Part shown: positions 1 to 64,000 of the stretch, piece after piece | Layout of the letters: each line of letters begins with the position of its first letter | Numbering within the stretch: position 1 is the stretch's first letter | Source: Bradyrhizobium lupini | GTDB taxonomy: Bacteria > Pseudomonadota > Alphaproteobacteria > Rhizobiales > Xanthobacteraceae | DNA length: 64,000 bases | Direction: 5' to 3' | NCBI RefSeq assembly: GCF_040939785.1 | Contig: NZ_CP162553.1 | Span: 6,529,001-6,593,000 of the forward strand | Translations under genes and position numbers: made by a program | The notes under the pieces: generated by a model | Databases searched by the model: none | What the model was told of the DNA's origin: nothing | The model's input: only the letters and a program-made list of their open reading frames with translations

Positions 1-2
1 CG

Positions 3-971
3 GTCGAGGAGCGCAGCGTCCCGCAGGGGGCCGCGGAAGGTGAACGGCTGTCGCCCACGCAGCCATTCCCGACGCATGTGCCACAGCTGATGTCGCAAAA
101 AATCTCGGCTCAGGATGCGCTCTCGCTCGTTCCGGGCCTGCGCCGCTCAGCATGCGAGAAGCAGTTTGCGGAGGCACGCAACGAGGGCCTGTACACGCCC
201 CCTCAACCCAAGGCACGCTGGAGTTTCCGTTCACCGGCGGCGGCGTCAACTGGGGGAAGTGCGGCCTTCGACCCCGTCAACCAGGTCCTTTATGCCAACA
301 CCAGCCGGGCCGTTCATCTCATCAAGCTGATTCCGCGGGCGGAGGCGGCCGGGTTCGATCCTCCGCCCGGTCATGATTTCGGCCAGCAGACGGGTGCGCC
401 GTTTGCGATGTCGCGTGCGGTGGCAATGTCGCCGCTCGGGCTTCTTTGCAACAAGCCGCCCTGGGGCGAGATGGTCGCGGTCGATCTGAAGGCCGGCAAG
501 ATCCTCTGGCGTTCGACGGTCGGCACCACCGAGGATCTCGCCCCGCTCGGCGTGCCGCTGCCGTGGGGTGCGCCGCTCGTCAACGGGCTCGCGGTCACGG
601 CAGGCGGGCTCGTCTTCACCGGAGCGATGGACGCCTATTTGCGCGCCTTCGATGCGCGCAGCGGCAGGGAGCTGTGGCAGGGTCGGCTGCCCGTGCCCGG
701 CGTCGCCAATCCCATGACCTATCTCTGGAAGGGCGAGCAGTATGTCGCGATCGGCGCCGGCGGCCACTCCGAGGCAGGCACCTCAATCGGCGACAGCTTC
801 GTTGTGTTTCGCCTGGCACGGCCGGGCGAGGGGCCGTCGCTGTGGTCGCGTACGATCGATCGCCCCGGTGGACGATTTTTTGCGGCATCATCGGCGATCG
901 CGCTCGCGATGGTCGCGCTCGTGGTTGCAAGCCTGCGCTGGCGTCGCCGACGTCGTGTCGTGCGAACATGA
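3..971 (+). CDS. PQQ-dependent membrane dehydrogenase, glucose/quinate/shikimate type (5' end outside window)
   Basis: This is the C-terminal part of a quinoprotein dehydrogenase that oxidises sugars or polyols in the periplasm and passes electrons to quinone. The frame is open from the first bases, so the start lies upstream. Residues just before the first internal methionine read SPTQPFPT, a conserved stretch of the membrane glucose dehydrogenase family. Later segments (GEMVAVDLKAGKILW, GLVFTGAMDAYLRAFDARSG) are PQQ beta-propeller blades. The family usually ends soon after the last blade. Here about 40 residues follow, with a hydrophobic segment (ASSAIALAMVALVVASL) and an Arg-rich end, suggesting an additional C-terminal membrane anchor. 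The exact substrate cannot be told. Confidence 0.85.
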   Translation, partial: VEERSVPQGAAEGERLSPTQPFPTHVPQLMSQKISAQDALSLVPGLRRSACEKQFAEARNEGLYTPPQPKARWSFRSPAAASTGGSAAFDPVNQVLYANTSRAVHLIKLIPRAEAAGFDPPPGHDFGQQTGAPFAMSRAVAMSPLGLLCNKPPWGEMVAVDLKAGKILWRSTVGTTEDLAPLGVPLPWGAPLVNGLAVTAGGLVFTGAMDAYLRAFDARSGRELWQGRLPVPGVANPMTYLWKGEQYVAIGAGGHSEAGTSIGDSFVVFRLARPGEGPSLWSRTIDRPGGRFFAASSAIALAMVALVVASLRWRRRRRVVRT

Positions 972-1017
972 CGCAGCATCGCGCGCGCGATGCGAATGAT
1001 CGTTCACACTGTATGCA

Positions 1018-1260
1018 CTACTGTACGAAGGCGAGGCCGATGCGCCTGTCGCTACGCCAGACGGGGCGGCATTTGCGCACGAAATTGTCGCGCGCGATCG
1101 CGAGTGTGAATGATTGCGGCAATGTGACGAGGGCATCGAGGTCGATTGCGGCGCCGTCAGCCGACATGTTTCGCACCGTGCATGTGATGCCGCTGTTTTC
1201 AAAGGTGATCTTTCCACCCTTGAAAACACGGTAACGCTGCGCTGCACGCTTCTCGATCAT
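1018..1260 (-). CDS. PilZ domain protein
   Basis: An 80-residue stand-alone PilZ domain, a fold that binds cyclic di-GMP and usually regulates motility, polysaccharide or envelope functions. The N-terminus carries RAAQR, which fits the RxxxR motif, and NMSADG about 30 residues later fits (D/N)xSxxG. These are the two ligand-binding elements. I start at the ATG at 1260 (MIEKRAAQRYRV) because the frame upstream gives no family-like sequence. It lies on the opposite strand between the dehydrogenase and the HdeA-like gene, so it is probably monocistronic. Its partner cannot be inferred. Confidence 0.8.
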   Translation of the reverse strand: MIEKRAAQRYRVFKGGKITFENSGITCTVRNMSADGAAIDLDALVTLPQSFTLAIARDNFVRKCRPVWRSDRRIGLAFVQ

Positions 1261-1437
1261 CCGCGTTAATCCATAATGATCTTTGTGAAGTAGTGCATAG
1301 AAATTACGTTGAACTAAACTCAATACTGGCGCTACTTGCACAGCGCTTCAGATTTCGTTTACGACGTCGAAGCGGAGTCACCCGCGGATTTCCCCCAAGC
1401 CGTTCCTTTGTGGCGCTACGCGCCGATGGAGATATTG

Positions 1438-1732
1438 ATGAAGACCACGTTTTCGCTTCTGTTCGCCGCAGCGCTCTCGCTCTCGTCCATGCCCGCCCAC
1501 GCCACCAAGCTCGATCTCGCGACCATGAGCTGCAAGCAGTTCCTGGAGAGCGGCGACGACACCATCAAGATGGTGCTGACCTGGATGGACGGCTGGTACA
1601 AGGGCGATGAAGAGAACGCGATCATCGACACCGACGTATTCGTCGAGAACGCCAAGCAGTTCGGCAGCTATTGCGGAAAAAAATCCCAACGTCAGCATTG
1701 TCACCGCGGCTGACGAAGTGCTCGGCAAGTAA
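1438..1732 (+). CDS. HdeA-like secreted protein, frameshifted near the 3' end
   Basis: A small periplasmic protein of the HdeA type, a family of acid-stress chaperones. It starts at 1438 with GGAG six bases upstream, followed by a signal peptide (MKTTFSLLFAAALSLSSMPAHA) and the typical TMSCKQFLES...GWYKG...Cys pattern, with two cysteines likely forming the disulfide. As read, the frame stops at 1713 after CGKKSQRQHCHRG. If one A is removed from the run of seven at 1677-1683, it continues as CGKNPNVSIVTAADEVLGK to a stop at 1730-1732, which is the expected family end. The gene is therefore either mis-sequenced, slippage-decoded or newly broken. Confidence 0.75.
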
Positions 1733-1849
1733 CTTCTGCCGCGTGAGGGCACGGCGCGCGATCACAACCGCGCTTCCCGTCTCGACATGACGCCATTGAG
1801 AGCCGCGGTGCGCTTTGCGCTCACGCGGCTTTCTTCTTTCGGATGATGC

Positions 1850-2314
1850 TCACCCCGGTAGCATCGCGAACGCGCTCGACACCATCGCCACCGGCTTGTT
1901 GTCGGTGGCCGAGAGCAGCGTGACCCGGCCAAAGCTCATGGTGCGTCCGAGTCGCACCACGCGGGCGTCGGCCAGCACGTCCGACGAGGAGACGGCGCGC
2001 ATGAAATGCGTGGTCTGGTCGACCGTCGTCATCGGACGATAGCCGCGGTTGGCGGCGAGGTTCGCGATCACCATCGCGGTGTCGGCGAGCGCCATCAGCG
2101 CCTGGCCGCAGACCACACCACCGTTGCGGCACAGCCGCTCCGAGAACGGCATGCGCAGGAGCGCTGCCGGCTGCCAGTCCGGCACGTCCGGCGGCGGCAG
2201 GTGATCGATGCGCTCGACCGACAGGTTGAGATCCTGGACCCAGGGCGCAAAGACTTCGCCGAGGATGCGTCGGGCCTCACTGATGCCGAACTCGGCTTCT
2301 GGCTGCGATGGCAT
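1850..2314 (-). CDS. PaaI-family thioesterase (hotdog fold)
   Basis: A 154-residue hotdog-fold protein of the PaaI acyl-CoA thioesterase group, which hydrolyses acyl- or aryl-CoA in the cytoplasm. The central RNGGVVCGQALMALADTAM stretch corresponds to the HGG-and-helix signature of the family, with NGG in place of HGG. The TVDQTTHFMRAV strand follows. The ATG at 2314 is chosen because AGGAGGG precedes it by ten bases. The longer open frame upstream is Arg/Pro-rich and non-homologous. It diverges from the small lipoprotein gene. The natural substrate is unknown. Confidence 0.75.
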   Translation of the reverse strand: MPSQPEAEFGISEARRILGEVFAPWVQDLNLSVERIDHLPPPDVPDWQPAALLRMPFSERLCRNGGVVCGQALMALADTAMVIANLAANRGYRPMTTVDQTTHFMRAVSSSDVLADARVVRLGRTMSFGRVTLLSATDNKPVAMVSSAFAMLPG

Positions 2315-2459
2315 TGCTGTCGTTCCCTCCTGTATTGCCGGATGTTCGGCATTTCGAGCGGACCGGCGCGGCAAAGTCGCCGGTCTGCCGCGGGTCCCGT
2401 CGGCTTGAAAATGCCTGACTTCGCCCGGTATGATGCCATGGAGTGGGTATGGGTGGGTG

Positions 2460-2591
2460 ATGTTGCGTAGGTATGTCCTCGTGTTTTGTCTGGCCGGGCT
2501 CGGCCTGTTGCTGAACGGGTGCACCAAGTGCGGCCCGATCTGGGACGACTGGCTCCACGCGCCGAAATCGTGCAGATCGGACCGGCTCTAG
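2460..2591 (+). CDS. Small lipoprotein, 43 residues
   Basis: The sequence encodes a short protein starting MLRRYVLVFCLAGLG and containing LLLNGC, a lipobox-like motif in which Cys21 would be lipidated after signal peptidase II cleavage. The mature part is only about 23 residues and includes two further cysteines (CTKCG and KSCRS) and a WDDW segment. The arginines before the hydrophobic core and the immediate lipobox make this a convincing gene despite its size. Function is unknown. It sits just ahead of another secreted small protein on the same strand. Confidence 0.6.
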   Translation: MLRRYVLVFCLAGLGLLLNGCTKCGPIWDDWLHAPKSCRSDRL

Positions 2592-2671
2592 CGGGCCGAG
2601 CGGCCCCTGCGGTTGTGGCAGGGGTGACAAGGCGCGGGCGACCCGCGCCGCCATGGATGATCAAGGAGTCA

Positions 2672-2986
2672 ATGATGAAGCTTTTCCGTATGGCCGCGGT
2701 GCTGGCTGTTCTGGCGGGACCGACCGTGCTGGCGGGACCGGCTTATGCGCAAATGCCCAATCTCAATTTGCTGCAGGAGGGGCCTGGCAAGACCCCCGAG
2801 GAGAAGGCCGCGGAGGCCGAGCGTGACAGGGCCTACAAGGAAACGCTGAAGAAGATTCCAGACTCCAAGGCGTCCAACGATCCCTGGGGTGGCATGCGCT
2901 CCGACCCGCCGAAGCCGTCGGCGGCGCCAAAGGCGTCGGCCGCAACCGGTGCGCCGAAGAAGAAGTCCGGCACGACTGCCAATTGA
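2672..2986 (+). CDS. Secreted hypothetical protein with Lys/Ala/Pro-rich tail
   Basis: A protein of about 104 residues with a clear signal peptide (MKLFRMAAVLAVLAGPTVLAG ending in AYA|Q). The mature chain is polar: NLNLLQEGPGKTPEEKAAEAERDRAYKETLKK, then SNDPWGGMR and a low-complexity KPSAAPKASAATGAPKKK tail. AAGGAG lies upstream. Two consecutive ATG codons (2672 and 2675) are possible, and the second is better spaced from the ribosome binding site. It looks like one of the small conserved periplasmic proteins of bradyrhizobia. No enzymatic motif is visible. Confidence 0.75.
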   Translation: MMKLFRMAAVLAVLAGPTVLAGPAYAQMPNLNLLQEGPGKTPEEKAAEAERDRAYKETLKKIPDSKASNDPWGGMRSDPPKPSAAPKASAATGAPKKKSGTTAN

Positions 2987-3089
2987 CCTTCCGCCCGATC
3001 GGCGGCGGTTGATGCCTCCGGCCGGGACCCTCTTGATCGGCCTGCTTCCTACATTGCGCGGGAGTGTATCGCGTCGAGGAGAGCAGAAC

Positions 3090-3344
3090 ATGGCCGATCG
3101 TCCGCGGGATCTCGCCGAGCGGATGGCGCGCCGGCGCAAGATGGGCGGCAAGCCCGGCCCGACGGCCGGCGACGGCTATCTGCGCGAGACCTTCACGCTG
3201 CCGCGCGCGGCGGCACGGGAGAGGGCACAGGCTTTCTTCGCCCGCTACCCCAAGGCCGGCTATATGAGCGCGGTCGAGACCTGGCGCGAGCTGCCCGGCG
3301 GCGACATCGAATTCACGACGCGGCGGCTGCCCAGCGCGGATTAA
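3090..3344 (+). CDS. Conserved hypothetical protein, 84 residues
   Basis: A short soluble protein rich in Arg and Lys at the N-terminus (MADRPRDLAERMARRRKMGGKPG), followed by a more structured part with YLRETFTLPRAAARERAQAFFARYP and a final beta-like strand GDIEFTTRRLP. GAGGAG precedes the ATG at 3090 by about eight bases. No signal peptide or membrane segment is present. I do not recognise a characterised family. Its proximity to the upstream secreted protein (about 100 bases) does not prove an operon. Confidence 0.65.
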   Translation: MADRPRDLAERMARRRKMGGKPGPTAGDGYLRETFTLPRAAARERAQAFFARYPKAGYMSAVETWRELPGGDIEFTTRRLPSAD

Positions 3345-3353
3345 GGCCGGCTC

Positions 3354-3588
3354 CTATTCGAAGGTTTCGGATGTGATGCGGATCCGGAATACGGGCTCCT
3401 TGGCCTCGTCCAGCAGCTCCATGTTCCATTCGGAATTTTCCTGGAGCTTGCGGGCGATGCCGGCGGCCATGTCGGCGCAGACGCTGGTCATCTCCTTCCA
3501 AGCCAGATCGCGATCGGCAAATTCCGACGCCTGGTCGGCACAGCCGGAATAGCGGCCGTTCCGGATTCTGAAAGAAGTAGAGCGGCAT
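3354..3588 (-). CDS. DUF6894-family protein, frameshifted near the start
   Basis: The family is a small cytoplasmic domain of unknown role common in rhizobia, beginning MPxYFF and containing a FADRDxAW motif. Here the ATG at 3588 gives MPLYFF, then the frame is lost. In the frame one base away the protein continues FRIRNGRYSGCADQASEFADRDLAWKEMTSVC... to EPVFRIRITSETFE at 3354. A single extra T (AAA at 3571-3573 on the plus strand) explains the break. The gene is close to full family length (about 77 residues) once repaired. Sequencing error and true mutation cannot be distinguished here. Confidence 0.65.
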
Positions 3589-3793
3589 GGTTCGCACCGA
3601 TCGCGCCTGATGGCTCCGTCCCCTCGGCCATAATCGCGGGCAGTCCAATCCCAAACCATCGGCAGATCAATTCCGGGCGGCTACGGAATAGCCCCATGGG
3701 CGCGGCTTGCGCCCTGCAAGCCATGCTGCGCTCAAGTCATGGCGGCTGCGGCGCGCAGGGGCGCCATGCCGCCGACGATCTCGGTCCGGCCGT

Positions 3794-4015
3794 TCAGGCG
3801 GTTTTGCGCCCGATCGCCTTCAGCTCCCGATCGATGCGCAGCTGCACCCGTCGGATCGCCAAGAGATCGATCTTGGTCTCGGTCTTGCCGGTCTTGATCT
3901 GCTCGCCGATGCTGAGAACATGCTGGGCGGCATAATATTCCAAGGGAAAGCCAAACCTGTCGTTAAGCCCCGGATCGCTCAGGGCTATCGCGCAAACGCA
4001 CGTGCTCCGGAACAT
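3794..4015 (-). CDS. Hypothetical protein, 73 residues
   Basis: The C-terminal 55 residues (LNDRFGFPLEYYAAQHVLSIGEQIKTGK, then ETKIDLLAIRRVQLRIDRELKAIGRK) have normal protein composition and predicted helices, unlike the Arg-rich readings of the other strand, so I consider it likely coding. The start is uncertain. I use the ATG at 4015, but no good ribosome binding site is visible and the first 15 residues are unconvincing. No family is recognised. Confidence 0.35.
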   Translation of the reverse strand: MFRSTCVCAIALSDPGLNDRFGFPLEYYAAQHVLSIGEQIKTGKTETKIDLLAIRRVQLRIDRELKAIGRKTA

Positions 4016-4181
4016 ACGAAATCGAAATTCGAAAGACGTCGGCCGCGCGCGTCGGCGCGAGACCTCATGCCCGTGGTTCTCCGGCCAAGAACAGAGTTCC
4101 GAGAATGGGTAAGGGCGCCTTCCGGAACGCGGCGGCATGTGCCTTGCTTGGCCCGATGCGGCTAAGCAACATGGACGCGTC

Positions 4182-4439
4182 ATGCCGGGCATTCCCCGCC
4201 GCTATTCTCATTTCGTGTTCGGAATCATCCAGTCCGGACTGACCTCGCTGATCGCCGCGGGCATCGCCAGCTTTCCCGCAGGGAACGCGCTGGACTTCCT
4301 GGCGCACTGGATGGTGTCGTGGCTGATCGCATGGGCGGCGATGCTGCCGATCGTGCTGCTCGCAGCGCCGGCGATCCGCGCCTTCTCGCTGCGGCTGACG
4401 CAGGAGGAGGGCGGTTCGCAAACCGGCCGGCCGGCATGA
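4182..4439 (+). CDS. DUF2798 small membrane protein
   Basis: An 85-residue inner-membrane protein with two predicted transmembrane helices: residues of about 10-30 (FVFGIIQSGLTSLIAAGIAS) and about 42-65 (WMVSWLIAWAAMLPIVLLA). The PRRYSHFVFGIIQSGLTS start and the WLxxW segment match the DUF2798 family, whose function is unknown. The ATG at 4182 is used because upstream residues are not family-like. The ribosome binding site is weak. A strong hairpin just downstream belongs to the other strand. Confidence 0.7.
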   Translation: MPGIPRRYSHFVFGIIQSGLTSLIAAGIASFPAGNALDFLAHWMVSWLIAWAAMLPIVLLAAPAIRAFSLRLTQEEGGSQTGRPA

Positions 4440-4450
4440 AAATCGGAATG

Positions 4451-4481
4451 AAAAAACCCCGCTTGGGAGAACCAAGCGGGG
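4451..4481 (-). terminator. Intrinsic terminator acting on the minus strand
   Basis: A perfect 10-bp stem (4457-4466 CCCCGCTTGG with 4472-4481) and a 5-base loop are followed on the minus strand by six consecutive T residues (4456-4451). This is a textbook Rho-independent terminator for leftward transcription. No convincing minus-strand protein gene ends just before it. The nearest is the small gene that stops at 5077. Confidence 0.75.
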
Positions 4482-5076
4482 AGAAGGTTATTGGAGGCTG
4501 AGGTGCTGGGCTGCAACACCATAGCCGGGCGACCCTAGCCGGTTCAGCTTACGACAGCCTGACAAGGCCCAATGATGGCAGCAAAAGCCGGAGCGCGGGG
4601 GCCGCAGACTGGCCCCGCACCGGTCCCAATTTCGACATCCGTTCGCACAACTCAGGACACAACCGCAGGCGAGATTTCGCGGCGACGGTGCTGCCATAGG
4701 GGAAAACGTGGCGTGCCGGCAACGGGGTGGCATCATGGACAACGTAGAGCGGTCATTCGCCGCCGCGACGGCGGCTGGCTTCGTCGTGCTGGTAATCGGC
4801 ATCGGCTTGCTGGTTCTGCTGTAGGCGCTGTTGGGTGCGGAAGATGGCTCCGAGGGTGGAAAGGCCCGTGCGCGCCTTTCAAAAACGCGAAAACAACCCC
4901 ATGCACAGTAGCGTGCCTACAAATTCCCCCGCCCAATCAATGGCTTACTGGTAGTATTTAGATACCATATCGGCTCGGATTTGCCTTTCACGGCCATCCG
5001 AATCCCGATTCCCGTGCCGATTCCTGAGATCAACGGGCGGCCGCTCCGGCACCGTCGCCAGCGCGGGCCCAGCGGC
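4482..5076. other. Intergenic stretch, mostly unassigned
   Basis: Between the terminator hairpin and the small minus-strand gene I see only one plausible peptide gene (4735-4824, listed separately). The part at 4482-4570, directly upstream of the orphan minus-strand terminator, could be a small RNA. An interrupted inverted repeat GAAAGGC...GCCTTTC lies at 4859-4880. The stretch 4890-4985 is more AT-rich than its surroundings and may contain promoters. Nothing else could be assigned. Confidence 0.4.
4735..4824 (+). CDS. Putative 29-residue single-pass membrane peptide
   Basis: The frame encodes MDNVERSFAAATAAGF followed by an uninterrupted hydrophobic stretch (VVLVIGIGLLVLL) to the stop. GGGGTGG lies about five bases before the ATG. 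The polar N-terminus followed by one transmembrane helix resembles small regulatory membrane proteins, but chance cannot be excluded at this length. Confidence 0.35.
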   Translation: MDNVERSFAAATAAGFVVLVIGIGLLVLL

Positions 5077-5244
5077 CTAATGAACCTTGATCGCGTCCAG
5101 CGGCAAACGGAGTTCGGCGGCACGCTCTTCGCGGTCTTTCTTGCGGAACTCGTTTTCCTTGCGCTCGAACTTGCTCAGCTCCTCCCGCGCCGCCTCCAGC
5201 AGCGGAGTGCGCCGGATCGTATCGTGATGCGTGTTGTCCGTCAT
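5077..5244 (-). CDS. Small conserved hypothetical protein, 55 residues
   Basis: A highly charged protein ([20 protein letters not shown], then [28 protein letters not shown]) predicted to be a single long amphipathic helix. The ATG at 5244 gives a natural start, and frame extension upstream looks non-homologous. It is transcribed divergently from recA and shares the upstream region with it, so the LexA box 140 bases away might influence both. Function unknown. Confidence 0.55.
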
Positions 5245-5386
5245 GACTGAAGTCCCCAGAGTTGCGGTCTCGTCCAAGAGGAGAAGGCCGCAGACCGCGA
5301 AAGGTTCGGTGCCGGACGATTGCGGAATTCTGACGGCGCACAGCGCATCCGTCTTTGATGCGCTTCAGGCAGCCAAAATCGTAAAA

Positions 5387-5408
5387 GAACATATTGCGAA
5401 CCTAGAAC
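5387..5408 (+). promoter_or_regulatory. LexA (SOS) box upstream of recA
   Basis: GAAC at 5387-5390, seven bases, and GAAC at 5398-5401 match exactly the alphaproteobacterial SOS operator GAAC-N7-GAAC. A third GAAC occurs at 5405-5408. It lies about 95 bases before the recA start, as expected for LexA repression overlapping the promoter. Confidence 0.85.
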
Positions 5409-5494
5409 AAATAGGGTACATTGCTTTTATCGCCGCGCCGCCTCGCCAATCGTTTGTCCCTCACGCGAATCCTCGTCATAAGGAGCACGACCCG

Positions 5495-6583
<1,089 letters not shown>

Positions 6584-6614
6584 GCTTCAGCAGTAAAGTT
6601 TTTCGCGAGGAGCG

Positions 6615-6657
6615 GGCGCTGAGGACGTTGAGTTGCCGACGTCTTCGGCGCCTGTTT
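6615..6657 (+). terminator. recA terminator
   Basis: A 15-bp stem pairs 6615-6629 with 6638-6652, allowing a few G-U pairs, with an 8-base loop. It is followed by TGTTTCGTTT. It starts 32 bases after the recA stop and precedes the DUF1835-like genes, so it probably ends the recA transcript. Confidence 0.6.
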
Positions 6658-6688
6658 CGTTTGGGATTGGTCATGCTCGGGGGGCGCG

Positions 6689-7564
6689 ATGAAGCGGTTG
6701 ATCTTGACCAGTTCGTCCGGAAGCGGGCTCGCCCGATCGGGCTTGGCGGAGCTTGTCATCTCATCCTCGTTTCACTTTGAGTGGGGACCGCTGCCCTCGC
6801 CCGAGAAGCTCGCAGCCTTTTTCGCCGCGCGTTCGGCGAATCTCGGGCCGGGTGATCATTGGTCCGACTGGGGCATCCGGTGGCCCAAGGACATCAAGGC
6901 CCGCAAAGACTTGTCCCTTGCGAACTTCTGCGAGCAATATGACGTGGTTGAACTTTGGTTCGACCCAGCTCCCCGGGATCAATTGCAGCTCGTCTGGCTG
7001 CTGGACCACCTCAGCTCCTGCTCCTCGCTGGTGCGAAAGCTTAAACTTCGACTTGTGGCATCCGAGCTGACCACAGAACGCGGTGAGGATCTCGCTGCGT
7101 CCGAGCCGCACATTCATGTCGTGCGTATCACGGCTCGAGAGTTCGAGACTGCCCGGTTGGCGTGGTCGGCCTACCGCGCGATGACCCCTGAGGCGTGCGT
7201 CGATCTCCTTCACCAGGATCTCAGTGCATTGCTGATGCTGCGGTTGTTTCACCTGCGCTCGCAACGGCGCACATATGTGTTCGGAGAATTTGAGTTGGGT
7301 TCGTTGCTCGAGGGGCTCGCGCTCGGCCCCAAGCCCGTAGTGGCCGGGTTGGGCGACGAACTGCGCACGATCGATCGCGAAAATTTAAGAGCTCGGCACG
7401 AGGTCTATCTCCGCAGCCGGTTGTCGTTGACCGAGTTCGGCAGGGCCGTCCTGGCCCATCAGGAAGATTTCAGTCGCCACAATCCGATCGACCGCTGGTG
7501 GGGCGGCACGCACCTGACCAATGATCGGCTGTGGCGTTACGGTAATGTTTTGACGAAGCCTTGA
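6689..7564 (+). CDS. DUF1835-like protein, short paralogue
   Basis: A 291-residue protein whose N-terminal part resembles the DUF1835 family: a first beta-strand (MKRLILTSS), a WGPLPSPEKLAAFFAAR segment, and EQYDVVELWFDPAPRDQLQLVWLLDHLS. Next comes ITAREFETARLAWSAYRAMTPEA. The C-terminal end LSLTEFGRAVLAHQEDFSRHN, then IDRWWGGTHLTNDRLWR, is shared with the next gene. Compared with that paralogue, a block of about 40 residues is absent after the LSALLMLRLF segment. Function is unknown. It forms a nine-base-spaced pair with the next gene and is very probably cotranscribed with it. Confidence 0.65.
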   Translation: MKRLILTSSSGSGLARSGLAELVISSSFHFEWGPLPSPEKLAAFFAARSANLGPGDHWSDWGIRWPKDIKARKDLSLANFCEQYDVVELWFDPAPRDQLQLVWLLDHLSSCSSLVRKLKLRLVASELTTERGEDLAASEPHIHVVRITAREFETARLAWSAYRAMTPEACVDLLHQDLSALLMLRLFHLRSQRRTYVFGEFELGSLLEGLALGPKPVVAGLGDELRTIDRENLRARHEVYLRSRLSLTEFGRAVLAHQEDFSRHNPIDRWWGGTHLTNDRLWRYGNVLTKP

Positions 7565-7573
7565 GGCCACGGC

Positions 7574-8566
7574 ATGACGCGGCTCATTGTCACGACCGAC
7601 TCGTCCATCGCCGGCGCTATTCAACAGGCGGGCCTTGCCGACCTCGTGATTGCCATCGAGCGCCGGCTGGTCTGGGGACCGTTGCCAGCCGATGCAGAGC
7701 TGGACGCATTCTTTGCGCCGCGTACGACACAGCCCCGCGGGCTTCACTGGCTCGACGATACGCCGTCCTGGCGTCTCGAGGAATCAGGCGTGAAGGATCG
7801 AGGACTGATTGAACTGCTCGCGGAATATGACACGGTCGAGTTTTGGCGAGGGCCGGAGCCAAATGCGCAATTGATCCTGCTCTGGCTGCTCGATCATTGG
7901 GGCCGCCAACACGATGCAAATCCCGACTTTGTCGTGCGCTCCCTGTCCTTGGGTGTCAGGGATGTCGACCCACCGCGAAGCGAACTCTACCCGCCGGCTG
8001 TTGCGATCACACCTCGTCAACTCAAATCGGCCAAGCGTGCATGGCGGGCCTATCGCGCGCCGACCCCGCAAAGTTGGAGGGATCTCTTCAAGACCAATTT
8101 GAGCTGTTTGCCACAACTCGCCCCTCACGTGAGGGCTCTGCTCAACGAACTTCCGCGTCCCGCCTCAGGCCTTGGAGCCACGGAAGCGCGGATACTCCAG
8201 CTCATCGCGCGAGGCGGCATGCAGCCTTTCGATGTCTTTCCGGGCCATCAGAAGTGCAACGGGCTGGATGTGTATGGTTATTGGGAAGTTGGAGCGCTGC
8301 TTGACGGCCTTGCGCGGTGCGAGAGGCCGGCCGTGTCGGGACTGGATCAAGGTCCGTTTTCGCTAGAGATGCACGACGATTCAAGTCAGTTCGATCGGTA
8401 CGAGCGGTCGCAATTGACGCTGACCGAGTTCGGAAAGGCGGTGTTGGGAGGCGACCAGGATTTTCGCCGGCACAACCGGATTGATCGCTGGTGGGGCGGC
8501 ACTCACCTGACCAACGAGCGACTCTGGCGGTGGGACCCCGAGACCCGCTCGTTGGTTGCGCCCTAA
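7574..8566 (+). CDS. DUF1835-like protein, long paralogue
   Basis: A 330-residue tandem homologue of the preceding gene. It begins MTRLIVTTDSSIAGAI, has the DTVEFWRGPEPNAQLILLWLLDHWG motif, and retains the middle segment SGLGATEARILQLIARGGMQPFDVFPGH, which resembles the winged-helix-like portion seen in full-length family members. The C-terminus (LTLTEFGKAVLGGDQDFRRHN, IDRWWGGTHLTNERLWRW) closely matches the partner. Chemistry is unknown. Conserved Trp and Gly at the end suggest a structured, not catalytic, motif. A repeat-bearing intergenic follows. Confidence 0.65.
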   Translation: MTRLIVTTDSSIAGAIQQAGLADLVIAIERRLVWGPLPADAELDAFFAPRTTQPRGLHWLDDTPSWRLEESGVKDRGLIELLAEYDTVEFWRGPEPNAQLILLWLLDHWGRQHDANPDFVVRSLSLGVRDVDPPRSELYPPAVAITPRQLKSAKRAWRAYRAPTPQSWRDLFKTNLSCLPQLAPHVRALLNELPRPASGLGATEARILQLIARGGMQPFDVFPGHQKCNGLDVYGYWEVGALLDGLARCERPAVSGLDQGPFSLEMHDDSSQFDRYERSQLTLTEFGKAVLGGDQDFRRHNRIDRWWGGTHLTNERLWRWDPETRSLVAP

Positions 8567-8585
8567 ATGCGTGTTCCGTGCCGGA

Positions 8586-8693
8586 GGGTGGGTTAGCGAA
8601 GTGTAGCCCACCTCTTCCATTTCGCCAGAGACAGAAGTGGTGGGTTACGCCAGCGACTGCGCTTCGCGCAGCCGGTGGCTAACCCACCCTACA
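8586..8693. repeat. Extragenic inverted repeat
   Basis: GGGTGGGTTAGC at 8586 is inverted as GCTAACCCACCCTAC ending at 8693, with further partial repeats (GTGGTGGGTTAC) between. The arms and the CTTCGCGCAG segment are typical of mobile-looking intergenic repeats of bradyrhizobia. It separates two convergent genes and may act as a bidirectional terminator. Confidence 0.6.
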
Positions 8694-8699
8694 AAACGG

Positions 8700-11567
<2,868 letters not shown>

Positions 11568-11596
11568 GGGTCCTCGCTTCAGATGTTCTTGTCGCC

Positions 11597-11697
11597 GTCA
11601 TGCCCCGCGAAGGCGGGGCATCCAGTAAACGCAGCCGCTTCGGCTAGGGCCGATTGGCCGCGGCGTACTGGATCGTCCGCCTTCGCGGACGATGACA
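11597..11697. repeat. Extragenic inverted repeat between gcvH and gcvP
   Basis: GTCATGCCCCGCGAAGGCGG opens the element and TACTGGATCGTCCGCCTTCG, then CGGACGATGAC, closes it. It contains nested hairpins and the CATCCAGTA / TACTGGAT inverted pair. The same class of element appears at 39844-39999. Lying inside an operon, it could affect mRNA processing or relative gcvP expression. Confidence 0.6.
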
Positions 11698-11726
11698 CCG
11701 AATATGAGGTCAGAGTTCGCATCATC

Positions 11727-12095
11727 TCACGCCGTGTGGGCCTTGTAGGCGGCTTCGTCCATCAGACCGCCGAGCTCGCTCTTGTCGGCAATCTTGATCT
11801 TGAAGAACCAGGCCGCGCCTTGCGCATCCGAGTTCACCAGTGCGGGCTCGGCGGCGAGCGCGGCGTTGGTCTCGAGCACTTCGCCCGTCACCGGCGCGTA
11901 GACGTCCGATGCGGCCTTCACCGATTCCACGACCGCGGCGGGTTCGGCCTTCTTCAGCGTGCGGCCGAGCTTGGGCAATTCGACGAACACGACGTCGCCA
12001 AGCTGCGATTGCGCGTAGTCGGTGATGCCGACGGTGGCGACATCGCCGTCGATCGCGAGCCATTCGTGGTCGGAGGTGTACAGCGTCGTGGTCAT
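11727..12095 (-). CDS. gcvH: Glycine cleavage system H protein
   Basis: A 122-residue lipoyl carrier that shuttles the aminomethyl group between P, T and L proteins. The lipoylated lysine is Lys60 in [13 protein letters not shown]. The [20 protein letters not shown] start and [11 protein letters not shown] end match the family length. The ATG at 12095 gives [12 protein letters not shown]. It follows gcvT by only eleven bases and is thus translationally close-coupled in the operon. Confidence 0.97.
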
Positions 12096-12106
12096 TTTCT
12101 CGGTCC

Positions 12107-13254
12107 TCAGCGTTTGTAGGTGTTTTTCACGAAGGGCATGGCGGCGATTTGCACGGCCAGGCGTTGGCCGCGCACCTCGGCGAAGAGTTTTGTGTCGATC
12201 GCGCTCGATGCGGTGGGCACATAGCCCATCGCGACCGGCGCATTCAGGCTCGGGCTGAAACCGCCCGAGGTGACCTTTCCGATCGGCTCGGCGGAGGTCG
12301 CATCCGCAAACAGCAGCGCGCCTTCGCGCACCGGCGCGCGGCCCTCGGTGCGCAGGCCGACGCGGCGGCGGGATGCGCCATGGTCGAAATGGGCGAGAAT
12401 CTTTGCCGCGCCGGGGAAGCCCCCGGCTCGCGCGCCGCCGGTGCGGCGGCTCTTCTGCACCGACCATTCCAGTGCGGCCTCGACCGGCGTGGTCGCGGTG
12501 TCGATGTCGTGGCCGTAAAGACAAAGCCCGGCCTCGAGCCGCAGGCTGTCACGGGCGCCGAGCCCGATCGGCATGACGTCAGGATTGTCCAGCAGGGCCT
12601 TGGCGAGCCGTTCGGCATCGCCGGCAGGAACCGAAATCTCGAAGCCGTCCTCGCCGGTATAGCCGGAGCGCGAGACGAAGCAGTCGAGGCCGGCGACCTT
12701 GTGCGGACCGGAATCCATGAATTTCATGGCGGGTGCTTCTGCACACAATTTCGTCAGCGCCGATCCCGCCTTCGGCCCCTGCAGCGCGATCAGCGCGCGG
12801 TCGGCAAGCGAATCGATCATGCAGTCGTCCGAGAGATTCGCGCGCAGATGCGCCTCGTCCTCGGCCTTGCAGGCGGCGTTGACGACCAGGAAGAGGTGAT
12901 CGCCGAAATTGGCGACCATCAGATCGTCCAGAATCCCGCCCTCGGCATTGGTGAACTGGGCGTAGCGCTGCCGGCCCGGCGCGATCGCCAAGATATCCTG
13001 CGGCACCAGTCCTTCCAGCGCGCGGGCGGCGTCCTCGACCTTGCCGGATTTCGGCCTGAGTGCGATCTGGCCCATGTGGGAGACATCGAACAGGCCGGCT
13101 GCGTTGCGGGTATGAAGGTGTTCCTTCAGGACTCCGGCCGGATATTGCACGGGCATGTCATAGCCCGCGAACGGCACCATCTTGCCGCCGAGCGAGACAT
13201 GCCGGTCGTAAAGGGGGTGCGTTTCAGGGAGTCTTTGTCGTCGCGCGCAAGCAT
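12107..13254 (-). CDS. gcvT: Glycine cleavage system T protein (aminomethyltransferase), frameshift near N-terminus
   Basis: The tetrahydrofolate-dependent aminomethyltransferase of glycine cleavage. From [21 protein letters not shown] (13180) the protein is normal to the end, including [22 protein letters not shown] and [20 protein letters not shown]. The family N-terminus begins about 25 residues earlier. An ATG at 13254 gives [14 protein letters not shown], then the frame shifts. Adding one base to the G run at 13213-13217 restores [17 protein letters not shown]. As read, translation could only start internally at 13180. Preceded by the glycine riboswitch and followed closely by gcvH. Confidence 0.93.
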
Positions 13255-13315
13255 CGGGGGGCCCTCGGCGGTTCCCCGGGAACGATTTCCCGTGGACACC
13301 AGTCGAAGCCCCATC

Positions 13316-13496
13316 TGTCGCTGTGCCTGAGAGTATTATCCCGTCGGCGGACGCTGTCCGAACCTACCCTTTAAAAGGTCTTGGCCCGTCGGCGCCTCTT
13401 TCCAGATGCTGTCAAAGCCACGCGGTCCTTTTGCCTGAGAGTTTCCGGGGCGGTTGCTCCTTCGGCGCCGGCTACCAGTGCCGGTCTCTCCCGACG
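13316..13496 (-). promoter_or_regulatory. Tandem glycine riboswitch upstream of gcvT
   Basis: Read on the minus strand, aptamer 1 (about 13493-13424) begins GGGAGAGACCGG, has GCGCCGAAGGAGCAACCGCC and ends GAAACTCTCAGGCAAAAGGAC. Aptamer 2 (about 13414-13316) repeats the GCGCCGACGGG and ACTCTCAGGCAC elements about 108 bases downstream. This double arrangement is the established cooperative or tandem glycine riboswitch, here ending about 60 bases before the gcvT start, where it senses glycine and activates the cleavage operon. Confidence 0.95.
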
Positions 13497-13725
13497 TGGC
13501 CGTACGATACAGATAGGTAAAGACCACAGGCCGGCCAAGCCTGTCAACGCGGCATCGGCGGCTTTCCAACGGATTACGCGACTGCGGCAACGCCTTGATC
13601 TGGCTGCACAGTTTCTGGACAGCCAAGCTGGCCTTGTCTAAAAGCGCATTGGCCCGCAGATATCAGCCCAAACTTGCGGTTTGGATGGCTGGAAGGCGGG
13701 TGCAAGCACACCCGATTGGATGAAC

Positions 13726-16419
<2,694 letters not shown>

Positions 16420-16423
16420 GCAG

Positions 16424-17650
16424 GTGCGCCCCGTTCCGCGAGGAATTGGGCTTCGCGATCCCAATCTGAGGGATCGCCTCTACGAATTGCTGGAGCATGA
16501 TCCGCTGGCCTACTCGGTCGGGTCGCGCTTCATCCAGCTGATCATCGGCGTCATCGTGCTCGATGTCGCCGCGATGATCCTTGCCTCGGTGCCGGAGCTG
16601 GACGCGCAATTCGGCGCGCTGTTTTCGGCGATCACCATCCTGTCCGTGATCGTGTTCGCGCTGGAATATGCGGCGCGGCTGTGGACCGTGGCGGGCCATA
16701 CCCAGCGCGCAGCGTCCGCGCTGTCCGACCGGCTCAGCTATGTCTTCTCCGCACTCGGCATCATCGATCTGCTCGCGTTTCTGCCGGCCGCGGTCGTGCT
16801 AGCCACGGGCCGGCATGCGACGCTGGCAGCGCTCGGCGTGCTGCCGTTCTTCAAGCTGGTGCGCTACTCGCCGGCGATGCGGTCGCTGCTCGCGGCCGTG
16901 CACGCGGAGCGGCGGGCGCTGATCGGCTGCATCGTCATCCTGATCGGCGCGGTTCTGACGTTTGCCTCGCTGCTCTATGCCATCGAGCGCGACGTGCAGC
17001 CGGACAAGCTCGGAACCATTCCGCAGGCGATGTGGTGGGCGATCGTGACGCTTGGCACCGTCGGTTACGGCGACGTCGTGCCGGTGACGGCGCTCGGAAA
17101 GTTCATCTCCGTCTTCACCATCATCAGCGGCTTTGCCATGATCGCGCTGCCGGTCGCGATTATCTCGACGGCGTTTGCGGAAGAGGTGAAGCGGCGCGAC
17201 TTCGTGGTCACCTGGGGTATGCTGGCGCGGGTGCCGCTGTTCTCGCATCTCAGCGCATCCGAGATCGCCGACATCATGCGGCTGCTGCGGGCGCGCACGA
17301 TCGAGCAGGGCGAGATCCTGGTGCGGCGGGGCGATGCGGCTTCGTCGATGTATTTCATCACCGCCGGCGAGGTCGAGATCGCGCTGCCGAACCAGCAGGT
17401 GCGGCTCGCGGATGGCACGTTCTTCGGCGAGATCGCGCTGCTGCATAAGACAAAACGCAGCGGCACGGTGACGGCGACACGCAAGACCCGGCTGCTGGTG
17501 CTCGACGCCCACGACTTTCACGCCCTGATCGAACGCATGCCGACGCTGGCCGCGCACGTCCACAAGACCGCAAAGGCGCGACTGGAGGGCAGCGGTGACC
17601 TTGCGGTGGCGGAGCTGGCGCAGGCGGAGCGCGACGGCACCGACCGCTGA
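16424..17650 (+). CDS. Cyclic-nucleotide-gated potassium channel (MloK1-like)
   Basis: A 408-residue inner-membrane channel with six predicted helices. The pore loop MWWAIVTLGTVGYGDVVPVT carries the K+ selectivity filter TVGYGD at residues 212-217. After the last helix (GFAMIALPVAIISTAFAEEV), a cyclic-nucleotide-binding domain follows, with FSHLSASEIADIMRLL, GEILVRRGDAASSMYFI and the phosphate-binding cassette FFGEIALLHKTKRSGTVTA. This layout is that of the Mesorhizobium MloK1 cAMP-gated channel. I chose the GTG at 16424 just after the alaS stop. The start remains uncertain because upstream codons overlap alaS. Confidence 0.85.
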   Translation: MRPVPRGIGLRDPNLRDRLYELLEHDPLAYSVGSRFIQLIIGVIVLDVAAMILASVPELDAQFGALFSAITILSVIVFALEYAARLWTVAGHTQRAASALSDRLSYVFSALGIIDLLAFLPAAVVLATGRHATLAALGVLPFFKLVRYSPAMRSLLAAVHAERRALIGCIVILIGAVLTFASLLYAIERDVQPDKLGTIPQAMWWAIVTLGTVGYGDVVPVTALGKFISVFTIISGFAMIALPVAIISTAFAEEVKRRDFVVTWGMLARVPLFSHLSASEIADIMRLLRARTIEQGEILVRRGDAASSMYFITAGEVEIALPNQQVRLADGTFFGEIALLHKTKRSGTVTATRKTRLLVLDAHDFHALIERMPTLAAHVHKTAKARLEGSGDLAVAELAQAERDGTDR

Positions 17651-17654
17651 GCGC

Positions 17655-18149
17655 TCAGCCCTTCTTCAGGAAGACGTAGTCGGCTGAATAGGGCGCGCTC
17701 TTGAAGTCGCCGGCCTTGTCGCACGCGCCGTCGAGCTTGCCGCCATGGGTGTTGATGCGCTGAACCGTGGTAACGGGCGTGAGGACGCCGCTGCCGCGGT
17801 GGGCGGTCACTTCCAGCTTCAGCCAGGGAATGTCGGCGGCAGTGGTACCCGGCGCATTGCCGGCGGCCTTGGCGGCCACGGCGCTGCCGTCGGCATGCTC
17901 CCAGTTCGGTCCGGCATAGTGCCGGCCGATCGTCTTGCCCTCGGCGAGCAGGGTGGCGATCGGTTCACGAAAAGCCCAGGCGAGCTTGCCGTCGGTGCCG
18001 GCCTTGCATTCATAGACCTGCGCGCCCTCGGCGTGGACGCTGAGCACGATGCTCTCGCCGGGCGCGGCGATGGCGTCGGGAAGCGGGTCGGCGGCCACAG
18101 CCGGTCCAGCGAGCAGCAACAGGCAGGGGACGGCAAGCTTGATCGACAT
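17655..18149 (-). CDS. DUF3455 secreted protein
   Basis: A 164-residue periplasmic protein. The signal peptide is MSIKLAVPCLLLLAGPAVAA. The mature domain has the DUF3455 features: LSVHAEGAQVYECK, WAFREPIATLL, GRHYAGPNWEHADGSAV, and the C-terminal TTVQRINTHGGKLDGACDKAG and YSADYVFLKKG. The family is common in soil bacteria and fungi and has no established function. It converges with the channel gene and lies downstream of icd, separated from it by a hairpin. Confidence 0.8.
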   Translation of the reverse strand: MSIKLAVPCLLLLAGPAVAADPLPDAIAAPGESIVLSVHAEGAQVYECKAGTDGKLAWAFREPIATLLAEGKTIGRHYAGPNWEHADGSAVAAKAAGNAPGTTAADIPWLKLEVTAHRGSGVLTPVTTVQRINTHGGKLDGACDKAGDFKSAPYSADYVFLKKG

Positions 18150-18184
18150 GGTCGCATCTCCGCGCAAAGGTCCAAATAAGCGAA

Positions 18185-18209
18185 CGGGCCGCGTTTGCGA
18201 CGCGGCCCG
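18185..18209 (-). terminator. Terminator hairpin after icd
   Basis: A perfect 10-bp stem (CGGGCCGCGT at 18185-18194 with 18200-18209) and a 5-base loop begin about 40 bases after the icd stop on the minus strand. The following bases on that strand (TTCGCTTATTTGG) are only partly T-rich, so efficiency is uncertain. Confidence 0.6.
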
Positions 18210-18248
18210 TGATGATGTCCGGCCCAGTCGGGCGAAATTGCAGACGGC

Positions 18249-19463
18249 TTACGCCGCCAGCGCCTTGCCGAGGTTCTCGGCGACCTTGTCGAGGAAGCCG
18301 GTTGTCGAGAGCCAGCGCTGGTCGGCGCCGACCAGGAGCGCGAGGTCCTTGGTCATGTAGCCTTCCTCGACGGTGTCGACGCAGACCTTCTCCAGGGTGT
18401 TTGCGAACTTGGCGAGCTCGGCATTGTTGTCGAGCTTGGCGCGGTGCGACAGGCCACGGGTCCAGGCGAAGATCGATGCGATCGAGTTGGTCGAGGTCTC
18501 CTTGCCCTTCTGATGCTCGCGGTAGTGGCGGGTGACCGTGCCGTGGGCAGCTTCGGCTTCTACCGTCTTGCCGTCGGGGGTGAGGAGAACCGAGGTCATC
18601 AGGCCGAGCGAGCCGTAGCCCTGCGCCACCGTGTCGGACTGCACGTCGCCGTCGTAGTTCTTGCAGGCCCAGACATAACCGCCGGACCATTTCAGCGCGG
18701 AGGCGACCATGTCGTCGATCAGGCGGTGCTCGTAGGTCAGGCCCTTGGCGTCGAATTCCTTCTTGAACTCGCGCTCGTAGATGTCCTGGAAGATGTCCTT
18801 GAACCGACCGTCATAGACCTTCATGATCGTGTTCTTGGTCGAGAGATAGACCGGGTAGTTACGCAGCAGGCCGTAATTCAACGATGCGCGGGCGAAGTCG
18901 ATGATGGAATCGTCGAGATTGTACATCTGCATCGCGACGCCGGCGCCCGGGGTCTTGAACACTTCTTTCTCGATGACGGTGCCGTCCTCGCCGACGAACT
19001 TCATCGTCAGCGTACCCTTGCCCGGGAACTTGATGTCGGTGGCGCGATACTGGTCGCCATAGGCGTGGCGGCCGATGATGATCGGCTTGGTCCAGCCAGG
19101 AACCAGGCGCGGCACGTTCTTGCAGATGATCGGCTCGCGGAAGATCACGCCGCCGAGGATGTTGCGGATGGTGCCGTTCGGCGACTTCCACATCTGCTTG
19201 AGGTTGAACTCCTTCACCCGCGCTTCGTCCGGGGTGATGGTGGCGCACTTGACGCCCACGCCAACCTTCTTGATCGCCTCGGCGGCGTCGATCGTGACCT
19301 GATCGTTGGTGTGGTCGCGGTACTCCATTCCCAGGTCGAAATATTGCAGCTCGACATCCAGGAACGGGTTGATCAGCTTGTCCTTGATGTACTGCCAGAT
19401 GATCCGGGTCATCTCGTCGCCATCGAGTTCGACGACGGGGTTGGACACCTTGATTTTTGCCAT
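18249..19463 (-). CDS. icd: NADP-dependent isocitrate dehydrogenase
   Basis: A 404-residue dimeric-type TCA enzyme that converts isocitrate to 2-oxoglutarate with NADP. Characteristic segments are [20 protein letters not shown], the phosphate/substrate loop [55 protein letters not shown] and the cofactor region [31 protein letters not shown]. The start at 19463 ([17 protein letters not shown]) follows AAGAGG. It is transcribed alone and divergently from the RNA methyltransferase gene. Confidence 0.97.
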
Positions 19464-19821
19464 GATCGGGGAAGCCTCTTGGGAACGGCGCTTGTGGCGC
19501 GCCACGGGAATATCCGCCGCCTCTTAGCACCTGATAGCAGCGGGCGAAAGCCAAGGGATTATGCACTTTTAGCTCATCCAGCCTCCGCAGATGGGGGGCG
19601 GGAGGAGCCCTGCCGCGGGGGCCGGGCAGAGGGTTCAGGCAAGATTCAAAAGTCGAATCCAACCCGTTATTTCCCTTGAGAATTTCGTCAGGACAGGCAA
19701 ACGACAGGCGAACGGGCAGCCGGCCCGAGAGCAGGTCGAGACCAGGTCAGGACCGGCCTTGAATCAGTTCATGAAGAGCGCCTGTCCAAGACCTTGAGAA
19801 CCAGTGTGAAAGCGAAGCGAG
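19464..19821. other. Divergent intergenic region between icd and the trmJ-like gene
   Basis: A 358-base region that must hold both promoters. I see no open frame with protein-like composition. The stretch 19655-19695 is relatively A/T-rich (GATTCAAAAGTCGAATCCAACCC) and contains a short palindrome GATTC-AAAAGTC-GAATC at 19640-19660, but no defined operator or RNA could be assigned. Confidence 0.4.
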
Positions 19822-21003
19822 ATGTCCGGGACTGACAAGAGCAAAGCGGGCCTTTCCCTCGACGGTCCCATCGTGATCCTGGTCGAGCCGCAGCTTGGCG
19901 AAAACATCGGCATGGCCGCGCGCGCCATGGGCAACTTCGCGCTGAGCCGATTGCGCATCGTCAACCCTCGCGACGGCTGGCCCAACATCGCCGCCCAGCG
20001 CGCCGCGGCCGGGGCCGACTATATTCTGGACAAGGTCGAATTGTTCGACACGGTCGGTGAGGCCGTCGCCGACCTGGACCTGCTGTTCGCCACCACCGCG
20101 CGCCCCCATGACCAAGCCAAGCCGGTGGTGGGGCCGGAAGCCGCAGCTAGCGAGATTTCCGGGCACGTCGCCGCCGGCGGCAAGGCCGGTATCCTGTTCG
20201 GCCGGGAGCGCTGGGGCCTGACCAATGAGGAGGTCGGGCTCGCCAACCGCATCATTACCTTCCCGGTCAATCCGGGCTTTGCCTCGCTCAACCTCGCCCA
20301 AGCGGTGCTGCTGGTCGGCTACGAATGGTTCAAGCGGGCGACCTCCGGCGAGCTGCCGCACGCCATGCCGGAGCGCTCTGAGCGCGCCTCGCAGCACCAG
20401 ATGCAGGCCTTCTTCGACAATTTGATCCGCGAACTCGACCGGGTCGAATTTCTGCGCCCGGCCGAGAAGCGCGACACCATGCTGGTGAACCTGCGCAACA
20501 TCTTCAGCCGGATGGAGCCGACCAAACAGGACATGCACACCCTCCATGGGGTCGTGATGGCGATCGCGGAAGGGCGCAAGGGCCCGGCCAAAGGCGGCGT
20601 GCTCGACGGCGAGCAGGCAACGCGGCTGCGTGCGCTTTTGGCCGAGCACGGTCAGGGCGGCGGCGTCCCCGACAGCGGCTCCACCGTGCGCGGCCTCGCC
20701 CGTCTGCTCCGCCGCAACCCAACCGATGCCGAGCGGCTGCTTTGGCAGGCCCTCACACGCGACCGCCGCTTCGCAGGCCAGTTCAAGCGCCAGACTCCTG
20801 TGGGGCGGCATATCCCGGACTTCGTCTCGTTCCCGCAACGGATCGCGATCGAACTGGTGAACACGGGCGAGAATGAGACGATCGTCGCGGATCGCGCGTC
20901 GCGGCGGGCGTGGCTCGAGGCGCGCGATTATCGCGTGATCGAGATGCGGGCTGCGGACGTGGAGCGGGATCTCGAGGCGGAGCTGGTACGGTTGCAGGGA
21001 TGA
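19822..21003 (+). CDS. TrmJ-type tRNA methyltransferase fused to a C-terminal DUF559 domain
   Basis: A 393-residue protein. Residues of about 1-255 are a SpoU-class trefoil-knot methyltransferase of the TrmJ group, which 2'-O-methylates position 32 of tRNA. Landmarks are PQLGENIGMAARAMGNFALS, GILFGRERWGLTNEEV and NPGFASLNLAQAVLLVGYEW, plus the LRNIFSRMEPTKQDMHTLHGVV helix. After a short linker, residues of about 285-393 match the Vsr-like DUF559 domain: LLRRNPTDAERLLWQALTRD, FAGQFKRQTPVGRHIPDFV and RRAWLEARDYRVIEMRAADV. The usual ELDGGQH acidic motif reads ELVNTGEN here, so nuclease activity may be lost. The ATG at 19822 (MSGTDKSK) has GCGAG upstream. Confidence 0.85.
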   Translation: MSGTDKSKAGLSLDGPIVILVEPQLGENIGMAARAMGNFALSRLRIVNPRDGWPNIAAQRAAAGADYILDKVELFDTVGEAVADLDLLFATTARPHDQAKPVVGPEAAASEISGHVAAGGKAGILFGRERWGLTNEEVGLANRIITFPVNPGFASLNLAQAVLLVGYEWFKRATSGELPHAMPERSERASQHQMQAFFDNLIRELDRVEFLRPAEKRDTMLVNLRNIFSRMEPTKQDMHTLHGVVMAIAEGRKGPAKGGVLDGEQATRLRALLAEHGQGGGVPDSGSTVRGLARLLRRNPTDAERLLWQALTRDRRFAGQFKRQTPVGRHIPDFVSFPQRIAIELVNTGENETIVADRASRRAWLEARDYRVIEMRAADVERDLEAELVRLQG

Positions 21004-21119
21004 TGGCGGAAACAACATAACTTTGGGCACGCCGCCGGTTTGCGAGCGCCGCAACCGAGGGCTGTGCAAGAGCATGACCGGTTGCTAATGTCGTCCCCGG
21101 GAATTGAGTTGGGGACTGC

Positions 21120-22801
21120 ATGTTCGGAATGACAGGCCGCGCGCTCGTTTGTGCGGCAGCAGGCGTAAGCGCGTTGGCGTTGGCGACCTTGCTCGAAATA
21201 TCGGGCGCTCGTGCGGAAATGGCCTTGAGCGCCAAGTGCAACGCGGCGGCAATTTCAGTGTCGATGACCGCATTGCGGGCTGCACCGCCATGATCGAGGC
21301 AGCGACCGGTATGCAGCCAGCTGTGATCATGGCGCATTTCCGCCGCGCCATGTTCTACCGCCAGAAGGGCGAGATCGACTTTGCGATCGCGGACTACAAT
21401 CAGATCATCGAGCGCGATCCGGGCAATCTGAACGCCCGTATCGCGAGGGCGTCTGCGTTTATTCAAAAGCGACAGCCCGAGGCCGCGCTGTCAGATTACG
21501 CCAAGGCAATCGAGCTCGATCCGAAGAGTACCTACGCATATATCGGACGTGCTCACGTCTATTGGGCGAGACGAGACTTCGTCCGCGCCATCGCCGACTA
21601 TGATCAGGCTCTCCTGATCCATCCGGACAATGTCATAGCGTATGTCGAGCGAGGCCTTGCTTACATTAGCAAGGGGGATCCGGATCGGGCCATGGCCGAC
21701 TGTGATCGAGCGGTCGAGATCAGCCCCCAAACCGGCGGCGGCCAACTGTGCCGGGGTCGGGTTTACTTCGCCAAGGGCAATAGAGAACGTGCATTGGCCG
21801 AACTCGATCAAACCACGCCGATCAGGCCAACGAAGGAGAATTTCTACTACTTCCGAGCCGAGTCCTTCTCTCAGCTGGGCGAACTCGACCGCGCTATCGC
21901 CGACTACGACCGGGTCATCGAGCTGAATCCACAAAGCCGGACTGCCTACGGCTGCCGCGGTGTCGTCTATGCTCAAAAGGGCGACTATGATCGCGCCATC
22001 GCCGATTACGACCAGGTGATCCGGCTGCTACATCAGGATCAAGGGATCTCGGGTGGTCGGCAGACGCGGATTCAAGGTCAGGACGGTGACCCCATTTCCA
22101 CGTCCGTCGCGGGTGAATCAATTGCACTCGCTTCAGGGGACGGCCCTGTGCTCCGCGCTCGCGGGGTAGCCTACTACGCGAAAGGCGATCTTGACCGCGC
22201 TATCGCAGATTACGATGAGGCGATTCGCCTAAATCCCAAGGACAAGGATGCAATATCGTCTCGCGGCAACGCGTACAGGGCCAAAGGAGACTTCGACCGC
22301 TCGCTTGCGGACTACGATCAACTTGTACGACTCGATGCCAGGGATGCGCGCGCCTACTTTCATCGTGCAAGGGTCTATTGGCAGAGCGCTTCTTTTGCAA
22401 AATCGTTGGCTGACCTCGATCAGTCAATCCAGCTCAATCCAAAGGATGCCTATCCGGTTTTATGGCGCGAAATCGTTGCAAAGCGCAGCGACCAACAGAG
22501 CCGGCTGAGCGAGGCTGCGAAGCAGCTGGACGCGACGAAATGGCCCGCGCCGATCGTCAATCTCTTTCTCGGCAAGATGACGCCGGAGCAAGTGCTCAGC
22601 GCGGCGGACGACGCCGACCCGATGAAGAGAAAGTGGCAGTTCTGCGAGGCAAATTTCTATATTGCCGAGCGCGCACTGCAGGGCGGCTCCAAGGAAGAGG
22701 CGCTTAGGCTGTTGGATCAGGCGGCGGCCGATTGCCCGAAGACCTTCATCGAGAAGCAGGCGGCCGACGTTGAGCTCCTTTCGCTGCGAGCGAGCCGCTG
22801 A
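21120..22801 (+). CDS. Secreted tetratricopeptide-repeat protein, frameshifted after the signal peptide
   Basis: The frame from 21120 gives a convincing signal peptide (MFGMTGRALVCAAAGVSALA, then LATLLEISGARA) and MALSAKCNA, then drifts. One base away, the frame continues GGNFSVDDRIAGCTAMIEAATG and a long series of TPR units to 22801. At least nine repeats are visible, many with the signature AIADYDQAI or RAIADYDRVIELNP. A linker without repeats (GQDGDPISTSVAGESIALAS) splits them. A missing base near 21240-21250 explains the break. Such periplasmic TPR proteins are protein-interaction scaffolds. No partner is evident here. Confidence 0.75.
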
Positions 22802-22900
22802 CCTCGATCAGGCTTCCTAAGGCGGGCAAAGCGAAGCGTGCCACCATCTCACGTACCGAGACGGAAGTGCTGGGCATGGCGCTGCGCGCCTTCGGCCACC

Positions 22901-23650
22901 TTACGAAGGACGTCCGAGCTGCACTTCGCGCTGGACCGCAATCCATGTCGCTCGCGCCACCGCCAGCAATCTCCCGGCTTCATCGTGAAGCGCAGCTTCG
23001 GCCGCGCGTTTGCGGCCGTCGCGGCCGATGGGCCAGGCCGTGATGATGCAGCGTTCTCCCGGGCGCGGGCGGGCTTCGATCCGTGCTGACATTCGCCCCA
23101 GCAGCAGCGGTGCCTTGTCGAAGCCGCCGCTCTGTGGATCGCAATTGCAGGCAAAACCGGTGGGGCAGTCGAGCGCCGACCAGAGGAATTCCGGCGCGAC
23201 GAGGCCGTCGTCGGCGGCGAGATTCTGATCCGGCGTCCAGCTCGCCGCGAGAACGGCGTTGTGACCACGGAGCGAGCCGGCAAAAATGCGCAAGCCGTCG
23301 CCTTTCGCCCTTGCCGGACCGCACACGAAACATGTCGGCAATGGATGCTCGTGCGGCTTGACCGGCGTCAGCAATTCGGCGGCGCAGGCGTCCTCGAAGC
23401 TGGCTGTCTCCAGTCGCGAAAGCTCCACGCTTGCCGGCTGCCCGGTCGCGACGATCTTGTTGCCGTCGCGAAGCTCCCATGTGCCGTCGTCGGTTGCGAC
23501 CGCATCGAGCGGAGTGTCCAGCGCCGGCGGCGCGCGCAGCGTTATCTCCGCGGCGCCGGGAATGTGGCGGGCGAGCCGGCCGCAGACATAGCCGCCGTTG
23601 CCGGAGTTCGGAGGACCGCAAAAGCGTTTGTCGATGATGATCTGTGTCAT
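22901..23650 (-). CDS. Hotdog-fold thioesterase-like protein
   Basis: A 249-residue protein without signal peptide. It opens MTQIIIDKRFCGPPNSGNGGYVCGRLA and has a CFVCGPARAKGDGLRIFAG segment followed by VAPEFLWSALDCPTGFA. It ends with hotdog-like strands PGERCIITAWPIGRDGRK and AGRLLAVARATWIAV. This layout resembles uncharacterised thioesterase-superfamily proteins of actinobacteria and rhizobia, and an acyl-CoA or thioester substrate is plausible but unproven. It is the last gene of the four-gene operon that begins with the MddA-type methyltransferase, 28 bases after the quinone oxidoreductase stop. Confidence 0.6.
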   Translation of the reverse strand: MTQIIIDKRFCGPPNSGNGGYVCGRLARHIPGAAEITLRAPPALDTPLDAVATDDGTWELRDGNKIVATGQPASVELSRLETASFEDACAAELLTPVKPHEHPLPTCFVCGPARAKGDGLRIFAGSLRGHNAVLAASWTPDQNLAADDGLVAPEFLWSALDCPTGFACNCDPQSGGFDKAPLLLGRMSARIEARPRPGERCIITAWPIGRDGRKRAAEAALHDEAGRLLAVARATWIAVQREVQLGRPS

Positions 23651-23678
23651 CGGTTTTGTTCTCTCTTTCCGGCTCACC

Positions 23679-24656
23679 TTACCTGATCTTGAGGACAATT
23701 CGCCCCTGAGCCGTTCGGTTGGCCACGGCGCGCATGGCTTCTCCGGCCTCCTCCAAACGAAGGACGCGATCGATGTGCGGACGGATTTTTCCCTCGGCCA
23801 GCAATTGCATCAGCGTGGCGTTCATACGCGCGGCATCAGCTGAGAATTTCTCCGCCCAGGCGCCGACGAAGACGCCGAGGATGGAATAGTTCTTCAGCAG
23901 CGGAAGGTTCATCGGGAGCTGTGGAATTTCGCCGCTGGTGAAGCCGATCGGCATCAGCCGTCCGCCCCATTTCATCGACCGGGCCATCTGCTCGAATATC
24001 GCGCCGCCGACATTGTCGAAGCCGATGTCGATCCCTTCGCCACCGGTGATCGCCTTGATCCCGTCGCGCAGATTCTCTGTGCGATAGTTGATGACCTCGC
24101 TGCCACCGTAGGCGCGCACCAGGTTCGCCTTGTCATCGGAGCCGATACCGGCGACGACGCGCAGGCCCAGGTGGCGGCCAAGGTCGACCGCGGCAAGGCC
24201 AACTCCGCCGGCCGCACCGGTGACGAACAGCGTTTCGTCGCGCTGCGCCCGGGCCCGCTCGACCAGCGCATAATAGGCCGTGCCGTAATTGTGCAGCACC
24301 GTCGCCGCGGCTTCGAATGCGACGCCATCCGGCAGTCGCACGGTTTTCGATTCCTTCGCTATCATCCGTTCGGCGTAGCCGCCGGTCCAGGCGCTGCACG
24401 CCACGCGGTCGCCAGGCGCGAATCCCGTGACTTTGTCGCCGACCGCGACGACGACACCGGATGCTTCCGTGCCGGGCACGAAGGGCGTCGGCGGCCGCAT
24501 CTGATAGAGACCCGAGACCACCAATTGGTCCATGAAACTGACCGAGGCCGCATGGACGGCGATCAGAATCTCGTCGCCGGACGGCTTCGGCTCGTCGATT
24601 TCACTAAGGCGCAAATCGCCGGGTCCGGTGAATGAGCTGCATAGAATTGCTCTCAT
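23679..24656 (-). CDS. NAD(P)H:quinone oxidoreductase, zinc-independent MDR family
   Basis: A 325-residue medium-chain reductase similar to QOR, which reduces quinones or enones with NADPH. The GroES-like half has VHAASVSFMDQLVVSGLYQ and PFVPGTEASGVVVAVGDKV. The Rossmann half has VTGAAGGVGLAAVDLGRHLGL. No zinc-binding cysteines are seen. The ATG at 24656 overlaps the stop of the upstream LuxR gene in an ATGA, which implies translational coupling. It may recycle a quinone or process an enone product linked to the cluster, but its real substrate is unknown. Confidence 0.85.
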   Translation of the reverse strand: MRAILCSSFTGPGDLRLSEIDEPKPSGDEILIAVHAASVSFMDQLVVSGLYQMRPPTPFVPGTEASGVVVAVGDKVTGFAPGDRVACSAWTGGYAERMIAKESKTVRLPDGVAFEAAATVLHNYGTAYYALVERARAQRDETLFVTGAAGGVGLAAVDLGRHLGLRVVAGIGSDDKANLVRAYGGSEVINYRTENLRDGIKAITGGEGIDIGFDNVGGAIFEQMARSMKWGGRLMPIGFTSGEIPQLPMNLPLLKNYSILGVFVGAWAEKFSADAARMNATLMQLLAEGKIRPHIDRVLRLEEAGEAMRAVANRTAQGRIVLKIR

Positions 24657-25354
24657 CGTGTCGCTCCAACGGATTGTCTGCATTCGGCAGGTTTGCGTAA
24701 CGGCGTCGCATATCCCGCGACAAGCTTGACGAAATCTGCCTGTCGCGCTGCACCGGTCTTTTCAAACAGGCGCCGGACATGCGTCTTGATCGTCGTATTG
24801 GCGACGCCGAGTGCCGCCGCCACTTCGGGAACGCCGCCGAGTTCGACGATCGCGAGCATCACACGCAGTTCGGCTGGCGTCAGTTTGAACGCGTTACGGA
24901 GAGCTTCCGAACGAGGCAATATTGTCAGCGCCGCCTTGCGGACGAACAGTGCGGCAACCGCGCTGCAGGCGGCAGACGCATTGCGGCGCATGCCCGATGT
25001 GAGCGACAGGACATGGGCGACGTGGCGTTCTCCGTCCAGCCCGATCATCGAGATCGCAAGTCCGTTGATGCCATGCGCCTGGTCGCCGCGTCCCGCTGCC
25101 GCGAAGACTTGCCGCAACGTCTGGCTGACCGTGCTATCGCAGGCCATCAGAACCCCACGGAGCTCGAGGAGGACGTCGCTCGCATCGAGCATGGCCTGCC
25201 CGGCGGTATTGGCGTGAATCAGACGTCCGTCTGTGTCGACGAGAAATAGGCTGGCGTCGAGCCCATCGAGGGTATCAGCGAACACGGCGGCGTTTGCTGC
25301 CACCTGAACGGGCCCCCGCTCGACCGCAAATGCGCGGCATGGCACTGCGCTCAT
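24653..25354 (-). CDS. LuxR-type transcriptional regulator with PAS-like sensor
   Basis: A 233-residue regulator. The N-terminal half contains a PAS-like segment (ADTLDGLDASLFLVDTDGRL, HANTAGQAMLDASD) that could sense a ligand or redox state. The C-terminal half is the GerE/LuxR helix-turn-helix: FKLTPAELRVMLAIVELGGV, EVAAALGVANTTIKTHVRRLFEKTGAARQADFVKL. The start codon overlaps the upstream mddA stop by ATGA, so the gene has no room for the longer N-terminal domain seen in many related proteins. It is probably an operon-local regulator, possibly acting on the divergent promoter region at 26155-26303. Confidence 0.8.
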   Translation of the reverse strand: MSAVPCRAFAVERGPVQVAANAAVFADTLDGLDASLFLVDTDGRLIHANTAGQAMLDASDVLLELRGVLMACDSTVSQTLRQVFAAAGRGDQAHGINGLAISMIGLDGERHVAHVLSLTSGMRRNASAACSAVAALFVRKAALTILPRSEALRNAFKLTPAELRVMLAIVELGGVPEVAAALGVANTTIKTHVRRLFEKTGAARQADFVKLVAGYATPLRKPAECRQSVGATR

Positions 25355-26154
25355 CGGGGTGCACCAGCGGAGCGAGGGGGCTGGCGCTCGTCCGCCGGGC
25401 GGCGCGTGAAGAGACGCGGCACCAGCATCGGAACGCGATGGCGATATTGCTGATAGGTCATGCCGAACTCGGCGATCAGATCGCGCTCCTCGAACTGCAG
25501 GGCGATCAGGATGTAGGCCGTGTTCGCGAGCGCGAACAGCAGATGGCCGGCGGTCATCTCGGGCGTAGCCCAGAACGCGAGCAGGAAACCCAGCATGATT
25601 GGGTGCCGCACGATCTTGTAGAGCAGCGGTGTTCTGAACGATTGACCTGGTATCTCGCTCCCGCGGAACGCGACGAAGGCCTGGCGGAGGCCGAACAGAT
25701 CGAAATGATCGATCATGTGGGTGGAGGCGAACGCGATCAGCCAGCCGAGCCAATGCACGCCGATCAGCAACCAGGCCGCTATTCCGCTCGTTTGCCAGAC
25801 CGGCGTCGGGATCGGACGCCACTGCCAGAACAGCAACAGCAGGATCAGGCTGGAAAGCAGCACATAGGTGCTGCGCTGGCAGGCGAGGGGAAGGAATTTG
25901 GCCGACCATCGTTTGAAGGCCGGCCGCGCCATCACGCTGTGCTGGATCGCAAACAGGCTCATCAGCAGCAGGTTGACGACGACGGCCACGCTCAGGTCCG
26001 TCGGGCTGCCGACATCGATCGACTTATCGATCGACATATCTATCGATTTGGGCACGACATAATTGCCGACGAAACCGAGCGCATAGAGAAATGAGACCGT
26101 GAAGATGACGTAGCTCACGATGGCGTAGAGCAGGATCAGGAGGCGCGAGATCAT
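25351..26154 (-). CDS. mddA: Methanethiol S-methyltransferase family protein (MddA-like)
   Basis: A 267-residue integral membrane protein of the isoprenylcysteine-methyltransferase/NnrU-like fold with about six hydrophobic segments. The pattern NLLLMSLFAIQHSVMARPAF, QRSTYVLLSSLILLLLFWQWRPI, ASTHMIDHFDLFGLRQ, YKIVRHPIMLGFLLAFWATP and ALQFEERDLIAEFG...YQQYRHRVPML is that of MddA, which uses S-adenosylmethionine to methylate methanethiol to dimethyl sulfide. It begins the operon, from ATG 26154. Notable is a repetitive hydrophilic insert, KSIDMSIDKSIDVGSPTD, encoded by imperfect repeats of a GATCGA unit. Substrate assignment rests on sequence resemblance only. Confidence 0.75.
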   Translation of the reverse strand: MISRLLILLYAIVSYVIFTVSFLYALGFVGNYVVPKSIDMSIDKSIDVGSPTDLSVAVVVNLLLMSLFAIQHSVMARPAFKRWSAKFLPLACQRSTYVLLSSLILLLLFWQWRPIPTPVWQTSGIAAWLLIGVHWLGWLIAFASTHMIDHFDLFGLRQAFVAFRGSEIPGQSFRTPLLYKIVRHPIMLGFLLAFWATPEMTAGHLLFALANTAYILIALQFEERDLIAEFGMTYQQYRHRVPMLVPRLFTRRPADERQPPRSAGAPR

Positions 26155-26189
26155 GTTTTTTCCTATTGTGCCTGATGCAGCCGTGCCGC

Positions 26190-26220
26190 ATTCAGGAGCC
26201 TGAATTGCTCGCCCGCGAGC
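26190..26220. promoter_or_regulatory. Two adjacent palindromes in the mddA/hydrolase divergent promoter
   Basis: ATTCAGG-AG-CCTGAAT (26190-26205) and GCTCGC-CC-GCGAGC (26207-26220) are perfect inverted repeats, one after the other, in the 149-base region between two divergent genes that both involve regulators. They are good operator candidates for the LuxR or the BTAD regulator. Binding is inferred, not shown. Confidence 0.5.
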
Positions 26221-26303
26221 AGGCTCGATCTGCCCCGACTGCTATTGCCGGACCGTCCCCTGTGCGTCCCCCGGGGGGCGCCGCAAGGGGAGGGAGGACT
26301 TTC

Positions 26304-27848
26304 ATGACGGCTTTCTCGCTGGGGACATTCGGGTTCCCTGAGGTCCACGCCGACGGCCGCCCGATCAAGTTGGCCTTGCGCAAGGGCCTCGCGCTGCTGA
26401 TCTATCTCGCGGAGGCCAAGGGCGCTGTGGCCCGCGAAATCGTGGCGACGCTGCTGTGGCCTGAAACTGACCGCGAGACCGGCCTTGCGCGGTTGCGGCG
26501 GCTGCTTCACCGAATCGAGCTGACGCTCGGTCAGCAGGTGTTCGAGACCGACCGCATCAGTCTGCGATGGTCTCCGGCAGTCGCGCTGCAGGTCGATGCA
26601 CATTTTTTCGAGAGCGCCTGCGATCGCGGTGACTTTGACGAAGCCTGCCAGACTTATCGGGGAGATTTCCTCGCAGGCTTCTCGCCGGAGGGCTGTCCGG
26701 AATTCGACGACTGGGCGTTCTTCCGCCGCGAGGCGCTGCGGGGACGGCTGATGCACGCGCTGGAGCGTCTGGTGCAGGACAAGACCGCTGCCGGAGACTA
26801 CTTCGCCGCGACCGCGCATGCGACCCGTCTGGCCGAGCTCGATCCTTTGAGCGAGGTCTATGGCCGGCATCTGATCCGCAGCCTGCTGCTGGCGGGCGAC
26901 CGCAGCGCGGCAGAGCGGCACCATGCGGCACTGACGCGGCGGCTGCGTGACGAGCTTGGTGTTACGCCGGAAGCCGAGACCGCGGCGTTGATGAGTCCTG
27001 CGGCGGCACACTCTGTACCAGCGACGCGCTACGTCAAGGGCGCCGGTGTGCATCTGGCGTATCAGACCTATGGCAGCGGTCCGCTCGACATCCTGGTCAT
27101 GCCCGGCTTCGTATCGCATGTGGAACGCGCCTGGGAGCATCCGGCGAGCCGAACCTTTCTGGCCTCACTGACGAAGCTGGGGCGTCTGATCGTGTTCGAT
27201 CGTCGCGGGATCGGGTTGTCCGACCGGGTTGGGTCGGCGCCTGATATCGACGTCACCGCGGAGGATATCGGCACCGTGCTGCGCGCCGCGGATGCGCGCC
27301 GCGTTGTGCTGTTCGGCGCATCCGAGTGCGGGCCGGCCTGCATCAAATTCGCCGTCGACGAGCCGCGTCTCGTGGCCGGACTCATCCTGTTCGGTGCATT
27401 GGCCAAGGGCTGCTGGTCGCAGGACTATCCGCACGCGTTGCGCGCCAGCCAGTACGACGCCTGGAGCAAGCACCTCATCGCGCAATGGGGAGGTCCGGTG
27501 GGGATTGAGACCTTCGCACCCAGCCTTGCCGGCGATCCCCAGGCCCGCGCATGGTGGGCGGGGCTATTGCGCGCGGCCTCCAGTCCCGGCGGCATCTCGG
27601 CCGTGCTCGAGGCGTTTCGCGACGCCGACGTGCGGCAGCTTTTGCCGCAAATTGCCATGCCGACATTGGTGTTGCATCGTCGGGACGACAAGGCCGTACG
27701 GATCGCGGCCGGCCGCGATGTGGCGAGCCGGATCAAAGGTGCGCAATTCGTCGAGCTCGACGGCAACGATCACTGGTTCTTCGCGGGCGATCAGCAGCCG
27801 GTGCTCGATGCGATCAGGGGATTTACGGAAGCATTGCCGAGGCGATGA
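26304..27848 (+). CDS. BTAD-type transcriptional activator fused to an alpha/beta hydrolase
   Basis: A 514-residue fusion. Residues of about 1-95 form a winged-helix DNA-binding domain (IKLALRKGLALLIYLAEAKG, TLLWPETDRETGLARLRRLLHRIE). Residues of about 95-225 are the BTAD helical domain (DAHFFESACDRGDFDEACQT, TRLAELDPLSEVYGRHLIRS, RDELGVTPEAET). Residues of about 235-514 are an alpha/beta hydrolase: VFDRRGIGLSDRVG, Ser340 in FGASECGPAC, VLHRRDDKAVRIAAG and the final His in GNDHWFFAGD. Gly is replaced by Cys342 in the usual GxSxG. The ATG at 26304 follows GGGAGG. The hydrolase may sense or process an effector. Divergent from mddA. Confidence 0.85.
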   Translation: MTAFSLGTFGFPEVHADGRPIKLALRKGLALLIYLAEAKGAVAREIVATLLWPETDRETGLARLRRLLHRIELTLGQQVFETDRISLRWSPAVALQVDAHFFESACDRGDFDEACQTYRGDFLAGFSPEGCPEFDDWAFFRREALRGRLMHALERLVQDKTAAGDYFAATAHATRLAELDPLSEVYGRHLIRSLLLAGDRSAAERHHAALTRRLRDELGVTPEAETAALMSPAAAHSVPATRYVKGAGVHLAYQTYGSGPLDILVMPGFVSHVERAWEHPASRTFLASLTKLGRLIVFDRRGIGLSDRVGSAPDIDVTAEDIGTVLRAADARRVVLFGASECGPACIKFAVDEPRLVAGLILFGALAKGCWSQDYPHALRASQYDAWSKHLIAQWGGPVGIETFAPSLAGDPQARAWWAGLLRAASSPGGISAVLEAFRDADVRQLLPQIAMPTLVLHRRDDKAVRIAAGRDVASRIKGAQFVELDGNDHWFFAGDQQPVLDAIRGFTEALPRR

Positions 27849-27880
27849 GGCGAGGCACGTAAATCCGTAGCCCCGGTCAT

Positions 27881-27909
27881 TGGCACGTTTCGTGCCTGCC
27901 AAAGTGGCA
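27881..27909 (+). promoter_or_regulatory. Palindromes or sigma-54-like promoter upstream of cynS
   Basis: GGCACG-TTT-CGTGCC (27882-27896) and TGCCA-AAG-TGGCA (27897-27909) are two adjacent perfect palindromes. The first also fits a sigma-54 spacing: TGGCACG with GG at 27882-27883 and GC at 27894-27895, ten bases apart, with one mismatch from TTGC in the -12 element. Either reading would suggest dedicated control of cyanase, about 80 bases before its start. Confidence 0.4.
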
Positions 27910-27985
27910 CAAAAAGCGTCGCGTCTATCCGCTGCCTCGAGGAAATGAGCCGGCGCGACATAGTCTTAGCCAAGGAGACCCTGAC

Positions 27986-28474
27986 ATGAAACGCGAAGAC
28001 CTCACCGAGAAGCTGCTCGACATCAAGCGCGAGAAGGGCTGGAGCTGGAAATATATCTGCGAGAAGATCGGCGGCTATTCCGAGGTGCTGATAACAGGCG
28101 CGATCCTCGGCCAGATGAAACTGACGAAGCCGCAGGCGGCCAACGCCGGCGAACTGTTCGGCCTGTCGAAGGCGGAGACCGCCATGCTGAACGAGGTGCC
28201 GATGCGCGGCACCGGCACGCCGATGCCGCCGACCGACCCGCTGATCTACCGCTTCTACGAGATGGTGATGGTCAACGGCCCGGCCTGGAAGGCGCTGATC
28301 GAGGAGGAGTTCGGCGACGGCATCATGTCGGCGATCGACTTCGACATGGCGATCGAGCGCGTGGCGAATCCGAAGGGCGACCGCGTCAAGTTCACGATGA
28401 GCGGCAAATTCCTGCCGTACAAATATTACGGCGCCAGCGGCAACGTGCCGGAATATGGGTTCAAGGAGGGATAG
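27986..28474 (+). CDS. cynS: Cyanate hydratase (cyanase)
   Basis: A 162-residue cyanase that converts cyanate and bicarbonate to ammonia and CO2. The N-terminal helix-turn-helix-like domain is LTEKLLDIKREKGWSWKYIC. The catalytic core contains YRFYEM and GDGIMSAIDF, placing Arg89, Glu92 and Ser115 as equivalents of the known Arg/Glu/Ser site. The length is near the usual 156. AAGGAG precedes the ATG. No cynR or cynT is adjacent, so control must come from the palindromic region just upstream. It lies directly after the mddA-associated regulator gene. Confidence 0.96.
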   Translation: MKREDLTEKLLDIKREKGWSWKYICEKIGGYSEVLITGAILGQMKLTKPQAANAGELFGLSKAETAMLNEVPMRGTGTPMPPTDPLIYRFYEMVMVNGPAWKALIEEEFGDGIMSAIDFDMAIERVANPKGDRVKFTMSGKFLPYKYYGASGNVPEYGFKEG

Positions 28475-28482
28475 CTGGTTGG

Positions 28483-28519
28483 CATTCCGGGGGCGCGTCG
28501 CAGACGTGGCCCCGGAATG
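28483..28519. terminator. Inverted repeat between convergent cynS and zeta-inhibitor genes
   Basis: CATTCCGGGG (28483-28492) pairs exactly with CCCCGGAATG (28510-28519) across a 17-base loop. It lies 8 bases after the cynS stop and before the end of the opposite gene, so it probably terminates transcription in both directions. It also resembles a common extragenic repeat of these genomes. Confidence 0.5.
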
Positions 28520-28529
28520 ATGCTTCGCC

Positions 28530-28853
28530 TTATTTCCCGGCCTTCACCTCGGCCGCCGCCACCGCGATCAGCTCGTTCATCTTGGCGCGAATTGCCTGTT
28601 CGGTGACGGCCACGTTCTTGGCGGCGAAATCGGCCATGACCTTGCGCAGGACGTCGGCGTCACCGGCTTCCTCGAAATCGGCCGCGACCACCTCCTTGGC
28701 ATAGGCCGTGGCGGCATCACCCGTGATGCCGAGCTTTTCGGCCGCCCACAGCCCGAGCAGCCGGTTGCGGCGGGCTTCCGCCTTGAATTTCTGCTCCTCG
28801 TCGAGGGCAAACTTCTTCTCGAAGCCTTCCTCGCGCTTGTCCAACGTGCTCAT
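28530..28853 (-). CDS. DUF1476 protein, F1-ATPase zeta inhibitor
   Basis: A 107-residue, mostly helical protein starting MSTLDKREEGFEKKFALDEEQKFKAEARRNRLLG. This DUF1476 sequence is the zeta subunit of alphaproteobacterial F1FO-ATPase, whose N-terminal region inserts into F1 and blocks ATP hydrolysis. The pattern WAAEKLGITGDAATAYAKEV and DADVLRKVMADFAAKN is typical. It is transcribed alone, divergently from purC, as in many rhizobia. Confidence 0.9.
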   Translation of the reverse strand: MSTLDKREEGFEKKFALDEEQKFKAEARRNRLLGLWAAEKLGITGDAATAYAKEVVAADFEEAGDADVLRKVMADFAAKNVAVTEQAIRAKMNELIAVAAAEVKAGK

Positions 28854-29163
28854 GCCTTTTCCAATTCCCTGCTGACTGGACCCGGCTGGCCCTCGTTGCG
28901 AGAGCCCCGGTGCATGCCTAGATAGGGGGCAGGAATCGGCAAAACAACGAGCCGTTAAGCCGCAGGCAAGGCGGTATAAGTTTGATGCCGGACGGCCGGA
29001 TCGATTGTGCTGGGACAGCCAATCGGATAGGTTGCCTCAGGCTGGGTTCCCGTTCTGTTTTCTAGGGGTTCCGGGCCGTTCACGGCAGCTCCGCTGTGGG
29101 TCGTAGTCTCGTCAACCGGAGCACACCAAATACATGGATTTCAACAAAACACGGTACATCCCC
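28854..29163. other. Divergent promoter region between the zeta inhibitor and purC
   Basis: About 310 bases with no plausible protein gene. It should hold the promoters of both genes. The in-frame ATG at 29134 upstream of purC is less likely than 29164 because the extra residues ([10 protein letters not shown]) are not part of the family. No riboswitch-like structure was recognised. Confidence 0.4.
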
Positions 29164-29931
29164 ATGAGCCGTCGGCGTCGCATTTATGAAGGCAAGGCAA
29201 AGGTTCTTTACGAAGGCCCGGAGCCCGGTACCCTGATCCAGCACTTCAAGGATGACGCCACCGCGTTCAATGCGAAAAAGCATCAGGTGATCGAGGGCAA
29301 GGGTGTCCTCAACAACCGGATCTCGGAGTACCTGTTTCAGCACCTCAACGACATCGGGGTGCCGACCCATTTCATCCGCCGCCTCAATATGCGCGAGCAA
29401 TTGATCCGCGAAGTCGAGATCGTGCCGCTGGAAGTGGTGGTGCGGAACGTTGCCGCCGGCTCGCTGTCGCAGCGCCTCGGCATCGAGGAGGGCACGCAGC
29501 TGCCCCGCTCGATCATCGAGTTCTACTACAAGAACGACCAGCTCAACGATCCCATGGTGTCGGAAGAGCACATCACCGCTTTCGGGTGGGCGACACCGCA
29601 GGAGATCGACGACATCATGGCACTTGCCATCCGTGTCAACGACTTCCTCACCGGTCTCTTCCTCGGCATCGGCATCCGCCTCGTCGACTTCAAGATGGAG
29701 TGCGGCCGGCTGTTCGAGAACGAGATGATGCGGATCATCGTCGCCGACGAGATCTCGCCGGATAGCTGCCGCCTGTGGGACATCAAGTCGAACGAGAAGC
29801 TCGACAAGGACCGTTTCCGCAGGGATCTCGGTGGGCTGCTCGAGGCCTATACCGAAGTCGCCAAGCGTCTCGGCATTCTCATGGAGAACGAGCGTCCGGC
29901 CGGCTCCGGCCCGGTGCTGGTGAAGAGCTAA
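29164..29931 (+). CDS. purC: Phosphoribosylaminoimidazole-succinocarboxamide synthase
   Basis: A 255-residue SAICAR synthetase, the step of purine synthesis that joins CAIR and aspartate. Family landmarks are [66 protein letters not shown] and [34 protein letters not shown]. The start at 29164 is the conserved one. It is followed at 12 bases by purS, so the two are cotranscribed. Confidence 0.97.
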
Positions 29932-29943
29932 GAGGAATCTGAC

Positions 29944-30186
29944 GTGAAGGCACGTGTTACCGTGACGTTGAAAACGGGCATCCTCGATCCGCAGGGCAAG
30001 GCGATCGAGGGTGCGTTGAAGTCGCTCGGCGTCGACGGCGTCGCCAGCGTCCGGCAGGGCAAGGTGTTCGACATCGAGCTCGCGGGCACGGACAAGGCGA
30101 AGGCGGAGGCGGCGTTGAAGGATGCCGCCGACAAGCTGCTGGCGAATACCGTGATCGAGAACTACCGGGTCGAGCTGATCGGGTGA
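29944..30186 (+). CDS. purS: Phosphoribosylformylglycinamidine synthase subunit PurS
   Basis: An 80-residue small subunit of the three-part FGAM synthase (PurS-PurQ-PurL). It bridges the glutaminase and synthetase subunits. The sequence MKARVTVTLKTGILDPQGKA, ALKSLGVDGVASVRQGKVFDIEL and ANTVIENYRVELIG is complete and typical. The start is GTG at 29944. In this window it is separated from purQ by an oppositely oriented CorA gene, an arrangement that breaks the usual purC-S-Q-L series. Confidence 0.95.
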   Translation: MKARVTVTLKTGILDPQGKAIEGALKSLGVDGVASVRQGKVFDIELAGTDKAKAEAALKDAADKLLANTVIENYRVELIG

Positions 30187-30196
30187 ACGGGATGGC

Positions 30197-31213
30197 TCAC
30201 AGCCATCCGACCCGACGAAAACGCCAATACAGCGCGCCGCACGCCGTCAGCATCACGCCGAGCAGCGTGTAATAGCCGTACTCCCAGTCCAGCTCCGGCA
30301 TGTGCTTGAAGTTCATGCCGTAGATGCCGGCAAGCGCGGTCGGGATCGCGATGATCGCGAGCCAGGAGGCAAGTTTCTTGGAGACCGCCGTCTCCTGGGC
30401 CTGGCCGACCAGCAGGCTCGCTTCGAAGGCGAAGGCCAGCACCTCGCGCATGGAATCGATCCGCTCCTGGATGTTGCGGACGTGGTCGGTGACGTCGCGG
30501 AACAGCGGCTGCATCGTCGCGCGCACCATCGCAAGCTCGTCGTGCTCCAGACGGCGGCAGACCTCCACCAGCGGCCCGATCGCGGTCCTGAGCCGCAAGA
30601 GGTCGCGGCGCAGCATATAGAGCCGCTCGATCTGCGCCTTGCTGATCGCCTTGGAGAGCACGTCATCCTCGATGCTCTCGACCTCTTCGTGAATGCTCTC
30701 GAGCACGGGCGAGTAGTTGTCGACGATGAAATCGAGGATGGCGTAGAGGATGTAGTCCTCGCCGCGCGCGAGCGCTCGCGGGCAGCTTTCGCAACGTTCG
30801 CGCACCGGCGTGTAGGATGTCGACGCGCCGTGGCGCACCGAGACCAGATAGCCTTCGCCAACGAAGATGTGCGTCTCGCCGAAGGCGATCCGGCCCTCGA
30901 TCAGTTGCGCGGTTCGCGCCACGATGAACAGGGCCTCGCCATATTGCTCGATCTTCGGTCTCTGATGGGCGTGGTTGGCGTCCTCGATGGCAAGCTCGTG
31001 CAGGTCGAACTGCTTCTGCACCGCGCTGAGCAGCGCCATGTCGGGCTCGTGCAGCCCGATCCAGACCACGTGGCCGGGCTTCGCCCGCCAGCTCGAGGCC
31101 TCGCTGATGGCAATATTGGCGACGCGCCGGCCGTCGACATAGGCACCGGCGGCGATCACGCCCTCGGTGGACACCGGCTCGGAGAGGGATGCGGGCAGCG
31201 AGGGGACATTCAT
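30197..31213 (-). CDS. CorA-family Mg2+/Co2+ transporter
   Basis: A 338-residue CorA-type transporter. The large cytoplasmic domain carries [27 protein letters not shown], then the long stalk helix [20 protein letters not shown]. Two C-terminal helices follow, with the signature [13 protein letters not shown] around residue 298 (GMN at the pore mouth) and [22 protein letters not shown] at the end. The ATG at 31213 ([14 protein letters not shown]) avoids a poor N-terminal extension. It sits convergent to purS and divergent to purQ, possibly inserted into the purine cluster. Confidence 0.93.
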
Positions 31214-31376
31214 GGCTTTAATCCCGGGCGAATCGATCGGCCGATGGCGGGCTATGGCCTGTGCACAACGCTCGCGGCCGAGGCTAGCACTGGTAAAATC
31301 CCCGTCAAATGGATATGTCTGCTCACGATTTGGCAGCCGTGCCAGCCCCATTCAATCTTCGTTCGGAACCTCTGCC

Positions 31377-32078
31377 ATGAAAGCCGCCATCCTCGTCTTT
31401 CCCGGAATCAACCGCGAGCGCGACATGGCGCGTGCCTTGAGGCTGATCTCGGGCAGCGAGCCCGCGATGGTGTGGCATGCCGAGACGTCGCTGCCTGATG
31501 GCACCGACCTCGTGGTGGTGCCCGGCGGGTTCTCCTATGGCGATTATCTGCGCTGCGGCGCGATTGCGGCGCGGGCGCCGGTGATGGACGCGGTGCGCGA
31601 CTATGCGGCCAACGGCGGCCTCGTGCTCGGCGTCTGCAACGGTTTTCAGATCCTCTGCGAGTCCGGCCTCTTGCCTGGCGTCCTGATGCGCAATGCGCGG
31701 CTGAAATTCATCTGCCACGACGTGCATCTGCGCGTGGAGCGCTCCGACACGCCATTCACGCGCGGCTACAATGCCGGGCAGGTGATCCGCGTGCCCATCG
31801 CGCATGGCGAGGGCAATTATGCGGCGGACGCGGAGACCATCAAGCGGCTCGAAGGCGAGGGTCGCGTCCTTTACCGCTATTGCTCGGCTGACGGCGCGAT
31901 CGACGATATCAGCAACATCAACGGCGCCGCGCAATCCATCGCCGGCATCGTCAACGACAAGGGCAACGTGCTCGGCATGATGCCGCATCCGGAAAACCAC
32001 GTCGAAGACATCATGGGCTGCACCGACGGTCGCGGCCTGTTCGCCGGCCTCACCGCGCATCTGGAAAAAGCCGCGTGA
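31377..32078 (+). CDS. purQ: Phosphoribosylformylglycinamidine synthase subunit PurQ
   Basis: A 233-residue glutamine amidotransferase class I subunit. The nucleophile is Cys87 in [17 protein letters not shown], with the His/Glu pair in [12 protein letters not shown] near the C-terminus. It supplies ammonia to PurL. The start [20 protein letters not shown] at 31377 is standard. Its stop overlaps the start of the following Bug-type binding protein by four bases (GTGA). Confidence 0.97.
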
Positions 32079-33046
32079 TTGCGTTCGTGCTGAAGCGGCT
32101 GCCGGCCGCTGTCGCCGTCGTTGCGTTCGCGACGGCCGCGTTCGCACAGGATTTCCCCAAGCGTCCCGTCACCATGATCGTGCCGTTCGCGGCCGGCGGC
32201 ACGTCCGACGTGATCGCGCGCACGGTTGCCGAGCAGATGGGCATCGCGCTCGGCCAGACCATCGTCATCGAGAACGTCGCCGGCGCCGGCGGATCGACCG
32301 CACTGGCGCGCGCCTCCCGTGCCGAGCCTGACGGTTACACCATTGCGATCGGCAATGCCGGCACCAACGCCGCGACCTATACGATCTATCCAAAGCTGCC
32401 GTTCACGCCGGACTCCTTCGTGCCGATCGCCATGGTGGCGAAGACGTTCGGCATCATCGCCGTGCGCAAGGATTTTCCGGCAAAGGACCTGAAAGAGTTC
32501 ATCGCCTACGCCAAGGTCAATCCGGGCAAGATCAATCTCGGCCATGCCGGCGTCGGGTCCTCGAACTACCTGATCTGCAAGAGCTTCGTCACAGCCGCCG
32601 GGATCGACGCGACGCTGGTCGGCTATCGCGGCGCCGCCCCCGCGCTCACGGATGCGATCGGCGGCCAGATCGACGGCGTCTGCGATGCGGCAGCCTCCGT
32701 CTCGCAGTCGATCAACGAGAAGCTGGCGCGCGGGCTCGTGGTCGGCTCGACCGTGCGGCTCGCGACCCTGCCGGATCTGCCGACGTCGGCCGAAGCCGGC
32801 CTGCCCGAATTCGAGGCGCAGGGCTGGAACGGCCTGTTCGCGCCCAAGGGCACTCCGCCGGCGGTCATTGCCAAGCTGAATGCCGCCGCGCGTACGGCCG
32901 TGGAAACCGACGCGGTGAAGAAACGGTTCGCCGACCTCTCGACCGTTGCCCCCGATCCCGACGAGCACACGCCCGAGGTGCTGCAAAAGCTCGTGACGCG
33001 CGACGTCGAGAAGTACCGCAAGATGCTGGCCGACGACGCCAAGTAA
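32075..33046 (+). CDS. Bug/TctC-type tripartite tricarboxylate transporter substrate-binding protein
   Basis: A 323-residue periplasmic binding protein. A signal peptide ([24 protein letters not shown]) precedes [48 protein letters not shown] and [12 protein letters not shown], the classical Bug fold pattern. Later segments such as [26 protein letters not shown] confirm it. The GTG start overlaps the purQ stop, so translation may be coupled to a purine gene, which is an unusual partner. No TctA or TctB membrane genes lie nearby. The ligand is unknown. Confidence 0.9.
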
Positions 33047-33090
33047 TAGCGCGAGGCTCCTGACGGTTGGCATCATCGCCACGAGAACGC

Positions 33091-33489
33091 TTACCCCGCA
33101 GCAGGAATGCGGGCGATCACCTTGATCTCGAAGTCGAACCCGGCAAGCCAATTCACTCCGACTGCCGTCCAGTTCGGATAGGGTGCCTCCCCGATCTCCG
33201 CAGCGCGAATTGCCACCACCTTCTCGATCTGCGTGGCCGGATCGGTATGGAACGTGGTGACGTCCACCACATCGTCCAGCGTGCATCCGGCCGCTGCGAG
33301 AACGGCACGCAGATTGGCAAACGCGCGTCGGACCTGGTCCTCAAACACCGGTTCGGGCGAGCCGTCCTCGCGACTTCCAACCTGCCCGGAGACGAAGAGC
33401 AGGTCGCCGGACCGGATCGCGGCCGAATAGCGGTGCGCTTCATAGAGGGCGTGGCGGCCGGCCGGGAAGATTGCGTCGCGCTTGGGCAT
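33091..33489 (-). CDS. RidA-family protein
   Basis: A 132-residue YjgF/RidA-family protein of the kind that removes reactive enamines or imines, or acts in aromatic degradation. The sequence MPKRDAIFPAGRHALYEAHRYSAAIRSGDLLFVSGQVGSRED and RRAFANLRAVLAAAGCTLDDVVDVTTFHTD fits the family. The usual catalytic Arg at the C-terminal RVEIEA-type motif is not clear here (FEIKVIARIPAAG), so it may belong to a subclass without imine deaminase activity. It is divergent from the tetR gene and shares its operator region. Confidence 0.85.
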   Translation of the reverse strand: MPKRDAIFPAGRHALYEAHRYSAAIRSGDLLFVSGQVGSREDGSPEPVFEDQVRRAFANLRAVLAAAGCTLDDVVDVTTFHTDPATQIEKVVAIRAAEIGEAPYPNWTAVGVNWLAGFDFEIKVIARIPAAG

Positions 33490-33568
33490 GTCTGGATCCT
33501 TGATTGATGGATGGCGGTCGCAGCTGTGGTGGGCAGGGCCTGCCACTGGATTTCCACGAGCTGTTCAT

Positions 33569-33612
33569 ATACGTAGCGTATGTGGAATATGGATCACATA
33601 CGGACCGTATGT
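33569..33612. promoter_or_regulatory. Two operator palindromes between ridA-like and tetR genes
   Basis: ACATACGG-A-CCGTATGT (33596-33612) is a perfect 8-bp-arm palindrome. ATACG-TAG-CGTAT (33569-33581) is a related palindrome, and both carry a CGTATGT half. Their centres are about 29 bases apart, in the region between the two divergent starts. They are strong candidates for binding sites of the adjacent TetR repressor. Confidence 0.7.
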
Positions 33613-33642
33613 CAATGGGGTCGGCAAATGGAGTTGGGAAGC

Positions 33643-34239
33643 ATGGCGAAGGGCAAGCGCGCCGAGGCGATGGCGGAAAGTCGGGCCAAGCTCATCCGGG
33701 CCGCGCGCAGGGCGTTTGCCACACAAGGCTATGCAGCCGCGTCGATGGACGAGCTGACTGCTTCCGTCGGACTGACGCGGGGCGCGCTGTATCACAACTT
33801 CGAAGACAAGAAGGGGCTGCTCTGGGCCGTCGTTGAGCAGATCGACAGCGAAATGGCGGAACGGCTCCGCACGGCCCGCGAGCAAGCGCCGAGCTTGTGG
33901 CAAGGACTGCTTGCAGAGGGGACCGCCTATATCGAGATGGCGCTCGATCCTGAAATTCAGCGCGTCATGCTTCTGGATGGACCGGCCGTGCTCGGTGATC
34001 CATCCAAGTGGCCCGGCGAGAATGCCTGTCTTGAGATTACCATGCGAACCATTCGGTCGCTGATCGAACAGGGGATTGTGAAGCCCGTCGATGTCGAAGC
34101 GGCGGGACGCTTGCTGAACGGGGCTGCGCTGAGCGCAGCGCTGTGGGTCGCCGCAGCCGACGATCCGCCAGGCGTCCTGACCAAGGCCGTTGACGCCTTC
34201 CAAGCGTTGGCGAGCGGATTGTTGCGCAAGCCGCATTGA
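33643..34239 (+). CDS. TetR-family transcriptional regulator
   Basis: A 198-residue repressor. The N-terminal HTH is clear: AKLIRAARRAFATQGYAAAS, MDELTASVGLTRGALYHNFEDKKGLLWAVVEQI. The C-terminal ligand domain has EIQRVMLLDGPAVLGDPSKW and GRLLNGAALSAALWVAA. ATGs at 33628 and 33643 are possible. I use the second, MAKGKRAEAM. It probably represses itself and the divergent RidA-like gene via the two palindromes upstream, responding to an unknown ligand. Confidence 0.88.
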   Translation: MAKGKRAEAMAESRAKLIRAARRAFATQGYAAASMDELTASVGLTRGALYHNFEDKKGLLWAVVEQIDSEMAERLRTAREQAPSLWQGLLAEGTAYIEMALDPEIQRVMLLDGPAVLGDPSKWPGENACLEITMRTIRSLIEQGIVKPVDVEAAGRLLNGAALSAALWVAAADDPPGVLTKAVDAFQALASGLLRKPH

Positions 34240-34270
34240 GTGCCTCGTGCCGAACGGCGGAAGCAGCGGG

Positions 34271-35263
34271 TCACCGCAGCTTCAACCGCTCCGTCGGCAC
34301 CGTCATCGCGGCGACGCCCGCCATGACCAGCACCAGTCCCAGCGCCAGGTTCGAGGGCACGCTCTCGCCGAGCAGCAGCACGGAGAGGCCGACGCCAATC
34401 GGGATACGCAAATAGCCTTGTGCGTTCGTCGTCAGCGTGCCGAGCCGTCCCAGGCACATGTAGAACAGCATCAGCCCCAACGCGCTGGAGACTATGCCCA
34501 TGACAATGGTGGCTGTGATCGCGGTCGGCGTCGGGTGCAGCGTCCAGGGCTGGTCGACGATCAGCGAAGGCGGCAGCAGCACGAGGCCGCCGAACAGCAG
34601 CGAGCCGGCTGCCACCACCATCGGATCGTATTCGGACAGCCGCAGGCCGAAGATCGTGGCGCAGGCGAACGAGATGGTGGCGAGCAGGATGGCGATCTCG
34701 GCCACGATCTCGCTGCCGAAGCCGCGCAGCGCATCCAGGCCCACGATGACGATTGTGCCGGCGAGGCCGAGGAGCGCGCCCAAGAGCTTCAACAGCGTTG
34801 CCGGCTCGTGACGCGTGATCAGCGAGGTGATCAGGAAGGCGAAGATCGGCGTGGTCGAGGCCAGCACCACCGTGTTCGACGCCGGCACATATTGCTGAGA
34901 CCAGGTGATGATCAGGAACGGAAAGGTCGAGTTGATCAATTGCTGGGTCGCGAACAACTTCCACGCCTTGGCGTCGGTCGGGATCCTGACGCCGCGCATC
35001 CACAGGATCGCGAACAGGAAGGCGGCCGCGATCAGCGAGCGCGCCGAGATGAAGGTCACGGGCGGGATCGTATCCAGCGCGAGCTTCGCCAGCGGATAGG
35101 TTGAACTCCAGCAGCAGGCCAGCGCGAACAGCAGCGCATAGTCGCGCCAGTTGCGCGCGCCTGTGGCGGGCATGGACGGCAATTGCGAGACTGTGGCCCG
35201 CCCCGTCGGCGATGTGCTCTGCGGCACCTTGATGTTGCTCCCCGGCGCGACAGCGCTGGACAC
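34271..35263 (-). CDS. EamA/DMT-family transporter
   Basis: An integral membrane protein of the drug/metabolite exporter superfamily. Ten hydrophobic helices in two EamA repeats are visible, the first beginning DYALLFALACCWSSTYPLAKLALDTIPPVTF and the second IVAEIAILLATISFACATIFGL. The GTG at 35263 gives 330 residues. An ATG at 35173 (MPATGARNWRDYALLF) would give a more usual 300 residues, so the start is uncertain. It follows the thioesterase gene by 39 bases and may be cotranscribed. Substrate unknown. Confidence 0.88.
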   Translation of the reverse strand: MSSAVAPGSNIKVPQSTSPTGRATVSQLPSMPATGARNWRDYALLFALACCWSSTYPLAKLALDTIPPVTFISARSLIAAAFLFAILWMRGVRIPTDAKAWKLFATQQLINSTFPFLIITWSQQYVPASNTVVLASTTPIFAFLITSLITRHEPATLLKLLGALLGLAGTIVIVGLDALRGFGSEIVAEIAILLATISFACATIFGLRLSEYDPMVVAAGSLLFGGLVLLPPSLIVDQPWTLHPTPTAITATIVMGIVSSALGLMLFYMCLGRLGTLTTNAQGYLRIPIGVGLSVLLLGESVPSNLALGLVLVMAGVAAMTVPTERLKLR

Positions 35264-35302
35264 AAGTCTGGGCGAGGGGGCGCCAAAAGGGAAGGCGGCG
35301 AG

Positions 35303-35782
35303 CTATGCGTTTGGCTGCGGTGCCGGCTTCCGCTTCACCCGCTTGATTGTGCCGGAGAAGGTGAAGAGAGGCCGCCCGGCTGATGTCAGCTTGCCGCGCA
35401 GGAAGATCAGCGAGCCGCCGGCGCGGGAGACCTCGCCGACGCATTCGATCAGCTCGCCTTCGCGCGCCGCGTCGAGGAAGTCGCAGGCAAAATTGGTGGT
35501 CACCGCCGGCCCATCCAGTTCGTGGGTGGCGATCGCGAACAGGCAATAGTCGGCAAACGCCATGAAGCAGCCGCCATGGACGTTTCCGGAGCCGTTGAGG
35601 TGCTTTTTCTCGACCCGGAACGCCGAGCGGACGCTGCCGTCGTCCTCGATCTTGTGCCAGAACGGGCCGATATGGCTCTCAAAACTGTCACGAATCCAGG
35701 TTCGCCAGCCCTGGAATTCCCCATCGGTGGCGACGTGGAGGTCGGGGCGGCGAGGCGGGGGCGCTTTGGTCAATTCATGCAA
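35303..35782 (-). CDS. PaaI-family thioesterase
   Basis: A 159-residue hotdog thioesterase. The conserved HGG is in KHLNGSGNVHGGCFMAFADYCLFAIA, with the following TTNFACDFLDAAREGELIECVGEV and a Lys/Arg-rich tail. It is upstream of the EamA gene on the same strand and divergent from purL. The 180-base gap to purL should hold both promoters. Substrate unknown, probably an acyl-CoA. Confidence 0.85.
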   Translation of the reverse strand: MHELTKAPPPRRPDLHVATDGEFQGWRTWIRDSFESHIGPFWHKIEDDGSVRSAFRVEKKHLNGSGNVHGGCFMAFADYCLFAIATHELDGPAVTTNFACDFLDAAREGELIECVGEVSRAGGSLIFLRGKLTSAGRPLFTFSGTIKRVKRKPAPQPNA

Positions 35783-35965
35783 GGAAATGGGCCTTCAATT
35801 GCGGGTCTTTTGTCCTTAAATCCGATCTGTCCGCGCTGTGCAATTCCTGTTCCCGCAGCCCCCGGCCGCAAAACGTGGGACAGCGGGAAAATGCGCCATA
35901 AAGGGCTTTTCCAAGCCGTCCGATGTTCCTAAGAACGGCCAACCGCCGTCGAAAGCCCAAATTCC

Positions 35966-38176
<2,211 letters not shown>

Positions 38177-38188
38177 GGGGCTGAACCG

Positions 38189-38265
38189 GTAGCCCGGTTG
38201 AGCGAAGCGATATCCGGGTCTTTGTCGTGAGGTTTCCCGGATATCGCTACGCTCATCCGGGCTAC
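38189..38265. repeat. Extragenic inverted repeat after purL
   Basis: GTAGCCCGG-TTGAGCGAAGCGATATCCGGG is mirrored by CCCGGATATCGC-TACGCTCATCCGGGCTAC, giving a long imperfect hairpin of 77 bases. It lies between convergent purL and the acyltransferase, where it may terminate both. This GCCCGG/ATATCCGG type is widespread in rhizobial intergenic DNA. Confidence 0.65.
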
Positions 38266-38277
38266 GGGTATCGCGCC

Positions 38278-39462
38278 TCACAACACGTGCGACGCTCCCG
38301 GAATCTTCCGTAAGGCCGCCGTCAGACCCCAGCTCAGGATCACCGTAAGCACGAAGCCGATCGCAGCCTTCACGATCGCCGGCAGGCTGTAGTCGAACAA
38401 CGCGTACTGGATCCACAACGCGATCGGGTAGTGCACCAGGAAGATGCCGTAGGCATCCGCCTGCATGCGGTCGAGCAGGTTCGGGCCCGGCGACTTCTGG
38501 TGCAGGAAGAACGCGAGAATCGCGAGCAGGATCGAGCCTGAGAACAGCACGAAGAACGTACCGTAGATCGCCTGATACCAGTGCGGTTGTGGGTCGGGAT
38601 TACCGAGGATCTCGCGCTTGATGTAGATCATGCCCCACATCAGGCAGTAGGCGATCAGCGTGGCGATCACCCACAGCCAGCGCTGTTTCGGCAACTGCCC
38701 GCCGGCGCTGAGGATGCCGCGATCGAAGTTGGCCGCTCCAACGCTGACGCCGATAAAGAAATAGGCGAAGTAGAGCAGGATGCGGCTCGCCTGCACCGAG
38801 AACGGCCCGAGCTCGAACCATTTGCCGCCGCCGAAATAGAGCAGCGCCGGCACGTAGGCGATTGCCGTGACGACGACGAGCAGCAGCCAGAATACGGCCG
38901 GCTGGTCGAATCCGCGCAGCGACACCCGGTTGCCCGGGTCGACCAGACGCGCGGAGACCCGGTAGAGCAGGCTCGCGGTCAGGTCGAATGCCAGCAGCAC
39001 CCACACGAACCAGATCGGGCCGCTCGGCCACGGGCCAACCGTGATCGTCTTCCACCAGAACGCCGTGAAGCTCAGCCCGGGATCGTGCCGCAGCGCGATC
39101 GCGTAATAGGCGAGCGGGATGACGGTGAGCGCCGCGATCGCGAACGGCAGCCCGAGCCGCAACAGGCGGTCGCGGAGAAAAACTGACGGCGCCTTGCGCG
39201 CGATGCCCGGCCAGGTGAACAGTCCCGACAGGAAGAAGAACATTGCCATGAAGAAGCTGTCGGTGGCCAGCACGACCACGTCGAAACCGGCCCAGGACGC
39301 CGGATCGGTGTGCCCGAAATAGGTGTAGGGAATCACGGCGTGGTGCAGCAGCACCACCAGCGTCAGGAAGGTGCGGGCGCGATCGAGCGACAGATTGCGC
39401 GCCTTGGCCCTCGGCGCCGCGTGCGCCTCTGCCCCGATCGTCGCTGAATGTGACATCGTCAT
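38278..39462 (-). CDS. Acyltransferase 3 (OpgC-like) membrane protein
   Basis: A 394-residue integral membrane acyltransferase of the family that O-acylates or succinylates sugars and glucans. The N-terminal LSLDRARTFLTLVVLLHHAVIPYTYFGH contains the family Arg and catalytic His. MFFFLSGLFTWPGIARKAPSVFLRDRLLRLGLPF follows. About ten hydrophobic helices are visible, ending with a FLVHYPIALWIQYALF segment. Two ATGs (39462 and 39456) are equally possible. No glucan biosynthesis gene is adjacent, so substrate remains open. Confidence 0.85.
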   Translation of the reverse strand: MTMSHSATIGAEAHAAPRAKARNLSLDRARTFLTLVVLLHHAVIPYTYFGHTDPASWAGFDVVVLATDSFFMAMFFFLSGLFTWPGIARKAPSVFLRDRLLRLGLPFAIAALTVIPLAYYAIALRHDPGLSFTAFWWKTITVGPWPSGPIWFVWVLLAFDLTASLLYRVSARLVDPGNRVSLRGFDQPAVFWLLLVVVTAIAYVPALLYFGGGKWFELGPFSVQASRILLYFAYFFIGVSVGAANFDRGILSAGGQLPKQRWLWVIATLIAYCLMWGMIYIKREILGNPDPQPHWYQAIYGTFFVLFSGSILLAILAFFLHQKSPGPNLLDRMQADAYGIFLVHYPIALWIQYALFDYSLPAIVKAAIGFVLTVILSWGLTAALRKIPGASHVL

Positions 39463-39644
39463 CGTGGCCGCCCCGGTCGCGCTTCTGTCCCGCCCGGACT
39501 TTGCCGCCGGGAACCGGATTCAGCAAGGGTCGTTTGGGACGCCCGCAGGCCTGAGACCGCCAGGAACCAGTTCCCTGCGACGAAGTTAGCGTTCGCCAAA
39601 AGGGCTTGAGGACCGCGGCAGGCGGTACAATTTCGGAGCTGGCG

Positions 39645-39818
39645 ATGACGATCCTGAAATGGGCACTGATCTTCTTACTTATCTCGATCGTAGCCGGCGT
39701 GCTCGGCTTCACCGGGATCTCGGCCGCCTCCGCCGACATCGCCCGCTTCCTGTTCTACGTGTTCGTCGCGATCTTCCTGGTGCTGCTGATCCTGGGGCTG
39801 ACGATATTCAGGGCGTAG
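39645..39818 (+). CDS. DUF1328 small membrane protein
   Basis: A 57-residue protein with two predicted helices ([20 protein letters not shown] and [20 protein letters not shown]) and a [10 protein letters not shown] loop, matching DUF1328, also known as YtjA-like. CGGAG precedes the ATG at 39645. Function is unknown, although the family is often linked with stress induction. Divergent from the acyltransferase. Confidence 0.85.
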
Positions 39819-39843
39819 CGGGGGCGCTGCCCACGCACACAGT

Positions 39844-39999
39844 CGTCATGCCCGGGCTTGCCGTCTTCGCTGAAGCTTCGCCGGCCCAACATTATAGCCC
39901 GGCGAAGCCTCGGCGGAGCCGGGTCCCGGGCATCCACGTTGTTCTGTATCCGCGATTGCCCAAAACGTGGATGGCCGGGACGAGCCCGGCCATGACGGA
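39844..39999. repeat. Extragenic inverted repeat
   Basis: It opens CGTCATGCCCGGGCTTG and closes GGACGAGCCCGGCCATGACGG, with internal GCCGGCCC, GCCGAGTCCCGGGCATCCACG-like arms and the inverted ACGTTG/AAAACGT portion. Same family as 11597-11697. It lies between the DUF1328 and DUF427 genes. Confidence 0.6.
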
Positions 40000-40004
40000 A
40001 GCAG

Positions 40005-40364
40005 CTACCCCAATTCCTCGATCTTCACCTTGTCCGGATAGAAGGCGAGATGGCCCGAAATCTCGGTCATCGCGGGAAAGGGTGCCTCATAGGTCCAGAT
40101 CGCGTTGTCCAGTGTCTTGCCGTCCGCCTTGACGCTGTAATAGCTCGCATCCCCCTTGTAGGGGCAGTGGGTGACGCGGTCGGTGCGCTCCAGCAGCGCC
40201 ATGTTGGCGTCCTGCCGCGGCACATATTGCACCGCCGGATATTTCGCCTCTTTCAGCGTCAGCGCTTTGGTGGTCTCGGCGATCACGATATCGCCGGCTG
40301 TGACGCGGACGCGCCGGGGATTTGGGGTGATGGTGATGGGGTGGTCGGGCCCTGGAAGCTTCAT
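40005..40364 (-). CDS. DUF427 domain protein
   Basis: A 119-residue protein of the DUF427 family. Visible motifs are HPITITPNPRRVRVTAGDIVIAETTKAL, YPAVQYVPRQDANMALLERTDRVTHCPYKGDASYYSV and FYPDKVKIEE. The family forms a beta-barrel fold with a conserved Tyr/Lys/Asp cluster and has no established reaction. It is transcribed alone, convergent with the DUF1328 side and divergent from bolA. Confidence 0.9.
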   Translation of the reverse strand: MKLPGPDHPITITPNPRRVRVTAGDIVIAETTKALTLKEAKYPAVQYVPRQDANMALLERTDRVTHCPYKGDASYYSVKADGKTLDNAIWTYEAPFPAMTEISGHLAFYPDKVKIEELG

Positions 40365-40574
40365 GATTTCACGCCTTTTTCGATCACTCTGCCGCGCGCG
40401 GCACTTTGTCGTGGCTTTATCCAGATCGGATCACCGATATAGTGCCGGAAGGCGTGACGTAGAAGGCCGTTCACGCTAAGTTTGGCCGCGCCGGAAGGTT
40501 GGCTTTGTAGAACCGGACCCCGGCAGCGATTCGACGACAAGACTGATTGCAGCCGAGACAGGAGCACGACCCGA

Positions 40575-40811
40575 ATGCCAATGGACGCCCACGATATCGA
40601 GGCGATGATCAAGGCGGCGATCCCCGATGCCGAGGTGACCATCCGTGACCTCGCCGGGGACGGCGATCACTATGCCGCGACCGTGATCTCGGAGACCTTC
40701 CGCGGCAAGTCCCGCGTCCAGCAGCACCAGATCGTCTATCAGTCCCTCCGCGGCCAAATGGGCGGCGTGCTGCATGCGCTGGCGCTGCAAACCGGGGTGC
40801 CGGGCGCTTGA
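40575..40811 (+). CDS. BolA-family protein
   Basis: A 78-residue BolA-type protein (MPMDAHDIEAMIKAAIPDAE, DGDHYAATVISETFRGKSRVQQHQIVYQSLRGQMG, HALALQTGVPG). BolA proteins bind monothiol glutaredoxins through a shared Fe-S cluster and influence iron sensing. In this window the monothiol glutaredoxin is encoded 3.8 kb downstream. AGGAG precedes the ATG at 40575. A second ATG two codons in is possible. The family equivalents in rhizobia are commonly next to purL and the glutaredoxin gene. Confidence 0.92.
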   Translation: MPMDAHDIEAMIKAAIPDAEVTIRDLAGDGDHYAATVISETFRGKSRVQQHQIVYQSLRGQMGGVLHALALQTGVPGA

Positions 40812-40835
40812 TCTGATCGTGACGGGGGGATGACG

Positions 40836-42029
40836 ATGGCTGCGGACAATCCGCGCGGCGCGATGTTTCGCGTCATCCTGCCAAACCAGCACAGCCGCGT
40901 CACCAATGCCGAGCTGTTCTTCGACCTGGTCTTCGTTTTCGCGATCACGCAGGTCTCGCACACACTGCTGCACCATTTCACGCCGCTCGGTGCCGTGCAC
41001 GTCGCGGTGCTGTTTCTCGCGGTATGGTGGGTGTGGGTCTACACCGCCTGGGTCACCAACTGGCTCGATCCCGAGCTGACGCCGGTCCGGATCCTGCTCT
41101 TCCTGATGATGCTGGGCGGCCTCGTGCTGTCGACGACGATCCCGACCGCCTTCGAGGGGCGGGGCCTGTGGTTTGCGATCGCTTACGCAACGATGCAGGT
41201 CGGGCGCACCGCCTTCTGGATGATTGCCACGCCGCGGCATCGAACTGCGGTCCGGCACAATGCGATCCGCATCCTGACGTGGCTCTCGGTCTCCGCGATC
41301 TTCTGGATCCTCGGCGGCCTCGCCCATGACGAGGCGCGGCTATGGTTCTGGATCGTGGCGCTGACGATCGAATATGTCTCGCCGGCGGTGCGCTTCTGGG
41401 TCCCCAAGCTGGGCTTCTCGTCGGTCGAGGCCTGGGCGGTCGAAGGCGGCCACATGGCCGAGCGCTGCTCGCTGTTCGTCATCATCGCGCTTGGCGAGGC
41501 CGTTGTCGTCAACGGCGCGACGTTTGCCGAGCTTGACTGGACCGCGGACAACATTTCGGCCTTCGTCTCCGCGCTGGTCGGCAGCATCGCGATGTGGTGG
41601 GTCTATTTCCACAAGGGCGCCGAGGCCGGAGCCGAGCGCATCTCGAGATCCGCCGAATCCGGCCGCTTGGCGCGGCTCGCCTACACCTACCTGCATATGC
41701 CGATCGTCGCCGGCATCATCCTGACCGCGGTCTCCGACGAACTCGTGCTGAAGCATCCGGTGGGGCATTCAGATGTCAGGATCATCGTGAGCACGATCGG
41801 CGGGCCGCTGCTGTTCCTGGTCGGCACCATCCTCTTCAAGCACGCGATCCGCGGCTTCCTCCAGCTCTCGCACGGGATTGGCATCATCGCGCTCGCGGCA
41901 CTGTGGTGGTTTGCCGCCGAACTGTCGCCGCTATGGCTGTCGGTCGCCGCGACGGTGATCATGATCGTTGTTGCGGTATGGGAGTCGGTTTCGCTGGGAT
42001 CGACGCCGGAAGAAGCCGAGGAGCATTGA
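40836..42029 (+). CDS. Low temperature requirement A (LtrA)-like membrane protein
   Basis: A 397-residue protein with roughly eleven hydrophobic helices. The N-terminal VTNAELFFDLVFVFAITQVS and LAVWWVWVYTAWVTNWLDPE are LtrA family landmarks, as are GHMAERCSLFVIIALGEAVV and WWVYFHKGAE. Despite the name, which comes from a Listeria cold-sensitive mutant, the molecular role is unknown. GGGGG before 40830 makes the ATG at 40836 (MAADNPRG) better spaced. It is 24 bases after the bolA stop and may be cotranscribed with it. Confidence 0.88.
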   Translation: MAADNPRGAMFRVILPNQHSRVTNAELFFDLVFVFAITQVSHTLLHHFTPLGAVHVAVLFLAVWWVWVYTAWVTNWLDPELTPVRILLFLMMLGGLVLSTTIPTAFEGRGLWFAIAYATMQVGRTAFWMIATPRHRTAVRHNAIRILTWLSVSAIFWILGGLAHDEARLWFWIVALTIEYVSPAVRFWVPKLGFSSVEAWAVEGGHMAERCSLFVIIALGEAVVVNGATFAELDWTADNISAFVSALVGSIAMWWVYFHKGAEAGAERISRSAESGRLARLAYTYLHMPIVAGIILTAVSDELVLKHPVGHSDVRIIVSTIGGPLLFLVGTILFKHAIRGFLQLSHGIGIIALAALWWFAAELSPLWLSVAATVIMIVVAVWESVSLGSTPEEAEEH

Positions 42030-42054
42030 GCCGCCGCCATTGGCGCCGGAGCGC

Positions 42055-43026
42055 TTACTCCGCCACCTCCAGCGCGTGCACTGAGAACATCTTCGCCGCA
42101 TCCGTCCAGCTCTCGCGCACCCGCCAACCCGCGCCTTGCGCCAGCGTCGCGAAGCGCTCGATGCTGTATTTGTAACTGTTCTCGGTGTGGATGCTCTCGC
42201 CGGCGCGGAACGAAAAGCTGGTGCCGAGCAGGCGCACGGTCTGGCTCTTCTTGCTGATCAGGTGCATCTCGATGCGGTGCCGCTCGCGATTGTAGATCGC
42301 GCGATGGGTGAAGGCGGAAAGGTCGAAATTGCCGCCGAGCTCGCGGTTGATCCGCACCAGCACATTGAGATTGAAGCGAGCGGTGACGCCGGCGGCATCG
42401 TTATAGGCGTCGTGGAGCAGGCGCTCCTCCTTCTCGAGATCGGCGCCGATGATCATCTGCGCGCCGCGGCCCAGAATGGCGCGTGCGCTCTTCAGGAAGG
42501 CCTGCGCTTCATGCGGCTCGAAATTGCCGATGGTCGAGCCTGGGAAGAACCCGACCTTGGGCATGGTCGCCACCGCCTTGGGCAGCTCGAACGGCGTGGT
42601 GAAGTCGGCCGCCACCGGGTAGATGCCGAGTGACGGAAAATCCCGCTTCAGTCCGTTTGCCTGCGCCGTCAGGAAGTCGCCGGAGATGTCGACGGGCACA
42701 TAGGCCGCGAACTTGCAGTGGTTGAGCAGCAGGCGGACCTTTGTGGTCGCGCCTGCGCCGAATTCGACGAGGGCCGCGTGCTCCGGAATGATTTTCGCGA
42801 TCTCGCTGCCGCGCTCCTTCAGGATCGCTAGCTCCGTGCGCGTCGGGTAATATTCCGGCAGCCGCGTGATGGCCTCGAACAATTCAGATCCGGCCGCATC
42901 GTAGAAATATTTCGGCGACAGCTTTTTAGGCTGCTGCGACAGGTCCTCGATGGCCTCGCGGGCAAAGGCGGTGGTCTGTTCGTCGGGAAGATGGGCTTCG
43001 GCCAAGGCGCTAGCGTGCACATTCAT
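42055..43026 (-). CDS. egtD: L-histidine N-alpha-methyltransferase (ergothioneine EgtD)
   Basis: A 323-residue SAM-dependent enzyme that trimethylates histidine to hercynine, the first step of ergothioneine synthesis. The SAM-binding stretch is ALVEFGAGATTKVRLLL. The substrate-side motifs TRLPEYYPTRTELAIL, FFPGSTIGNFEPHEAQAFL and NRERHRIEMHLISKKSQTV match EgtD. The ATG at 43026 (MNVHASALAEAHLPDEQ) follows GGAGAGT. It is 52 bases after egtB on the same strand, forming an egtB-egtD operon. Confidence 0.95.
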   Translation of the reverse strand: MNVHASALAEAHLPDEQTTAFAREAIEDLSQQPKKLSPKYFYDAAGSELFEAITRLPEYYPTRTELAILKERGSEIAKIIPEHAALVEFGAGATTKVRLLLNHCKFAAYVPVDISGDFLTAQANGLKRDFPSLGIYPVAADFTTPFELPKAVATMPKVGFFPGSTIGNFEPHEAQAFLKSARAILGRGAQMIIGADLEKEERLLHDAYNDAAGVTARFNLNVLVRINRELGGNFDLSAFTHRAIYNRERHRIEMHLISKKSQTVRLLGTSFSFRAGESIHTENSYKYSIERFATLAQGAGWRVRESWTDAAKMFSVHALEVAE

Positions 43027-43078
43027 GATACTCTCCTGAACGCGCTGTCCGGCGCGCATTTGTCGTCGGATGAGAATT

Positions 43079-44320
43079 TTACTCGTAGTCGGCGAGCCGC
43101 AGTCCCGTGAATTGCCAGCGGTGGTGCGGATAGAAGAAGTTGCGATAGGTGATACGGCTGTGCCCCTCCGGAGTTGCAAGCGAAGAGCCGCGCAGCACCA
43201 GCTGGTTGACCATGAACTTGCCGTTGTATTCGCCGAGCGCGCCTTCGATCGCGCGATAGCCGGGATAGGGCGAGTAGGACGATCGCGTCCACTGCCAGAC
43301 GATGCCGAAGGCATCGTTGAGCTGGCCCGAGCGGGCCGCGACCTCCCATTCCATCTCGGTCGGCAGATGTTTTCCGGCCCAGCGCGCAAAGGCGTCAGCC
43401 TCGTAATAGCTGACGTGGCAGACGGGCGCGTCGGGATCGACCGGCTTGAGGCCGGCCAGCGTCATCACATGCCATTGGCCGTCGATCTCGCGCCAATGAC
43501 CGGGGCAGTCCCAGCCCTCGTTGTTCACGGCCGCAAAACCGTCCATCAGCCACAGCGTTGCGGTCCGGTAGCCCCCGTCACGCATGAAGGCGAGCCATTC
43601 GCGATTGGTGACGAGATTGCGTGCGAGCTTGACCGGGCCGACGAGGGCGCGGTGCGCCGGCTTCTCGTTGTCGAAATGAAAACTATCATCGACGTGACCG
43701 ACGGTGTGGATGCCTTCGTTCAGCGTCAGCCAATCCTCGCTGGCCGGCGTCGCGGCCGGGAAGCGCCAGTCCGGATCATAGGCCGGCGGGATCGGGTTCT
43801 GCGCGAAGGCGTGCAGGATGTCGGTGAACATCAATTCCTGATGTTGCTGCTCGTGATTGAGGCCGACCTCGACCAGCGGCGCGATCTCGCGAAGCTTGTC
43901 CTCGCCGGCGTCGCGGAAGAATTTCACGACGGCAGCGTCGACATGTTTTCGATAAGCGCCGACCTGATCGGCGCTCGGACGGGTGATGTCGCCGCGGTGA
44001 TTGCGGGAATGGCGCGGACCGGCGCTGACGTAATAGGAATTGAACAGGAAGGCGAAGTCAGGGTGAAAGGGCCGGTAGCCCGCACAGTGCTCGCCGAGCA
44101 CGAACTGCTCCCAGAACCACGTGGTGTGCGCCCTGTGCCATTTCGTCGGGCTCGCATCCGGCATGGACTGGATCTGCTGGTCCTCCGGCGACAGTGGCGC
44201 GGCCCGGCGCTCCGTCTCGTCGCGAACGGCGAGAAACGCGTCTTCCAGCCTCTGGGCAAGGCCGCCCAAATCGACCGACAGTGACGGAGCGGGGGCCGGA
44301 GCGGAGGCTTGTTTCGTCAC
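43079..44320 (-). CDS. egtB: Ergothioneine biosynthesis sulfoxide synthase EgtB
   Basis: A 413-residue non-heme iron enzyme that joins hercynine with cysteine or gamma-glutamylcysteine via oxygen. The DinB-like N-terminal part carries SPTKWHRAHTTWFWEQFVLGEH and the iron ligands in NHEQQHQELM (His156, His160, HX3HXE). The C-terminal FGE-sulfatase-type domain runs to FMVNQLVLRGSSLATPEGHSR and the end YRNFFYPHHRWQFTGLRLADYE. I take the GTG at 44320 because GGAG sits six bases upstream. The frame continues further with TTG, but it looks less natural. The product feeds the redox-protective pool with egtD. Confidence 0.94.
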   Translation of the reverse strand: MTKQASAPAPAPSLSVDLGGLAQRLEDAFLAVRDETERRAAPLSPEDQQIQSMPDASPTKWHRAHTTWFWEQFVLGEHCAGYRPFHPDFAFLFNSYYVSAGPRHSRNHRGDITRPSADQVGAYRKHVDAAVVKFFRDAGEDKLREIAPLVEVGLNHEQQHQELMFTDILHAFAQNPIPPAYDPDWRFPAATPASEDWLTLNEGIHTVGHVDDSFHFDNEKPAHRALVGPVKLARNLVTNREWLAFMRDGGYRTATLWLMDGFAAVNNEGWDCPGHWREIDGQWHVMTLAGLKPVDPDAPVCHVSYYEADAFARWAGKHLPTEMEWEVAARSGQLNDAFGIVWQWTRSSYSPYPGYRAIEGALGEYNGKFMVNQLVLRGSSLATPEGHSRITYRNFFYPHHRWQFTGLRLADYE

Positions 44321-44557
44321 GTTTTTCTCCAGACAGGACAAGAGAACGTTGTTGGTGTGGACGGGTTCCAAAACGCCGGGTTCGTCCTAGATAGGGGCTC
44401 CGTGACGGTATGAAAGTCCTCCCTGACGATGATATTCGTGGCATCATGCAATGGGCCGGTGCAGCCGAGAGCGGTCCACAAGAGGCAGCTCGCCGCCATT
44501 TTACTTTGGATGCACAACGGTTTGGGCTACATATATACCCAGGTATCGGGTTAGATC

Positions 44558-44595
44558 GGCGGAGCCAGCCCGAAGCAATTGGAGTGGGCTCCGCC
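44558..44595 (+). promoter_or_regulatory. Hairpin in the 5' region of the glutaredoxin gene
   Basis: GGCGGAGCC (44558-44566) can pair with GGCTCCGCC (44587-44595) across 20 bases. It ends only 5 bases before the AAGGA ribosome binding site of the glutaredoxin gene. It might control translation or stability. No known riboswitch or thermometer is recognised. Confidence 0.3.
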
Positions 44596-44611
44596 CCATA
44601 AGGACACGGAT

Positions 44612-44938
44612 ATGAGCATCGAGGAATTCATCGCCAACGAAGTGAAGTCGAACGACGTGGTTCTGTTCATGAAGGGCACACCGCAATTTCCGCAGTGCGG
44701 GTTCTCCGGCCAGGTCGTCCAGATCCTCGACCACATCGGCGTCGGCTATAAGGGCCTCAACGTTCTCGAATCCGCCGAACTGCGCAACGGCATCAAGGAC
44801 TATTCGAACTGGCCGACCATTCCGCAGCTCTATGTGAAGGGCGAGTTCGTCGGCGGCTGCGACATTGTCCGCGAGATGTTCCAAGCCGGTGAATTGCAGC
44901 AGCTCTTCTCCGAAAAGGGCGTCGCTGTCGCGGCCTGA
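44612..44938 (+). CDS. grxD: Monothiol glutaredoxin (CGFS type)
   Basis: A 108-residue monothiol glutaredoxin that carries or transfers [2Fe-2S] clusters and partners BolA proteins. The active site is CGFS at Cys29 in [18 protein letters not shown], and the glutathione-binding residues lie in [21 protein letters not shown]. The ATG at 44612 follows AAGGA. In rhizobia, bolA and this gene are typically close neighbours. Here ltrA and the egt genes lie between. The following macrodomain gene starts three bases after the stop. Confidence 0.96.
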
Positions 44939-44941
44939 TAC

Positions 44942-45493
44942 GTGACCCAGCTGACGCGCCGGATCGGCGGCGCGGAGCTCAAGGTCATCGTTGCTGACAT
45001 CACCACGCTGAGCGTTGACGCCATCGTCAACGCGGCCAACACGTCGCTCCTGGGTGGGGGCGGCGTGGATGGCGCGATCCATCGGGCGGCCGGGCCCGAG
45101 CTTCTAGCCGCGTGCCGGAAGCTCGGAGGATGCCCGACCGGCGATGCCAAGATCACGAAGGGCTACCTTCTCCCTGCGCGTCATGTCATCCATGCAGTCG
45201 GTCCGGTCTGGCACGGCGGCACTCGCGGTGAGGCAGAGGCGCTGGGCTCCTGTTATCGCCGTGCGCTTGAGCTCTGCGGGGCCAATCAGCTGACCTCCGT
45301 GGCGTTCTCCGCGATTTCGACCGGGGTTTACGGCTTTCCAGCCGACCAGGCCGCGAAGATTGCGGTCCATGCGACCATTGAGGCCCTGCCGGCCGCGCCG
45401 TTGGTCGTCGACGTCATATTTTGCTGTTTCTCGGAAAAGAGCGCGGCTCTGCACGCGGACGCTTTGGCGCGGTACGGCGGCCCTTGTGCCTGA
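44942..45493 (+). CDS. Macrodomain protein (O-acetyl-ADP-ribose deacetylase-like)
   Basis: A 183-residue macrodomain. The ADP-ribose-binding motifs are clear: [52 protein letters not shown] and [13 protein letters not shown]. This matches the YmdB group, which hydrolyses O-acetyl-ADP-ribose and can remove ADP-ribose from proteins. It starts with GTG at 44942, three bases after the glutaredoxin stop, so the pair is probably one operon. Confidence 0.92.
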
Positions 45494-45539
45494 TGACGTG
45501 GTCGGTACACTCCGCCGGGCCATGTTCCGGGGAGGGGAT

Positions 45540-46826
45540 ATGATTTCACAGTCTGGACTGCGCGCGCTTGTCTGCGCCGCGCTTGTATCGTTAGGTACGA
45601 TGTCGTTCGCGCGGGCGGAGGGCACCTACGAGATTCCGGCCGGCGCGCATTTCAATCCGGACAAGCTCGCGAGGATCACCGAGTTCTTCAAGAACGAGGT
45701 CGCGACCGGCAAGATCGCAGGGGCAAACGTCCTCATCAAGCAACATGGCAAGCCCGTCTACCACGAAGTCTTCGGCGTGCAGGACGCCGTCAGCAAGGCG
45801 CCGATCACCGACAAGACGATCTTCCGCCTGTTCTCGATGAGCAAGGCGATCACTTCCGTCGTTGCAGTGAAGTTGATCGAGGAAGGTACGATCAAGCTCG
45901 ACGATCCCGTCTCGAAATACATTCCCTCCTTCGCCAATGTGAAAGTCGGCGTCGAGAAGAAGGCCGAGGACGGCACCAAGTCGCTCGAGCTCGTGCCGCC
46001 CAACCGGCCGATGACGGTGCACGATTTGATGACGCACACCTCGGGCGTCACCTACGGCTTCTATGGCGACAGCCTGGTCCGCAAGGCCTATCGCGACGCC
46101 AACATCTATGCCGGCGATTTCGACCTCGCGGAGTTCGCCGAGCGCATCGCAAAACTGCCGCTGCACAACCAGCCGGGCGCGCTGTGGCAATACGGCCATT
46201 CCACCGACATCCTGGCGCGGGTCATGGAAGTCGCGGCCGGCAAGCCGCTCATCGAGATCGAACGGGAGAAGCTGCTCGACCCGCTCGGCATGGTCGACAC
46301 CGGCTTCTTCGTCACCGATCCCGAGAAGCAGAAGCTGCTGGCGCAGCCGGTGCCGAACGACAGCGATTTCCGGGTCGGGCGGATCAACGATCCGACAGTC
46401 GTCAAGAAGATCCAGTTCGCCAGCGGCGGTATGGTCACGACCATGGCCGATTATGAGCGCTTTACGCAGATGCTGCTACAGGGCGGCAATCTCGACGGCA
46501 AGACGATTCTCAAGCCCGAGACGTTCAAGCTGATGGTGACTGACCAGATCGGCCTCAAGTCGGGCGTCGATCGCGATTATTTTTATTTCCCCGGTGACGG
46601 TTTTGGTTTCGGTCTCGGACTTGCGGTGCGCACCGACCCCGGCAACGCAAAACCGCCGCCGCCCGGCGATCTCGGCGAATTGAAATGGGATGGCGCCTCC
46701 GGCTGCTATTTCGTGGTCGACCCCAAGCAGGACATGTTCTTCGTGCTGCTGGAGCAGACCCCGACCGAGCGCCAGCGCGTGCAGCGAACATTGAAGCAGC
46801 TGGTTTATGAAGCGATGGAGAATTGA
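45540..46826 (+). CDS. Secreted serine hydrolase (beta-lactamase class C type), copy 1
   Basis: A 428-residue exported hydrolase. A signal peptide (MISQSGLRALVCAALVSLGT ending near ARA|E) precedes the domain. The nucleophile Ser is in FRLFSMSKAITSVVAV (SxxK), the second motif is YGHS near WQYGHSTDILARVMEV, and HTSGVTYGFYG and the C-terminal GLAVRTDPGN region follow. This is the serine hydrolase/penicillin-binding-like family with esterase or amidase members. The GGGGAGGGG preceding ATG 45540 is a strong ribosome binding site. A close paralogue follows directly. Confidence 0.9.
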   Translation: MISQSGLRALVCAALVSLGTMSFARAEGTYEIPAGAHFNPDKLARITEFFKNEVATGKIAGANVLIKQHGKPVYHEVFGVQDAVSKAPITDKTIFRLFSMSKAITSVVAVKLIEEGTIKLDDPVSKYIPSFANVKVGVEKKAEDGTKSLELVPPNRPMTVHDLMTHTSGVTYGFYGDSLVRKAYRDANIYAGDFDLAEFAERIAKLPLHNQPGALWQYGHSTDILARVMEVAAGKPLIEIEREKLLDPLGMVDTGFFVTDPEKQKLLAQPVPNDSDFRVGRINDPTVVKKIQFASGGMVTTMADYERFTQMLLQGGNLDGKTILKPETFKLMVTDQIGLKSGVDRDYFYFPGDGFGFGLGLAVRTDPGNAKPPPPGDLGELKWDGASGCYFVVDPKQDMFFVLLEQTPTERQRVQRTLKQLVYEAMEN

Positions 46827-46827
46827 C

Positions 46828-48090
46828 ATGTTCGGGCGCCGCGCATTGATCGCGGCGCTCGTCCTTCTCGCCGGCGGCATCGTTGCGAAGGCAGGTTCCG
46901 AGAGACCTGCGGTCCACACGCTCGCGCCCGCGGGGCTGGCGAAGGTTTCCGACTACATCCGCAACGAGGTGGCCACCGGCAAGATCCCCGGAGCCATCCT
47001 GCTGCTTCAGCAGCACGGCAAGCCGGTCTATTATCAGAATTTCGGCGTCCGCGACGTCGCGACCGAACTCTCGATGAGCGCGGACACGATCTTCCGCCTC
47101 TACTCGATGTCGAAGCCGGTTACCTCAGTCATGGCGATGATGCTGGTCGAGGAGGGCAAGCTGTCGCTCGACGATCCCGTCTCGAAATACATTCCGGCCT
47201 TCGCCGGCATGAAGGTCGGCATCGAGAAGAAGGCCGAGGACGGCAAAGTCGCCCTGGTGCTGGAGCCGCTGGAGCGACCCATCACGATCAAGGATCTGCT
47301 GCGCCACACCTCGGGGCTGCCTTACGGCTATTACGGCGGCGGCATGGTGCGCGAGCTCTATGCGAACGCCAATCTCTTCAACAGCGATCTGACCAACGCC
47401 GAATTCGCCGCCAAGATCGCCACGCTGCCGCTTGTCGAGCAGCCCGGCACGGTGTGGGATTACGGCTATTCCACCGACGTGCTCGGCCGCGTCGTCGAAA
47501 TCATTGCGGGAAAGACGCTGCTGCAGTTCGAGAAGGAGCGGCTGCTCGATCCGCTCGGCATGACCGAGACGGCTTTCTTCGTCGCCGATCCCGCCAAATT
47601 CCCGCGCATCGCCGAGCCGATGCCGGAGGATCGCAACATCAATCCGACGACGCAGGTCCGCGACATCAGGCGGCCTGCGACCTGGGAATCGGGCGGCGGC
47701 GGCATGGTCGGTACGATCGGCGACTACGCCCGCTTCGCCCAGATGCTGCTGAATGGCGGCACCTATGACGGCCGACGCTATCTCAAACCGGAGACCATTG
47801 CGCTGATGGCGTCGGATCATATCGGTTCGGAGACGAAGATCGCGCGCGACCAGAACTATTATCCGGGCGGGTCTTCCGGCTTCGGCCTCGGCTTCGCCGT
47901 GCGCACCTCGGTGCCTCCTGGAACAACGTGGCCGCTTGGCGAATATCGCTGGGACGGCGTCGGCGGCACGTTCTTCTTCATCGATCCCGAGGACGATCTG
48001 TTCGGGATCTTCATGGTGCAGACCCCGACGCAGCGCGGCCGGATTCAACTGGCGCTGAAGACGCTGATCTACCAGGCGATGGGGCGGTGA
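46828..48090 (+). CDS. Secreted serine hydrolase (beta-lactamase class C type), copy 2
   Basis: A 420-residue paralogue of the previous gene beginning one base after its stop. Signal peptide MFGRRALIAALVLLAGGIVA, then the same layout: SxxK in FRLYSMSKPVTSVMAMM, the Tyr motif in WDYGYSTDVLGRVVEI, HTSGLPYGYYGGG and RYDGVGGTFFFIDPEDDLFG-like ending. Many segments are shared (LDDPVSKYIPAFAGMKVGIEKKAEDGK), which shows a recent tandem duplication. Substrates are unknown. It converges with the aldolase-family gene with no gap. Confidence 0.9.
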   Translation: MFGRRALIAALVLLAGGIVAKAGSERPAVHTLAPAGLAKVSDYIRNEVATGKIPGAILLLQQHGKPVYYQNFGVRDVATELSMSADTIFRLYSMSKPVTSVMAMMLVEEGKLSLDDPVSKYIPAFAGMKVGIEKKAEDGKVALVLEPLERPITIKDLLRHTSGLPYGYYGGGMVRELYANANLFNSDLTNAEFAAKIATLPLVEQPGTVWDYGYSTDVLGRVVEIIAGKTLLQFEKERLLDPLGMTETAFFVADPAKFPRIAEPMPEDRNINPTTQVRDIRRPATWESGGGGMVGTIGDYARFAQMLLNGGTYDGRRYLKPETIALMASDHIGSETKIARDQNYYPGGSSGFGLGFAVRTSVPPGTTWPLGEYRWDGVGGTFFFIDPEDDLFGIFMVQTPTQRGRIQLALKTLIYQAMGR

Positions 48091-49158
48091 TTACGCTCCG
48101 CGCACGATCTCGCGGATATATCCGATCGTCTCCTCGACCTGGCTCGCATTGACGTCGAGATGCGTGCAGGCGCGGATGCGGCCATCCATCATCGCAAGCG
48201 TCACGCCGCGCTGGCGCAGCGCCGCGACCATCTTGTCGCCGGGAATGCCGGTACCATCGGGCTTGAAGAACACCAGGTTGGTTTCGGGCTCCTGCACCTC
48301 GATGCCTGCGATCTGCGACAGTCCGCGGGCGAGCGCGCGCGCGTTGGCGTGATCGTCGGCGAGCCGATCGACATGATGGTCGAGCGCGTAGATGCAAGCC
48401 GCCGCGCAGATTCCGGCCTGTCGCATCGAGCCGCCGAGGCGCTGCTTCCACTGCCAGACCGCATCGATGAAGGCGCGCGAGCCCGCGAGCACGCCTCCGA
48501 TCGGCGCGCCCAAGCCCTTCGAAAAGTCGATCCAGGCCGAATCCCACCCCGCGGTCATGTCGCGCGGAGAGATGCCGCTCGCAACTGTGGCATTGAGCAG
48601 GCGCGCGCCGTCCATGTGGGTGACGAGGCCATGTTGTTTCGCGATCGCGACGATCTCGTCGAGCGCGGCCTTCTTCCAGACCGTACCGCCGCCGATATTG
48701 GCGGTCTGCTCGACGCTGACCACCGTCTGCGGCGGCTGGTAGCGGGTACGCGGATGCAGCGCTCTGCGAAAGGTCTCCGGCGTGAACTGGCCGTCGGGTC
48801 CCTTCAGCTGCGTGACCTGGAAGCCGCCGATCGCGGCATGCGCGCCGCCTTCGCGCGCGATGATGTGGGCGCTCTCATGGGCGAGGATCTCGTCGCCGGG
48901 GCGGCAATGCACCAGCGTCGCGGTGACGTTGCACATCGTGCCTGACGGCATGTACACCGCGGCTTCCTTGCCGAGCAGCTCGGCCACGCGCTCGCACAGG
49001 GCGTTCACGGTCGGATCGTCGCCGACCTGCTCGTCGCCGACCTCCGCCCGCGCCATCGCCTCGCGCATCGCAGGTGTCGGCTTTGTCTGCGTGTCCGAGA
49101 GCAGATTGATGCGCACCGGCGGCGCCTTGGGATCGATCGGGGGAGGGGTATAGAGCAT
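48091..49158 (-). CDS. GntG/threonine aldolase-family PLP enzyme
   Basis: A 355-residue fold-type I PLP enzyme, similar to low-specificity L-threonine aldolase, which splits beta-hydroxy amino acids to glycine and an aldehyde. Key parts are INLLSDTQTKPTPAMREAMARAEVGDEQVGDDPTVNALCERVAELLGKEAAVYMPSGTM, the Asp-containing THMDGARLLNA, and the PLP lysine in WIDFSKGLGAPIGGVLAG. Specific substrate is uncertain. Monocistronic, and convergent with the serine hydrolase. Confidence 0.88.
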   Translation of the reverse strand: MLYTPPPIDPKAPPVRINLLSDTQTKPTPAMREAMARAEVGDEQVGDDPTVNALCERVAELLGKEAAVYMPSGTMCNVTATLVHCRPGDEILAHESAHIIAREGGAHAAIGGFQVTQLKGPDGQFTPETFRRALHPRTRYQPPQTVVSVEQTANIGGGTVWKKAALDEIVAIAKQHGLVTHMDGARLLNATVASGISPRDMTAGWDSAWIDFSKGLGAPIGGVLAGSRAFIDAVWQWKQRLGGSMRQAGICAAACIYALDHHVDRLADDHANARALARGLSQIAGIEVQEPETNLVFFKPDGTGIPGDKMVAALRQRGVTLAMMDGRIRACTHLDVNASQVEETIGYIREIVRGA

Positions 49159-49206
49159 GCGACGCCTCCTGAAGGTAAACGGCCGCTGAAGTGTGGCTCT
49201 TTAAGC

Positions 49207-49234
49207 AAAAAAGGCCCCGGCGAACCGGGGCCTT
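49207..49234 (-). terminator. rpsD terminator
   Basis: AAGGCCCCGG (49211-49220) pairs perfectly with CCGGGGCCTT (49225-49234) across a 4-base CGAA loop. On the minus strand it is followed by a run of T, starting 15 bases after the rpsD stop. A strong Rho-independent terminator. Confidence 0.9.
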
Positions 49235-49248
49235 TCGATATTCAGATC

Positions 49249-49866
49249 TTAGCGCGAATAGAATTCGACGACCAGATGCGGCTCCATCTGCACCGGGAAC
49301 GGCACGTCGGAGAGGTGCGGGATGCGAATGTATTTCGCAGTCATCTTGCCATGGTCGACTTCGAGATAGTCGGGGGTGTCACGCTCGGAGAGCTGGCTGG
49401 CTTCGAGGACGTGGGCAAGCTGCTTGGATGATTCCTTGACCTCGATCACGTCGCCGAGCTTGACCAGATAGCTCGAGATGTTGACCTTGCGGCCGTTCAC
49501 CTTGACGTGGCCGTGGTTGATGAACTGGCGCGCGGCGAAGATCGTCGAGACGAACTTGGCGCGGTACACAACCGCGTCGAGACGGCGCTCGAGCAAGCCG
49601 ATCAGGTTCTCGCCGGTGTCACCCTTGAGGCGGCTGGCCTCGACGTAGATGCTGTGGAACTGACGCTCGGAGATGTTGGCGTAATAGCCCTTCAGCTTCT
49701 GCTTGGCGCGGAGCTGCACGCCGAAGTCGGAGAGCTTGCCCTTGCGGCGTTGGCCGTGCTGGCCGGGGCCGTATTCGCGGCGGTTCACGGGGCTCTTCGG
49801 GCGGCCCCAGATGTTCTGGCCCATACGGCGATCGAGCTTGTACTTCGCCTCACTGCGCTTAGTCAT
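49249..49866 (-). CDS. rpsD: 30S ribosomal protein S4
   Basis: A 205-residue primary 16S rRNA-binding protein. [42 protein letters not shown] is the conserved N-terminal part, and the S4 RNA-binding domain appears as [37 protein letters not shown]. The length is normal. It is transcribed alone, ended by the hairpin at 49211-49234, as in other Rhizobiales where rpsD lies outside the main ribosomal cluster. Confidence 0.98.
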
Positions 49867-49984
49867 CGCGTCCTCTTCAGGTACTTGGTTTGAGGAAACG
49901 CGCCCTCCTGTGTGACGGGCTAGCCCGGCACTGACAGGTCCGATCCCAAAGCTTAAGGGACAGGACCACGGGTCGCGAAACGCT

Positions 49985-50008
49985 TCGCGGGCCGAAATCG
50001 GCCCGCGA
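49985..50008 (-). terminator. Hairpin downstream of the E2-like gene
   Basis: TCGCGGGCCGA (49985-49995) is exactly inverted as TCGGCCCGCGA (49998-50008) with two bases between. It lies 55 bases after the stop of the minus-strand acyltransferase-like gene. There is no long T run after it, so it may be a weak or Rho-aided terminator. Confidence 0.45.
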
Positions 50009-50062
50009 GCAAGCGGCTTTTAGGGGGATTTGGGGCTCGCTGTCAATGCGAATGGCCCGGAA

Positions 50063-50830
50063 TCACGTTCCGACTGCCCGGATCGACTTCGACCCGGCCG
50101 CACGCAATTCGGCAGCGATTTCAGTGTTCAGGACCTGTTCCAGCCGGGTCAGGACGCGGGCGATCGGGGCGGCGTCGGTGACCCGATGATCCCAGCGGAT
50201 CACGACATGGATGGTCTGGTCAGGCCCGACCACCCCATAGCTGACGATGAAGGGGCCGGGCGTGATCGGGTGAAGCTCGCCACCGCCATAGGCGGCCACC
50301 GAGCTCACCGCGAAGCTGCCGAACCAGTTGCCGCGCTGCCGGCCGAAATTCAGCCCGATCGCCCAGGACAGCCGCCGCAACGGCAGCGGCAGGCGGGTCG
50401 CCCGCATGATCTTGCGAAACATGGGAATTTCGTCGATCGGGGCGGTCTTTGCGTGCCGGATCTCGGCGTCGACCGCAGTCAGCGTCATGGCCTCGGGAGC
50501 CGCGATTCGCTGCGGGATCACGCATTCCTCGCCGCCCTCGACCCGGGCAATGGCCACCGACGCTACGCTCTTCGGCAGCTCGTAAAGCGACGGCCAGGGC
50601 CATTTGGCATAGACGGTACGCAGGACCGGCTCGTCCCTGGCGACGAGGGCAAAAGCCTTGACGAACATGGCCGCCCAGCCGGCTGGCGCCATCGCGCCCG
50701 CGCGGGCCTCCAGCAGGGGGCCGATATCGAGCGAACGGGAAAGCGACACGAAGGGCACGCCCATCGAGGCGTGCATGAGGTCGATAATCAGGCGACGCGG
50801 CAGCGAAATGGTCTTGGGCGTCCCGCGCAT
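50063..50830 (-). CDS. Stand-alone 2-oxoacid dehydrogenase E2-type acyltransferase domain
   Basis: A 255-residue protein similar to the catalytic domain of E2 (lipoamide acyltransferase), which belongs to the chloramphenicol acetyltransferase fold. The region VIRWDHRVTDAAPIARVLTRLEQVLN corresponds to the E2 active-site motif HRxxDG, with His and Asp kept but Gly replaced by Ala. ARDEPVLRTVYAKWPWPSLYE and NWFGSFAVSSVAAYGGGELHPITPGPF are other aligned parts. No lipoyl or E1/E3-binding domain is present, so it is not a normal dehydrogenase subunit. Acyl acceptor unknown. Confidence 0.7.
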   Translation of the reverse strand: MRGTPKTISLPRRLIIDLMHASMGVPFVSLSRSLDIGPLLEARAGAMAPAGWAAMFVKAFALVARDEPVLRTVYAKWPWPSLYELPKSVASVAIARVEGGEECVIPQRIAAPEAMTLTAVDAEIRHAKTAPIDEIPMFRKIMRATRLPLPLRRLSWAIGLNFGRQRGNWFGSFAVSSVAAYGGGELHPITPGPFIVSYGVVGPDQTIHVVIRWDHRVTDAAPIARVLTRLEQVLNTEIAAELRAAGSKSIRAVGT

Positions 50831-50935
50831 CGCTCTTTGGTTTCCCCTGATTAAAGTTTGTGCAGCGAGCGGGGTTCCCGCTCGCCGCCTGCTCTAGCAC
50901 GAACCAACCCGCGTGGGGCCGGTCGGTTCGCCGCA

Positions 50936-51319
50936 TCAGGGCGCCGGCGAGGCCAGCGGCTTGGTCTTGTCGACGACGTAAACTCCAAGCACTTTCATAG
51001 CCTTGTCGCCGTGGGCTTTGGCGTCATGCACGACGCCCGCCGGGATCTGGTAGGAATCGCCGGCTTTCAGCCTCTTTTCCGGCTGCCCGTCGATGAGGAG
51101 ATTGAGTTCACCTTCGAGCACGTAGCCGGTCTCGATGCCCGGATGGGTATGGCGTCCGGCCGCGCCGCCCGCCGGGACCTCCGCGATGGCCGTGATGGTG
51201 TTGTAGCCATCCGGAAACTCGACCTTCTGGAGCGGGGTGCGCTTGATGCCGGGCTGCTGGGCGAAGGCCGCAACAGCGAGGCCGGTGAAGGCGAGAGCGA
51301 GCAAAGTCTTTTTGAGCAT
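50936..51319 (-). CDS. Secreted cupin-domain protein
   Basis: A 127-residue single-cupin protein with a signal peptide (MLKKTLLALAFTGLAVAAFA). The metal-binding cupin motif is RHTHPGIETGYVLEGELNLLID, followed by RLKAGDSYQIPAGVVHDAKAHGD. The first three His/Glu residues can bind Mn, Fe or Zn. GGGAGG sits upstream of the ATG. Function is unknown. Periplasmic cupins of this type often have oxidase, dioxygenase or storage-like roles, none of which can be assigned. Confidence 0.85.
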   Translation of the reverse strand: MLKKTLLALAFTGLAVAAFAQQPGIKRTPLQKVEFPDGYNTITAIAEVPAGGAAGRHTHPGIETGYVLEGELNLLIDGQPEKRLKAGDSYQIPAGVVHDAKAHGDKAMKVLGVYVVDKTKPLASPAP

Positions 51320-51381
51320 GGTTTTTCCTCCCTGGAACGGCTGAGCCTAGCAGCGCCGCGGTTCCCGGCAAGACTCAATGG

Positions 51382-52155
51382 CTAGCGCTTGATCCCCTCG
51401 AACGCTGCCATGATGCCGCGCTGGAATAGCGACCAGTCGAAGCCGAGCGCGATCGCGCGGTAGCCGCGGTCGACCAGGGCGTTGGCCTGGTCCGCGGTAC
51501 GGGCCACACCGCCGATCGGCACACCGCTTCTGAGGATGCCGGCCTCGGCCCGCGCCACCAGCTCCAGCAATTCCGGATCGTCCATCTGGCCGCGCTTGTT
51601 GATGGAGGTGGCGAGATCGCCGGGGCCGATCACAGCTACATCGATGCCGGGCGTGGCCATGATCTCGTCGATGCGGTTGACGGCGTCGACGTGCTCGATC
51701 GTGATCATGCAGATCATCTCGTCGTCGGCGCTGGCCATGTAGTCCGGCATCGACTGGCCCCAGCGGAATGGCGCATGGAACGGACCCCAGAGCCGATCGC
51801 CGCGTGGAGGATAGCGCACGCTGCGCACCGCTTTCTCGGCCTCCGCGCTATTGGTGATCATCGGGAAATTGATGCCGAAGGCGCCGATGTCCATCGGTGC
51901 CTTCGCAAGCCATGGCTCGTTCGCCGCGATGCGCACCAGCGGCGTGCATGGGGTGCCGGTGGTGGCCGCGATCATCGCATGTGCTTCGGTCAGTCCAATC
52001 GGCCCGTGCTCGAGATCGACGATGATCCAGTCGAGAGAGCGCGCCATGATCTGCACGGTCTGCACGCTCGGGATCGTCGCGATCGCGCCGAAGGCAGGAC
52101 GACCCTCGCGCCAGAGCTGGCGAAGACGGTTGAGCGGCGTGGTCGGGACGGACAT
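51382..52155 (-). CDS. HpcH/HpaI aldolase-family protein
   Basis: A 257-residue class II pyruvate aldolase-type enzyme. Recognisable parts are LDWIIVDLEHGPIGLTEAHAM, TPLVRIAANEPWLAKAPMDIGAFGINFPMI, ITIEHVDAVNRIDEI and IDVAVIGPGDLATS. The metal-binding Glu and Asp (EHVDA, GPGDL) are present. Members cleave 2-oxo-4-hydroxy acids such as 4-hydroxy-2-oxoheptanedioate. No aromatic degradation genes are adjacent, so the true substrate is open. Transcribed separately from the cupin gene. Confidence 0.88.
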   Translation of the reverse strand: MSVPTTPLNRLRQLWREGRPAFGAIATIPSVQTVQIMARSLDWIIVDLEHGPIGLTEAHAMIAATTGTPCTPLVRIAANEPWLAKAPMDIGAFGINFPMITNSAEAEKAVRSVRYPPRGDRLWGPFHAPFRWGQSMPDYMASADDEMICMITIEHVDAVNRIDEIMATPGIDVAVIGPGDLATSINKRGQMDDPELLELVARAEAGILRSGVPIGGVARTADQANALVDRGYRAIALGFDWSLFQRGIMAAFEGIKR

Positions 52156-52216
52156 GGGAAGAACCTGTAGGAAACGACGACGGCGGACCCTAGCAGCGGG
52201 GCGTCGAGGCGCAAGA

Positions 52217-53014
52217 TCAGGCTGGAATGCGGCCGCCGAAGAACGGCGTCAGCATGGTCGAAAGGCCATGCACGCGGTTCGAGGTGAAGATCATTTCGGC
52301 GCCGGATTGCGCGATGCCACCGGTGTGCGGGCCGAGCAGATCCGAGACGCGGCGGGCGATCGCGGGCGCCGGATCAATCCAGTCGACCGGCCAGGGGGCG
52401 AGCTTTTTCAGCCGGTCGAGCAGCAGCGGGTAATGCGTGCAGGCGAGCACCACGGTGTCGGTGCGTGCGCCTGCGTCCCCGGCATCGCCCACGAAACAAG
52501 GGGCGAGCTCGGCGAGGATGGCGTCGTCGCTGACGGGAGAGCCGCTGAGCTCGGATTCAGCCAGCGCGGCCAACTCGGGCGAGCCGACCAGTGTCACCTC
52601 GCAACCCTGCGCGAAATCGCGGATCAGCGCCTTGGTGTATTCGCGCTTCACGGTGCCCCTGGTGCCGAGCACCGACACGCGGCGGCTCCTCGACTGCGCG
52701 CAGGCTGGCTTGATCGCAGGCACCGTGCCGACGAAGGGCAGGGAATAAGCGGCGCGCAGATGCGATAGGACCAGCGTGGACGCCGTGTTGCAGGCGATCA
52801 CGACGAGGTCAGGATCGTGCATGCCGATCAATTCCCCCATAAGCGGCACCACGCGGGCGATGATCTCGTCCTCGCTGTGGTGGCCATACGGGAAGAAGGC
52901 GTCGTCCGCGACGTAGACGTAATGCGCGTCGGAGCGCGCAGCCACGACCTCACGCAGGACCGTGAGGCCGCCAAGGCCGGAATCGAACACCAGAATCGTC
53001 GGAGAATGGGTCAC
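52217..53014 (-). CDS. murI: Glutamate racemase
   Basis: A 265-residue cofactor-independent racemase that supplies D-glutamate for peptidoglycan. The two catalytic cysteines are Cys75 in VVIACNTAS and Cys192 in VVLACTHYP. FDSGLGGLTVLREV and FVGTVPAIKPAC are typical. The ATG at 53014 is clean. Divergent from the cytochrome b561 gene. Confidence 0.95.
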   Translation of the reverse strand: MTHSPTILVFDSGLGGLTVLREVVAARSDAHYVYVADDAFFPYGHHSEDEIIARVVPLMGELIGMHDPDLVVIACNTASTLVLSHLRAAYSLPFVGTVPAIKPACAQSRSRRVSVLGTRGTVKREYTKALIRDFAQGCEVTLVGSPELAALAESELSGSPVSDDAILAELAPCFVGDAGDAGARTDTVVLACTHYPLLLDRLKKLAPWPVDWIDPAPAIARRVSDLLGPHTGGIAQSGAEMIFTSNRVHGLSTMLTPFFGGRIPA

Positions 53015-53187
53015 GTGAACACTCTAGCCCGCCATCGTTACCATTCGGTTTTTGGGGCGGTTTTGCGGCAAGGGCACTTAGGGCTATTTTGGAGCGATTC
53101 AATTTCGCGACGGCCACATGTTCCCGGTATCAGCTGCCGTACGGCGGTGCGGATAGGGACAGGCCCGCAAAACTCCGGAGCACCGAC

Positions 53188-53739
53188 ATGATCAGAAATA
53201 CCAGTCACGGCTGGGGCAGCATTTCCCGATGGCTGCACTGGAGTCTGGCGCTGATCATCATCGGCATGATCGGCTTCGGGTGGTGGATGAACCACATCCC
53301 GGCGCGTCCCGACCGCTTCTTCTACCGCTCGATCCACGCCGATATCGGCTATGTGATCCTGCTGCTCACCGTGCTGCGCCTGGTGTGGCGCCTCGTCAAC
53401 CCGACGCCGATCATGCCGGCCGGGACCTCGCGCTGGCAGAAGGTCGCCGCCCATTTCAGCCACGGCGCGCTCTACCTCGCCGTCATCATCGTCACCATGC
53501 TCGGCTGGGCGCATTCCGGTGCGCACGCACCTGATTATTCGAACTTCTTCGGCCTGTTTCACGTGCCGCAATTCACGGCTCCCGACCGCGCGGCGGCTGG
53601 CGTCTATGAAGACCGCCACATCCTCTTTGCCTATGTGCTGCTCGCCTTGATCGCGATTCACGTGATCGCCGCCGTGTGGCACCATTTCATCCGCCGCGAC
53701 CGCATTGTGGCGCGGATGGTGACGGACGAGGCGGGGTAG
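53188..53739 (+). CDS. Cytochrome b561-family protein
   Basis: A 183-residue four-helix membrane cytochrome b that transfers electrons, often to or from quinone in the inner membrane. The haem-ligand histidines are in SISRWLHWSLALI, RSIHADIGYVILLLTVLRLVWRL, HFSHGALYLAVIIVTMLGWAHSGA and YVLLALIAIHVIAAVWHHFI. The family N-terminal HGWGSISRWLHW is present. CCGGAG precedes the ATG at 53188. It faces the murI gene and has no other obvious redox partner nearby. Confidence 0.92.
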   Translation: MIRNTSHGWGSISRWLHWSLALIIIGMIGFGWWMNHIPARPDRFFYRSIHADIGYVILLLTVLRLVWRLVNPTPIMPAGTSRWQKVAAHFSHGALYLAVIIVTMLGWAHSGAHAPDYSNFFGLFHVPQFTAPDRAAAGVYEDRHILFAYVLLALIAIHVIAAVWHHFIRRDRIVARMVTDEAG

Positions 53740-53754
53740 GGCGGACATGGGAGG

Positions 53755-53797
53755 AAGCATCGCGCCCGCGATTGCTTCGCTGCGCTCGCAATGACGG
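53755..53797. repeat. Short extragenic repeat fragment
   Basis: The stretch GAAGCATCGCGCCCGCGATTGCTTCGCTGCGCTCGCAATGACGG is a type of imperfect inverted repeat often met in bradyrhizobial intergenic DNA (GCGATTGCTTCGCT/GCGCTCGCAATGAC). It lies between the cytochrome gene and the glutathione transferase gene. Confidence 0.45.
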
Positions 53798-53845
53798 AGT
53801 AAGGTGTGGGGTCACGAAACATCCAATTGCGTCGCAGGAGGCCTC

Positions 53846-54487
53846 ATGCTCACCGTCCATCATCTCGGCAAGTCGCAGTCCGAGCGTATCGTCTGGCTGT
53901 GCGAGGAGCTGGGGATTCCCTACGAGTTGAAGCGCTATGCGCGCGATCCCGTCACCATGCTGGCTCCGGCCGAGTACAAGGCGCTGCATCCGGCCGGCAC
54001 GGCGCCGGTGATCACGGATGGCGAGCTGGTGCTCGCGGAATCCGGCGCCGTCGTCGATTACATCGTTGCAAAATATGGCAACGGCCGACTCGTGCTCGGT
54101 CCCACTGATCCCGCCTTCGCGCAGTTTCTATATTGGGTTCATTTCGCCAATGGCAGCCTGCAACCCGGTATGGGACGGATGATGATCCTGAACCGGCTCG
54201 ATCTCGCCAAGGACAATCCGACCCTGCTCGCGATGAAGGGGCGTCTCGATCGGGCCTACGATCTTCTCGACGCAAGGCTTCGCGAGGCCGAATATCTTGC
54301 GGGCAGCGCCTTCACGACCGCCGACATCATGACAGTTTTCTCGCTGACCACGATGCGCTACTTCCAGCCCTATGACCTCCAGCGCTCTCCGAACGTGGTC
54401 AAATATCTCGGCCGCATCAGTGCGCGGGCGGGCTATCGGCGTGCGATGGAGAAGGGCGACCCGGGCATGGCGCTGCTCTTGGACTGA
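53846..54487 (+). CDS. Glutathione S-transferase
   Basis: A 213-residue cytosolic GST. The thioredoxin-like half starts MLTVHHLGKSQSERIVWLCEELGIPYELKRY, with Ser near the active position and TAPVITDGELVLAESGAVVDYIVAKYG for glutathione binding. The C-terminal helical half contains SAFTTADIMTVFSLTTMRYF. CAGGAGG precedes the ATG at 53846. Substrate unknown. It converges with the cyclic-nucleotide-binding protein gene. Confidence 0.9.
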   Translation: MLTVHHLGKSQSERIVWLCEELGIPYELKRYARDPVTMLAPAEYKALHPAGTAPVITDGELVLAESGAVVDYIVAKYGNGRLVLGPTDPAFAQFLYWVHFANGSLQPGMGRMMILNRLDLAKDNPTLLAMKGRLDRAYDLLDARLREAEYLAGSAFTTADIMTVFSLTTMRYFQPYDLQRSPNVVKYLGRISARAGYRRAMEKGDPGMALLLD

Positions 54488-54503
54488 GCGGCGAGGCGAT
54501 CGC

Positions 54504-55310
54504 TCACGCGATCCTGTTCGTGGTGGCGGCCCTCTCTGTTGCCAGCTGCTTCTGCAGGCGCTCGATGTTTTGCAGCAGCCGCTGGCTAGTCAGCACCAGG
54601 AAGTAATAGCCGAACTGCGGGTCCTGGAAGTAGATCTCGAGCAGCCGGTCGTAGGTGATCGTCAGCACCTGGCCGTCCTCGATGCACTCGACCGTTCCGG
54701 TGCGCCGGTTGTCCGGCGTGAGGAAGCCGAGTTCGCCCATGAGCGTTCCGGGCAGGATCTCGATGTTGATCTCCTTGACCAGGAACTTGCCGGTGACGGT
54801 GAGGAACATCTCGTTAGCCGGATCGCGCAGCTTGAACAGCGTATCGCCGCGACGATATTTGCGCTCGGTCATGAACGGCTTGAGCCATTCGATCGACATG
54901 TCGCCTTCGGCTGCATGGCGCGCCTTCTTGACGAGCTTGAGCATCTGCCGCAGGCGCAAGGCGTTGATCGGTAGCAGCAGGAGATAGAGCAGGAAGGTCG
55001 ACACGTTGGCGGAGAGCGCGCCGAAGACGGCGAAGAACGCGCAGCCGACCATGTTAGCGACGCGCAGCGGCACCATGGTCCGCATCAGAAGGGTAGCGAC
55101 GAAGAAGCCGGCGCCGACCGCGGCGAACATATTGGCCAACGTGATATTCTGGACGAAGATCTCCAGCATCCGATTGAAGATCGAGTCATAGGTGACGTTG
55201 TTCGGATCGAGGCCCATCTGGACCAGGATCTTCGCGATCCTGAGGTTATCCGTCGCCGCCTCGAGAATGCGGTCGAGGATCGACGAAATGTCTGCGCTGC
55301 CGGACGGCAT
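54504..55310 (-). CDS. Membrane protein with C-terminal cyclic-nucleotide-binding domain
   Basis: A 268-residue protein. The N-terminus has an amphipathic helical part (SSILDRILEAATDNLRIAKILVQMG), then two to three hydrophobic helices (MFAAVGAGFFVATLLMRTMV, ANMVGCAFFAVFGALSANVSTFLLYLLLLPINALRLRQML). The C-terminal half is a Crp-like domain: RKYRRGDTLFKLRDPANEMFLTVTGKF, the cassette MGELGFLTPDNRRTGTVEC, and SQRLLQNIERLQKQL. No HTH is present. This membrane-plus-cNMP layout resembles Popeye-type proteins. Ligand and role unknown. Confidence 0.8.
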   Translation of the reverse strand: MPSGSADISSILDRILEAATDNLRIAKILVQMGLDPNNVTYDSIFNRMLEIFVQNITLANMFAAVGAGFFVATLLMRTMVPLRVANMVGCAFFAVFGALSANVSTFLLYLLLLPINALRLRQMLKLVKKARHAAEGDMSIEWLKPFMTERKYRRGDTLFKLRDPANEMFLTVTGKFLVKEINIEILPGTLMGELGFLTPDNRRTGTVECIEDGQVLTITYDRLLEIYFQDPQFGYYFLVLTSQRLLQNIERLQKQLATERAATTNRIA

Positions 55311-55587
55311 GGTACTATCCCCGCGTAAGGCCTTCAGTCCCGGTCGGTATTCTCGACACCTATAGCCGAAATCGAACGACGACCGCTTGAATGAAGTTTT
55401 GGGCCGCCGTGCCGCAAGAGGCAAATTTTAGCCTGATCGGGCGTTTCGGCAATTGCCTGTTTGGCGGTGCATATGGCCGTGGCGCGCCCGCGATTCGGGG
55501 GCCAGTGGGTACGAGCCTCGGCGTGGTCGACCTCGGCGGCCGACCGGGCGAGGGGGACCAGGCGTGGGCGTGGGGCGATCCCCCGCC
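55311..55587. other. Intergenic region without recognised genes
   Basis: About 277 bases between two minus-strand genes. I see no protein-like frame. AAAATTTGCC-type A/T-rich parts at 55420-55435 (GGCAAATTTTAGCC) could belong to the promoter of the gene ending at 54504. No hairpin terminator for the SecD-like gene is evident, although its stop lies directly at 55588. Confidence 0.35.
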
Positions 55588-56679
55588 TTAGGGCTTGGCG
55601 GGCGGCACGACCTCCTGCTCGACCAAGCCGAGGTGCCCCGGCAGTGAACCAGCGCGCAGCAGCATGGCGACGCTGTTTGCTTCCTCCAGGGTGAAATTGC
55701 CGGAGATCTGGCCCGAGCCGCCGGTGATGGGCTCGCGGATGATGGGGGCGGAGATCACCTTGCCGTCGAGCACGATGGCGAAGGGCTTTGCGATATTCTC
55801 TTCGGTGATGTGGGCAAAGCGCCGCGTGCCGCGGCCGTTGAAGCGGAACGAGGCGATCGGCTCTTTCGTGGCGCTCGCAAACCCCGGGCCCGCATAGCTG
55901 ATGTCGTCGCCGTCGAGCACGCTGTCCTTGGCGACCAGATAAAGGCTCTTGTCCTTGAAGCCGGGCAGGACTTCCGTGCCTGCCGGTGGCGTGCCGGATT
56001 GCGCCTGCTCCGGCGGCACCGAGAGGTCGATCAGGCGGAAGCCGACCTTGACCCTGCGGGCGAAGACCGCGGTGACGCGCTCGGGCTCCATCACACCGGG
56101 CAGGAAGATGCGGATGCGGTCGGTCCCATCGGGCTGGACGCTGGCCAGCTGGACGCCGGCCTCCTTCAGACGCTGCTCGATCATGGCGATGGCATCTTCG
56201 ACGAGTTCGTGCAACCGCGCGGCGGATGCCGCATTGGTCGGCACGAGCCTGACCAGTCCGTCGCCGTCGGTCACGGCGAGTGCATGCGACGGCAATCCTT
56301 CCGCGGCCGACGCGAGCTTGCGCGCGAGTTGCTCGCGGCCCTTGACGTCGGCAATCTTCAACTCGACGCCGCCGTCGCGGATCGCAAGACCGGAGAAGGC
56401 GATCTTGCCCTCGCGCAGGTTCTTGTAGACGTCGTCGCGCAAATCCGTGACTACGCTCTCGCGCAGGCCATCGGTGTCCACCTTGTAGACGATGCGTGAC
56501 CCGCCGAGCTTCTCCATCTTGTCGCCGATGAAGGCCGAGATCTTGGCGCGCATCTTGTCGAGCTGGCCGTCCTCGGCGAGTGCCGCGCGGGGCAGGGCGA
56601 TCACCGATGTCATGATCCCCGCTGTCACGGCGAGCGCGATGAACAGCCGGGTAGCGCAATCCCGCGGGGGCGTAGTCAT
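55588..56679 (-). CDS. SecD-P1-like secreted protein without membrane domain
   Basis: A 363-residue exported protein. The signal sequence is MTTPPRDCATRLFIALAVTAG to ALAEDGQ. The rest matches the periplasmic P1 part of SecD: KVDTDGLRESVVTDLRDDV, RIRIFLPGVMEPERV, VGFRLIDLSVPP, EPIASFRFNGRGTRRFAHITEEN, then FAIVLDGKVISAPIIREPITGGSGQISGNFTLEEANSVAMLLRAGSLP. Genuine SecD has six membrane helices after this. Here the chain ends after the P1 head, so it is a paralogue with a different role. ATG at 56679 chosen with TGAGG nearby. Confidence 0.8.
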   Translation of the reverse strand: MTTPPRDCATRLFIALAVTAGIMTSVIALPRAALAEDGQLDKMRAKISAFIGDKMEKLGGSRIVYKVDTDGLRESVVTDLRDDVYKNLREGKIAFSGLAIRDGGVELKIADVKGREQLARKLASAAEGLPSHALAVTDGDGLVRLVPTNAASAARLHELVEDAIAMIEQRLKEAGVQLASVQPDGTDRIRIFLPGVMEPERVTAVFARRVKVGFRLIDLSVPPEQAQSGTPPAGTEVLPGFKDKSLYLVAKDSVLDGDDISYAGPGFASATKEPIASFRFNGRGTRRFAHITEENIAKPFAIVLDGKVISAPIIREPITGGSGQISGNFTLEEANSVAMLLRAGSLPGHLGLVEQEVVPPAKP

Positions 56680-56932
56680 GATCACCTCAGTCTTGCGCCA
56701 GGGCGCTGGCGAGGACGCCGGCATGTGAGTCCTATGCCAGTTCTTGGTCCCCGGATCGGGCGCGCAGGTTCAAAAGCCTCTCACCACAGCCCGAGGCCGT
56801 TAGGTCATGGACGAACGCCAAATCATCCATCATTCTGCCCGTGCTCGGCCGGCCCATCGGTCGAGGCCACGCCAAACCAAAATGTCAAAAGACAGGGGGC
56901 GCGGACATGCATCTGAGGGAGGACGGAATTCC

Positions 56933-58840
56933 ATGGCGGGCATCCACGCGCTCGATCGGCTCATCGGCAGCGACTATCCGGACCTGGCGACGGACGCCGA
57001 GGTTCGAGCCTTCGAGCAGGTCCCTTACGCCGATCGCGTCGCGGCCGACAGCACCTATGACGCCATCAGGCTGGGTGCGGTCCGCAACCCCAACGGGCCG
57101 GCGATCCAGTTCCTGCAAAATGCCGATCCCGCCGACACGCCTGTCGTGGTCACGTACCGCGACTTCATCGCGCGCGTCACGCAGGCCGCCAACATGCTTC
57201 ACGCGCTGGGCGTGGAGAAGGGCGACGTCGTCAGCTTCATGCTGCCGCTGGTGCCGGACGCCTTTGTAACGCTGTTCGGCGCGGAAGCCGCCGGCATCGC
57301 CAATCCCGTCAATCCGCTCCTGGAGCCGCACCAGATCGCGGAGATCCTCGAGGCCACGAATACGAAAATCCTGGTGGCGCTCGGGCCGATGCCGGGCACC
57401 GACATCTGGCAGAAAGTCGAGCAGATCAGGCCGCAACTCAAGCAGCTCAAGGCGATCGTGCAGGTGTTCGGTGCTGGCGATCCGGCGAGAGGAATCTTTG
57501 CCTTCAACGACCTCATCAAGCCGCAGCCTTCGGACCGCCTTATCAGCGGACGCAAGATTCTCGGCAGCGACATCGCCGCCTATTTCCACACCGGCGGCAC
57601 CACCGGCACGCCAAAGCTGGTGCGGCACACGCATGCCAACCAGGTCTATCAGGCCTGGGCGCTCAATCTGCTGCTGAAGTCGAAGCCGGGCGCCAACATG
57701 CTGTTCGGCATGCCGCTGTTTCACGTCGGGGGCTCCTTGACGCAGGTGCTGACGACGCTGTCGGCTGGCGGTTCGCTGGTCGTGCTGTCGCCGAGCGGAT
57801 GGCGCAACCCGAGTGCGGTGAAGAACATCTGGCAACTGGTCGAGCGCTTCAAGCCGGAGGCGCTGTCGAGCGTCCCCACGGTACTCGCCGCGACGCTCGC
57901 GGTACCGCCTGGCAATGCGGACATCTCCAGCCTGAAATATGCAGCCGGTGGGGGCTCCGCGATCCCGGTCGCGGTGGGGTCTGCGATCCAGGACAAGCTC
58001 AAGCTGCCGGTCGTCGAGGTCTACGGCATGACCGAGACCTCGAGCGTGCACACGCTGGCCTATCGGTCGCGGCCGATCCGGCTCGGTTCGGTCGGCCTTC
58101 CCATGCCTTACGCGCGGGTCCGCATCGTCCAGCTCGATGCCGAGGGCAAGCTGATCCGCGACTGCGCGCCGGACGAGATTGGCGTCGTCATCATGGCTGG
58201 CCCAGGCGTGTTCGGCGGCTATCTCAACGACGAGCACAACAAGGGTGCCTTCGTCGACGAGGTCTGGGTCAATTCCGGCGATCTTGGCCGGCTCGATGCC
58301 GACGGCTATCTCTGGATCACCGGCCGCGCCAAGGATCTCGTGATCCGCGGGGGCCACAACATCGATCCGGCGCCGATCGAGGAGATCATGTTCCGGCATG
58401 CCGCCGTCGGCTTTGCCGCCGTGGTCGGCCAACCCGACGCCTATGCCGGCGAGCTGCCGGTCGGTTACGTGCAGCTGAAGCCGGGCGCGACCGTCGAGCC
58501 GGGCGAGCTGGAGACATGGGTGCGCGAGCGTACGCCGGAGCGCGCCGCCGTTCCCGTACAGGTCATCTCGATCGATCCGATGCCGGTGACGGGCGTCGGC
58601 AAAGTGTTCAAGCCGCAGCTGCGCTGGGACGCAGCCCAGCGCGTGTTCACGAAGGTGCTGACGCCGCTCACTGAGCGCGGCATCGACTGCAAGGTCAGGG
58701 TCGGCGCCCACGGCAGCCACGGTTCGATCGCCACCGTGACGCTCGCGGGCCTGCCGGCGGATCAGCGCGAGGCGGTTGCGAGCGAGGTGCACGCACTGCT
58801 TGCACCGTTCGTGATGCGCCACGAGGTGGTGCAAATGTAA
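56933..58840 (+). CDS. Acyl-CoA synthetase (AMP-forming)
   Basis: A 635-residue adenylate-forming ligase. The P-loop is AAYFHTGGTTGTPKLVRHTH, followed by VVEVYGMTETSSVH, GDLGRLDADGYLWITGRAKDLVIRGGHNIDP (core motif) and the catalytic Lys in PVTGVGKVFKPQLRWDAA. It activates a carboxylic acid via acyl-AMP and transfers it to CoA. The C-terminal extension (RVGAHGSHGSIATVTLAGLP, ADQREAVASEVHALLAPFV) is longer than in typical members. The ATG at 56933 follows GAGGGAGG. Substrate unknown. Independent promoter likely. Confidence 0.92.
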   Translation: MAGIHALDRLIGSDYPDLATDAEVRAFEQVPYADRVAADSTYDAIRLGAVRNPNGPAIQFLQNADPADTPVVVTYRDFIARVTQAANMLHALGVEKGDVVSFMLPLVPDAFVTLFGAEAAGIANPVNPLLEPHQIAEILEATNTKILVALGPMPGTDIWQKVEQIRPQLKQLKAIVQVFGAGDPARGIFAFNDLIKPQPSDRLISGRKILGSDIAAYFHTGGTTGTPKLVRHTHANQVYQAWALNLLLKSKPGANMLFGMPLFHVGGSLTQVLTTLSAGGSLVVLSPSGWRNPSAVKNIWQLVERFKPEALSSVPTVLAATLAVPPGNADISSLKYAAGGGSAIPVAVGSAIQDKLKLPVVEVYGMTETSSVHTLAYRSRPIRLGSVGLPMPYARVRIVQLDAEGKLIRDCAPDEIGVVIMAGPGVFGGYLNDEHNKGAFVDEVWVNSGDLGRLDADGYLWITGRAKDLVIRGGHNIDPAPIEEIMFRHAAVGFAAVVGQPDAYAGELPVGYVQLKPGATVEPGELETWVRERTPERAAVPVQVISIDPMPVTGVGKVFKPQLRWDAAQRVFTKVLTPLTERGIDCKVRVGAHGSHGSIATVTLAGLPADQREAVASEVHALLAPFVMRHEVVQM

Positions 58841-58921
58841 CGGGCTCAACAGACGGCTTTGGCGTCAGCTCCAGAGCAGGGCGACGCTTCGCCGCATCAT
58901 CCATACCCCGATAGAGCCCCT

Positions 58922-58941
58922 TATGTGACAAGTATCACATA
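58922..58941. promoter_or_regulatory. CRP-like palindrome upstream of the first caspase-like gene
   Basis: TATGTGA-CAAGTA-TCACATA (58922-58941) is a perfect palindrome containing the classical TGTGA-N6-TCACA core of CRP/FNR-family sites. It ends 64 bases before the start of the first secreted caspase-like gene, a good activator position. No Crp gene is in the window. Confidence 0.65.
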
Positions 58942-59005
58942 GGAAGAATTGGTAATTGAGCCATGGTCCGAATAGTCTCGTGGAATTGCATCCGGGGGGA
59001 CGCAA

Positions 59006-60724
59006 GTGATTCCGTTTCGGATATTTGTTTTGTTGATTTTGGCCATTGGCCTCGCCTGCGGACCAGCCCATGCGGACCGGCGGGTGGCGCTTGTCATCGG
59101 CAATTCCGCCTACAAGAGCGCGCCCAAGCTCGGCAATCCCGTCAACGATGCCACTCTGGTCGGCGGCATGTTCAAGAAGGCGGGCTTTGATTCCGTCGAT
59201 GTCAGGCTGGATCTCAGCGCCAGCGAGATGCGGCGCATGTTGCGCGAGTTCGCCGGCAGGACCCGCGATGCCGATATGGCGGTGATCTATTACGCCGGCC
59301 ACGGCATCGAGCTGGAAGGCACCAACTATCTCATTCCGATCGACGCGACGCTGGAGACGGATGGCGACGTACTCGACGAGACCATCCCGGTGGAGCGCGC
59401 GCTGTTCGCGGTCGAGCCGGCCAAGCAGCTTCGTCTGATCATCCTCGACGCCTGCCGCGACAATCCGTTTTCCAAGAGCATGAAGCGGACGCTGGCTTCG
59501 CGCGCGATCGGACGCGGGCTTGCGAAGGTCGAGCCGACCAGCCCCAACACCATGATCGCCTTCGCGGCAAAGGCCGGTTCGACTGCGTCCGACGGCGATT
59601 CGAGGAACAGCCCGTTCGCCACCGCGCTGGTCGAGCACTTGCCCAAGCCGGGCCTAGATTTGCGCAAGGCGTTCGGATTCGTGCGCGACGACGTGCTGAG
59701 GAGCACCGGGAACAAGCAGGAGCCCTTCGTGTATGGCTCGCTGGGCGGCGATGACGTGCCGTTGGTTGCTGCCAAGCCGGCTGCAACCGGTCCGCAGGCA
59801 AATCCGCAGGATTCGATTCGCAGGGATTACGAGCTCGCGCTGCAGCTTGCCACGCGCGACGGTTGGGAAGCCTTCCTGGCGCAATATCCCGAAGGCTTCT
59901 ATGCCAATCTGGCCAAGGGCCAGATGAACAAGATCGCTGCTGAAGAAACGCGCGCGTCGGCCGAGCAAAAAGCGAACGCGGCCGAGCAGCAGAAGGCAAG
60001 GCTCATTGCCGAACGCGCCCAGAAGGCCGAGCAGGACAAGGCGGCCGCGGCTGCCAAGGCCGCCGAAGAGGCCCGGGTCGCGGCGGAGAAGCAGAAGCAG
60101 ATCGAGCAGGCAAGGGCGGACGCGGCCGAGCACCAGCGCAAACTGGCTGAGGCTGCCGCGGCAAAAGCACAAGCCGAGAAGCAGGCAGCGGAGAAGGCCA
60201 GGGCCGAGCTTGCCGCCAAGCAGGCCGCCGAGAAGGCGGAGCAGGCGGTAAAACCGGCGGCCGATCGGCAGATGCCTGAGGTCGAGCAGAAAGTTGCAGC
60301 CCTTGCGCCGGCGCCGGCATCCACATTGTCGGTGGCTGATCTGACGAAATCACTCCAGAGCGAACTGCGCCGCGTCGGCTGCCTGTCCGTCACTGCGGAC
60401 GGCGACTGGAATTCAGCTTCGCAGCGCTCGCTGGCGCTGTTCAACAAATACGCCGGTACTCAGTTCGATGCCAAGCTCGCCAGCGCCGACGCGCTCGATG
60501 CCCTGAAAGCCAAGCCGGGACGCGTCTGCCCGCTCATTTGCAATTTCGGCTCCAAGGCCGACGGCGATCAATGCGTGAAGATTACCTGCCGCGCCGGCTA
60601 TCGCGTCGGTGATGACAACGAGTGCGAAAAGATTCAGGAGAAGAAGCCGGTCGCCACGCGTGAGGAATCGCGGAGGCGGGATACGGACCGGAAGGCAAGC
60701 AGAATCTTCGCCGTCCAGGCCTGA
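59006..60724 (+). CDS. Secreted caspase-like (peptidase C14) protein, copy 1, frameshifted near the end
   Basis: A 572-residue exported protein as read. After the signal peptide (MIPFRIFVLLILAIGLACGP ending AHA|D) comes a p20 caspase domain, with catalytic His99 in VIYYAGHGIEL and Cys150 in LIILDACRDNPF. A GSLGGDDVP segment ends the domain. An Ala/Lys-rich coiled coil of about 110 residues follows, then LQSELRRVGCLSVTADGDWNSASQRSLALFNKYAG (peptidoglycan-binding-like) and a Cys-rich end. GTG start with GGGGGGA upstream. Removing one G at 60694-60695 extends the frame to 60860 and restores the tail seen in copy 2. Confidence 0.88.
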   Translation: MIPFRIFVLLILAIGLACGPAHADRRVALVIGNSAYKSAPKLGNPVNDATLVGGMFKKAGFDSVDVRLDLSASEMRRMLREFAGRTRDADMAVIYYAGHGIELEGTNYLIPIDATLETDGDVLDETIPVERALFAVEPAKQLRLIILDACRDNPFSKSMKRTLASRAIGRGLAKVEPTSPNTMIAFAAKAGSTASDGDSRNSPFATALVEHLPKPGLDLRKAFGFVRDDVLRSTGNKQEPFVYGSLGGDDVPLVAAKPAATGPQANPQDSIRRDYELALQLATRDGWEAFLAQYPEGFYANLAKGQMNKIAAEETRASAEQKANAAEQQKARLIAERAQKAEQDKAAAAAKAAEEARVAAEKQKQIEQARADAAEHQRKLAEAAAAKAQAEKQAAEKARAELAAKQAAEKAEQAVKPAADRQMPEVEQKVAALAPAPASTLSVADLTKSLQSELRRVGCLSVTADGDWNSASQRSLALFNKYAGTQFDAKLASADALDALKAKPGRVCPLICNFGSKADGDQCVKITCRAGYRVGDDNECEKIQEKKPVATREESRRRDTDRKASRIFAVQA

Positions 60725-60860
60725 GGCGAGTGGACAGATTATTTGCAGCTCGACGGGATGTCGCCCGGTGCAAAAGGGATGTCGGCTTGTCAGCGGGACG
60801 ATCCCCGGCAGGGTTAGTTCGAATACAGCCACAGGCGGCAACTTCGAGGTCTGCAATTAG
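60695..60860 (+). pseudogene. Detached C-terminal tail of caspase-like copy 1
   Basis: In the frame one base off, the sequence reads QAESSPSRPEASGQIICSSTGCRPVQKGCRLVSGTIPG...NFEVCN, then stops at 60858-60860. This matches the end of copy 2 (QSSGQMICNNAGCRPVAKGCHLG...GEVCN). It shows that copy 1 once had, or really has, the full tail, and that a single extra base disconnects it. Confidence 0.75.
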
Positions 60861-60899
60861 GGTGTCACAGGCAATCGCCCGTAAAAGGCTCGGCGTTTC

Positions 60900-62708
60900 A
60901 TGATCGTCTTGCGATCTCTTTCACTGTTGATTTTCGGTCTTTGGCTGGGGTGCGGATCGGCCCAGGCCGACAAGCGCGTTGCGCTCGTCATTGGCAATTC
61001 CGCTTACAAGAACGCACCGCGGCTTGCGAACCCGGTGAATGACGCCGGGCTCGTGGGCAGCATGTTCAGGAACGCAGGCTTCGATACGGTCGAGGTCAGG
61101 CTGGATCTCAACGCCAGCGAAATGCGGCGATCGTTGCGCGAGTTCGCGGCCAGGACGCGCGATGCCGACATGGCAGTCATCTACTATGCGGGCCATGGCA
61201 TCGAGCTGGACGGCAGCAACTATCTCGTTCCGACCGATGCGATGCTGGAAACTGACGGTGACGTCCTCGACGAGACGGTCGCGCTGGATCGCGCGCTGTA
61301 CGCGGTCGAACCGGCCAAACAACTCCGTCTCGTCATCCTCGATGCGTGCCGCGACAACCCATTCGCCAAGACGATGAAGCGCACCCTGGCCTCGCGCGCG
61401 ATTGGTGGCGGACTTGCCAAGGTCGAGCCGACCAGTCCGAACACGATGATCGCCTTTGCGGCCAAGGCGGGATCGACGGCGTCGGATGGCGACTCCCGCA
61501 ACAGCCCGTTCGCGGTCGCGCTGACCGATCATCTCCCGAAGCCCGGGCTCGACTTGCGCAAGGCATTCGGTTTTGTCCGTGACGACGTCTTGAAGAAGAC
61601 CGGCAACAAGCAGGAGCCGTATGTCTATGGCTCCCTGGGCGGCAGCGACGTGCCGCTGGTGCCGCTGAGGCCAGTCGCCGCAGCAGGTCCGCAGGCGAAC
61701 CCGCAGGACAGTGTGCGCAAGGACTACGAGCTGGCGCTTCAGGCCGGCCTGCGCGAAGCCTGGGAAGCATTCCTCCAGACCTATCCGGACGGCTTTTACG
61801 CCAACCTCGCTCGTGTGCAGTTGAAGAAGATTGCCGCCGAGGAGGATCGCACGGTGGCGACCGAGAAGGCGCGTCTGGCCGAACAGGAGAAGGCGAGGCT
61901 CGCGACCGAACGAGCCCAGAAGGCCGAGCAGGAGAAAGCCGCCGCAGCTGCCAAAGCCGCGGAAGAGGCGAGGATCGCGGCCGAGAAAGCCAAGCAGATC
62001 GAGCAGGCCAAGGCGGAGGCGGCCGAACGAGATCGCAAGGCGGCGGAAGCTGCCGCGGCCAAGTCGCTCGCGGAGAAGCGGGCGCTCGAGAAAGCGGCGA
62101 CGGAGGCCGCAACGAAGCAGGCGGCGGACAAGCAGGCGGCTGATGCCGAAAGCAGGAAGGTCGCCGCGCTGTCGCCGCCGCCAAGCTCCCCGCCGCCCGG
62201 CGATCTCGCGAAATCCGTTCAGAGCGAGCTGCGCCGCGTCGGCTGTCTTTCGGCCGCCGCTGACGGCGATTGGAACGCCGCATCGCAACGCTCGCTGACG
62301 CTGTTCAACAAATATGCCGGCACCCAACTCGACGCGAAGCTTGCAAGCGTCGACGCGCTCGATGCGCTGAAGGCGAAGCCAGGACGCGTCTGTCCGCTCG
62401 TATGCAATTTCGGCTTCAAGGCCGACGGCGATCAATGCGCGAAGATCACCTGCCGCGCCGGCTATCACGTCGGCGATGACAATGAATGCGAGAAGGTGCC
62501 GGAGAAGAAGCCGGTGGTCACGCGCGAGGATTCGAAGAGGCGCGACCAGGACCGCAAGGAGGCGGAGTCCGCGGCTCCGAAGTCGCAGTCCTCCGGGCAG
62601 ATGATCTGCAACAACGCCGGATGCAGACCGGTCGCAAAGGGCTGTCACCTCGGGCCGGTGCCCAATGCGAACGCCAGCGCCAAGATCACCGGCGAGGTCT
62701 GCAACTGA
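60900..62708 (+). CDS. Secreted caspase-like (peptidase C14) protein, copy 2
   Basis: A 602-residue intact tandem paralogue. Signal peptide MIVLRSLSLLIFGLWLGCGS ending AQA|D. Catalytic dyad His99 (VIYYAGHGIEL) and Cys150 (VILDACRDNPF) keep the same positions as copy 1. Then come the repetitive coiled coil (RAQKAEQEKAAAAAKAAEEA), a helical repeat-like domain VQSELRRVGCLSAAADGDWNAASQRSLTLF, and a cysteine-rich tail (CNFGFKADGDQCAKITCRAG, GQMICNNAGCRPVAKGC). Such periplasmic caspase-like proteins have no settled substrate in bacteria. It starts 39 bases after the copy 1 tail and is probably cotranscribed. Confidence 0.9.
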   Translation: MIVLRSLSLLIFGLWLGCGSAQADKRVALVIGNSAYKNAPRLANPVNDAGLVGSMFRNAGFDTVEVRLDLNASEMRRSLREFAARTRDADMAVIYYAGHGIELDGSNYLVPTDAMLETDGDVLDETVALDRALYAVEPAKQLRLVILDACRDNPFAKTMKRTLASRAIGGGLAKVEPTSPNTMIAFAAKAGSTASDGDSRNSPFAVALTDHLPKPGLDLRKAFGFVRDDVLKKTGNKQEPYVYGSLGGSDVPLVPLRPVAAAGPQANPQDSVRKDYELALQAGLREAWEAFLQTYPDGFYANLARVQLKKIAAEEDRTVATEKARLAEQEKARLATERAQKAEQEKAAAAAKAAEEARIAAEKAKQIEQAKAEAAERDRKAAEAAAAKSLAEKRALEKAATEAATKQAADKQAADAESRKVAALSPPPSSPPPGDLAKSVQSELRRVGCLSAAADGDWNAASQRSLTLFNKYAGTQLDAKLASVDALDALKAKPGRVCPLVCNFGFKADGDQCAKITCRAGYHVGDDNECEKVPEKKPVVTREDSKRRDQDRKEAESAAPKSQSSGQMICNNAGCRPVAKGCHLGPVPNANASAKITGEVCN

Positions 62709-62831
62709 GGGCCAGGCAGCGGTGATGTCCGGCCGGACCAGACACGTCTGCGGTTGAGGTGAGGGCAGGCGACACGAGGCTTGCGTGCCCCGCCGCAAGC
62801 GAGCATCATTCCCAAAAAATGGGGAAAACCG

Positions 62832-64000
62832 ATGCTTGAGCTCTCGCGCCGCAGTCACCTTCAGCAATTGTCGGCCGTGCTCGGATCCGCCGCGCTGCCT
62901 GGGTGGTCGAGATGCGCTAGGGCTTCGGAGGCAGACATTCCCTCCGAGGGCATCGGCAAGGGCATCAAGCACATCTCCTACAGCGACATCGGCGGACGGC
63001 CCGACAGTGTGCAGGTGATGTTCAACCGGCAGCATGTCTATGTCGGACATATGTTCAGCGACGGCGTGACGGTCCTGGACGCATCCGATCCGCGTGCGCT
63101 GAAGCCGGTCAATTTCTTCACCGCGGGACAATACACTCGCACCCACCATTTACAGGTGGCGGAAGACCTGCTGCTGCTTGCAAACGGCGCCAACATCGTC
63201 GCGATGCAGTCCTACGACAATATGCGCGGCTATTTCGAGAACACGCTGGTCGACAGCATCACCAAGGCCAAGAAATTCCGCTGTGGGCTGTCGATCCACG
63301 ACATATCGAAACCGAACGAGATGCGCGAAATCGCATTCCTCGAAATGCCCGGCTTCGGCATCAATCGGCTGTGGTGGCCGGGCGGCCGCTATGCCTATGT
63401 ATCGGCGCATCTCGACGGGTTCACCGACCACATCCTTTGCGTGGTCGATCTCAAGACCATCACCAAGCCGGAGATCGTCGCGAAATGGTGGCTGCCGGGC
63501 ATGAACCGTGCGGCCGGCGAGCCGGCAACGCCGAAGGGCAAGCGCTTTGCGCTCCATCACATGATCACGGCGGGTGATCGCGGCTATGCTGCCTGGCGCG
63601 ATGGCGGCTTCACCATTCACGACATCGGCGATCCCGTGAATCCAAAGCTGCTGTCCCACATCAACTGGTCGCCGCCCTTCGCCGGCGGGACGCATACGCC
63701 GCTGCCGCTGCCCAAGCGACAGCTCGCAATCGTCGCCGACGAAGCGAACGCGGACAATTGCGCCAAGGGGCTGTTCCATACATTCGTTCTCGACGTGCGC
63801 GCGCCGGCAAATCCGGTGCCGATCGCGACCCTGCCGACCCCGCGCGACCGCGATTTCTGCACGAACGGCACCTTCGGTCCGCATAATCTGCACGAGAACC
63901 GCCCGGGCTCGTTCCAGAGCGAGGAGACGATCTTCGCAACCTACAACAATGCCGGCGTCAGGGTGTTCGACGTCAGGGACGCCTTCGCACCGAAGGAGAT
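62832..64000 (+). CDS. LVIVD-repeat protein (3' end outside window)
   Basis: An open frame from ATG 62832 to the window edge (389 codons). The N-terminus LELSRRSHLQQLSAVLGSAA has a Tat-like twin-Arg pattern followed by a hydrophobic stretch, so export is likely. The body contains beta-propeller-type repeats: HVYVGHMFSDGVTVLDASDPRALKPV, FRCGLSIHDISKPNEMREIAFLEMPG, GGFTIHDIGDPVNPKLLSHI and VRVFDVRDAF. This matches LVIVD-repeat proteins of unknown function. GGGGAAAA precedes the ATG. It could be in the same transcript as the caspase-like genes. Confidence 0.75.
   Translation, partial: MLELSRRSHLQQLSAVLGSAALPGWSRCARASEADIPSEGIGKGIKHISYSDIGGRPDSVQVMFNRQHVYVGHMFSDGVTVLDASDPRALKPVNFFTAGQYTRTHHLQVAEDLLLLANGANIVAMQSYDNMRGYFENTLVDSITKAKKFRCGLSIHDISKPNEMREIAFLEMPGFGINRLWWPGGRYAYVSAHLDGFTDHILCVVDLKTITKPEIVAKWWLPGMNRAAGEPATPKGKRFALHHMITAGDRGYAAWRDGGFTIHDIGDPVNPKLLSHINWSPPFAGGTHTPLPLPKRQLAIVADEANADNCAKGLFHTFVLDVRAPANPVPIATLPTPRDRDFCTNGTFGPHNLHENRPGSFQSEETIFATYNNAGVRVFDVRDAFAPKE

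Follow-up and report, generated by a model that had tools for sequence, protein, structure and literature searches.

Tandem, probably exported orthocaspase genes of Bradyrhizobium lupini lie behind a conserved CRP-type box

Introduction

What could two tandem genes for relatives of animal caspases be doing in a nitrogen-fixing soil bacterium, and which signal might switch them? The question is raised by casA and casB, located in a 64,000-nucleotide stretch of the B. lupini genome (the window). To our knowledge, little is known about the jobs and controls of bacterial caspase homologues. Excerpts of a 2012 survey report 46 caspase homologues with an N-terminal helix, possibly a signal peptide, and 11 with a peptidoglycan-binding domain, and describe rhizobia as rich in caspase homologues (PMC3501461); part of another paper from that year mentions a signal peptide on a caspase-domain protein of Bradyrhizobium (PMC3355149). 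An earlier note on this DNA, which held the function suggested by the casA-casB architecture to be "not described for bacteria", was therefore too strong, as exported or wall-binding caspase homologues had already been predicted in print. For a link between a CRP box and caspase genes, we found no report in the open-licence literature.

Results and discussion

The casA-casB locus

The features of the locus are as follows (window coordinates, or residues where indicated).

58922..58941, no strand assigned: CRP-type palindrome TATGTGA-N6-TCACATA (core 58924-58939), its centre 74.5 bp 5' of the casA start codon
58985..59000, plus strand: conserved leader ATTGCATCC, then GGGGGGA (ribosome-binding-like), from a 27-row alignment
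59006..60724, plus strand: casA, C14 orthocaspase, predicted exported, 572 aa as read
about 59006-59074, plus strand: casA signal peptide, called by eye from a hydrophobic stretch ending AHA-D
about 59078-59737, plus strand: casA C14 domain
59300-59302, plus strand: casA His99
59453-59455, plus strand: casA Cys150
60609..60860, plus strand: other-frame ORF with casA's family-type final Cys segment (ends ...EVCN)
60900..62708, plus strand: casB, second C14 orthocaspase, predicted exported, 602 aa
residues 25-244, plus strand: casB C14 domain
61194-61196, plus strand: casB His99
61347-61349, plus strand: casB Cys150
residues 299-405, plus strand: casB long helix
62196..62399, residues about 433-500, plus strand: casB peptidoglycan-binding-type three-helix domain
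62391..62705, residues about 498-602, plus strand: casB Cys-rich tail

A signal-peptide-like start followed by a C14 domain was read in both genes, in agreement with the tandem of secreted C14 proteins described earlier, and the perfect TGTGA-N6-TCACA upstream of casA is indeed present in the window. Pfam scans of four neighbour genes gave cNMP-binding, SecDF-type, acyl-CoA ligase-type and LVIVD-type products. In the window strain the casA tail is out of frame, an observation counted against the explanation preferred below: casA departs from the Cys-segment frame near 60690, with one TGA inside the alignment, and it is the single exception among 43 casA-type first genes, 42 of which encode a Cys within the last 8 residues. 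The casB start lies 39 bp past the end of this out-of-frame tail.

The two genes belong to a family whose arrays hold between one and five members (36 regions), so that their presentation as a special pair was overstated and we rejected it. The window genome holds 19 C14 genes, counted from 20 matches.

Catalytic domain

The Peptidase_C14 profile (PF00656) matched the casA/casB pair at E 5.4e-36 and 2.2e-35. Among the PADLOC models for anti-phage defence, the caspase model PDLC02987 covered residues 28-393 (E 1.6e-7) and 28-413 (E 1e-8); their remaining PADLOC matches lay at E 0.12-0.86. Both proteins carry H99 and C150, which are invariant across 38 relatives. A wider search yielded 157 frames with a length of 300 residues or more, of which 127 were kept after those with identical protein plus upstream sequence, or with fewer than 250 bases upstream, had been dropped; 124 had the full layout, that is, the C14 start motif and the RVGC motif within one frame. 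The His and Cys of the dyad are kept in all 124, and the domain set described in the earlier note proved to be conserved among relatives.

The model of the C14 domain matched the caspase fold, residues 22-256 aligning with MALT1 339-563. Of the acids that we take to form the MALT1 pocket, only two have aligned equivalents, Asp48 and Asp148, and a counterpart of Glu500, presumably the third acid, was not evident by eye, a point against our preferred explanation. MALT1 differs further in its death and Ig domains, neither of which was detected in casA or casB by Pfam; the latter are bacterial and probably exported. With prokaryotic orthocaspases (MEROPS C14, such as MaOC1 of Microcystis) they share the C14 domain, the His-Cys dyad, the DxCR motif and added C-terminal domains. 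They are unlike them in the signal-peptide-like start, the coil, the wall-type domain, the eight-Cys pattern and the CRP-boxed arrays. Judged by sequence, casA and casB are predicted to be orthocaspases, a class defined, in the part of the review consulted, by the lack of a separate caspase/metacaspase-type p10 domain (PMC5756287). A preference for Arg/Lys is likewise predicted for them.

Wall-binding-type domain and Cys-rich tail

Neither casA nor casB matched the PG_binding_1 profile (PF01471) with an E of 1 or below; 25 of the 38 relatives did so with an E of 0.1 or below, the best at 9.8e-5. The model of casB residues about 433-500 has a PG_binding_1-type three-helix fold and resembles SltB3, SleB and further peptidoglycan-binding-type domains, so that modelling supports the peptidoglycan-binding-like domain proposed earlier. 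CtpB and proMMP-9, which presumably use this fold for other purposes, were also matched, and this counts against wall binding as part of the preferred explanation. Eight cysteines are invariant in the 38 relatives: C449 and seven in the tail (C498, C502, C513, C518, C530, C570 and C601). The model of the Cys-rich tail, whose VIA-align rows cover residues 1-72, gave no confident fold match, the small EGF-like domains found lying at E 3.9-9. The 11 metacaspase and peptidoglycan-binding proteins of the 2012 survey likewise combine C14 with a putative wall-binding domain; a coil, a Cys tail or CRP-type regulation are not given for them in the excerpts used here (PMC3501461).

The CRP-type box

A single perfect box was present 5' of the first caspase gene in the window and in all 30 casA-type regions fetched. 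In the alignment, which covered 27 of these 31 regions (L066, L071, L073 and L079 were missed by its motif, yet their boxes are perfect), the arms are invariant whereas the six bases between them and the flanking sequence differ from row to row. A search anchored on the leader, with a pattern free of the palindrome but derived from this alignment, whose rows had been chosen by palindrome, matched 31 of 146 Bradyrhizobium genomes, and TGTGA-N6-TCACA was perfect in 31/31. Seven others (G008, G017, G047, G050, G080, G105 and G106) have the palindrome and ATTGCATYC but no match to the leader pattern.

Among family genes fetched by protein similarity, a box with at most one mismatch precedes the first gene of most arrays (68/80), but only 3 of 44 downstream copies, against a Markov control rate of 0.31%; the sampled sequences share kinship, and these counts are not independent events. 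A gene was taken as first when no full-layout gene lay within 3.5 kb before it on the same strand of its stretch. The 12 first genes without a close box weigh against our explanation, and include L066 and L071, actually array followers whose true first genes were missed by the start motif. The box is retained in relatives 54-59% identical to casA. In the window genome, which has six full-layout genes, the limit of one mismatch is kept by casA (perfect) and L014 (one mismatch) alone; L006 and L012 show two mismatches, L009 and casB three. In Afipia, the only relative examined (L304) had no box at up to two mismatches. Both observations also weigh against our explanation.

The palindrome singled out by the earlier note is thus conserved, and the invariant arms, the leader-anchored genomes and the first-gene counts show that it is not due to chance. 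Its assignment to the upstream acyl-CoA ligase gene was also rejected, as that gene lies more than 3 kb off in 8/30 regions by our by-eye reading (L057, L066, L067, L071, L073, L074, L075 and L077), where the box stays with casA. A scan for sigma-70 consensus promoters found none, which speaks against the preferred explanation, and a terminator scan gave a single minus-strand site resembling a terminator, where 4.4 were expected.

Candidate regulator

The CRP consensus is TGTGA-N6-TCACA. Like CRP-regulon members, casA has a conserved 16-bp palindromic box of this sequence at a constant place; its candidate regulator combines a cNMP-binding domain with a Crp HTH domain. The box is of the E. coli type and not the core motif of Sinorhizobium Clr (GTNNCNNNNGNNAC), as given in part of PMC10127613. 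We read 23 Crp-type HTH proteins in the window genome, two of which have an RE-type recognition helix. One of them, of the L114 type and encoded at G000:C1:4030807-4031478, is likely the regulator of the casA box; its orthologues have a CRP-type box upstream in 30/30 cases examined. The second, L106 (helix RESINK), counts against this choice. In the earlier note's interpretation, which overall is partly supported, the "global cNMP control" is a tentative reading of the box and this candidate.

Proposed mechanism and alternatives

On balance we favour, with modest confidence, the view that casA and casB form a two-gene operon under a CRP-family regulator and that their products, exported orthocaspases, serve envelope or extracellular processing. 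The regulator would bind 58922-58941 and switch the operon; the products would be exported through Sec and fold where conditions are oxidising, in the periplasm or outside. There the C-terminal wall-type domain and a disulfide tail could dock to peptidoglycan or an envelope partner, with the alanine/lysine coil as spacer. The caspase domain would be a zymogen that acts on itself as well as on its targets, with cleavage after Arg or Lys, and would come off its anchor once the basic linker is cut. Most likely, envelope or extracellular proteins would be processed upon a change in cyclic-nucleotide or nutrient status.

Perhaps the box is genuine but serves a different Crp/Fnr-type protein (L106 or one of FNR/FixK/NnrR type), answering to oxygen, NO or another signal instead of a cyclic nucleotide. 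The 23 candidates in the genome leave room for this, which we consider unlikely but worth keeping in view; going by E. coli CRP, a CRP is the better match for perfect TGTGA arms and an RE-type helix, and the L114-type regulator bears the same kind of box itself. In B. diazoefficiens the caspase gene bll3611, related to this family only as a candidate, is NnrR-dependent, but NnrR-target motifs are TTG-N8-CAA-like, according to a part of the same report (PMC6710368). That the palindrome is a relic without regulatory role, retained by descent in a sample dominated by close relatives, is very improbable given arms invariant beside a varying spacer and flanks, and a box kept in the 54-59% identical relatives yet missing from 41/44 downstream copies.

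The role of the proteins could also differ. Clostripain (C11) and gingipain (C25) are secreted clan CD cysteine peptidases that cut at Arg/Lys, of the same clan as casA and casB but of other families, and nutrient control is a classic setting for CRP boxes. By this likeness, cAMP-CRP would control extracellular Arg/Lys endopeptidases scavenging nutrients, the tail being a stability or retention device only. The signal-peptide-like start, the Cys-rich tail and the 19 C14 genes would fit; the wall-type domain and long coil suggest retention instead of release, and no uptake-like gene occurs among the four neighbours scanned, and we regard scavenging as rather unlikely. Less likely still is a death or lysis programme in which exported caspases take the envelope apart when cells starve or reach a terminal state, for instance in nodules, as cAMP signalling rises. 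The caspase fold invites it, and excerpts of the 2012 survey tie amidase-domain caspase homologues to autolysis and find metacaspase-bearing Alphaproteobacteria to be mostly rhizobia (PMC3501461). Against it, a review argues, in the part consulted, for a homeostasis role of most orthocaspases (PMC5756287), and the four neighbour genes scanned show no lysis-type domain.

Implications

Going beyond the exported, CRP-switched operon, we tentatively propose for Bradyrhizobium an extracytoplasmic caspase programme gated by a second messenger, in which cAMP (or cGMP)-CRP would induce arrays of wall-tethered, self-releasing Arg/Lys caspases that remodel or dismantle envelope or extracellular proteins; we hold this to be a speculative extension. 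If true, CRP would directly command the transcription of a caspase-type cascade that acts outside the cytoplasm. Should export be confirmed, part of the bacterial caspases work beyond the cytoplasm, a poor fit to a simple intracellular role in cell death. The conserved CRP-type box ahead of a whole, probably exported subfamily offers a handle on these proteins, through a candidate regulator, an upstream region and a compartment.

Layout and spread of the caspase genes

The genome holding the window (G000) is a single contig of 7.83 Mb whose relatives are Bradyrhizobium, and the window spans its positions 6529001-6593000. The elements considered here are:

58922-58941, CRP-type palindrome with core TGTGA-N6-TCACA (the box), upstream of casA
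59006-60724, casA, predicted exported C14 orthocaspase gene, co-directional with casB
60900-62708, casB, predicted exported C14 orthocaspase gene, co-directional with casA

The two proteins show 76% identity. At the N-terminus of each, a signal-peptide-like stretch (judged by eye) leads straight into a Peptidase_C14 domain (residues 25-244 in both, by profile search) with the dyad H99 and C150. A long helix comes after this domain (residues 299-405 in the structure model of casB) and scores TolA-like in NCBIfam, below the cut-off; C-terminal of it lie a small three-helix domain and then a Cys-rich tail. This layout, as the earlier note had described it, was borne out, the tail of casA being the sole correction. 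The dyad also proved intact in homologues: across 38 diverse relatives that were aligned, neither H99 nor C150 varied, nor did eight Cys (C449, C498, C502, C513, C518, C530, C570 and C601).

Near residue 563 casA departs from the family frame, either by a genuine change or by an assembly error. A Cys lies within the last eight residues of 42 out of 43 casA-type first genes, the window copy being the exception. The conserved tail was located in another frame at 60690-60860 of the window, the final segment of casA being out of frame relative to those 42.

Twenty C14 matches in G000 were counted as 19 genes because two of them are pieces of one gene. The full layout was found in six genes (L006, L009, L012, L014, L015, which is casA, and L016, which is casB), and within G000 the C-terminal module is confined to these (6/6 matches). 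All 146 Bradyrhizobium genomes searched contained casB matches. Among 199 Rhizobiales genomes, 107 matched casB and 48 the C-terminal module, which outside Bradyrhizobium was weak among the matches listed (best E 4e-21). Tandem arrays were common in the 36 regions fetched; the two genes are thus tandem, as proposed, but belong to a family in arrays rather than forming a special pair. Database names of such proteins were 'caspase family' or 'caspase-like' (best 120 in each of two listings). One longer relative, P0142, carries the coil, the wall-type domain and the Cys module twice each (by eye).

Conservation of the box

On the window sequence alone the palindrome was not significant. Yet one perfect copy preceded the first caspase gene in 31/31 cases (the window and 30 fetched casA-type regions, L051-L080), and in a 27-row alignment its arms were invariant while spacer and flanks varied. 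A search for the conserved leader, with the palindrome left out of the pattern, matched 31/146 Bradyrhizobium genomes, all of them among the 38 genomes that have both perfect palindrome and leader. A protein-similarity search supplied 124 full-layout genes, full layout here meaning a C14 start motif and an RVGC motif in one frame. A box with at most one mismatch preceded 68 of 80 first-in-array genes (no such gene within 3.5 kb before on the same strand) as against 3 of 44 downstream copies (L081, L084 and L289); the first-order Markov control gave 0.31% per upstream region. The commonest position, 154 bases before the first caspase-domain codons, was shared by 33/71. The claim that the palindrome is conserved among homologues was thereby upheld, and these comparisons, together with the tree that follows, show that it has been kept by selection.

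In the caspase-domain tree the casA clade (39 rows) was entirely boxed, the casB clade (11 rows) unboxed, and the most distant clade boxed in 12 of 14 rows. The box label required a minimum of 16 changes, 10 of them forced by starred branches, against a mean of 40.3 for shuffled labels (0/500 as low as 16), although neither tree nor box counts are independent events because the rows are related. Such a distribution fits an ancestral promoter retained by the first gene of an operon. A close box was absent from 12 of the 80 first-in-array genes, two of which are followers in the 36-region reading, and from four of the six full-layout G000 genes at up to one mismatch; an Afipia locus (L304, one of eight loci read) had none at up to two.

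Two other products are encoded near casA, at 54504-56724 of the window: a cNMP-binding-domain protein, in which a DNA-binding domain was not found, and a SecDF P1-head protein. The former occurred in 24/30 and the latter in 26/30 casA-type regions, counted by eye with partial matches included and some regions stopping short of them. In L066, L071, L073 and L077 several kb of other DNA separate casA from the acyl-CoA ligase gene, and the LVIVD-type gene adjoins the ligase gene rather than lying downstream of the caspases.

Genome-wide sites and a candidate regulator

G000 contains 22 perfect sites versus 0 for the reversed control pattern, and 107 versus 24 at up to one mismatch. Sites of the latter kind lie within 1500 bases upstream of 5/19 C14 genes (L005, L011, L014, L015 and L019), where about 0.4 would be expected by our arithmetic from 107 sites in 7.83 Mb; of these five, L011 and L019 are without a His-Cys dyad, and the site of each stands between divergent genes. 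A dyad-less C14 gene split into two overlapping frames (L171:7738-9248; G000:C1:4036737-4038247) is preceded, at a distance of about 257 bases, by a perfect site that lies between divergent genes, and another, about 300 bases upstream, precedes L170:2685-3847, a dyad-less C14 protein with Tyr/Ser replacing His/Cys (by eye). Further perfect sites, each near position 2000, were seen at L168, L172, L177, L179 and L181; several share inner letters unlike those of the caspase boxes, e.g. TGTGAACTGCTTCACA and TGTGAAGTAGTTCACA, possibly the motif of a different factor.

Twenty-five PF13545 matches exceeded the cut-off in G000, 23 of them Crp-type by reading (L102-L124), among which inspection by eye picked out two whose recognition helix is of the RE type, L114 (RESVNR) and L106 (RESINK). 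L114/L216 combines a cNMP-binding domain with a Crp HTH domain. Among known structures its best sequence match is 7pza, which carries the name putative cAMP-binding catabolite gene activator. L114/L216 was found at 83-100% identity in 58/60 genomes searched, G006 and G041 having only more distant relatives, and in all 30 best-matching loci the orthologue is preceded by a box, either TTATGTGACTTATGNCACACTT or close to it. L114/L216 is a candidate regulator of the box, with putative binding and ligand. At L173:2045-3673, a fusion of nucleotidyl cyclase and FGE-sulfatase domains has a perfect site just upstream.

Relation to published caspases

The idea of an exported caspase with a wall-type domain held as to layout but not as to novelty, for precedents are in print. 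The 2012 survey of caspase homologues (PMC3501461) includes 46 sequences whose N-terminal helix may be a signal peptide and 11 that carry a peptidoglycan-binding domain, and YARHG domains together with a signal peptide are noted for a C14 protein of Bradyrhizobium (PMC3355149). Other papers treat dyad-less members in Rhizobiales (PMC6426788) and autoprocessing by orthocaspases with the basic-residue preference of non-animal members (PMC5756287), and list bll3611 as one NnrR-dependent caspase gene (PMC6710368). A link of a CRP-type box to caspase genes was not found in the available portions of the open-licence literature searched. The steps of the mechanism past box and layout are ones that we infer. 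The link of the CRP-type box to this subfamily of predicted exported caspases is itself well supported by the comparisons among homologues and, within that literature as far as it was available, would be a previously unreported one.
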